Part shown: piece after piece, positions 1 through 33,390 of the stretch
Layout: the number at the start of each line of letters is the position of its first letter
How positions within the stretch are numbered: position 1 is the first letter of the stretch
From: Actinomycetes bacterium
GTDB lineage: Bacteria > Actinomycetota > Acidimicrobiia > Acidimicrobiales > Ilumatobacteraceae
Assembly: GCA_014190235.1 (NCBI GenBank)
Contig: BJGC01000022.1
Coordinates: forward strand, 1-33,390
DNA: 33,390 nt
Direction of reading: 5' to 3'
Made by a program: the position numbers and the translations under genes
Notes under the pieces: generated by a model
Seen by the model: the letters and a program-made list of their open reading frames with translations, nothing else
What the model was told of the DNA's origin: nothing
Databases searched by the model: none

Positions 1-221
1 GTAAGGATTTTATTGGAGCAATCACAGGCAAACCGCCACGCCAGCGTTTGTCCGGGACATTGGCTGCTATTGCGCACTCACTTACGATTACTCGCTCGGG
101 TATTTATCGTGTACACGACATTGGCGAGGTACGAGATTTCTTAGATGTTTGGGATGTCTTGAATAGTTATTCCCAGATTGATGCCGATGCGCTTCTTGAC
201 CGATCGTTGTGGCGATCGTAA
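1..221 (+). CDS. folP: Dihydropteroate synthase, C-terminal fragment
   Basis: Open frame entering from the left edge (first full codon at 3) and ending in TAA at 219-221; about 72 residues are visible. The start of the fragment resembles the last strand and helix of the dihydropteroate synthase TIM barrel: a K-D-F-I-G segment, then R-L-S-G-T-L-A-A, and the family's late R-V-H-D motif, whose Arg and His normally help bind the pterin and phosphate. The enzyme condenses 6-hydroxymethyl-dihydropterin diphosphate with p-aminobenzoate in cytosolic folate synthesis. The 5' part lies outside the window, so length and operon partners cannot be judged. It converges on the histone-deacetylase-fold gene with 20 bp between stops and no clear terminator. 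The assignment rests on short motifs but they are characteristic. Confidence 0.8.
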   Translation, partial: KDFIGAITGKPPRQRLSGTLAAIAHSLTITRSGIYRVHDIGEVRDFLDVWDVLNSYSQIDADALLDRSLWRS

Positions 222-241
222 TCACTGATTGCGAAAGCGTT

Positions 242-1285
242 TCATGCAGATAGTCCGTGTAGCCATGCCTGCACATTGTCACCAAGTTTGGCAACGTCGT
301 ATCCGCCCTCCTGCAACACAATCGTGGGAAGTCCCAATTGGGCTATTGCTGATCCACAGCGCCTGAATCCGTCGGTTGTGACCGATAAGTCACAGATAGG
401 GTCAGTAATGAAAGTGTCTAGACCTAAAGACACGATGATTGTTTGTGCACCATGCTTGATGATTTTTTCAAGCGCTGGTTCAAGAGCCAATAAATACGCG
501 TCGTCATCCGTGCGAGCAGGAAGCGGCACGTTGAAATTGCAGCGGGCACCCTTACCGGTTCCGGTTTCATCGGCGTGTCCCAAATAATACGGATACGCAC
601 GGTTGGGATCACCATGAAGTGAGACATACAGAACATCTTCGCGGTCATAGAAGATTTCCTGTGTTCCGTTGCCATGATGATAGTCAACATCAAGGACGGC
701 AACTTTTGTTCCGGTTGTTGTTGCAATGTGATGAGCAGCAATTGCAGCGTTGTTAAAGAAACAATATCCACCGTATAAAGAAGAGGTGGCGTGATGACCT
801 GGTGGCCGACACAAACCGTATGAGTATTTGTCGCCTGACAGCACTAGTTGAGTAGCAGTCAGTGCAGTATCAACAGCTCCGCGAGCCGCTTCATAGGTGC
901 CACTTGTGAGAGGTGTGGTTGTTTCAAAGCACCACCAGCCCAGTTTACCTGTCACGGAATCGGGTTCTTGCCCCTGTGACATACCGCGACGCTGTGCAGG
1001 ACGATAAAACATGTCCGGAACAACTTCGGGCGCAGCCCCAACATCGCGTTGATAGTCAGACCATGCTGTTGTCAAAAATCGGAGCAAGCCAGGATCATGA
1101 ACCGCGTTAATAGGTGCGGTTCCCCATTGCGTTGGGGAAATGAAATCAAAAGCAGTATCTGCGCTGAGAACTTCACGAATTTTTTCGGCTCGTGAGATGT
1201 TTTCAAATGGTGAATGCGTTGTGGACTTTTCGATCTCCACACTTGGATTATGTAGTAAGTGTGCTGGTGTATAGACGACCTTCAT
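242..1285 (-). CDS. Histone deacetylase-fold hydrolase (acetylpolyamine amidohydrolase-like)
   Basis: A 347-residue protein of the arginase/deacetylase superfamily, most like bacterial acetylpolyamine amidohydrolases and class II HDAC-like enzymes. Visible motifs: R-P-P-G-H-H-A at 160-166 (catalytic His pair 164/165), D-V-D-Y-H-H-G-N-G at 199-207 with likely zinc ligands Asp201 and His203, the third ligand Asp290 in L-G-L-D-T-F, and the transition-state Tyr329 in E-G-G-Y-D. All expected catalytic residues are present, so a zinc-dependent amide hydrolase is likely; the substrate (acetylpolyamine, acetyl-lysine or another acylated amine) cannot be told from sequence. The ATG at 1283-1285 is preceded by a good AGGGAG ribosome binding site. 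It is the last gene behind rimP-nusA-infB and the Rv2466c-like gene, 25 bp downstream of the latter. Confidence 0.85.
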   Translation of the reverse strand: MKVVYTPAHLLHNPSVEIEKSTTHSPFENISRAEKIREVLSADTAFDFISPTQWGTAPINAVHDPGLLRFLTTAWSDYQRDVGAAPEVVPDMFYRPAQRRGMSQGQEPDSVTGKLGWWCFETTTPLTSGTYEAARGAVDTALTATQLVLSGDKYSYGLCRPPGHHATSSLYGGYCFFNNAAIAAHHIATTTGTKVAVLDVDYHHGNGTQEIFYDREDVLYVSLHGDPNRAYPYYLGHADETGTGKGARCNFNVPLPARTDDDAYLLALEPALEKIIKHGAQTIIVSLGLDTFITDPICDLSVTTDGFRRCGSAIAQLGLPTIVLQEGGYDVAKLGDNVQAWLHGLSA

Positions 1286-1310
1286 GCCACTCCCTTAATG
1301 CGTGATGTGC

Positions 1311-1949
1311 TTATTCAAAAGAGGGACGAGCGCGTAGCGATCGTTTGAGTTCAGCCATGCCGCTGGTGGCGGCAAGTACTTCGACTGCATCCCAGAGCTT
1401 GAGTGCTTCTTGTCCGCGTGGAATTGTGCTGATGACTGGACCAAAGAAACTGGCTTCTTGTGTAGACCCTGGATGAAACGTCAGAATTGGAGTACCGACA
1501 TCTTTTCCGGTTCGCTCGAGGCCAAGCATTGTTTCTGCACGAATGAGTTCGTCATACGAAGAGTCGTGCACAGCGTCAGCCCATTGTGTTGGCAAATGCG
1601 CATCAGCAAGCAAGGTGGTCATTGCTGCGTGTGGGTCAGCGACAAAAGCATCTTTCTCATTGCGATTGTGAAACGACATTCCGAGCGCTGTGTACACCTT
1701 GCCCACGGCTTCGTTTCCGTCAGCGTTTCGTGCCGCAGCAGCGACACGCAGTCCCATTGTGCCTGCCATGTGGACTGCTGGATACCCTTCGGGAAAAGTT
1801 GAGTAGTCCCGATCTTCGTTGAGCACTTTGAGTGCAATAAATCGCCAGATCACGTCGTATGAACGTAAGTTTTGAACCTCAGTCACCCACCGAGATGTGA
1901 TCCATGCCCAAGGGCACACTGGATCGAAGAAAAAATCTAAATCAGCCAT
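1311..1949 (-). CDS. Rv2466c-like DsbA-family protein (mycothiol-dependent nitroreductase family) with CPWA active site
   Basis: A 212-residue thioredoxin-fold protein with the DsbA-type helical insertion. The N-terminus (D-F-F-F-D-P-V-C-P-W-A-W-I-T-S-R-W, residues 5-21) and the C-terminal F-F-G-P-V-I-S-x-I-P-R-G block match the actinobacterial Rv2466c family, whose M. tuberculosis member is a mycothiol-dependent reductase with a CPWC active site. A cis-proline V-G-T-P motif is also present. Here only the first cysteine (Cys12) remains and the second is Ala15, so a monothiol, glutathione-S-transferase-like or glutaredoxin-like mechanism is more plausible than dithiol exchange; that is inference. 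The gene starts 5 bp downstream of the infB stop, so it is probably co-transcribed with the translation genes. Length is normal for the family. Confidence 0.82.
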   Translation of the reverse strand: MADLDFFFDPVCPWAWITSRWVTEVQNLRSYDVIWRFIALKVLNEDRDYSTFPEGYPAVHMAGTMGLRVAAAARNADGNEAVGKVYTALGMSFHNRNEKDAFVADPHAAMTTLLADAHLPTQWADAVHDSSYDELIRAETMLGLERTGKDVGTPILTFHPGSTQEASFFGPVISTIPRGQEALKLWDAVEVLAATSGMAELKRSLRARPSFE

Positions 1950-1954
1950 TGCGG

Positions 1955-4867
1955 TTATACCCGATCTATTTGCCGTTCTTCGAACGTTTCGATGATGTCA
2001 CCTTGTTTGAGGTCTTGGAAGTCCGAGAGTCCGATTCCGCACTCAAAACCCTCACGCACCTCACGAGCATCGTCTTTGAAACGACGCAAGGTATTGATTG
2101 AGCCCTTCCAGATAATTGTTCCTTCGCGCAAGAAACGTACTTTAGATCCGCGCGTGATTGTGCCGCTTTGCACCAGACAACCAGCAATTGATCCGGCCTT
2201 AGGAACTCGGAATATTTCACGTACTTCTGCTTCGCCGGTGACAACTTCTTCGTATTCTGGGGCAAGCAGACCAAGCATGGCACGTTCGATGTCTTCGAGC
2301 AATTTATAAATGACTTCATAGCTACGAATCTCAACATGTTCGGACTCTGCGATGTCGCGAGCCTTTTTGTCTGGTCGCACGTTGAAGCCGATCAGTGTTG
2401 CGTTTGTTGCAGCCGCAAGCGTGATGTCGTTTTCGGTGACTCCGCCAACTCCGCGATGAACGAAAGCAAGTTTGACTTCGTCACGTTCAAGTTTGCGCAG
2501 ACTCTCAGTAAGCGCTTCGAGGGATCCCTGCACGTCAGCCTTTAGGACAAGGTTGAGAGTGGCGACTTCTCCGGCTTGAATTTGGCTGAAAATATCTTCG
2601 AGTTTGACGCCATGATTAACTCGAGCGTCGCCACGTTGGTTAAGAACGCGATATCGATGCTCGCGCGCCTCAGCGACCATGCGAGCAGTTTTTTCATCTG
2701 GCGAACAACGAAACTCATCACCTGCGCGTGGCACTGCCGAGAGTCCCAAAACCTGCACGGGCGTCGAAGGACCAGCTTGCTTGATTTGTTCTCCGCGATC
2801 ATTGATGATGGCACGCACTTTGCCCCACGCTGCTCCGGCCACCATCGGGTCGCCGACTTTGAGGGTTCCTTTGTCAACTAAAATGGTTGCAACAGGTCCG
2901 CGTCCCGTATCAAGATTTGCTTCAAGAACGATTCCCTTGGCGCGACCAGTTGGGTTTGCAGTGAGTTCTTCAATTTCTGCAACAACATGAAGTTGTTCGA
3001 GGAGTTCATCAATTCCAAGATTTTGCTGCGCCGACATCTGCACCACAATGGTGTCTCCGCCCCATGCTTCTGGTTGTAAACCTTGCTCTGCCAACTGCGT
3101 GAGAACACGCTCGGCATTGGCGTTGTCTTTGTCAATCTTGTTAACGGCAACAACGATGGGGACATCGGCCGCTCTGGCGTGGCTGATGGCCTCAATTGTC
3201 TGAGGCATGATGCCGTCGTCAGCAGCGACAACTAAAACAACAATGTCGGTGACTTGTGCGCCACGAGCGCGCATTTTGGTGAACGCCGCGTGACCGGGTG
3301 TGTCGATAAAGGTAATGAGATGACCATCTCGTTCGACTTGGTATGCGCCGATGTGTTGTGTGATTCCGCCCGCTTCTCCGGCGACAACGTTGGCAGAACG
3401 AACTCTGTCAAGAAGTGTTGTCTTGCCGTGGTCGACGTGGCCCATCACAGTGATGACGGGTGGACGCGATTGTTGTGCGTCTTCGTCGTCGTCATCGCTG
3501 TCGTCAAAGAGCGCCTGTAGCTCCATTTCTTCTTGTTGACCTGGATCAACGAGCAAAATTTCAGCACCGACCTCAAGAGCGAACAGTTCCATTTGATCGT
3601 CAGACAACGTCATGGTTGCTGTCACCATTTCGCCGTGTTCAAGCAAGAATCGAACAACGTCGGCTGCAGCGCGATTGAGTTTTGGTGCAAACTCATGTGC
3701 AGATTCGCCACGTTCAATCAGGATGGTTCCTTGCGGAACAGGTGCATTGCTCGCCGTGTATGACGTGGCCGAAGGCTGAAGATCTTCAAACTCGGCGCGA
3801 CGACGCGCACGAGATTTTTTGCGTGGGGCGCGACGTTGTCCACTTGGACGCGGACCACTACTGCCAGGACCACCAGGTCCACGCCCGGGTCCGCCGGGTC
3901 CAGCACCTGCACCTGCACCTGCACCGCCAGGTCCGCGACCTGGTCCGCCAGGACGAGCGCCACCGGGGCCACCAGGACCACCAGGTCCGCGACTAGGTCC
4001 ACCGGGACGAGCACCACCAGGACCACTAGGACCACCGGGACGAGCGCCACCGGGACCAGGACGAAGACCGGGACCGGGACGAGCGCCACCAGGACCGGGA
4101 CGAAGACCGGGACGAGCGGGACTTGGACTACTAGAACCAGGAGGTGGCGGAATAGGGCGACCTCCAGGTGGTGGCGGAATTTGGCGTCCGCTTGGGCCCA
4201 CCGCTGGGCGTTGTGGCGGCGATCCGGGGGGTGGAGTTCTTGTCACAGGAGGTGCGGTACGACCAACAGGTGCTGTTGGCGCAGACGATGTTGGTCGCGT
4301 CACGCTTCCGGGAACTGGGCGACCACTTGAGATCACTCGACTCTCTTGAGTTGATGCAGCGATTGGTGTTGCTGCTTTTTCTTGAGCGACTGGCTCGGCG
4401 ACTTTTGGGGCAGGAGTGACGACAGCAGTATCAGCAACACGCACGTCATCGTTGGGAGCAGTTTCAACACTAGGTACCGCGGGTGAGACCTCGACAACTG
4501 GCGCAACTTTAGGTTTGGCGACTTTTTTGGCAACTGCTTTTTTGGCAACTGCTTTTTTTACAGGAGCATCGGGGTCAACAACTTTTTTGGCGGCTGCTTT
4601 TTTGGCAACTGCTTTTTTTACAGGAGCATCGGGGTCAACAACTTTTTTGGCGGCTGCTTTTTTGGCAGCCGGTGGTTCGTCTGGCTGCTTATCACGGATG
4701 AGTCCATCTTTTTCGGCGCGACGACGAACACGGTCTGCTTGGGCTTCTTCAATTGAAGAGGATTGACTCTTGACATCGATGCCCATCGCAATGCACAGGT
4801 CCACCGCTTCTTTGTTGGTGAGACCAAGTGATTCCGCAAGTTCATAAACACGTTTCTTTGCAGCCAA
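1955..4867 (-). CDS. infB: Translation initiation factor IF-2
   Basis: A 970-residue GTPase that places initiator fMet-tRNA on the 30S subunit and promotes 50S joining. Order of parts: IF2_N helical domain (1-55); Lys/Ala/Pro-rich linker with a 20-residue tandem repeat (76-115); Gly/Pro/Arg-rich low-complexity segment (about 246-345); second IF2_N-like region (about 375-440); acidic stretch before the G domain; G1 G-H-V-D-H-G-K-T (476-483), G3 D-T-P-G-H (522-526), G4 N-K-I-D (576-579); then domains II-IV binding ribosome and fMet-tRNA. The start is TTG, chosen because the IF2_N domain begins there and GGAGG lies 8 nt upstream inside the nusA end. Only 3 bp separate it from nusA; ylxR, often found between them, is absent, and rbfA does not follow. 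Confidence 0.97.
3833..4132 (-). repeat. Gly/Pro/Arg-rich low-complexity segment of infB
   Basis: Codons for about residues 246-345 of IF-2 consist almost wholly of Gly, Pro, Arg and Ala in imperfect G-G-A-R-P-G-G-P type units. Such linkers between the N-terminal and G domains are common in high-GC actinobacterial IF-2, so the unusual composition is not evidence of transfer. It explains the long Gly/Pro-rich shadow frames on the opposite strand. Confidence 0.85.
4523..4642 (-). repeat. 60-bp in-frame tandem repeat within infB
   Basis: Two adjacent 60-bp units encode infB residues 76-95 and 96-115, which differ at one residue. They are rich in Lys-Lys-Ala with a V-V-D-P-D-A-P-V core. On the plus strand 4561-4607 is identical to 4621-4667. 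Because the unit is a multiple of three, gain or loss of copies keeps the frame. The region carries several A6-A7 runs on the coding strand (Lys-Lys codons). Confidence 0.9.
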
Positions 4868-4870
4868 GGC

Positions 4871-6037
4871 TTAGGCCTCCAAATTTTCTGGAGTAACTTC
4901 TGCAACTTCTGCTGGCGCAGTCCCGGTCGACCACTCTTGCTCGCTCATCACTGAGCCATCGGAACTGTGGAACTCAAGTGCTCCGGTGTCGTCACGACGA
5001 CGCCACTCACCTGCTTGGAATGTTTCGTCGTCTGCGGGTTCGATGATTCCAGCAGCCTCATTAGCCGCCTGAGTCTCACTCTTGATGTCAATGCGAACAC
5101 CTGTGAGACGAGCAGCAAGGCGAGCATTTTGTCCCTCTTTGCCAATCGCTAATGACAACTGGAAATCCGGAACAATGACGTCTGCCTGAGTGTTGTCATC
5201 AGAAAGACGAACCTCAGTTACTTTTGCTGGAGACAAAGCGCGGGCAACGAACTCAAACAGGTCTTCGCTGTACGGCACGATGTCGATTTTTTCTCCGTGA
5301 AGTTCTGTTACCACCATGCGCACGCGCCCACCACGAGCGCCAACGCAAGCGCCTACTGGATCGACGTTGTGATCATTTGAAGCCACTGCAATTTTTGTGC
5401 GATGTCCTGGCTCACGAGCACATGCTTTGATCTCGACAACACCATCGGCAATTTCGGGAACTTCGAGTTCGAAGAGTCGTTTTACAAGGCCAGGATGGGT
5501 TCTGCTGACCACAATCTGTGGACCTTTTGCTGTTTTTCGAACTTCGACGATGTATGCCTTGACGCGAGCGTTTGGCTCTGGTCGCTCATACGGCACTTGT
5601 TCGGCTTGAGGCAGAAGGGCTTCCACTTTGCCCAGATCCAGCAATGCATACCGACCCTCGGACTGTTGAATGATGCCAGTGACGATGTCGCCCTCGCGGT
5701 TTGCATACTCCTCAAATTTGCGATCGCGTTCTACTTCGCGAATACGCTGACTCATGACCTGACGGAAAGTCACCGCCGCAATACGGCCAAGTTCGTTCTT
5801 GTTTGGTGTGTCGTCACGCTCATTGACCCAGTTTCCGTCATCGTCAATGTCGTAGGCAATGAACTTCATGTCAAGGTTCTCAGGATTGAGCTCAACGATG
5901 ACTTCTTCTGCGGCATTTGGCCGCTTTTTGTATGCCGATGCAAGAGCCTCAACGAGCACTTGCAGGAGTGCATCGACTGAGATTCCGCGGTCGACCGCGA
6001 GTAAACGTACGGCTTCTGCCATGTCTAGATTGCTCAT
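4871..6037 (-). CDS. nusA: Transcription termination/antitermination factor NusA
   Basis: A 388-residue RNA polymerase-binding factor that modulates pausing, hairpin-dependent termination and antitermination. The N-terminal domain (about 1-110) binds the polymerase; an S1 RNA-binding domain follows (about 115-180), then KH1 with [10 protein letters not shown] (229-238) and KH2 with [10 protein letters not shown] (297-306). An acidic, Glu-rich tail of about 60 residues ends the protein; the E. coli-type C-terminal repeats are absent, as is usual outside proteobacteria. The ATG overlaps the rimP TGA (ATGA, 6034-6037), indicating translational coupling. It lies between rimP and infB, the conserved position in bacteria. 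Confidence 0.96.
4876..4880 (-). promoter_or_regulatory. Shine-Dalgarno GGAGG deciding the TTG start of infB
   Basis: On the minus strand GGAGG lies within the last codons of nusA, 8 nt before the TTG at 4867. No ATG or GTG fits the conserved IF2_N start better, so this site supports translation from TTG and coupling to nusA termination. Confidence 0.75.
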
Positions 6038-6627
6038 AGCGCACTGACCTCCACTTGTTGGATTGTTGATGTTTGAGATGAAGAGCCTGACTTACGCGCA
6101 GCACGGGCTTGGGGAGAATTTGGTTTTGGATTCGTGGCCCACACAAAAACTGTGCGTGCTTTTTCGACGAGATGCAACGGGATAACAATTTCTTGGATGT
6201 CGTTGGTCGGTTGGCCGTCAGCGGTTTCTTCGAGGCGAATCGTGAAGGAATCTTGAGTTGATGCAACGAGCACGCCCTGTGCTCGGCGACGACCGTCATG
6301 CAAGGCAACGAGGCGCACGTTGATGGTCTTGCCGATTTCGCGTTCAAAATGAGCAGGAGTACGCAGGATTCGCTCAAGGCCTGGGCTCGTGACTTCTAGG
6401 ACATATTTTCCGGGGATGAAATCATCGTGGTCAAGTTCGCGACCCAACAGTCGAGTGACTAATGCAATTTGGTCTAGGTCAACGCCACCGTCATGGCCAG
6501 CGGGGGTGTCAATGCTGACTTTGAGGTTTCCGCCTGCGAATTCACAGTCATACAGTTCAAGAGAAAGGTCTGCCAAGATAGGTGCAAGGAGGGCAGAGAT
6601 TTTGGTGATGATTCCGGTACTGGACAT
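6034..6627 (-). CDS. rimP: Ribosome maturation factor RimP
   Basis: A 197-residue protein needed for 30S subunit maturation. The core G-x-D-L-D-Q-I-A...S-R-L/T-R-L-L-G and Y-V-L-E-V-T-S-P-G-L-E-R motifs of the N-terminal domain are clear, followed by the small SH3-like C-terminal domain (F-x-R-E-I-G-K-T-I-N-V-R-L). A Lys/Ser-rich tail is added at the C-terminus. I chose the ATG at 6625-6627 rather than a start 15 codons upstream because GGAGAGGTGG sits just ahead of it and family members start near here; the upstream extension would run into the leader hairpin region. It is the first gene of rimP-nusA-infB, and its leader carries a terminator-like hairpin. Confidence 0.93.
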   Translation of the reverse strand: MSSTGIITKISALLAPILADLSLELYDCEFAGGNLKVSIDTPAGHDGGVDLDQIALVTRLLGRELDHDDFIPGKYVLEVTSPGLERILRTPAHFEREIGKTINVRLVALHDGRRRAQGVLVASTQDSFTIRLEETADGQPTNDIQEIVIPLHLVEKARTVFVWATNPKPNSPQARAARKSGSSSQTSTIQQVEVSAL

Positions 6628-6661
6628 GTCAACACCACCTCTCCTGCCGCAACTGCGGCTA

Positions 6662-6697
6662 TAAAAGAACAAAAGGCACGGGTTTGCACCCGTGCCT
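6662..6697 (-). terminator. Terminator-like hairpin in the rimP leader (possible attenuator)
   Basis: Read on the minus strand, a perfect 9-bp stem (arms 6689-6697 and 6674-6682, extendable by one A-T pair) with a short loop is followed directly by a U-rich tract of the form UUUUGUUCUUUUA. This is the layout of an intrinsic terminator, but it lies about 35-50 nt upstream of the rimP start on the rimP strand, after the probable promoter. On the plus strand no T-tract follows, so it does not serve proS. Feedback through NusA is an attractive inference. Confidence 0.75.
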
Positions 6698-6728
6698 CCA
6701 GTTCACCGAACTTCAAAGGACGGGTCCA

Positions 6729-6734
6729 ACTATA
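6729..6734 (-). promoter_or_regulatory. Candidate -10 element for the rimP-nusA-infB operon
   Basis: Minus-strand TATAGT, preceded by GG, about 30 bp upstream of the leader hairpin and within the 145-bp divergent region between rimP and proS. No convincing -35 is visible, so this is tentative. Confidence 0.35.
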
Positions 6735-6761
6735 CCTGCGCAAACTAAGGTTCGCCATAGG

Positions 6762-6767
6762 TACATT
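6762..6767 (+). promoter_or_regulatory. Candidate -10 element for proS (leaderless)
   Basis: TACATT ends 5 nt before the proS ATG and there is no Shine-Dalgarno sequence, which fits a transcript beginning at or next to the start codon. Confidence 0.4.
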
Positions 6768-6772
6768 TCATC

Positions 6773-8539
6773 ATGCTTCGACTTTCCCAACTCTTTGTCC
6801 GCACACTCCGCGACGATCCAGCCGACGCCGAAGTCCCTAGTCACCGCCTCTTGGTGCGGGCTGGCTACATCCGCAGGGTCGCCCCCGGGGGCTACAGCTG
6901 GCTACCGCTGGGCTGGATGGTCTTGCGCAATGTTGAGCGAATCGTGCGCCAAGAGATGGACGCAATGGGTGCTCAGGAGGTGCATTTTCCTGCCCTGTTA
7001 CCGCGCGACATCTATGACCTCTCAAATCGTTGGAACGAATACGGCGACAATCTGTTTCGCCTCGTTGACCGCCGTGGAGCCGATTACTTGCTTGGACCAA
7101 CACACGAAGAAATGTTCACACTCCTCGTCAAAGATTTATACAGCAGTTACAAAGACTTGCCAGTTTCGCTCTATCAAATTCAGACAAAATATCGAGACGA
7201 AGCACGTCCACGCGCAGGCATTTTGCGCGGACGAGAATTCCTTATGAAGGACTCGTACTCTTTCGATGTTGACGACGAGGGATTGCAATTGAGTTACGAC
7301 ACTCACCGAGCGACGTATCAACGTATTTTCAAACGGCTTGGTTTGCCGTATGTCATCGTCAAGGCAATGAGCGGTGCAATGGGTGGTTCGATGTCTGAAG
7401 AGTTTTTGGCACCGATAGATGTCGGTGAGGATACTTTTGTGCGCTGTACGTCGTGTGACTACGCGGCCAATACAGAAGCGGTTACAACTGCGTTATCGGT
7501 CGTGAACGACAGTGATATTTCTGCACCTCAGAATATTCCATCACCTGATTGTCCAACCATTGTCACGCTTGTCAATTTGCTCAACGCTCAGTACGCCCGC
7601 GCTGATCGACAATGGACAGCGGCAGACACTCTCAAAAATGTTGTCGTGATGTTGCGTCATCCAGACGGACATACTGAGCCTCTTGTTATTGGAGTCCCTG
7701 GGGATCGCGAAGTCGACATGAAACGCGTCGCCGCGCAAGTCTCCCCTGCAGAAGTCGATGTCTTTGATGAGGCTGCGTTCGCTCTTTATCCAGCGCTCGT
7801 GCGTGGCTATATCGGCCCAACGGTCCTGGGCCTGACAAGTGCATCGGGTATTCGTTACCTGCTCGATCCGCGAGTTGTGCTTGGCAGCGAATGGGTGACC
7901 GGCGCAAATGAACAAGACGTTCATGTTGCACATCTTGTGCATGGTCGTGATTTCACAGCCGACGGCACGATCGAAGCGGCAGAGATTCTTGCCGGTGATC
8001 CGTGCCCACTCTGCTCGTCACCACTCGAGATAGCGCGCGGAATCGAGATCGGCCATGTCTTTCAGTTGGGACGCAAATACGCCGAAATATTTGGACTCTC
8101 CGTACTTGATAAAAATGGAAAACCAGCCGTTGTCACGATGGGTTCGTACGGCATCGGAGTATCGCGTGCGGTGGCATCAATCGCCGAAGTATTTCATGAT
8201 GATCTCGGTTTGCGCTGGCCCCGCGCTATCGCACCAGCCGATATTCATATCGTCATTACGGGCAAGGGCGATGACGGGACAACGCAATTTGCCACCGATC
8301 TTGCTCAACAACTTGAGGCTGATGGTCTCAAGGTTTTGCTTGATGATCGCGCCAGTGTTTCTCCTGGCGTAAAATTTAAAGATGCAGAATTACTCGGAAT
8401 GCCGATTATCGTCATTGTTGGCAGAGGCCTTGCAGCCGGAACCATTGAGGTGCGCGACCGTTTGGCAAACACCACTACTGACGTTTCTTCCGACACGGTT
8501 GCTGCTCATATTGTGACCCTTGCTCGAAGCGACGGCTAG
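6773..8539 (+). CDS. proS: Prolyl-tRNA synthetase, bacterial type
   Basis: A 588-residue class II aminoacyl-tRNA synthetase that charges tRNA-Pro. Seen: class II catalytic core with motif 2 around R-D-E-A-R-P-R and F-L-M-K-D-S-Y-S-F (141-164), a large insertion between motifs 2 and 3 (about 224-405) of the size and place of the YbaK-like editing domain that clears Ala-tRNA-Pro, motif 3 [10 protein letters not shown] (456-465), and a C-terminal anticodon-binding domain (about 485-588). Length is typical of the bacterial form (about 570 residues), not the shorter archaeal/eukaryotic form. The ATG fits the conserved L-R-x-S-Q-L-F N-terminus. It is divergent from rimP and followed 8 bp later by manA. 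Confidence 0.96.
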
Positions 8540-8547
8540 TACTCGTC

Positions 8548-9573
8548 ATGCATCTCCTGCGCGGAGTCATCCAACATTACGACTGGGGAACAACGTCGTT
8601 TATTCCTGAACTCATTGGTGATACGCCAACAACAAAGCCCTGCGCCGAATTGTGGTTCGGCACTCACCCACTTGCACCAAGCGCAGTTTTCACTTCCCAA
8701 ACTTGGTCGCCGCTCGCAGACCTCACAGGCGAACTCGATGTGTTAGTCAAGGTGTTGTCAGCCCAGACGCCTCTGTCGCTACAGGTGCATCCGTCTGCAC
8801 AGCAAGCCCGAGCCGGATTTTTGCGTGAGACAGAGTTGCATACAGACCCTTTGCAGCGGTGCTATCAGGATCAAAACGAAAAGTCCGAGTTGTTGATTGC
8901 GCTCACACGGTTTGAAGCGCTCTGCGGATTCGCACCTGTCAAAAACTCCGTGGCCCTATTGAGATCTCTCGGCTGTGATATCGAAGCAGAGATTTTACAA
9001 AAGGACGGTATTGCTTCGTACTTATCGTGGGCGTATTCCTGTACGCAACCAGTCGTTATGACTAACGCCCCATCATGGCTAAATAATCTCGCACAAATGT
9101 ATCCCAATGATCTAAGCCTCAGAGTTGCACCGCTACTCAATTACGTCGTGCTTGACGTCGGAGAAGCAATCGCCCTTGGCGCCGGAAATCTTCATGCATA
9201 TCTCGGTGGATCAGGTATCGAAGTGATGACATCTTCAGACAACGTGGTGCGCGCTGGTTTCACTCGCAAACACGTCGCAGTTCAAGAACTTCTCAGCATT
9301 GTCGACACACAGGTTCTTGCTGATCCTGTGCAGATGCCCCAGCGAGTGGGTGCTGCACTGCAGTATCAGTCGCCAAGTAGTTCATTTGGAGTGCAAGTGC
9401 TTGAAATTGACGGAGTTGTCACCATTGATCCAGAACCTGTTCACCGTATTTTGCTCTGCGTAGACGGATCAACAGACGAACTGACGCGTGGTTCTGCTGG
9501 CGTGATTTTGCCTCGTGAGTCACTCAAACTGCATGGCAACGCACGCATATTTGTTTGTGCAGCGAGTCGCTAG
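8548..9573 (+). CDS. manA: Mannose-6-phosphate isomerase, class I
   Basis: A 341-residue zinc-dependent cupin enzyme interconverting fructose-6-phosphate and mannose-6-phosphate, feeding GDP-mannose for glycolipids and, in mycothiol-containing lineages, mannosylated envelope components. Metal ligands of the family can be placed: Gln79 and His81 in Q-V-H-P-S, Glu114 in N-E-K-S-E, and His216 in G-N-L-H-A-Y. The start H-Y-D-W-G near residues 10-14 is the usual N-terminal signature. The start follows proS by 8 bp without a clear ribosome binding site, so it is probably in the same transcript. It converges on ispG with a gap of only 5 bp and no terminator between. Confidence 0.92.
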   Translation: MHLLRGVIQHYDWGTTSFIPELIGDTPTTKPCAELWFGTHPLAPSAVFTSQTWSPLADLTGELDVLVKVLSAQTPLSLQVHPSAQQARAGFLRETELHTDPLQRCYQDQNEKSELLIALTRFEALCGFAPVKNSVALLRSLGCDIEAEILQKDGIASYLSWAYSCTQPVVMTNAPSWLNNLAQMYPNDLSLRVAPLLNYVVLDVGEAIALGAGNLHAYLGGSGIEVMTSSDNVVRAGFTRKHVAVQELLSIVDTQVLADPVQMPQRVGAALQYQSPSSSFGVQVLEIDGVVTIDPEPVHRILLCVDGSTDELTRGSAGVILPRESLKLHGNARIFVCAASR

Positions 9574-9578
9574 AAGAT

Positions 9579-10793
9579 TTATTGTCCAGCGACAGTTTTG
9601 CGAATTTCGACAATGCGATCATGGTCGTGATTAGCGTCATCGCCTTTATCGTCAATTGCTTTTGCCCGATCTCTGGCGGCTTCTCGCTCTGCCAATACGG
9701 TGTCTGCACGTGCAATCGCTGCGTCGGTGCCGTGTTCGTGAATGAACTCAGCCCACTCAACAAGCGATTCAACCATTTCTGATTCTGGAACTACAGCAAC
9801 ATTGCGACCCTTGACAAATAGGTGTCCCCGTTTGTTTCCGGCAGCAATACCTAGATCTGCTTCGCGTGCTTCGCCGGGTCCATTGACTACGCAGCCCATG
9901 ACGGCGATTTGTAGCGGCAACTTGCGATCAGCAAATGCTGCTTGCGCTCTGTTGGCAACATCAATGACATCAATCTCTGCACGTCCACAACTTGGACATG
10001 CAATTAGGTCAACATTTTTGCGTTCTCGAAGACCAAGTGCTTCGAGTAGTTGTCGACCGGCTCGTGCTTCTTCGACTGGGTCAGCAGTGAGGCTGTAACG
10101 AATCGTGTCACCGATGCCTTCCAGCAAAAGCGTGGCGATGCCGGCAGTTGCTTTGAGATAACCACCTGGCAACGGACCAGCTTCGGTGACGCCGAGATGA
10201 AGTGGCACATCAGTGACCTCACTTAGCATGCGATATGCCTCCACCATCAGCGGGACATTGCTTGCCTTGACAGAAATCTTGACGAGGTCAAAATCGACTT
10301 CTTGAAAATAGGCAAGTTCGCGCATCGCTGACTCGACCATGGCGCCAGCAGTGAGTCCACCGTGGCGTTCGTAGAGTTCGGGGTCAAGTGAGCCGCCGTT
10401 GACGCCGATGCGAATTGAAATGTTGCGATCGCGCGCCTCGCTCGCAACAGCGCGAATATGTTCTGGCTTACGAATGTTGCCGGGGTTGAGACGTAATCCA
10501 TGAACACCTGCATCCATTGCGGCAAGCGCCATCTTGTATTGATGATGGATATCAGCAATGATCGGTATCGGCGAACGCGGAACAATCTGGGCGAGTCCTT
10601 CGGCGGCGGCTTGCTCGTTACATGTGCAGCGCACGATGTCACACCCAGCAGCAGCCAGCGCGTAGATCTGTTGCAAAGTGCCTTCGACGTCGGCCGTCTT
10701 TGTAATGGTCATGGACTGCACGGAGATCGGCGCACCACCACCAACGGCAACCTTGCCCACCATGATCCCGCGGGTTGTGCGTCGTTCAAACAT
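9579..10793 (-). CDS. ispG: 4-hydroxy-3-methylbut-2-enyl diphosphate synthase (flavodoxin)
   Basis: A 404-residue iron-sulfur enzyme of the MEP isoprenoid pathway that converts MEcPP to HMBPP. The N-terminal TIM barrel shows V-Q-S-M-T and A-D-I-H; the C-terminal cluster domain supplies Cys266, Cys269 (C-P-S-C-G-R) and Cys301 (G-C-V-V-N-G-P-G-E) with Glu307 as the likely fourth [4Fe-4S] ligand. The last roughly 45 residues, rich in Ala, Arg, Asp and Glu, extend beyond the usual end. I use the ATG at 10791-10793; a GTG directly before it is the alternative. It sits 26 bp downstream of rseP and two genes after dxr, another MEP enzyme, an order shared with mycobacteria. Confidence 0.95.
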   Translation of the reverse strand: MFERRTTRGIMVGKVAVGGGAPISVQSMTITKTADVEGTLQQIYALAAAGCDIVRCTCNEQAAAEGLAQIVPRSPIPIIADIHHQYKMALAAMDAGVHGLRLNPGNIRKPEHIRAVASEARDRNISIRIGVNGGSLDPELYERHGGLTAGAMVESAMRELAYFQEVDFDLVKISVKASNVPLMVEAYRMLSEVTDVPLHLGVTEAGPLPGGYLKATAGIATLLLEGIGDTIRYSLTADPVEEARAGRQLLEALGLRERKNVDLIACPSCGRAEIDVIDVANRAQAAFADRKLPLQIAVMGCVVNGPGEAREADLGIAAGNKRGHLFVKGRNVAVVPESEMVESLVEWAEFIHEHGTDAAIARADTVLAEREAARDRAKAIDDKGDDANHDHDRIVEIRKTVAGQ

Positions 10794-10819
10794 CACAGAC
10801 AGTGTGTCAGAAAAATTCG

Positions 10820-12067
10820 TTATCCGCCCATTGGGCGCGTGATATCAAGATACAAACCAGTGAAGAGCAGCAATGCCAACAATGCCACCACCGTGGTTGC
10901 CACGGGAATCATCTTGGAAATATCTGCTCGATATACCTTGCCGCGGCGAGACCGAAGGCGCTCGTATGTGGCGATTGCAGCGTGTCCACCGTCAAAGGGC
11001 AAGAGTGGCAACATGTTGAAGACGCCAACAAATACGTTGATGCTGGCCAACATCAAGATCACTCCCTTAAGGCCTTCCTGACGACCAACCGTGCCACCCA
11101 TTTGGCTGGCGCCCACAACGGTGCTTGGTCTGGTGTTGATATCTGCATTTTCATTGGTGAGATGTTCAACTGAATTGATTGGATTAAGAACTGTCACGAC
11201 TCCCTTAACGGACATGCCCACATCGCTGACCATGTCGCGAAAACTTTGCCACACAGCAGCAGGTAGCGACAGTTTGACGTAATCACGGCTCCAGGCACCA
11301 ACACCAAAATATGCAATCGTTGGATTTGCTGGATTTTGAATCATCGTCACCGTCGCGGTGCGTTGCTCTTTGCCATGACGATAGGTGACCTCAACGCGAT
11401 CCCCTGGCGAGGTGGCAACAATCTGTTCAATCAGATCTGAACGTTCATACACCCGCACATTATTGAAAGACTCAATGACATCATCTTGCACAATTCCGGC
11501 TGATCGTGCAGGAGTTTCACCTTCGACAAGTTGCATGACGGCAACCTTGCCTGTTTCTTGAATACGTCCGGCAAACGAATACACCGCGACAAAGAGCGTT
11601 AGAGCAATGAGCAGATGCATGACTGATCCGGCGGTGATCACCAACATTCGCTTTGGATACGACTGCGCACGATATGTGCGGGATTCATCTGCGACGTCAA
11701 CTTCGTCAAGGTTGTTCATGCCCACGATGCGCACAAAAGCACCTAGGGGCAACGCACGAATACCGTATTCGACTTCGTTTCGACGGATACTCCATACTCG
11801 TGGTCCAAATCCCATAAAGAATTGTGTGACCAGCATTGAACTTCGCCGTGCGGTGACAAAGTGCCCGACTTCGTGTAAAAATATTGATACGAGTAAGCCG
11901 ACCACAAATACAAATGTCCACGGATTTTTAACGGCAAGCCACGACAACAGTGCCAGCACGAGTATTCCGGCTAGATGCCCTTGCCGCGTTGCGCGCGGAT
12001 CTGCTTCGCCGCCGACTGCTCCACCTGCGGCCATCTCTGATCGAAAACGTTGATAAAAATCACTCAT
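10820..12067 (-). CDS. rseP: Site-2 membrane metalloprotease, RseP/RIP type (M50)
   Basis: A 415-residue intramembrane zinc protease. The first membrane segment region holds H-E-V-G-H (65-69), the zinc-binding and catalytic site; the third ligand lies in N-M-L-P-L-L-P-F-D-G-G-H (351-362, Asp359). One PDZ domain (about 165-245) lies between. Hydrophobic segments at about 33-65, 138-165, 335-355 and 388-405 fit four transmembrane helices. In actinobacteria the homologue (Rip1, Rv2869c) cleaves anti-sigma factors; the target here is unknown. The N-terminus has about 30 extra hydrophilic residues. The ATG overlaps the dxr TGA by 4 bp, and ispG follows. Confidence 0.93.
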   Translation of the reverse strand: MSDFYQRFRSEMAAGGAVGGEADPRATRQGHLAGILVLALLSWLAVKNPWTFVFVVGLLVSIFLHEVGHFVTARRSSMLVTQFFMGFGPRVWSIRRNEVEYGIRALPLGAFVRIVGMNNLDEVDVADESRTYRAQSYPKRMLVITAGSVMHLLIALTLFVAVYSFAGRIQETGKVAVMQLVEGETPARSAGIVQDDVIESFNNVRVYERSDLIEQIVATSPGDRVEVTYRHGKEQRTATVTMIQNPANPTIAYFGVGAWSRDYVKLSLPAAVWQSFRDMVSDVGMSVKGVVTVLNPINSVEHLTNENADINTRPSTVVGASQMGGTVGRQEGLKGVILMLASINVFVGVFNMLPLLPFDGGHAAIATYERLRSRRGKVYRADISKMIPVATTVVALLALLLFTGLYLDITRPMGG

Positions 12068-13203
12068 GCAACAAGCGCCTCCTGCGCTAGACGACGACCA
12101 TCTGCATCGGCTGCCAATACATCGTCAATCGTTGTTGGTTGCCAGGTTTTGTGATGATGCAACGCATGCTCAACAACCATTGCTATATCTGACCACATGA
12201 TGCGTCCCAAAAGAAAAGCGTCGACAGCGATTTCGTTTGCTGCCGAAATACACGCCGGTGCCGTGCCACCACGCCGACCTGCCTCGTAGGCAATTGAAAG
12301 GCACGGAAATGTTGTTGTGTCAGGTGTCTCAAACTCAAGAGTTGATAACTGCGTCCAGTCAATGCGCCCAAATGGTGTGGCGATGCGATGTGGGTAGGCC
12401 AATGCATATCCAATCGGAAGTCGCATGTCCGGCTGTGAGAGTTGGGCAATAGTTGATCCGTCTGTGAATTCGACCATGGAGTGCACAATTGATTGTGGGT
12501 GAACAACGACTTCGATGTTGTCGAAATCAATATTAAAAAGTTCATGCGCCTCGATCACTTCTAGTCCTTTGTTCATCAGAGTTGACGAGTCAACGGTGAT
12601 CTTGGGCCCCATCTTCCACGTGGGGTGTGCCAAAGCATCGGTCACCGAAACTGCACGCAGAGATTCTGGGGTTCGTCCTCTAAATGGACCACCGCTAGCC
12701 GTCAGAATCAGGCGTGCCACTTCTGAGTGGTCGAGTGACGAGCGAAGGCACTGATGAATCGCACAATGCTCGCTGTCGACTGGCACAAGAGTCGCCCCCG
12801 AAACCGATCGCAATGGCTGCACGATTGGCCCTGCAGCGATGAGGCTTTCTTTGTTGGCAAGACCGAGGCGTTTGCCTTGACGCAAAGTCTCCAGCGTGAC
12901 TGGCAGACCAGCGAATCCGACCACACCGTTCATGACGACATCAGCGACATCAACAATGGAGACGAGATCGTCAACAACGCAAACATCGGGCAATTGCTCG
13001 GCCACCTGTCGTCGGGCATGTTCATCTGCAACGACTACAACAAGAGGTTTGAAGTATTTGGCTTGCTCAACGACAAGATCAACTGCACTTCCGACGGCAA
13101 GCGCAGTCACCACGTAGTCATCATCGTGAGCCTTGATGACTTCGAGCGTCTGGCGACCAATAGAACCAGTAGACCCGGCAATTGCAACTCGTAGTTGTGA
13201 CAC
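12064..13203 (-). CDS. dxr: 1-deoxy-D-xylulose 5-phosphate reductoisomerase
   Basis: A 379-residue NADPH-dependent enzyme making MEP, the first committed step of the MEP isoprenoid route. Visible: NADPH-binding G-S-T-G-S-I-G (10-16), L-A-N-K-E-S-L, the substrate and metal-binding P-V-D-S-E-H and flexible-loop region L-T-A-S-G-G-P-F-R-G, and H-P-T-W-x-M-G-x-K-I-T-V-D-S-S-T-L-M-N-K-G. Start is GTG with no clear ribosome binding site, 58 bp downstream of the cdsA stop. The stop overlaps rseP. Length is family-typical. With ispG two genes later it makes this block a partial MEP cluster. Confidence 0.95.
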   Translation of the reverse strand: MSQLRVAIAGSTGSIGRQTLEVIKAHDDDYVVTALAVGSAVDLVVEQAKYFKPLVVVVADEHARRQVAEQLPDVCVVDDLVSIVDVADVVMNGVVGFAGLPVTLETLRQGKRLGLANKESLIAAGPIVQPLRSVSGATLVPVDSEHCAIHQCLRSSLDHSEVARLILTASGGPFRGRTPESLRAVSVTDALAHPTWKMGPKITVDSSTLMNKGLEVIEAHELFNIDFDNIEVVVHPQSIVHSMVEFTDGSTIAQLSQPDMRLPIGYALAYPHRIATPFGRIDWTQLSTLEFETPDTTTFPCLSIAYEAGRRGGTAPACISAANEIAVDAFLLGRIMWSDIAMVVEHALHHHKTWQPTTIDDVLAADADGRRLAQEALVA

Positions 13204-13261
13204 GGCAATCAGTCTGCCAGTTAGATACTCAATGAGAGGGCTTGAGGTGGTGTTACGTGTT

Positions 13262-14548
13262 CTATTTTACCCAAGGTTCAAGAACCAGCATGAGGTAGTA
13301 CGCACTTGGAAGCACGAACAAGAACGAGTCAAACCGATCGAGAATTCCGCCGTGACCAGGCACGATTGAGCCAAAATCTTTGACATCTAGGTTTCTTTTG
13401 AACATTGACTCAACAAGGTCTCCGATTGGAGCCATGACCGAAATCACAAGAGCGAGCAACAGTAATTCACCCAGCGAGTTCCATGTATCTGAGCGCGAAC
13501 CGATCAGCGCCACTGCGACAAATGTTGCAATGGCCCCACCGACAAGACCTTCGACAGTTTTGCCTGGACTCACCCATTCTCGAACAGGAGTGCGCCCAAT
13601 TGAAGACCCAATCATTAATGCACCGACATCGTTAGCGACGACACCAGCCACGATCAAGAACAATGTGTCTGTTCCGATTGAAGAAGGAACTGCTGCATTC
13701 GTTGAATATCTCAAGATCAATGCTGCAAAAGATCCGAGAAGCCCAATCCAAACAACAGCCATTGATGTGATCGCAGTATTAGGCATTGGCCCGCTCTGCA
13801 CACCTTGTGCACCGACAAAGCCAATCGAGATTGCAATAAATGCAAACGTCACAACTAATGGCAATGCTGCATCTCCGATCCAGTACGCAGCCAATGGCGC
13901 CGAAACACATGCTGCAAGTCCGGCCAGAGTTGCGGGCCTGTATCCCTTTTCTGTGACCTTGCCAAAAAATTCAACTCCAGCGAGTCCCAATATTGCAGTG
14001 ACAATGAGGAGCACCGCAACAGGTCGCCACATCTCAGCGATAATAAATGCAGCCAACAGGATTAATCCTGTCGTCACTGCTGTGGGCATGTCTCGCCCTG
14101 ACACACCTCCGCTAGAAGTTTTTCTGCGTGCATTACCTTGTCCGCGCCGCACCTGTTGTGGTCGTGCTTGACCACCCGTGATGTCATATGACGGATCAGA
14201 CGGAATTTCATACGACACATCTCTGGGCTCGGGTCGACGTGCGCGGTCTCCGGTGGGGTCTGTCCCGATCGAGAGTTTTTCTGGGCGTACCGGCGGTTCG
14301 TTTCTTTGCTGAAATGTCTCCCACACATTGGAAGACGAGTCGTCTCTGGTTTCGGTAAACCTAGGCATCTCGCCCGTTGGAGGTTCGGTCCAGTGAGGCA
14401 AGTCTCCTGTATCGCCGGTCAGCGTGAGCGGCGACTCGTTTGTAGCGTCGTCAGCAAACTGCACCGTTCCAAAGTCTGTTCCAAAGTCTGTTCCATACTC
14501 TGGTTCATCTTTGTTGTCTTCTTGGCGACGCCAAATATCATCACTCAT
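13262..14548 (-). CDS. cdsA: Phosphatidate cytidylyltransferase with long hydrophilic N-terminal extension
   Basis: A 428-residue membrane enzyme making CDP-diacylglycerol, precursor of phospholipids. The C-terminal signature S-M-F-K-R-N-L-D-V-K-D ... G-H-G-G-I-L-D-R-F-D-S (about 382-409) is intact and supplies the metal and CTP-binding residues. About eight hydrophobic segments occupy residues 155-425. Residues 1-150 are polar, rich in Asp, Pro, Thr and Arg, probably disordered and cytoplasmic; related proteins of about 270-300 residues lack most of this, although some actinobacterial members are extended. A 12-bp direct repeat (14466-14489) encodes T-D-F-G units within it. The ATG is supported by AAAGGGG 7 nt upstream. 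It lies between frr and dxr. Confidence 0.93.
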   Translation of the reverse strand: MSDDIWRRQEDNKDEPEYGTDFGTDFGTVQFADDATNESPLTLTGDTGDLPHWTEPPTGEMPRFTETRDDSSSNVWETFQQRNEPPVRPEKLSIGTDPTGDRARRPEPRDVSYEIPSDPSYDITGGQARPQQVRRGQGNARRKTSSGGVSGRDMPTAVTTGLILLAAFIIAEMWRPVAVLLIVTAILGLAGVEFFGKVTEKGYRPATLAGLAACVSAPLAAYWIGDAALPLVVTFAFIAISIGFVGAQGVQSGPMPNTAITSMAVVWIGLLGSFAALILRYSTNAAVPSSIGTDTLFLIVAGVVANDVGALMIGSSIGRTPVREWVSPGKTVEGLVGGAIATFVAVALIGSRSDTWNSLGELLLLALVISVMAPIGDLVESMFKRNLDVKDFGSIVPGHGGILDRFDSFLFVLPSAYYLMLVLEPWVK

Positions 14549-14587
14549 ATTGATCCCCTTTCGGGAGCGTGTGTGGATGTGTACAAC

Positions 14588-15145
14588 CTATACCTCGAGA
14601 AGTTCTTGTTCTTTGCGAGTAAAACCTTTGTCAATCGACTCAACATGATCGTGTGTCAGTTTTTCTAGATCTTTTTCTGCTCGCTCTAATTCATCTTTAG
14701 AAATATCGCTACTCTTTTCTGCAGCCTCTAAACTCTTTCGAACATCCCGCCGCACATTTCGAACCGCGATACGACCGTCTTCTGCCATATTTTTTACAAC
14801 CTTGACAAACTCTTTTCGTCGCTCCTCGGTGAGTGTTGGAAAGTTAATGCGAATCACGACGCCATCGTTGTTGGGTTGCAAATTGAGATCACTATCTCGA
14901 ATTGCTTTTTCGATCGGTTGCATTGCTCCCTTGTCATGGGGTTTGATAACGAGCGTTCGCGAATCAGGCACTTGAAAACTTGCAAGTTGCTGAATCGGCA
15001 CTGGTGATCCGTAATAGTCAGCCAAGATACGTTCGACAAGAACAGGAGACGCCCGGCCAGTTCGGACAGAACTGAATTGAGCCTGAACATGCTCTACTGC
15101 TTTTTCCATCTTTTCGATGGCCTCTAGCAATGCCTCGTCGATCAC
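14588..15145 (-). CDS. frr: Ribosome recycling factor
   Basis: A 185-residue factor that, with EF-G, splits post-termination ribosomes. The sequence shows the three-helix bundle pattern with R-T-G-R-A-S-P near residues 28-34, I-Q-Q-L-A-S-F, and the P-x-L-T-E-E-R-R-K-E-F-V-K segment of domain I. Length is exactly family-typical. The start is GTG, overlapping the pyrH stop as GTGA at 15142-15145. It lies in the conserved rpsB-tsf-pyrH-frr order and is followed by cdsA. Confidence 0.97.
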   Translation of the reverse strand: MIDEALLEAIEKMEKAVEHVQAQFSSVRTGRASPVLVERILADYYGSPVPIQQLASFQVPDSRTLVIKPHDKGAMQPIEKAIRDSDLNLQPNNDGVVIRINFPTLTEERRKEFVKVVKNMAEDGRIAVRNVRRDVRKSLEAAEKSSDISKDELERAEKDLEKLTHDHVESIDKGFTRKEQELLEV

Positions 15146-15867
15146 CCAACCAGCGTACCTACTGCTTCACCCTTGAGTATGGACTTGACATTGCCTGGCC
15201 TCAAAAGGTCAAACACCACAATGGGCAATGAATTGTCCATGCAAAAAGTGATTGCGGTGGAATCCATGACTTTGAGTCCCTTGGTGATCACGTCCATATG
15301 GCTGATTCGATCGTAGCGAGTTGCGGTTTTATCGAGTTTGGGGTCTGCGGTGTAGACCCCATCAACGCCTGAGTGCGTTCCCTTTAAAATCGCTTGTGCG
15401 TCAATCTCTGCAGCCCGCAAGGCAGCCGCCGTGTCGGTTGTAAAGAATGGGTTTCCGGTTCCACCGGCCAAAATGACGATGCGCCCCTTTTCCATGTGAC
15501 GTTGCGCGCGGCGGCGGATATAGGGCTCGGCAACTTTGGGCATTTCGACCGCAGTCATCACGCGCGAGTGCTGGCCTGCTCGCTCAAGTGCGTCTTGCAA
15601 TGCCAAGCCGTTCATCACCGTCGCGATCATTCCCATGTAGTCGGCTTGGGCTTGATCCATTCCTTGACCGGCACCTTTGAGACCACGCCAAAAGTTTCCG
15701 CCGCCGACCACAATGGCGATATCAACCTCGAGCTCAGCCTTCGTTTCTTTTAGTTCTTGCGCGACTTTTTGAAGAACGGAATTATCAAGACCAAAACCAG
15801 TTGGTTCTGCAAGCGCTTCACCCGAAAGTTTGAGCACGACGCGAGACCAGCGTGGTCTTGGATCCAT
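15142..15867 (-). CDS. pyrH: Uridylate (UMP) kinase
   Basis: A 241-residue amino-acid-kinase-fold enzyme that phosphorylates UMP to UDP with ATP. Seen: V-V-L-K-L-S-G-E-A-L at the N-terminus, V-V-G-G-G-N-F-W-R-G (about 53-62), the UMP-binding T-A-V-E-M region, and G-T-G-N-P-F-F-T-T-D-T-A-A. The bacterial hexameric enzyme is usually activated by GTP and inhibited by UTP. The ATG shares one base with the tsf stop, so the genes are tightly coupled; frr overlaps its 3' end. Confidence 0.97.
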   Translation of the reverse strand: MDPRPRWSRVVLKLSGEALAEPTGFGLDNSVLQKVAQELKETKAELEVDIAIVVGGGNFWRGLKGAGQGMDQAQADYMGMIATVMNGLALQDALERAGQHSRVMTAVEMPKVAEPYIRRRAQRHMEKGRIVILAGGTGNPFFTTDTAAALRAAEIDAQAILKGTHSGVDGVYTADPKLDKTATRYDRISHMDVITKGLKVMDSTAITFCMDNSLPIVVFDLLRPGNVKSILKGEAVGTLVG

Positions 15868-16661
15868 TAGCCGATCTCCACCTGAGCAAAACGAATAATC
15901 GTGCCGGCGCCAATAAGTTGCGCGATTGATTGTTTATCGTCTTTAGCCCACGACTGTTCGAGCAAAACAACGTCTTTGTAAAAGCCATTCATGCGACCTT
16001 CGACAACCTTGGCAATCGCTTGCTCTGGTTTTCCTTCGTTGCGAGTGAGCACCTCGAGCGTTGCGCGTTCTTTGTCAATGACTTCTTGAGGGATGTCTTG
16101 ACGATTCAGATACTGAGGTCGTGCAAATGCGATATGTACTGCAACTTCGTGCGCAATGTCTGGCGATGCACCAGACATTTCGATCATAACGCCGTTGACT
16201 CCACGTCCACCTTGAATATGGATGTAAGAATCAAGAATGTTTCCGGCTGCCGCATCCATATAGACAACGCGACCAATCTCAATTTTTTCTTTCAGAGTAA
16301 TCTTGAGATCTTCAAGTTGTTGATTGCGTTGCGCAATAGCCTCGGGACCCGACGCAATGACGAGTGCAAGAAGTGCATCCGACTCTGCAGTGAATCCTTC
16401 GCTAGATGCAACAAAGTCTGTCTCGCACTTGAGGTGCACCATTGCTCCGACGGTGCCTTTAATTGAAAGGCCAATGAGTCCCTGAGTATTGTCACGGTCG
16501 TCACGTTTAGCATTGGCCGCTAGGCCTTGTTCACGCAACCACTGCTTGGCATTTTCGATGTCGCCATCATTTTCTTGAAGTGCCTTTTTACAATCCATCA
16601 TCCCAGCGCCGGTGATCTGGCGCAGTGACTGAACTTCCTTTGCGGTAAATGTCGTGCTCAC
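15867..16661 (-). CDS. tsf: Elongation factor Ts
   Basis: A 264-residue nucleotide exchange factor for EF-Tu. The N-terminal UBA-like domain contains L-R-x-x-T-G-A-G-M-M-D-C-K-K-A-L (14-29), and the core carries C-E-T-D-F-V-A (79-85), which contacts the EF-Tu G domain. One coiled-coil region and the C-terminal module are shortened compared with E. coli, as in many actinobacteria. The GTG start directly follows the rpsB TAA, with GGAGA inside the rpsB end as ribosome binding site. Confidence 0.97.
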   Translation of the reverse strand: MSTTFTAKEVQSLRQITGAGMMDCKKALQENDGDIENAKQWLREQGLAANAKRDDRDNTQGLIGLSIKGTVGAMVHLKCETDFVASSEGFTAESDALLALVIASGPEAIAQRNQQLEDLKITLKEKIEIGRVVYMDAAAGNILDSYIHIQGGRGVNGVMIEMSGASPDIAHEVAVHIAFARPQYLNRQDIPQEVIDKERATLEVLTRNEGKPEQAIAKVVEGRMNGFYKDVVLLEQSWAKDDKQSIAQLIGAGTIIRFAQVEIG

Positions 16662-17540
16662 TTATTCTCCTGTGGCGGCTGGTTCGGTCGTCGTTACTTC
16701 GGCAGCAGCTGGTTCGGCAGCAAGACGAGCCTCTCGTCCAGCTTGAGCCTCTGCGGCACTACGTCGAGCATCGGCTTGTTGTTGAGCGAATGCTGCATCT
16801 TGTTCTGCGGTACGTGCGACTGGGGCAGCGCCACCAGCAGCAGGATTGCGCTTCTGAGCAATGAAACGTCCTTCGATAACAGCTTCAGCAATCACACGCG
16901 CCATCAGATCGTTGGCGCGAATGGCATCGTCGTTGCCCGGAATCGGAAACTGAATGAGATCAGGATCAACATTGGTATCGACGACTGCAATGACGGGAAT
17001 CTTCAGTTTGTTTGCTTCGGTCACTGCAATGTGCTCTTTGAGCGTGTCGATGACGAACACTGCATTTGGACAACGCGTAAGACCCGAGATACCTGAAAGG
17101 TTCTTTTGAAGTTTTTCCAACTCGCGAGTCAACAACAATGCTTCTTTTTTTGGCATTGCTTCGAATTCACCAGAGGTACGCATTCTTTCGTACTCTTGCA
17201 TCTTGTTAACACGCTTTGAAATTGTTTCGAAGTTGGTCAACATGCCGCCCAGCCAACGCTCGTTGACGTAGGGCATGTTGCATTTTTCAGCAAATGAACG
17301 CACGGGATCTTGGGCTTGCTTTTTTGTGCCAACGAACAAGATTGTTCCGCCGTTAGCCACGAGGTCACGCACGAAGCCGTAGGCGGTCTCGACGCGCTCG
17401 AGCGTCTGATCGAGATTGATGATGTGAATACCATTGCGCTCACCAAAAATGAACTGCTTCATTTTGGGGTTCCAACGGCGTGTTTGATGCCCGAAATGCA
17501 CTCCGGCTTCGAGCATCTGTCGCATTGAGACGACGGCCAT
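16662..17540 (-). CDS. rpsB: 30S ribosomal protein S2
   Basis: A 292-residue small-subunit protein. The conserved start [20 protein letters not shown] and later G-G-x-L-T-N and D-P-D[12 protein letters not shown] blocks are intact. The last 60 residues are Ala, Gln and Glu-rich and probably unstructured, an extension common in actinobacterial S2. The ATG at 17538-17540 was chosen over an upstream frame extension because GGAGAGGAG precedes it by 8 nt and it aligns with the family start. It opens the rpsB-tsf-pyrH-frr series; its leader can fold into a stem that reaches the ribosome binding site. Confidence 0.96.
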
Positions 17541-17555
17541 AATAATTTCTCCTCT

Positions 17556-17599
17556 CCTGCGGTTGAAGGCACACCAACTGGCGCCGAAGCGACCGCAGG
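17556..17599 (-). promoter_or_regulatory. Structured leader of rpsB (possible autoregulatory RNA)
   Basis: On the rpsB strand an 8-bp stem CCTGCGGT/ACCGCAGG (arms 17592-17599 and 17556-17563) encloses a CGC-UUCG-GCG hairpin (17582-17591). The 3' arm ends at the ribosome binding site region, so folding could affect S2 translation. S2 autoregulation is known in gammaproteobacteria, but no motif of that RNA is claimed here. The rest of the 176-bp space to 17716 shows short inverted repeats but no clear promoter or terminator. Confidence 0.45.
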
Positions 17600-17716
17600 T
17601 AGTCAATGTGCATGAATTTTGTATTCGTTGTATTTTGGATGACCTGTCATCAGTCAGACATACGTCTACATGACTTCAAGTCGTCTTACAGACTATCCAT
17701 CTAGGCAACAATCCTG

Positions 17717-18163
17717 CTACCTGCTGGTACCTCTGCCCACCAATCGGGCTCTCGCACGACCAAAGAATGGGGTCGGGTCGAGGGCCTGGCGACCCCGGCG
17801 CACCCCTAGATACAGCACGCCGACACCATGCCCCAGGGAATCGCCCTTTCTCACAAGGTCGCCCGTCATTATGGTCACGCCCCGACCATTGGTTCGGTCT
17901 GACATACGGCCATATGTCAAGCGCAGACCACACCCAATGTCTTGCACGACGAATTGCGTTCCGGCAACTGTGCCAGAAAATGTCACAGCGCCAGTGATTG
18001 CGGCACGCACCACCTGGGCTCCCTCGAATCCAATCTCCCATCCGCGATGCCCTGCACAATATTCACACGGCGGTGCACGAAAACTTTGCACAAGATGACC
18101 ACTCACTGGTGCCAAAAGATTCGGCACGCACAACGCTGTAGCGGCGACGAGACTGAACAGCAT
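17717..18163 (-). CDS. M23 (LytM)-like secreted protein with altered metal-site residues
   Basis: A 148-residue protein beginning with a hydrophobic signal-like segment (1-18), then a compact M23 peptidase fold. Markers: G-H-R-G-W-E-I (38-44), V-R-A-A-I-T-G-A-V-T-F-S-G-T-V-A-G, L-R-L-T-Y-G, G-D-L-V-R-K-G-D, and L-G-V-R-R-G near the end. In active M23 enzymes zinc is held by His and Asp of G-H-x-G-x-D and by the last His of H/C-L-H-L-G. Here the Asp is Glu43 and the last His is Tyr118, so peptidoglycan hydrolysis is doubtful; a degenerate LytM-type regulator of cell wall enzymes is possible. The position between whiG and rpsB is where actinobacteria often carry an M23 gene. The frame is intact. 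It starts 27 bp after whiG. Confidence 0.75.
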   Translation of the reverse strand: MLFSLVAATALCVPNLLAPVSGHLVQSFRAPPCEYCAGHRGWEIGFEGAQVVRAAITGAVTFSGTVAGTQFVVQDIGCGLRLTYGRMSDRTNGRGVTIMTGDLVRKGDSLGHGVGVLYLGVRRGRQALDPTPFFGRARARLVGRGTSR

Positions 18164-18190
18164 GGCGACATGTGTGCAGCCGCGAAAGGT

Positions 18191-18943
18191 TTAGGTCATT
18201 CCTGCTGCTTGTAGTCGAGAACGTAACTGCAAAACGGCCTTTGTGTGAATCTGAGAGATACGCGCCTCGGTAACGCCGATGACTTCTCCGATTTCTGACA
18301 GCGTTAAACCTTCGTCGTAATACAACACCAGCACAGTGCGTTCACGTTCAGGTAATTTACGAATCTCTGCGCGCATCGTGGTTCGCAATTCATCTTCTTC
18401 AAGTGCACGACCTGGCTGAGTTTCGTTTGTCCCTCTCGCGGGTGATGCCTCAAGCGCAACATGGTCAAGTGGTCCAACAGATCCGGCCGCGATGTCTGAC
18501 AGCCACGAGTGAAACTCGTCAAGAGAAATTTCGAGATGCTCAGCAATCTCTTCGTCTTGCGGAACACCGCCCAATCTCAACTCAAGATCTCTAATGGCAT
18601 TTTGAATCTGTTGAGAGTGCGCGCGCACGCTTCGTGGCACCCAGTCAAGCGCACGTAATCCGTCAAGAATTGCACCACGAATTCGAGGGATCGAATATGT
18701 CTCAAACTTTGCACCTTGCGATGGATCAAACTTGTCTATTGCGCCCATAAGACCAAATACACCCGCACTCACAAGGTCGGCAGTGTCAACCGATCGTGGT
18801 AGACCAGCCGCTAATCGACCTGCAACGAACTTGACAAGTGAGGCGTAGTGAACCACTAGCCACTCGCGTGCCGAAGCATCTTTACCCTCATGCCACGCAA
18901 ACCACGCAGAATCAATACTGAATCGAACAGGACGTGTACTCAT
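18191..18943 (-). CDS. whiG: RNA polymerase sigma factor, WhiG/FliA family
   Basis: A 250-residue group 3 sigma-70 factor. Region 2 is clear: D-L-V-S-A-G-x-x-G-L-M-x-A-I-D-K-F-D-P-x-x-G-x-K-F-E-T-Y-S (about 57-85) followed by the I-R-G-A-I-L-D segment; region 3 covers about 110-150; region 4 has L-P-E-R-E-R-T-V-L-x-L-Y-Y-x-E-G-L-T-L-S-E-I-G and the helix-turn-helix V-T-E-A-R-I-S-Q-I. In Streptomyces WhiG starts sporulation, and FliA drives flagellar genes; the regulon here is unknown and no motility or sporulation gene is in the window. The ATG overlaps the xerC stop (ATGA). An anti-sigma gene is not adjacent. Confidence 0.88.
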   Translation of the reverse strand: MSTRPVRFSIDSAWFAWHEGKDASAREWLVVHYASLVKFVAGRLAAGLPRSVDTADLVSAGVFGLMGAIDKFDPSQGAKFETYSIPRIRGAILDGLRALDWVPRSVRAHSQQIQNAIRDLELRLGGVPQDEEIAEHLEISLDEFHSWLSDIAAGSVGPLDHVALEASPARGTNETQPGRALEEDELRTTMRAEIRKLPERERTVLVLYYDEGLTLSEIGEVIGVTEARISQIHTKAVLQLRSRLQAAGMT

Positions 18944-20295
18944 GCTCGTGGATGAGTCTGCCCATATGCGGTGCGCAATCGCTCCTTGCTGACATGCATA
19001 TATCGCTGCGTTGTGCTGGCATCGGTGTGTCCAAGTAATTCTTGGATTGAACGTGTATCTGCGCCATTATCCATGAGATGCGTCGCGAACGAATGTCGCA
19101 ATGCGTGCGGATGTGTGCCAGCGGGCAGACCAATGCGCTCAGCCGCAGCGTCTAAAATGCGCGCAACTTCACGACGACCAATGGGATTGCCACGCGATGT
19201 CGCAAACAAAACTCTCCCCGTAGCAGGCGACGCAACTTCTTTGCGCTCAATGTTCCAGGCCTTTAGGGCGTGCACCGCAGGAGCACTCAAAGGAACGATG
19301 CGCTCCTTGGAACCTTTTCCGATCACGCGCAACGATGCGTGACCTAGATCGGCGCTCGTCACAGTCAGCGCGCAAATTTCAGATACACGCAGTCCGCTGC
19401 CATACAGAAGTTCCAAGATTGCACTGTCACGCGCAATTCTCCACGGTGGTGCTTGCGTGTCTTGACTTGTGATCACTGCTATTGCCGTGACTTCATCAAG
19501 TGGTCGCGGTAGCCGACCCTTCGGGGCAGGTGTGTGCAATCCTTTTGTTGGGTCTTGCTTAACAAGACCATCACGAAGACACCATGAGTAGTAGCGATGC
19601 AGAGACGCAATGCGTCGCGCAATCGTGCGACTTGTAGCTCCGCGGTCATGCATTAATGCAAGATACTCACGAATATGTTCTCGCTCAACATTTTGGGGTT
19701 TAGTCACTGGTGTTTGATCAAGAAGCCATTCGGCAAATAGTTCGATGTCGCGTCGATACGCAGCACGAGTGTTTGCAGCAGACGAAGTGAGTGTCTTTTC
19801 AAATGACCTCAACAACCACCGTGGCAGTCGAGCATCGCGTTCTGCACATTCCCCTTTTGCACTGGTTCCTCTTTGGCGAACGGCTTGTGATCCAGTTGAA
19901 AAACAATCTGTGCAGTGTTCGGCGTGGGCGACAACCAGTCTTGTTGCGGGCGAGAACCGTCTGTCTTCGCCTTTGCTGGCTGGGAAGTTCTTGACGTGCC
20001 AAGTAAAGAACGAGCGAATAATCGCTCGACGTTGCTCGACGGTCTCAACGGAGTATCGACGCGTCTCAAGATGTTTGATATATCGCTGTAGATCTGTCGA
20101 TGTGATGTCTTGGGGGGATGCGATTGATTGCTGCGACATGTACTCACAAAAATGCGCCAGTTCTGCTGCGCGACTGGCGCGAGTGGCATCGACAACACTC
20201 AGCGACCGCACAAAACGGGCAAAGGCATACGCCTCGTCTCGTTCGCGAAGACGAGTTGCCGACGTGGCACGTGCTGAGGAAGTCTGCGCACCCAT
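18940..20295 (-). CDS. xerC: Xer-type tyrosine recombinase with two predicted core-binding domains
   Basis: A 451-residue integrase-family protein, about 150 residues longer than standard XerC/XerD. The C-terminal catalytic domain is complete: Arg303 (G-L-R-V-S-E), Lys327 (G-K-G-S-K-E-R), His397 and Arg400 (H-A-L-R-H-S), His423 (L-G-H) and nucleophile Tyr432 (T-Q-R-Y-M-H). A typical SAM-like core-binding domain occupies about 160-255. Residues about 18-105 look like a second such domain, with the same helical pattern and Y-I-K-H-L...S-V-E-T-V-E-Q-R-R-A-I-I-R-S-F-F-T-W. Xer proteins resolve chromosome dimers at dif with FtsK. I use the ATG at 20293-20295; a TTG 2 codons upstream is an alternative. 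It follows dprA with a 50-bp gap and overlaps whiG. Confidence 0.88.
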   Translation of the reverse strand: MGAQTSSARATSATRLRERDEAYAFARFVRSLSVVDATRASRAAELAHFCEYMSQQSIASPQDITSTDLQRYIKHLETRRYSVETVEQRRAIIRSFFTWHVKNFPASKGEDRRFSPATRLVVAHAEHCTDCFSTGSQAVRQRGTSAKGECAERDARLPRWLLRSFEKTLTSSAANTRAAYRRDIELFAEWLLDQTPVTKPQNVEREHIREYLALMHDRGATSRTIARRIASLHRYYSWCLRDGLVKQDPTKGLHTPAPKGRLPRPLDEVTAIAVITSQDTQAPPWRIARDSAILELLYGSGLRVSEICALTVTSADLGHASLRVIGKGSKERIVPLSAPAVHALKAWNIERKEVASPATGRVLFATSRGNPIGRREVARILDAAAERIGLPAGTHPHALRHSFATHLMDNGADTRSIQELLGHTDASTTQRYMHVSKERLRTAYGQTHPRA

Positions 20296-20345
20296 ACACA
20301 AACGGTACTTGCTGGCGCTGCACCCTTGCTGTTAGAGGCTCTTAT

Positions 20346-21464
20346 TCACGACTGTGAATACGCGACCAATGCCTCCCACCATCCAGATGTCTGTGTGACC
20401 CAGCCACTTTGCTCAAGTCGCCCAAGAGCAACTGCTACCGCGAAAACCGATTCTCCGAGGCAGATTGCCAACCAATCGATTGAGCGGGGCTCGCCTACTA
20501 ACTGACCAAGAACATCGGCGCACAATCCCATGGGAGGCACTCTTTGGTCAACAAAACCATGCTGACGCGACGTGTCAAGACCAAGCGCAACCAAGACATC
20601 ATCGACATGCGTTACTGGTGCACATCCGTCTCGCAATAATGCATTGGTTCCTTGCGACGTGTGAAGCGTGGGAGAACCTGGCACTGCCAAAACAGTGACC
20701 CCGCGTTTTTCTGCTTCACGCACTGTGATCATTGATCCGCCCGCTTCGGTGGATTCAACCACAACGACAACTTCGCTGACTCCGGCCAAGATGCGATTGC
20801 GTAGCGGAAATCGAAAAGCTTCGGGACTCGTACCTGGTGGAGACTCTGAGATCAGCGCTCCGTGTGATGCCACCCAGTTCCAGAGTTGCACGTGTTCGCG
20901 CGGATAGACGACATCAAGTCCAGATGCCACCACTGCAATTGCTTTTCCGGTAGCACCATCGTTAGACGCGCGTTCGACACCGCGATGTGCGTGCACATCG
21001 ATGCCTCGTGCTAAGCCAGACACGACAGCGACTCCGAGCGTCGAAAGTTGTCGACCCAACGATGCGGCAAAATACCGACCAGCCTGCGTTGCTTTTCTGG
21101 TGCCGATGATTGCGACGCGTCGTTGCTCTAACGCCTCAAGATTGCCGCGCACAAAAAGAACTGCTGGGGCATCTGGATCGGCGCGCAAAACGCTGGGGTA
21201 TGTAGCGTCATGCAATGACACGACCTGTGCCTCAATGGTCATGCAGCGTTCGTACATCTGGCGTGGCAAGCAAGACGACGCTGTTGACCATGCCTGCAAG
21301 ACATGTGGTTCGAGTGAGGGCGCGACAATTTTATGATGCAAAACTTTGCCCCACACATCACTTGGCGCTCCGCGGGTAATGAGCAGGCGAAGTCGTCGGT
21401 GGGTTTGCAAAGGCAATGACGCCAATGCTGCGGCATACGCCCACTCTGGCGGATCAGAAGTCAT
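20346..21464 (-). CDS. dprA: DNA processing protein DprA (Smf)
   Basis: A 372-residue Rossmann-fold protein that binds incoming single-stranded DNA and loads RecA during natural transformation. Key blocks: I-G-T-R-K-A-T (120-126), S-G-L-A-R-G-I-D-V-H-A-H (149-160), a later R-N-R-I-L-A-G, S-G-S/E-A-G-G-S region with E-A-G-G-S-M-I-T-V, and P-G-S-P-T...G-T-N-A-L-L-R-D-G. The N-terminal part resembles a SAM/helix-hairpin region and the C-terminal 60 residues a winged-helix DNA-binding domain. The ATG overlaps the comM TGA by 4 bp. Together with comM this is a competence-associated pair, but no uptake pilus genes are visible in the window. Confidence 0.94.
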   Translation of the reverse strand: MTSDPPEWAYAAALASLPLQTHRRLRLLITRGAPSDVWGKVLHHKIVAPSLEPHVLQAWSTASSCLPRQMYERCMTIEAQVVSLHDATYPSVLRADPDAPAVLFVRGNLEALEQRRVAIIGTRKATQAGRYFAASLGRQLSTLGVAVVSGLARGIDVHAHRGVERASNDGATGKAIAVVASGLDVVYPREHVQLWNWVASHGALISESPPGTSPEAFRFPLRNRILAGVSEVVVVVESTEAGGSMITVREAEKRGVTVLAVPGSPTLHTSQGTNALLRDGCAPVTHVDDVLVALGLDTSRQHGFVDQRVPPMGLCADVLGQLVGEPRSIDWLAICLGESVFAVAVALGRLEQSGWVTQTSGWWEALVAYSQS

Positions 21465-22972
21465 CGATACGGCCCTGATTCGTGTGGACGAACTAGTGCA
21501 GACCGCATTCGCAATGCAATGTCGACATGATCTCGGTCAACATCATTGTCATTAGCAAGATCTGCGAGCGTGCGCGCCACACGACGAATTCTGTGGTATC
21601 CGCGACCAGTAAGAATTCCTTTTTCTAGTTCTGCATGCAGCAATGCGCGCGCTTGGGTAGTGATGGCAGCAAAGATGTCTAGTTGGTCATGCAACAACAA
21701 CGCATTGGGGCATCCTTGTCTGTCAACGGCGCGTTTGCGTGCTGCCAACACGCGCGCTGCAACAAGAGCAGTCGATTCTCCCCCGCCGGCATGCACAAGT
21801 GCATCGGCGGAGGGTCGGTCGACATGCACACACAAGTCGAAACGATCTATTAGTGGTCCAGAAAAACGTCGTTGATACCGACGATGATCTGAGTCTGTGC
21901 ATCTGCACATTCCGGGCCTGATGTCTCCGCATGGACACGGATTACTTGCCCCTACGAGCAAAAACTTGGCCGGCATGGTGAGTGAATGACGCGCCCGTGA
22001 CAAACGGATCACGCCTTCTTCGAGCGGTTGTCGCAACGCATCTAACACTGTGGGAGCAAACTCACCCATCTCGTCTAAAAACAAAACGCCACCACTCGCC
22101 AAACTGACTTCGCCAGGTCGCATGTAACTGCTGCCACCGCCCACCATTGCCACCATTGATGCACTGTGATGCGGAGACCGAAACGGAGGCGATGTCCGCA
22201 GCGCTCCAGCAGATTCGACTCCTGCTGCGCTGAACACCATGGCGCTTGCCAACGCATCTTCATGTGTCAGTGCTGGCAAAATACCTGGCAAGCGTCTGGC
22301 CAACATTGATTTTCCGGCTCCTGGCGGACCAACCAGCAGTAAGTGATGCATGCCGGTTGCTGAGACTTCTAAGGCATGCCGCGCCCACGCCTGGCCGCTG
22401 ACTTCGGCCAAGTCCGCAACCACACACACATCTTCTTGCTCTTCAATCTGGGCGATTGATGGCCACGCGTCGTCGCCCCGCAGGCATCTCACAAGATGCG
22501 CCAAAGTATCGACCGCACGTAATTGACGAGGTGATGCGATGAGTGCTTCAGCATGGTTTCCGGGTGAAACCACGACATCATGCATCGCTACTGCAGACAC
22601 CATTGGGGCGGCACCAGCAACCGTTCGCAACGATCCGTCCAGACCAAGCTCTGCTAAAAATGCGTGCGCTTCAATAGATTCTTGACTCAAGACATCTTGT
22701 GCCACGAGCAGTGCCACTGCGATTGCAAGGTCAGCAGCAGCGCCACCTTTGCGTTCTCCTGCTCCAGCCAAATTGACCGTGATACGTCGATTGGGCCACG
22801 GCAGTTCTGATGAGAGCAACGCTGCTCGAACACGATCGCGTGACTCACGACAGGATTCGTCTGGGAGTCCGACCACTGTAAATCCAGGGATGCCGACGCC
22901 AACGTGTACTTCAACGACAAGCGGATGTCCTTGAGCCCCAAGAAGCGCTGCGGTTTTGACGGCGGCATACAT
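21461..22972 (-). CDS. comM: ComM/YifB family Mg-chelatase-like AAA+ ATPase
   Basis: A 503-residue hexameric AAA+ helicase that aids branch migration and integration of transformed DNA. The N-terminal Lon-like (S5-type) domain spans about 1-180; Walker A G-P-P-G-A-G-K-S is at 215-222, Walker B G-V-L-F-L-D-E-M at 295-302, and the N-P-C-P-C-G...C-R-C four-cysteine motif, typical of the family, at 345-358 (Cys346, 348, 356, 358). The C-terminal Mg-chelatase-associated domain ends the protein. AAAGGGG 7 nt before the ATG supports the start. It heads the comM-dprA-xerC-whiG unit; yraN, often upstream, is absent. It is divergent from the lipoprotein gene. Confidence 0.95.
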   Translation of the reverse strand: MYAAVKTAALLGAQGHPLVVEVHVGVGIPGFTVVGLPDESCRESRDRVRAALLSSELPWPNRRITVNLAGAGERKGGAAADLAIAVALLVAQDVLSQESIEAHAFLAELGLDGSLRTVAGAAPMVSAVAMHDVVVSPGNHAEALIASPRQLRAVDTLAHLVRCLRGDDAWPSIAQIEEQEDVCVVADLAEVSGQAWARHALEVSATGMHHLLLVGPPGAGKSMLARRLPGILPALTHEDALASAMVFSAAGVESAGALRTSPPFRSPHHSASMVAMVGGGSSYMRPGEVSLASGGVLFLDEMGEFAPTVLDALRQPLEEGVIRLSRARHSLTMPAKFLLVGASNPCPCGDIRPGMCRCTDSDHRRYQRRFSGPLIDRFDLCVHVDRPSADALVHAGGGESTALVAARVLAARKRAVDRQGCPNALLLHDQLDIFAAITTQARALLHAELEKGILTGRGYHRIRRVARTLADLANDNDVDRDHVDIALRMRSALVRPHESGPYR

Positions 22973-23014
22973 GTGAAACCCCTTTTGCTCGTGTGTGGCT
23001 GTGAGAATAAGAAG

Positions 23015-23503
23015 ATGTGTACGCGTCGACTAGGTGTTCTGGCAACAGTGACGGCATTTTGTTTGCTCACCTTTGCGGCATGCAGCCCATCACGGACCGG
23101 AACTAACTTCTGTCGTGTTCTGCAAAAAGAGATGCCAGAGATTGGAATGTCAATAGCCACGCAAGCAGAGGTTTCGGCAATGGTCACTCGCTATCAAAAA
23201 CTTCTTAGTGCTGCGCCGCTTGCCATTGAAAGTGATCTCGAAGTTCTCACCAACTTGTTAAAAAAATCTGCGCAAGTAGACCCGTCAGATCCCAAAAGCA
23301 TTCAAGAGGTTGCAGACCTTGCTTACGCTGCGAACAAATCAGCACTCGCTGTTTCTGCGTGGACCAAAGACACGTGCGCAGTTGATATTTCTTTAGGAGT
23401 CAACATCGATCCACCTCGAGTGGCTCCTCCAACAACGATTGCCCCAACAACAACTGTGCCAATGACTGTGCCGCTAGCGACGACGACAACAACAGTGCCA
23501 TAA
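23015..23503 (+). CDS. Small predicted lipoprotein of unknown function
   Basis: A 162-residue protein not recognised by family. The N-terminus is M-C-T-R-R followed by a hydrophobic stretch and L-L-T-F-A-A-C, a lipobox with Cys23 as the lipidation site, so it should be anchored on the outer face of the membrane. Residues 30-130 are predicted helical with two further cysteines (Cys32, Cys122) that could form a disulfide. The last 30 residues are Thr/Pro/Val-rich (P-T-T-T-V-P type), a low-complexity tail often seen in secreted actinobacterial proteins. I chose this ATG, rather than an upstream frame extension overlapping comM, because the signal peptide begins here. It stands alone between comM and clpP, which converges on it. 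Confidence 0.75.
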   Translation: MCTRRLGVLATVTAFCLLTFAACSPSRTGTNFCRVLQKEMPEIGMSIATQAEVSAMVTRYQKLLSAAPLAIESDLEVLTNLLKKSAQVDPSDPKSIQEVADLAYAANKSALAVSAWTKDTCAVDISLGVNIDPPRVAPPTTIAPTTTVPMTVPLATTTTTVP

Positions 23504-23527
23504 TTCGGCAATCTGCACTTTGACGAT

Positions 23528-24139
23528 TTAGCGAATTTCTCCGCGCTTCACAATTACTTTGTCAACGAGACCATAGGTTTGGGCTTCTTCGGCGACGAAC
23601 CAACGATCGCGCTCACTGTCGGCTTGGATCTGTTCTACTGTTTTCCCGCTGTGTTGAGCGATCAGTTCTGCCATGCGATGTTTGACATAGGCAAGTTGTT
23701 GTGCCTGAATTTCGATGTCGGCTGCAGGACCACGCAAACCTGCAAGCGGTTGATGCATCATGATTCGAGCATTAGGCAATGTGTAGCGCTTGCCAGCCGC
23801 GCCAGCAGTGAGCAAGAACTGTCCCATTGATGCAGCAAGACCCATGCATACGGTTGCAACATCGCAACTCACAAACTGCATCGTGTCGTAGATGGCCATG
23901 CCGGCCGTAACAGATCCGCCAGGACTATTGATGTACAGCCAGATGTCGGCGTTGGCGTCTTCGCTCTCGAGGTACAGCAACTGAGCGCAAATCTGGTTTG
24001 CCATGTCATCGTTGACGTCTGTTCCCAGCATGATCACACGGTTCTTGAGGAGACGCGTGTAAATGTCGGTCCGGCTGTCCATTCCGGTATCGAGAGCCGA
24101 TGGCATCACTGGAAAACCTGATTCGGTGGAAATACTCAT
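23528..24139 (-). CDS. clpP: ATP-dependent Clp protease proteolytic subunit
   Basis: A 203-residue serine peptidase that forms the ClpP barrel fed by ClpX/ClpC/ClpA. The catalytic triad is Ser104 (G-L-A-A-S-M-G-Q), His129 (M-M-H-Q-P) and Asp178 (E-R-D-R-W). The N-terminal I-I-x-L-G-T / D-V-N-D region and S-P-G-G-S-V-T-A-G are intact. Actinobacteria often have clpP1-clpP2 in tandem followed by clpX; here one copy stands alone between convergent and divergent neighbours, so partners must lie elsewhere. The ATG has no Shine-Dalgarno sequence, but TAGCCT lies 6 nt upstream, suggesting a leaderless mRNA. Confidence 0.96.
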
Positions 24140-24145
24140 GGCTTT

Positions 24146-24151
24146 AGGCTA
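24146..24151 (-). promoter_or_regulatory. Candidate -10 element TAGCCT for clpP
   Basis: Minus-strand TAGCCT ends 6 nt before the clpP ATG. The same hexamer at the same distance precedes murI. No -35 is evident; the spacing predicts transcription starting at the start codon. Confidence 0.5.
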
Positions 24152-24194
24152 CCCGTAGGTGGCATCAGAGCCTTGGTCTTGCCACAATAGAGAT

Positions 24195-24722
24195 GTGACA
24201 GACCGCGAGAAGTTCACCCCCAATGCTGCCGAACTCATCCAAAACAACGCCGAGTTTGTGGCGGCCTTCGGCGACCAAGGGCTGGCCCTTGCGCCCCGTC
24301 GCAAGCTTGCCATCGTGGCGTGCATGGATAGCCGGATGGACATATTTCAGATGTTGGGCCTTCATCACGGTGACGCGCACATTATTCGCAACGCGGGTGG
24401 CGTAGTAACAGACGATGTCATTCGTTCTCTCGTAGTGTCACAGCGTTTGCTCAACACTCAAGAAATCTTGTTGATACATCACACCAACTGTGGTCTACAA
24501 ACTGTTCAGGGTGACGAGTTCAAATCAGAACTCGAACGCGAATGCGGCATTAGGCCATCGTGGAGCCTAGAGAATTTCAGCGATCCGTTTGACAGTGTTC
24601 GCCAGAGCATGAACCGACTTCACCACTCTCCGTTCTTGCAAGCAAAAGATCATATTCGTGGATTTGTCTATGACGTTGAAACTGGCAAAATACATGAAGC
24701 CTCGCGCACGCCAAGCAAGTAA
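24195..24722 (+). CDS. Beta-class carbonic anhydrase
   Basis: A 175-residue zinc enzyme hydrating CO2 to bicarbonate. Ligands are Cys43 in C-M-D-S-R (with the catalytic Asp45-Arg47 dyad), His96 and Cys99 in H-H-T-N-C-G. I-R-N-A-G-G-V-V-T-D-D-V-I-R-S-L is a strong family signature, and the whole protein resembles the mycobacterial Rv1284 type. I prefer the GTG at 24195 (V-T-D-R-E reading), which matches the usual N-terminal length; a GTG 36 bp upstream in the same frame is possible but lies only 19 bp from the divergent clpP start. It converges on the PLP gene with a 10-bp gap that contains the palindrome GCGCTAGCGC (24730-24739). Confidence 0.9.
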   Translation: MTDREKFTPNAAELIQNNAEFVAAFGDQGLALAPRRKLAIVACMDSRMDIFQMLGLHHGDAHIIRNAGGVVTDDVIRSLVVSQRLLNTQEILLIHHTNCGLQTVQGDEFKSELERECGIRPSWSLENFSDPFDSVRQSMNRLHHSPFLQAKDHIRGFVYDVETGKIHEASRTPSK

Positions 24723-24732
24723 GCCTCTTGCG

Positions 24733-26034
24733 CTAGCGCGTCACGCCACTAAATATCACCGCAACTCTTTCATTGTCTGCCACGTGTGAACGGTTCTCGA
24801 TAAGTCCAGCAAGACCAGCAGCCCCTGTTGGACTCACATCAATATCTGTAAATTCGTGAGCCATCTCATGAGCCCTCACAACACACATCTCATCAGCGAC
24901 AATCGGATGACCACCAGTATCAGCCATTGCATTTAAAACACTGATCCAGTCATATGTTTCGTCGTCCAAGATTCCGTCAGCAAGAGAATGTGGTTCTTGT
25001 TCCCAGGGCCACATGCACTCAGCCCATCGCGCACCCGCATCGCGCGCGCTTCCGTTTTCGATTGCTGCATCCCATGCTCGAGACAATGGTGCGCATCCGC
25101 TTGTCTGCACTGCATGTAATCGCGGATGAATGCCGGCCGTCTTAAATGCAGATCCGACACACGATGCAAATGCCCCACCGCCGACTTGCACATACATTCG
25201 ATCCAACACAAAATCTAAATCAGCCGCGATCTCCCAGCCAATCGTGCGGCCACCATCGAGGCACCACGCATTCTCTGTACCTTGCACGCTAAATGGGATT
25301 GCACCACCGGCGACTGCTTCTCGAAAACGATGGATGCACGGGTCGCCAGGTGGATCATGCTCTCGGCGTTGACACTCTTGCACTATTGCATTCAGGCCAT
25401 GCAGTGTGTCTAAGACCGTTTTTGAAGCGGATACTGGAACAAACACAGTTATTGGCCACTCCACTGCGCGCGCCAACGTGGCTGCTGCAATTGCTGCATT
25501 ACCGCACGATGCTATTGCAAGTGCAGGACGCTGCTCAGGAAAAGACCATGGCACCCTGCCAGCATGTTCTGACATCAACAAATACAGCAGCGTGCTAAAG
25601 AGATGGCGAGCCTTTTGCGATCCGGCGACGTTGTGTGTTTCGTCCTTTACCCACACTCCTCCAGATGCAGAAAATCCAAGTGCATCCGACAGACGATCTT
25701 GACGGGCAATAGGAGTTGAGACAAAACCAGTTCCACAAATCTGCTCAATCTGTTGATTAGTTGTCCTGATTATCTTGATGCGATCCTGCTCGCTGATGCC
25801 GACTCTGGCCCCAAAAGCATCGACCGCTAGGTGATTGCGAAATGCAATAAAAGGATTTGAGTCAGCAACTAGTCGCAGCGGCTGAATCGCCTCGCGAAGA
25901 TGCAATACGTGCCGCTTATCCGAATCCGACACATGGGGGCATGAAAAAATGAGCGTCGAATCTAGATCGACCACTGCATGGCACACAGCACAGACAAATT
26001 CTGCTCCGAGAATGTGCGGTGATGTGGGGGTCAT
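24733..26034 (-). CDS. Fold-type II PLP enzyme, threonine synthase/dehydratase-like, substrate unknown
   Basis: A 433-residue protein of the tryptophan synthase beta superfamily. Residues 1-60 carry a C-x-x-C...C-P-H pattern (Cys15, Cys18, Cys32) reminiscent of the small metal-binding or degenerate ribbon at the start of threonine synthases. The PLP lysine should be Lys141 in A-G-S-Q-K-A-R-H; the substrate/cofactor loop is S-C-G-N-A-A (176-181) and the phosphate-binding loop G-G-G-A-F-A-S (285-291). This supports a PLP lyase or beta-replacement enzyme acting on an amino acid; threonine synthase, threonine deaminase or diaminopropionate lyase-like activity are all possible. It starts 15 bp after another PLP gene and is probably co-transcribed. 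No ribosome binding site is obvious. Confidence 0.78.
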   Translation of the reverse strand: MTPTSPHILGAEFVCAVCHAVVDLDSTLIFSCPHVSDSDKRHVLHLREAIQPLRLVADSNPFIAFRNHLAVDAFGARVGISEQDRIKIIRTTNQQIEQICGTGFVSTPIARQDRLSDALGFSASGGVWVKDETHNVAGSQKARHLFSTLLYLLMSEHAGRVPWSFPEQRPALAIASCGNAAIAAATLARAVEWPITVFVPVSASKTVLDTLHGLNAIVQECQRREHDPPGDPCIHRFREAVAGGAIPFSVQGTENAWCLDGGRTIGWEIAADLDFVLDRMYVQVGGGAFASCVGSAFKTAGIHPRLHAVQTSGCAPLSRAWDAAIENGSARDAGARWAECMWPWEQEPHSLADGILDDETYDWISVLNAMADTGGHPIVADEMCVVRAHEMAHEFTDIDVSPTGAAGLAGLIENRSHVADNERVAVIFSGVTR

Positions 26035-26049
26035 TCGCTTGGCTTATTT

Positions 26050-27588
26050 TCAGCCGACGCTGGCGACTCGCGCATTGAAGTCTTGAATGAGCTCATCCCA
26101 AATAGGGGTATAGCGTCGCAGTCCGCGCCAAAAACTCTGCGACCTGCGCGCTTCAAACACATCGAACGGTGTGCCTTGCTGCTCGACCCATGTGTAGTAG
26201 CCCAGATTAAAGATGCGGTTTCGATCGCGATCAGTGCAATCAATCATGTTGTCAGTGTCGATATTTACAAGATGCGTATCGTAGAGACGCTTCGCATCTT
26301 GCGTCGAGAAACCACCTGCAAATAGTCGTGCCATAGTTTTTTTACGTTCGCTCGGATACAGCACGCTTCCGTCAGTCGCAATCGTAATCAAGGCATCATT
26401 CGCGCCAAGATTAAGCAACTTTGCGGTTTTGATTGCTGCAACAATATTGCATATTGACGAAAAACCAAAGTGTGTAAGTGTTTCAACGAGTTCAGGGGTG
26501 AAACCTTTGGTCTCGATCAAAAACTTCTGCCCCTCTGGAGAATTGAAAACAACATCTAACTCATCTGTGACATGGTCGGAGACTGCCACGACAACATCTG
26601 TGTTTGTGATGTTTTGAATCAGAGGAATGTGCTTGTCACCGATTCCCTGAATGTTGTGCTCACCAAAACCATTCTCAAGCATTGTTGGGCATTCGAGCGC
26701 CTCAACAGCCACGATTTTTGTTCCGTAGAGATCTTTGAGACGATCACCTGCGGCGATTGTTCCACCGGAGCCCGTGGCTGACGTAAATGCAGCCAATCGA
26801 ATATCGGCAAAGCCGTTGGCTTTGACATGTTCAAAGACATGAGCAAGAGCACGCCCTGTGACTTCGTAGTGTCCGAGATGATTACCAAATTCGCAAAATT
26901 GATTCAGGATGAAATTTCCGGGATCTTTAGCCATTTCGTTGCACGCGTCATAGATTTCCTTGACATTGCTCTCGGTGCCCGCTGTGCGCACGATGTCAGA
27001 AGGATCAACTACCCATTTGTCAAGCCAGTCAAAACGTTCTTGTGACATGCCTGCCGGGAGAACCGCAACTCCGCGCGAACCCATGAGCGTGCTGATAGCA
27101 ATACCACCGCGGGCATAGTTGCCAGTTGATGGCCACACGGCGCGATGGCGAGTGGGGTCAAACTGCCCAGTAATCACCCTGGGAGTAAAACATGAATACG
27201 CAGCAAGAACTTTGTGCGCTGTAATCATCGGGAACCGATCGCCAAACATCACGATGATGGGGCTGTCGACTCCGGTGAGCGACGGCGGCAACACAACATG
27301 CGCCGGAACATCAACACGATTTCCGTCCATGTCGTTGTACCAGTGAACTCTGAACAAGTTGCGGGGGTCGGCTGCGTCTTTGTCAACACCTTGAACGATT
27401 GATGCAGGGATTCGTGACGGATCCGCAAGTTCGCCAAATGTGGGCAAAACGATGTGTTGTTGAGCGAAGCGTTGCACACTGTTTTCAAGAGACTCTGCGT
27501 CCACCACGCGATCTGCAAGCCCAAGTTGATCCTCGAGAACCGCCGAATCAAGTTCGTCATGCAGCGTTGTTGATGTCATACCCTGCAT
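26050..27588 (-). CDS. Fold-type II PLP enzyme, cysteine synthase-like superfamily, unusual long form
   Basis: A 512-residue protein with the hallmarks of fold-type II PLP enzymes but much longer than cysteine synthase (about 310). Counting from the ATG at 27588: candidate PLP lysine Lys126 in T-A-H-K-V-L, the asparagine loop P-S-T-G-N-Y-A-R-G (153-161), and the phosphate-binding G-S-G-G-T-I (273-278). About 100 extra residues precede the lysine and about 90 follow the catalytic fold, ending in Trp/Tyr-rich segments. I do not recognise a characterised relative; a lyase, beta-replacement or deaminase reaction is inferred. The start could also be the ATG at 27579 or a GTG at 27618. It is divergent from the tRNA-Leu gene and upstream of the second PLP gene. 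Confidence 0.7.
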
Positions 27589-27651
27589 TCTGCCAGCAAT
27601 GGTATCCAGAAGGGACACTTTGTGCGTTGCAGTTGGCTTGTGTTGCGCCTG

Positions 27652-27657
27652 TACCCT
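27652..27657 (+). promoter_or_regulatory. Candidate -10 element for tRNA-Leu and the following gene
   Basis: TACCCT ends 10 nt before the mature tRNA 5' end; TTGCAG lies 19 nt upstream of it as a loose -35. There is no other space for a promoter serving the D-threonine aldolase-like gene, so it probably drives both. Confidence 0.35.
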
Positions 27658-27667
27658 GTGGTGTCTT

Positions 27668-27741
27668 GCCGGCGTGGCCCAATTGGCAGAGGCACCAGGT
27701 TTAGGACCTGGGTGTTGTGGGTTCGAGTCCCACCGCCGGCA
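27668..27741 (+). tRNA. tRNA-Leu (anticodon UAG) with short variable region
   Basis: A 74-nt cloverleaf: acceptor arms 27668-27674 and 27734-27740 pair perfectly; the D-arm (27677-27693) has a 3-bp stem and a long loop with GG; the anticodon stem is 27695-27699/27707-27711 with anticodon TAG at 27702-27704; the T-arm is 27717-27733 with TTCGAGT loop; discriminator A at 27741. CCA is not encoded. The D-arm, A73 and T-arm resemble leucine tRNAs, but the variable region is only 5 nt (27712-27716), whereas tRNA-Leu is normally class II with a long variable arm. Identity as Leu rests on the anticodon (CUA/CUN codons) and the D-arm. Confidence 0.88.
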
Positions 27742-27743
27742 CT

Positions 27744-28757
27744 ATGAACATCGCTGATTTGCCGACCCCTGCGGTCGTGATCGACGCAGCAATCCTGCGC
27801 AACAACATCACGCACATGGCAACGCTGCACCCTGCAACTGCATTGCGCCCGCATGTCAAAGCACATAAGTGCACATCGTTGGCACGACTTCAACAAGACG
27901 CAGGTCACACCGCGTTTACGTGTGCAACCCCGCGTGAAGTCATCGGAATGGCTTCTGCTGGAGTGGGCACCGATCTCTTGCTGGCAAATGAAGTTCTCGA
28001 TCCCCAACGACTCACACAAATGGCTCGTGCACAAGACACCACTCGCGTAACTGTTGCAGTTGACTCACAAGAAACTGTTCGCGCTGCTGCTCGAGCAGGC
28101 ATTGCCAATGTCTTGATCGACATCAATGTTGGTTTGCCACGCTGTGGCTGCTCAGTCGATGACGCACCGCGACTTGCTGACTTAGCACGCTCATTGGGCG
28201 TAGAGGTTCGCGGAGTAATGGGCTATGAAGGTCATCTCATGATGGTTGCCGACAAACAAGAACGCCGAGACAAGGTGCACGAGGCAATGCAAATCCTTGC
28301 TGATGCAATTTTGCGTGTTGGTGGAAACATCGTGTCGGCTGGTGGCACCGGAACATTTGATATGTACGACGGCACCGTTGTCAATGAAGTCCAAACTGGC
28401 AGCTATGCGCTCATGGACACGTATTACTCCCAACTTGGATTACCTTTTCACCAAGCAATGTGGGTGCTTGGTACCGTGATTTCAGTCAGTCCCGAATGGG
28501 CAGTTGTTGATGTTGGTCTCAAAGCTCTTGGCATGGACCACGGCGACCCAAGCATTGATCAACACAAAGTGTGGTTCTGCTCCGATGAGCACATCACATT
28601 TTCACCATCAGACAGAGTCACTTTCCCGAGCATCGGTGATCAGATTCGGGTCACACCCGGACACATTGACCCCACTATGTCAATGCATTCTACCGCATTT
28701 GTTATTGACGGTGATGCTGTGATCGACCAATGGTCAATCGACCTACGGGGTTGGTAG
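27744..28757 (+). CDS. D-threonine aldolase/D-serine dehydratase family PLP enzyme
   Basis: A 337-residue fold-type III (alanine racemase-like) PLP protein. The PLP lysine is expected at Lys39 in R-P-H-V-K-A-H-K; G-T-G-T-F (201-205) and Q-T-G-S-Y-A-L-M-D (217-225) match the cofactor and substrate regions of the family. At the C-terminus P-G-H-I-D places His307 and Asp309 where D-threonine aldolases hold their divalent metal; D-serine dehydratases have His and Cys there. So D-threonine aldolase-type cleavage of D-beta-hydroxy amino acids is favoured, by inference. The ATG lies 2 nt after the tRNA-Leu, with no ribosome binding site, and no later start keeps the conserved T-P-A-V-V-I-D. The 3' end overlaps rdgB by 15 bp in convergent orientation. 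Confidence 0.85.
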   Translation: MNIADLPTPAVVIDAAILRNNITHMATLHPATALRPHVKAHKCTSLARLQQDAGHTAFTCATPREVIGMASAGVGTDLLLANEVLDPQRLTQMARAQDTTRVTVAVDSQETVRAAARAGIANVLIDINVGLPRCGCSVDDAPRLADLARSLGVEVRGVMGYEGHLMMVADKQERRDKVHEAMQILADAILRVGGNIVSAGGTGTFDMYDGTVVNEVQTGSYALMDTYYSQLGLPFHQAMWVLGTVISVSPEWAVVDVGLKALGMDHGDPSIDQHKVWFCSDEHITFSPSDRVTFPSIGDQIRVTPGHIDPTMSMHSTAFVIDGDAVIDQWSIDLRGW

Positions 28758-29333
28758 TAGTTCTCGCAACGCAACTACCGCACGTGCCCTGTGAGACATT
28801 GTATTTTTTTCGTCGCTTGAGAGTTCTGCAAATGTACGACCATCGCCGTCATTGGGAATAAACACCGAGTCATACCCAAATCCGTTATCGCCGCGCTCTG
28901 CTAAAGCAATTGTTCCGTTACACGTGCCATCGGCGTGAATCACAGTTCCGTCAGCACGAACAATCGCCAACACAGTACGAAATCGCGCCGACCTGTTGAC
29001 GATTCCATCAAGGCGCTCCAGCAATAACGCCCGGTTGCGTGCATCACTCTGTGGTTCTCCGGCAAATCGAGCACTCCACACTCCCGGAGCACCATCGAGA
29101 GCATCTACTTCTAGACCAGTGTCATCAGCAATGGCGTCAGCATGAGCAAAAGCAGCAACAGCCTCTGCCTTGATGACGGCATTTTCTAACAGTGTTGAGC
29201 CGGTCTCGTGTACTTCACCTAGTTCTGCAGGTCGTGGCACGAGATGCACAATGTCTTGCAGCAGTGCATTCATTTCTTCTACCTTGTGCACGTTTGCTGA
29301 TGCGCACACCAACACCATGAGTGGTTGTGTCAC
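28743..29333 (-). CDS. rdgB: XTP/dITP diphosphatase (non-canonical purine NTP pyrophosphatase)
   Basis: A 196-residue HAM1/RdgB-type enzyme that hydrolyses ITP, dITP and XTP to the monophosphate, keeping deaminated purines out of nucleic acids. Seen: S-A-N-x-H-K-V-E-E-M near 12-21 (usual S/T-x-N-x-x-K), [11 protein letters not shown] (69-79) with catalytic Asp70/71, and G[10 protein letters not shown] and S[11 protein letters not shown]. The start is GTG overlapping the rph TGA (GTGA, 29330-29333). The order murI-rph-rdgB matches mycobacteria. Confidence 0.95.
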
Positions 29334-30100
29334 TGTTTACGAAAAAGTTCTGCCCGCCGAGGCGGAGCGACTGCCATTAACTGCGCTTGCAAGTCAAAGA
29401 TGTGCTCTAATCCCGCTGATGCCAGACCTAGCAAAGAATCTAATTCACTGCGAGAAAACGCCATTCCTTCTGCTGTGCCTTGTACCTCGACGAAACGCGG
29501 CTCTGCTCCGGTCATTGACTTGAGCATCACAACGTTCATGTCAACCTCGGCAGAACTGTCTTCGACGTACGGAAGATCAAGCACAGGGACACCCGAGCAG
29601 ATTCCGACGGAGATTGCGGCGCAATATGAATGCAGTGGATTGGCAGCGATGCGGCCGTTTTGAATCAGGCGTGTCACGGCATCGTGCAGTGCCAAGAATC
29701 CGCCACAAATACTTGCGGTGCGTGTTCCGCCATCTGCTTGCAACACATCACAGTCCACGAGCAACTGCCGCTCGCCCAACACCGACATGTCACATGCAGC
29801 GCGTAACGACCGACCAATGAGCCGCTGAATTTCAACGGTTCGGCCACTCTGCTTGCCTTTTGCTGCTTCTCGATCCACTCGTTCTGGAGACGAGCCTGGC
29901 AACATCGAATATTCAGCGCTCACCCAACCCTTGCCACTACCTTTCATCCAGCGCGGTACGTCCTCGTCAATGGACGCAGTGCACAACACGCGTGTCTTGC
30001 CAAAACTCACCAGCACGCTGCCGGCTGACATCTCCGTGAAATCACGCTCAAATGTCATTGGGCGCAATTGATCGTTTGCTCTTCCGTCGGGGCGTGTCAT
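29330..30100 (-). CDS. rph: Ribonuclease PH
   Basis: A 256-residue phosphorolytic 3'-5' exonuclease that trims tRNA precursors. The start [14 protein letters not shown] matches the family's R-x-D-G-R-x-x-x-x-L-R-P, and [12 protein letters not shown][13 protein letters not shown] and [15 protein letters not shown] are intact. I use the ATG at 30098-30100, which overlaps the murI TGA as ATGA, rather than the long upstream frame. Since the tRNA in this window lacks encoded CCA, 3' trimming followed by CCA addition is relevant, though RNase PH acts genome-wide. Confidence 0.95.
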
Positions 30101-30921
30101 GTTGTTATTCCTCCAGTTGTCCATTGTTGTGCATTGGCAAGTTCGGGACCAAGTAATCGTCTGCCTAGATCGGCAAACCATTGCACATCCCCAGAAGACA
30201 AGAACTGATGTATGCCCGTGCGCCCTGTTTCTTGACGACTATTTGCTTTGGTCAACAAATCTGCCAGCGCGAACGCTGTTTCATCACCACTGCTCACAAG
30301 AACTACGTCTGGCCCCATGACGTCGGCGATCACTCGCGACAGATATGGATAATGCGTACACCCCAACAGCAAAGCATCTACTCCAGCGTCACGAACGGGG
30401 GCCAAAAGTGCCTCAGCCAAAATTGCGACGTCATCTCCGGACGTTGTGCCGCGTTCGACAAATTCGACAAATCCAGGGCACGCAGTCGCCGTGAGTTGCA
30501 GAGTTGGATCAGCCTGTGCCAACGCGCGTTGATATGCACCTGATGCAATAGTGCCAACTGTTCCGATGACTCCGACTTTTTTGTTTCGAGTTGTCAAAGA
30601 CAGTGCGTGCGCGCCTGGCTCGATGACGCTAATAATCGGAACAGGAAGTTCTGCTGCGAGTTCTTCAAACGCAACCGATGCCGCCGTGTTGCAGGCGATG
30701 ACAATCGCCTTAACGTCAAAATCATGCACCAGACTCCAGGCCAGTTCGTGGGCGTATCCACGTACTTCTGCTGCTGGTTTTGGACCATATGGATACCGAC
30801 CAGTGTCTCCGATGTACACCAAATCTTCTGCTGGCAAGAGATCAATAACGGCACGAGCAACCGTGAGTCCACCAAAACCTGAATCGAACATGCCGATTGG
30901 GCGCGTGACACCAGAAGCCAT
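30097..30921 (-). CDS. murI: Glutamate racemase
   Basis: A 274-residue cofactor-independent racemase supplying D-glutamate for peptidoglycan. The paired catalytic cysteines are Cys77 (A-C-N-T-A) and Cys188 (G-C-T-H-Y-P); the N-terminal [13 protein letters not shown] (9-21) has the expected Asp13-Ser14. The ATG at 30919-30921 is preceded directly by a GTG; I prefer the ATG because TAGCCT lies 6 nt before it, as at clpP, pointing to leaderless transcription. It heads murI-rph-rdgB, with 4-bp overlaps down the series, and lies 27 bp downstream of cysM. Confidence 0.95.
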
Positions 30922-30927
30922 CACATC

Positions 30928-30933
30928 AGGCTA
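30928..30933 (-). promoter_or_regulatory. Candidate -10 element TAGCCT for murI-rph-rdgB
   Basis: Minus-strand TAGCCT ends exactly 6 nt before the murI ATG, the same arrangement as clpP. It lies in the 27-bp gap after cysM, so murI may have its own promoter as well as readthrough. Confidence 0.5.
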
Positions 30934-30948
30934 CGCCAATGGAGCTAT

Positions 30949-31935
30949 TTAGAAGTAGATGATCTTTTCAGCGTTTTGTTCGGCTACATCAAGGTCTTCT
31001 GTGTATGCGCCTGTCGAGAGATACTTCCAGCCACCATCACACACGATAAATACGATGGTTCCTTCTTCTATTTCACTCGCTACTTTGACTGCGCCAGCAA
31101 GTGATGCACCTGCTGAGATGCCAGAAAAGATTCCGCACTCCTGCACAAGACGCCTTGTCCACTCAATTGATTCGCGTGGACGCACAACTCGTTTGCGATC
31201 CAGCAGATCGCGTCCGTGCCAGTTGTCAAACACCGGTGGAATGTATCCGTCATCAAGGTTGCGCAAACCTTCTACTTGTTCACCAAGTGGAGGTTCTACT
31301 GCAATGACTTTGATGTCTGGATTTTGTTCTTTGAGATAACGTCCAACTCCCATGAGGGTTCCGCTCGTGCCAAGACCCGCGACAAAGTGCGTGATCTCTG
31401 GGCAGTCTCTGAAAATTTCTGGACCAGTTGTTTCGTAGTGAGCGCGAGGATTTGCGTCGTTGGCGTACTGATACAAGAAGCACCATTCTGGGTGTTGCTC
31501 TGCAAGTTCTTGCGCGCGGCGCACAGCGCCATTTGAACCTTCTTTGCCATTCGTCAAAATAATGTCAGCACCAAACACCTCGAGCATCTGTCGACGTTCG
31601 ATACTTACTGAAGTCGGCATCACGATGGTGATGGGATACCCCTTCATCTTTGCAATGGCTGCGAGAGCGATTCCGGTGTTGCCAGATGACGGCTCAATGA
31701 TTCGCTGTCCTGCCACAAGCCGACCAGATTTTTCAGCGTCTTCGATCATTGCTTTTGCAATGCGATCTTTGACTGAGCCAAAAGGATTTTGATTTTCTAA
31801 TTTGGCGACAATGCGTACATTTGGATTAGGTGACAACACCGAGACATCAACGAGTGGCGTATTGCCGATCAGATCGAGCGCGCCCTGCAACACAAACACT
31901 GAACCGCCGCGGCGATGGAGGTCTGCAATTGACAT
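30949..31935 (-). CDS. cysM: Cysteine synthase, CysM type (probable O-phosphoserine sulfhydrylase)
   Basis: A 328-residue fold-type II PLP enzyme. PLP lysine Lys56 in G-S-V-K-D-R, S-S-G-N-T-G loop (83-88), phosphate loop G-T-S-G-T (189-193). The overall sequence, including G-W-K-Y-L-S-T-G-A-Y near the C-terminus, is of the mycobacterial CysM type, which makes cysteine from O-phosphoserine with the sulfur carrier CysO. The arginine of G-L-R-N (Arg225) corresponds in context to Arg220 of M. tuberculosis CysM, tied to phosphoserine preference. The ATG at 31933-31935 is used; a GTG three codons upstream is possible. mec precedes it, as in mycobacteria, but no cysO gene lies between. Confidence 0.9.
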   Translation of the reverse strand: MSIADLHRRGGSVFVLQGALDLIGNTPLVDVSVLSPNPNVRIVAKLENQNPFGSVKDRIAKAMIEDAEKSGRLVAGQRIIEPSSGNTGIALAAIAKMKGYPITIVMPTSVSIERRQMLEVFGADIILTNGKEGSNGAVRRAQELAEQHPEWCFLYQYANDANPRAHYETTGPEIFRDCPEITHFVAGLGTSGTLMGVGRYLKEQNPDIKVIAVEPPLGEQVEGLRNLDDGYIPPVFDNWHGRDLLDRKRVVRPRESIEWTRRLVQECGIFSGISAGASLAGAVKVASEIEEGTIVFIVCDGGWKYLSTGAYTEDLDVAEQNAEKIIYF

Positions 31936-31953
31936 TGTGGGCACTTTCTGGTC

Positions 31954-31968
31954 TCGGGCTAATCCCGA
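31954..31968 (-). promoter_or_regulatory. Small hairpin in the cysM leader
   Basis: A 5-bp stem TCGGG/CCCGA with a 5-nt loop lies about 20-30 nt upstream of the cysM ATG. It is short, has no U-tract and may be incidental. Confidence 0.25.
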
Positions 31969-31982
31969 CGAATCCTGTCATA

Positions 31983-31988
31983 ATTGTA
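31983..31988 (-). promoter_or_regulatory. Candidate -10 element for cysM
   Basis: Minus-strand TACAAT in the 73-bp space between mec and cysM; it predicts a leader of about 40 nt. No clear -35 is present. Confidence 0.35.
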
Positions 31989-32008
31989 ACCCTTTAACGG
32001 GGGCTTGC

Positions 32009-32434
32009 CTAGACGGGAACCAGAGTTTCTTCGGCAATTGTGCCGTTCACAAGCCGATAACTGCGGGTTTCGGGCAAGCCACGCTTGAGGCTGACGATGA
32101 TGTACGACCATTCCGGGTCCGGAGCTTGAGCCACATCAGTCGGGCTGGGGTAGGGCTCAGAGTGGGTATGACTGTGCACCACGCCGATGATCTCTAGGCC
32201 ATCCGCCTCTGCGGCGCGCTCGGCAACAAGATGCTCTTTGGCATCAATTGTGTAAATACGAGCACTCGCGGCCACATTTGTTGTGGGCACAAAACGCACC
32301 GCGCGTCTCGCCGTGGCATCCCCCACCAAGAGCCCGCACGCCTCATATGGGTAGCAGTCATAGGCATGGGCGATCATTTGCCTGAGGGCAAGTGTTGGGA
32401 CATGAAGTTCGCCGCGGAGGAATTCACCTGACAT
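32009..32434 (-). CDS. mec: JAMM/MPN metalloprotease, Mec (CysO-cysteine peptidase) type
   Basis: A 141-residue zinc peptidase of the Mov34/MPN/PAD-1 superfamily. The JAMM motif is complete: Glu31 (Y-E-A-C-G-L-L), His87 and His89 (H-S-H), then seven residues, Ser97 and Asp100 (S-P-T-D). In mycobacteria Mec releases cysteine from the CysO-cysteine adduct made by CysM. The ATG at 32432-32434 is used; GTG codons at 32443 and 32440 in the same frame are alternatives. TAGCCT lies 9 nt upstream of the ATG. It is upstream of cysM and divergent from smpB (36 bp apart). Absence of cysO nearby leaves the substrate open. Confidence 0.88.
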   Translation of the reverse strand: MSGEFLRGELHVPTLALRQMIAHAYDCYPYEACGLLVGDATARRAVRFVPTTNVAASARIYTIDAKEHLVAERAAEADGLEIIGVVHSHTHSEPYPSPTDVAQAPDPEWSYIIVSLKRGLPETRSYRLVNGTIAEETLVPV

Positions 32435-32443
32435 AGACACCAC

Positions 32444-32449
32444 AGGCTA
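32444..32449 (-). promoter_or_regulatory. Candidate -10 element TAGCCT for mec-cysM
   Basis: Third minus-strand copy of TAGCCT close to a start codon, 9 nt before the mec ATG. It suggests a leader of only two or three bases, and lies in the divergent mec/smpB space. Confidence 0.45.
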
Positions 32450-32470
32450 CCTGTACGCTCCGTTTGCTCT

Positions 32471-32947
32471 ATGACTACAACACCCGACACCGTATTAGCG
32501 AGCAATCGCAAAGCACGCCACGACTACAGCATCCTTGATGTGGTCGAGGCCGGAATTGTGCTGCTCGGAAGCGAAGTCAAAAGCCTTCGTTCTGGACAGG
32601 TACAAATCGTCGACGCCTACGCGCGGGTGCTTGACCACGAGATATGGCTTGATGGAGTGCATATTCCGCCATATCGATTTGCTGTTGGAACGGGCGCCCA
32701 CGACCCAGATCGTTCTCGCAAATTATTACTCAATCGTTCAGAAATTGATCGTCTTGGGGAGCGCATTGCGCGAGAGCGCTTGTCGCTTGTGCCACTCTCG
32801 CTTCGTTTAGTAGGCGGACGAGTCAAGGTTGAACTTGCGCTCGCAAAAGGACGCAAGGCTCCAGATAAGCGCAATGCAATTGCCGAGCGCGATGTACAAC
32901 GCGAGATGCAAAAAGCGCTTGGTCGTCAGCGCAAACGCAACGATTAA
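32471..32947 (+). CDS. smpB: SsrA-binding protein SmpB
   Basis: A 158-residue RNA-binding protein that brings alanyl-tmRNA to stalled ribosomes. Seen: N-R-K-A-R-H-D-Y near the N-terminus, G-I-V-L-L-G-S-E-V-K-S-L-R-S-G of the beta-barrel, and the basic tail with G-R-K-A-P-D-K-R-N-A-I-A-E-R-D that enters the decoding centre. Length is typical. TACGCT lies 11 nt before the ATG and there is no Shine-Dalgarno sequence. The tmRNA gene begins 55 bp downstream, so both partners of trans-translation are side by side. Confidence 0.96.
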   Translation: MTTTPDTVLASNRKARHDYSILDVVEAGIVLLGSEVKSLRSGQVQIVDAYARVLDHEIWLDGVHIPPYRFAVGTGAHDPDRSRKLLLNRSEIDRLGERIARERLSLVPLSLRLVGGRVKVELALAKGRKAPDKRNAIAERDVQREMQKALGRQRKRND

Positions 32948-32988
32948 TCCGTGCATTATTGCTCCAGCCTTGGTCTACACTGGTGACG

Positions 32989-32994
32989 TATAAC
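32989..32994 (+). promoter_or_regulatory. Candidate -10 element for ssrA
   Basis: TATAAC ends 8 nt before the predicted tmRNA 5' end at 33003, the usual distance to a start site. The -35 is not well defined. Confidence 0.45.
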
Positions 32995-33002
32995 CGACAC
33001 AC

Positions 33003-33387
33003 GGGGCTGACAGGTTTCGACACCAGTTTCGTTGGCCGGACGTGCGACCCGAGTTGCTCAGACTCGTTAAACAGGGCAAAAAAAGAATTGCCAACGAGCA
33101 GTTCGCTCTCGCCGCCTAATTCATTAGGTAGTTGAGAGACACCGTGAGCAGCAATGCCGCACGGGGCCAATCCATCGCAGCCCGGCAACAGAAGCGAAGG
33201 ATGACAGCGAGAAAGAACGCTGACTGCAGGAAAGCCTGCTGACATGTCGCAAAGACGGCACGTGGCCCACCACTTCGGTGATGGGAAATCGACCCACCGG
33301 TGGTGTTGCGTTAGCACCGAAGTGGGAATGGTCGTAGCGCGGTCGTCTAGCGCCTGATGGACGGGGGTTCGATTCCCCCCAGCTCCA
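33003..33387 (+). ncRNA. ssrA: Transfer-messenger RNA (tmRNA)
   Basis: One-piece tmRNA of about 385 nt. The 5' GGGGCTGACAGGTTTCGACA is a hallmark start, and the 3' end has a T-arm GGGGG-TTCGATT-CCCCC and an acceptor strand CAGCTCC (33380-33386) pairing with GGGGCTG (one G-U pair), then discriminator A at 33387; CCA is not fully encoded (CCG follows). The tag frame ends with TAA at 33117-33119; reading back gives GKKRIANEQFALAA with GGC at 33075-33077 as the likely resume codon. The A-L-A-A ending directs rescued proteins to ClpXP-type proteases. The window ends 3 bp later. Confidence 0.96.
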
Positions 33388-33390
33388 CCG

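Follow-up and report, generated by a model that had tools for sequence, protein, structure and literature searches.

The tRNA gene at positions 27668–27741 of the window (the whole stretch of DNA analysed, 33,390 nucleotides long) encodes a leucine tRNA with the anticodon UAG and a variable region of only five nucleotides. Judging from sequence comparison, it is very probably the cell's working tRNA for CUA leucine codons, and probably for part of the CUG leucine codons, in a short-armed form that appears to be widespread in Actinomycetota. The UAG anticodon reads CUA and, by the wobble rule, CUG. The long variable arm is taken by reviews and annotation tools as a mark of leucine tRNAs. A short-armed tRNA-Leu is surprising to tRNA specialists, yet it is consistent with the reported biochemistry of leucyl-tRNA synthetase (LeuRS).

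Structure and class of the tRNA

The window is one complete contig (C22) of a 2.02 Mb genome assembly, which consists of 55 contigs and is 96% complete. The parts of the tRNA gene are as follows, with position numbers in the molecule that we take to be those of the Sprinzl scheme:

27668..27741, + strand: short-arm tRNA-Leu(UAG), 74 nt, CCA not encoded (ARAGORN, Rfam RF00005, 32/32 genus genomes)
27668..27674, + strand: 5′ strand of the acceptor stem, paired with 27734–27740, 7/7 pairs (read from the sequence)
27677..27693, + strand: D-arm GCCCAATTGGCAGAGGC, three pairs plus C13·A22, with A14, A15, G18, G19 and A20a
27702..27704, + strand: anticodon TAG (UAG), from the sequence and ARAGORN
27712..27716, + strand: variable region GTGTT, 5 nt, its last base U48 being the expected partner of A15 (from the sequence)
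27717..27733, + strand: T-arm, 5/5 pairs, loop TTCGAGT
27741, + strand: discriminator A73 (from the sequence; A in 156/156 family members)

A tRNA-Leu with the anticodon TAG is called by ARAGORN at 27668–27742, and the Rfam tRNA model (RF00005) matches 27668–27741 with 61.3 bits, the gathering score being 29. Together with the fold, these results bear out the original prediction of an intact tRNA-Leu(UAG) gene with A73 and the 5-nt variable region GTGTT. Its further statement that every stem pairs holds for the acceptor stem (7/7), the anticodon stem (5/5) and the T-stem (5/5), but not for the D-stem, where C13·A22 is a mismatch. The D-arm is leucine-like, with A14, A15 and GGCA, and its core CCCAA..GGCAGAGG is the basis of the pattern by which the wider family was collected.

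In terms of class, the variable region of 5 nt lies in the range of class I (4–5 nt) and not in that of class II (at least 10 nt). Class I tRNAs have a four-pair D-stem in which 13–22 is paired, whereas the window tRNA has three pairs and C13·A22. Its 7 acceptor and 5 T-stem pairs differ from the allo-tRNA geometry (8/4 or 9/3 acceptor/T pairs), and the signs of a pseudogene, namely broken stems and loss in relatives, are absent. That is to say, by the sequence features tested, the window gene is a tRNA-Leu and not a class II tRNA.

Conservation in the genus and gene neighbourhood

The tRNA was matched in all 32 genus genomes searched (its own included), in 31 of them over the full 74 nt; the copy in G004 is cut by a contig end and matches positions 6–74 only. 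ARAGORN calls a short tRNA-Leu(UAG) at 31/32 of these loci, the cut copy being uncalled. The comparison of orthologues that the original prediction had proposed thus finds the short form kept throughout the 32 genomes, and the view that the gene is not broken agrees both with this and with the intact fold. Gene order is also conserved, with the upstream gene present in 29/30 loci and the downstream gene in 29/30, the misses lying at contig ends. No long tRNA-Leu(UAG) was shown in the genus genomes, many of which are incomplete, and the weaker further matches in them lack the 1–44 profile of long tRNA-Leu(UAG) genes elsewhere.

The downstream gene (27744–28757), which we take to be D-threonine-aldolase-like, begins 2 nt past the last base of the tRNA. 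In all 30 of the genus loci L001–L030, an ATG or GTG follows the tRNA at a distance of 1 or 2 nt, so that tRNA processing would leave a leaderless mRNA. In addition, a tmRNA gene with the tag ANEQFALAA lies at the contig end (window 32471–33390), after an upstream gene that is presumably smpB.

Meaning of the CUA codon

The 32 window genes contain 66 CUA codons. For 19 of these genes, homologues were obtained from regions of 20 genomes for which the searches had turned up no short UAG tRNA. In the CUA columns, 59% of the 429 aligned residues are Leu, as compared with 60–63% at the five other leucine codons, and Leu is the commonest residue in 21 of the 25 CUA columns with at least eight homologues. 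Ile is commoner at CUA columns (14% vs 6–8% at the five other leucine codons), which counts against leucine. In three genomes that have a short CAA tRNA, the UUG columns are 73% Leu (143 residues); the UUA columns of seven genomes with a short UAA tRNA yielded 8 residues only (Ile 3, Leu 2 and three others). Alignment of the codon with another amino acid, by which a recoded or suppressor tRNA would be recognised, was not found for CUA. The earlier suggestion that the tRNA has been recoded is therefore not upheld, since the residues aligned at CUA are mostly leucine and only leucine anticodons occur among the family members collected.

Other leucine tRNAs and the LeuRS of the genome

The tRNA model gives 36 matches in the genome. 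The other leucine tRNAs among them (CAA, CAG, UAA and AAG) are all long-armed, with 84–86 nt by ARAGORN, and at 13·22 they have a purine–purine mismatch, G·A (A·A in the CAG one). A separate normal tRNA-Leu(UAG), which the original prediction had named as the finding that would speak against it, was sought, and no second UAG tRNA was found among the 36 matches. Because the assembly is 96% complete and some expected tRNAs are absent from it (Ile-GAU, Ser-GCU and Val-UAC were not seen), a long tRNA-Leu(UAG) could sit in an assembly gap. It was also observed that the genome has a tRNA-Leu(AAG) (L072, G000:C6:70937-71020) and no GAG was seen; AAG occurs in G031 and G430 as well. This presumably implies A34-to-inosine editing of a leucine tRNA.

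A single LeuRS stands above the curated cut-off in the genome (L060:838-3690), with 951 aa from the first ATG. It is full-length, aligning through to the end of the solved bacterial LeuRS, and it has about 50 residues (172–222) between the blocks that align to the Thermus LeuRS. Candidates for a second LeuRS were rejected: the weaker matches of the LeuRS model are ValRS (C42, C25) and MetRS (C14) by NCBIfam, and the one on C51 overlaps C14 and so looks like the beginning of the MetRS there. A further weak match, the C1 frame of 1037 aa, we take to be IleRS. Two clearly different LeuRS types exist in the order, one of about 950 aa, to which the enzyme of this genome belongs, the other shorter, with frames of about 820–880 aa, and both sometimes occur within one family (e.g., f15, f17, f19).

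The wider family of short-armed leucine tRNAs

The family pattern consists of the D-arm, the short variable region and the T-loop, with the anticodon open. It fixes A14, A15, G18, G19, A20a and U48 and leaves the anticodon and A73 free, so the fixed D-arm positions and U48 give no independent support, except for U48 under a looser pattern. The family pattern matches 113 of 397 genomes of the order. In the class sample 39/247 genomes were matched, with only 2/176 outside the order, where the short form is therefore rare, and in the phylum sample 58/296 were matched, including 44/269 in other classes; the three samples overlap. As a control, the pattern read backwards had no match in the tabulated rows of the order, class and phylum scans. 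Since this control is 0 and all 32 genus genomes have the form, the window tRNA form is more than chance.

The loci collected ahead of the viral scan yielded 156 distinct full tRNAs. All of them have leucine anticodons (UAA 82, CAA 36, UAG 32, CAG 5, GAG 1) and all have A73; the variable region measures 5 nt in 152 of them, and the other 4 have 6 nt. In every one the acceptor stem has at least 6 pairs and the anticodon and T-stems at least 4 each, and in 124 of the 156 every pair of these three stems is present together with 10–25. At 16 of the 17 acceptor, anticodon and T-stem positions, two or more pair types are represented. With position 48 and some of the D-stem left free and only N-A-R anticodons allowed, the looser pattern gave 56 matches in 48/60 genomes, with U48 in 56/56 (counted by eye) and GGCAGAGG in 55/56.

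In the named-genome scan, at least 118 stretches carry the family pattern. The matches listed there include 122 tRNAs, of which 107 belong to Actinomycetota, 13 to seven other phyla and 2 to records without a phylum; among the matches listed, the Actinomycetota with the short form include Mycobacterium, Corynebacterium, Nocardia, Rhodococcus, Microbacterium, Bifidobacteriaceae and Ilumatobacteraceae. The earlier proposal that this lineage has shortened the arm is too narrow, as the short form occurs across the order and the phylum and in phages and tRNA arrays.

Short and long forms, phages and tRNA arrays

Short and long forms were tabulated for 50 of 67 genomes; left out were G100 and G605 (no match), G663 (partly listed) and 14 others. 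The long-arm leucine pattern fixes AGACGC and misses other D-arms, and its backward control gave 2 matches in the 67 genomes. Three matches without a leucine anticodon (G089, G146, G430) were excluded as chance, and a further short CAA tRNA of G830 lies outside the table. A short tRNA-Leu is present in 39 of the 50 genomes, with 47 anticodon kinds in all, and in these 39 no anticodon was found in both the short and the long form. Twelve of the 39 have all five leucine anticodon families with one form each. Fisher values for the table are 0.0006, 0.0004 and 0.001, relatedness being ignored. The short form seems to take the place of a long-armed tRNA-Leu.

When the short forms are placed on a LeuRS tree built quickly for 25 genomes, no fewer than 4 changes are required for the short-UAG state and no fewer than 2 for the short-CAA state, gains and losses counted alike; a missing short tRNA may also mean an assembly gap. 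Two genomes of one genus (G138, G267) differ in the short-UAG state, a comparison that for G138 covers the short form alone.

Matches to the family pattern also lie on at least 120 viral contigs. Since a short tRNA-Leu was the reason for choosing the viral and array loci, the Leu fractions are biased, while the Ser and Tyr figures are unselected. In the viral loci, among the matches listed, ARAGORN finds 156/187 tRNA-Leu, 1/52 tRNA-Ser and 2/25 tRNA-Tyr to be short (at most 79 nt); in eight genome loci with at least 10 tRNAs, the short ones are 25/29 tRNA-Leu, 0/13 tRNA-Ser and 0/4 tRNA-Tyr. In the arrays L161, L214, L217 and L223, four or five leucine tRNAs, all but one of them short, lie beside long tRNA-Ser or tRNA-Tyr. 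The occurrence in phages and arrays fits exchange via mobile elements in either direction.

Proposed recognition and rival explanations

We infer that the single ordinary LeuRS of the cell would charge the window tRNA through A73 and the D-loop/T-loop corner, without the variable arm. The corner elements proposed for LeuRS are A14, A15–U48, G18, G19 and A20a. According to a review of tRNA identity (PMC9976931), E. coli tRNA-Leu needs A73, A15–U48, G18G19 and A20a, the anticodon and the long arm are dispensable, and armless variants stay active in in-vitro selection data. The window tRNA keeps A73, A15–U48, G18G19 and A20a when compared with what that source gives, which supports the earlier suggestion that LeuRS recognises other elements. 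Because LeuRS would tolerate the absence of the arm, short and long isoacceptors could displace each other; SerRS reads its tRNA through the long arm, as stated in the part of PMC7609411 available, so that no such swap would be allowed and tRNA-Ser would stay long. Short tRNAs are found alongside each of the two LeuRS types present in the order, so that a dedicated LeuRS seems unneeded.

Two of the rival explanations concern the part that the window tRNA plays in decoding. It is scarcely credible that it is recoded and brings a non-leucine amino acid to CUA: a short variable region is indeed typical of other isotypes, Ile is somewhat raised at CUA columns (14%), and the 3′ part of the molecule resembles the cell's own tRNA-Asn (score 21) as much as tRNA-Leu(CAA) (score 20), but part-wise similarity to own tRNAs separates isotypes poorly and the best whole-length match is tRNA-Leu(CAA), with 58 of 66 aligned positions. 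Moreover, CUA columns have 59% leucine, like other leucine codons, and a leucine anticodon with A73 is found in 156/156 family members. That the gene is a decaying or unexpressed copy, with a normal long tRNA-Leu(UAG) doing the work, is extremely unlikely. The assembly is not closed, and mycobacteria with a short-loop cluster tRNA-Leu(TAG) beside a normal one are described in the part of PMC6582537 available; against this stand the ARAGORN calls at 31/32 genus loci (the remaining one is cut), the flanking genes conserved in the genus, the lack of a further UAG tRNA among the 36 tRNA matches of the genome, and the fact that a long copy with the same anticodon was not found in any of the 39 short-bearing genomes tabulated.

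The other two concern how the short form is charged and how it arose. The cell's own enzyme has about 50 residues between the Thermus-aligned blocks and two clearly distinct LeuRS types are present in the order, from which one might suppose that a special LeuRS is needed, e.g., the long type with an insert near residues 172–222. This is highly unlikely, as short tRNAs occur in G065, G096, G115, G151 and G275, where the only listed match is the other LeuRS type, and phages of Shigella, Salmonella and Bacillus carry a short tRNA-Leu (known from the phage genes alone). A chimera, in which the 5′ half of a leucine tRNA and the 3′ half of a class I tRNA recombined once in the genus, would agree with positions 8–43 matching the own tRNA-Leu(AAG) best (score 17) and the 3′ part matching tRNA-Asn best (score 21, tRNA-Leu(CAA) 20). 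It is nonetheless highly improbable, since throughout the phylum and also outside it the same D-arm and short region are combined with five leucine anticodons, which makes a recombination at genus level unneeded.

Beyond the reading of the window tRNA as the working leucine tRNA for CUA, a wider hypothesis can be put forward tentatively, although its probability is rather low. The short tRNA-Leu may form a class of exchangeable isoacceptors, undescribed in the literature searched, which covers all five leucine anticodon families, moves about in phages and tRNA arrays, and has repeatedly displaced the chromosomal long form of the same anticodon in Actinomycetota, for example by escaping nuclease or other attack on the long arm or the usual leucine D-arm.

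The family offers a large set of natural leucine tRNAs without the long arm, which agrees with the reported in-vitro selection data for the E. coli LeuRS. It can also serve as a natural experiment for finding out which of the class II synthetases depend on the arm, the tRNA-Ser and tRNA-Tyr in the same loci being nearly all long, and as an example of isoacceptors being replaced repeatedly, in which phages may have had a part. In the part of the tRNAscan-SE 2.0 paper available, a missing long arm is among the signs of a doubtful human tRNA-Leu gene; the present set advises caution against labelling short-armed tRNA-Leu genes as misassigned or recoded.

Comparison with known systems

In the literature searched, outside which most subscription papers lie, no general account of short-armed bacterial tRNA-Leu was noticed, apart from one passing mention in the part of PMC6582537 available. 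With the canonical bacterial tRNA-Leu (class II), the window tRNA shares the leucine anticodon, A73, A14, A15–U48, G18G19 and A20a, and GGCAGA in the D-loop is common to it and the four long leucine tRNAs of the genome. It differs in the absence of the long variable arm, and in having C–G at 12–23 and C·A at 13·22, where its own long relatives have G–C and the purine–purine mismatch.

The nearest described case is the cluster tRNA-Leu(TAG) of Mycobacterium mucogenicum and M. phocaicum, which, in the part of PMC6582537 available, has the same anticodon and a short variable loop. The mycobacterial gene is reported there to be part of a tRNA gene cluster and to exist in addition to a normal long copy at another place, whereas the window tRNA is the only UAG tRNA found and lies between conserved genes. 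Short tRNA-Leu genes are also present in Shigella phage Sf17, Salmonella phage vB_SenM_SB18, Mycobacterium phage BeanWater, Streptomyces phage SparkleGoddess and Bacillus phage vB_BcoS-136. Like the window tRNA, the matched gene in each of these five phages has the D-arm CCCAA and a 5-nt variable region; unlike it, these genes are phage-borne and annotated only as tRNA-Leu, and 4/5 are changed in the GGCAGAGG core or the D-loop.

Outside bacteria, human mitochondrial tRNA-Leu(UUR) also has no long arm, with A73 and A14 as main determinants according to the part of PMC9976931 available. It is charged by a mitochondrial synthetase and has a partly unfolded anticodon branch, whereas the window tRNA has a full cloverleaf and a bacterial LeuRS. 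In the nematode nev-tRNAs, as given in the part of PMC4033280 available, the variable arm and the codon class likewise break the textbook pairing, but they are the reverse case, in which a long arm is joined to class I codons.
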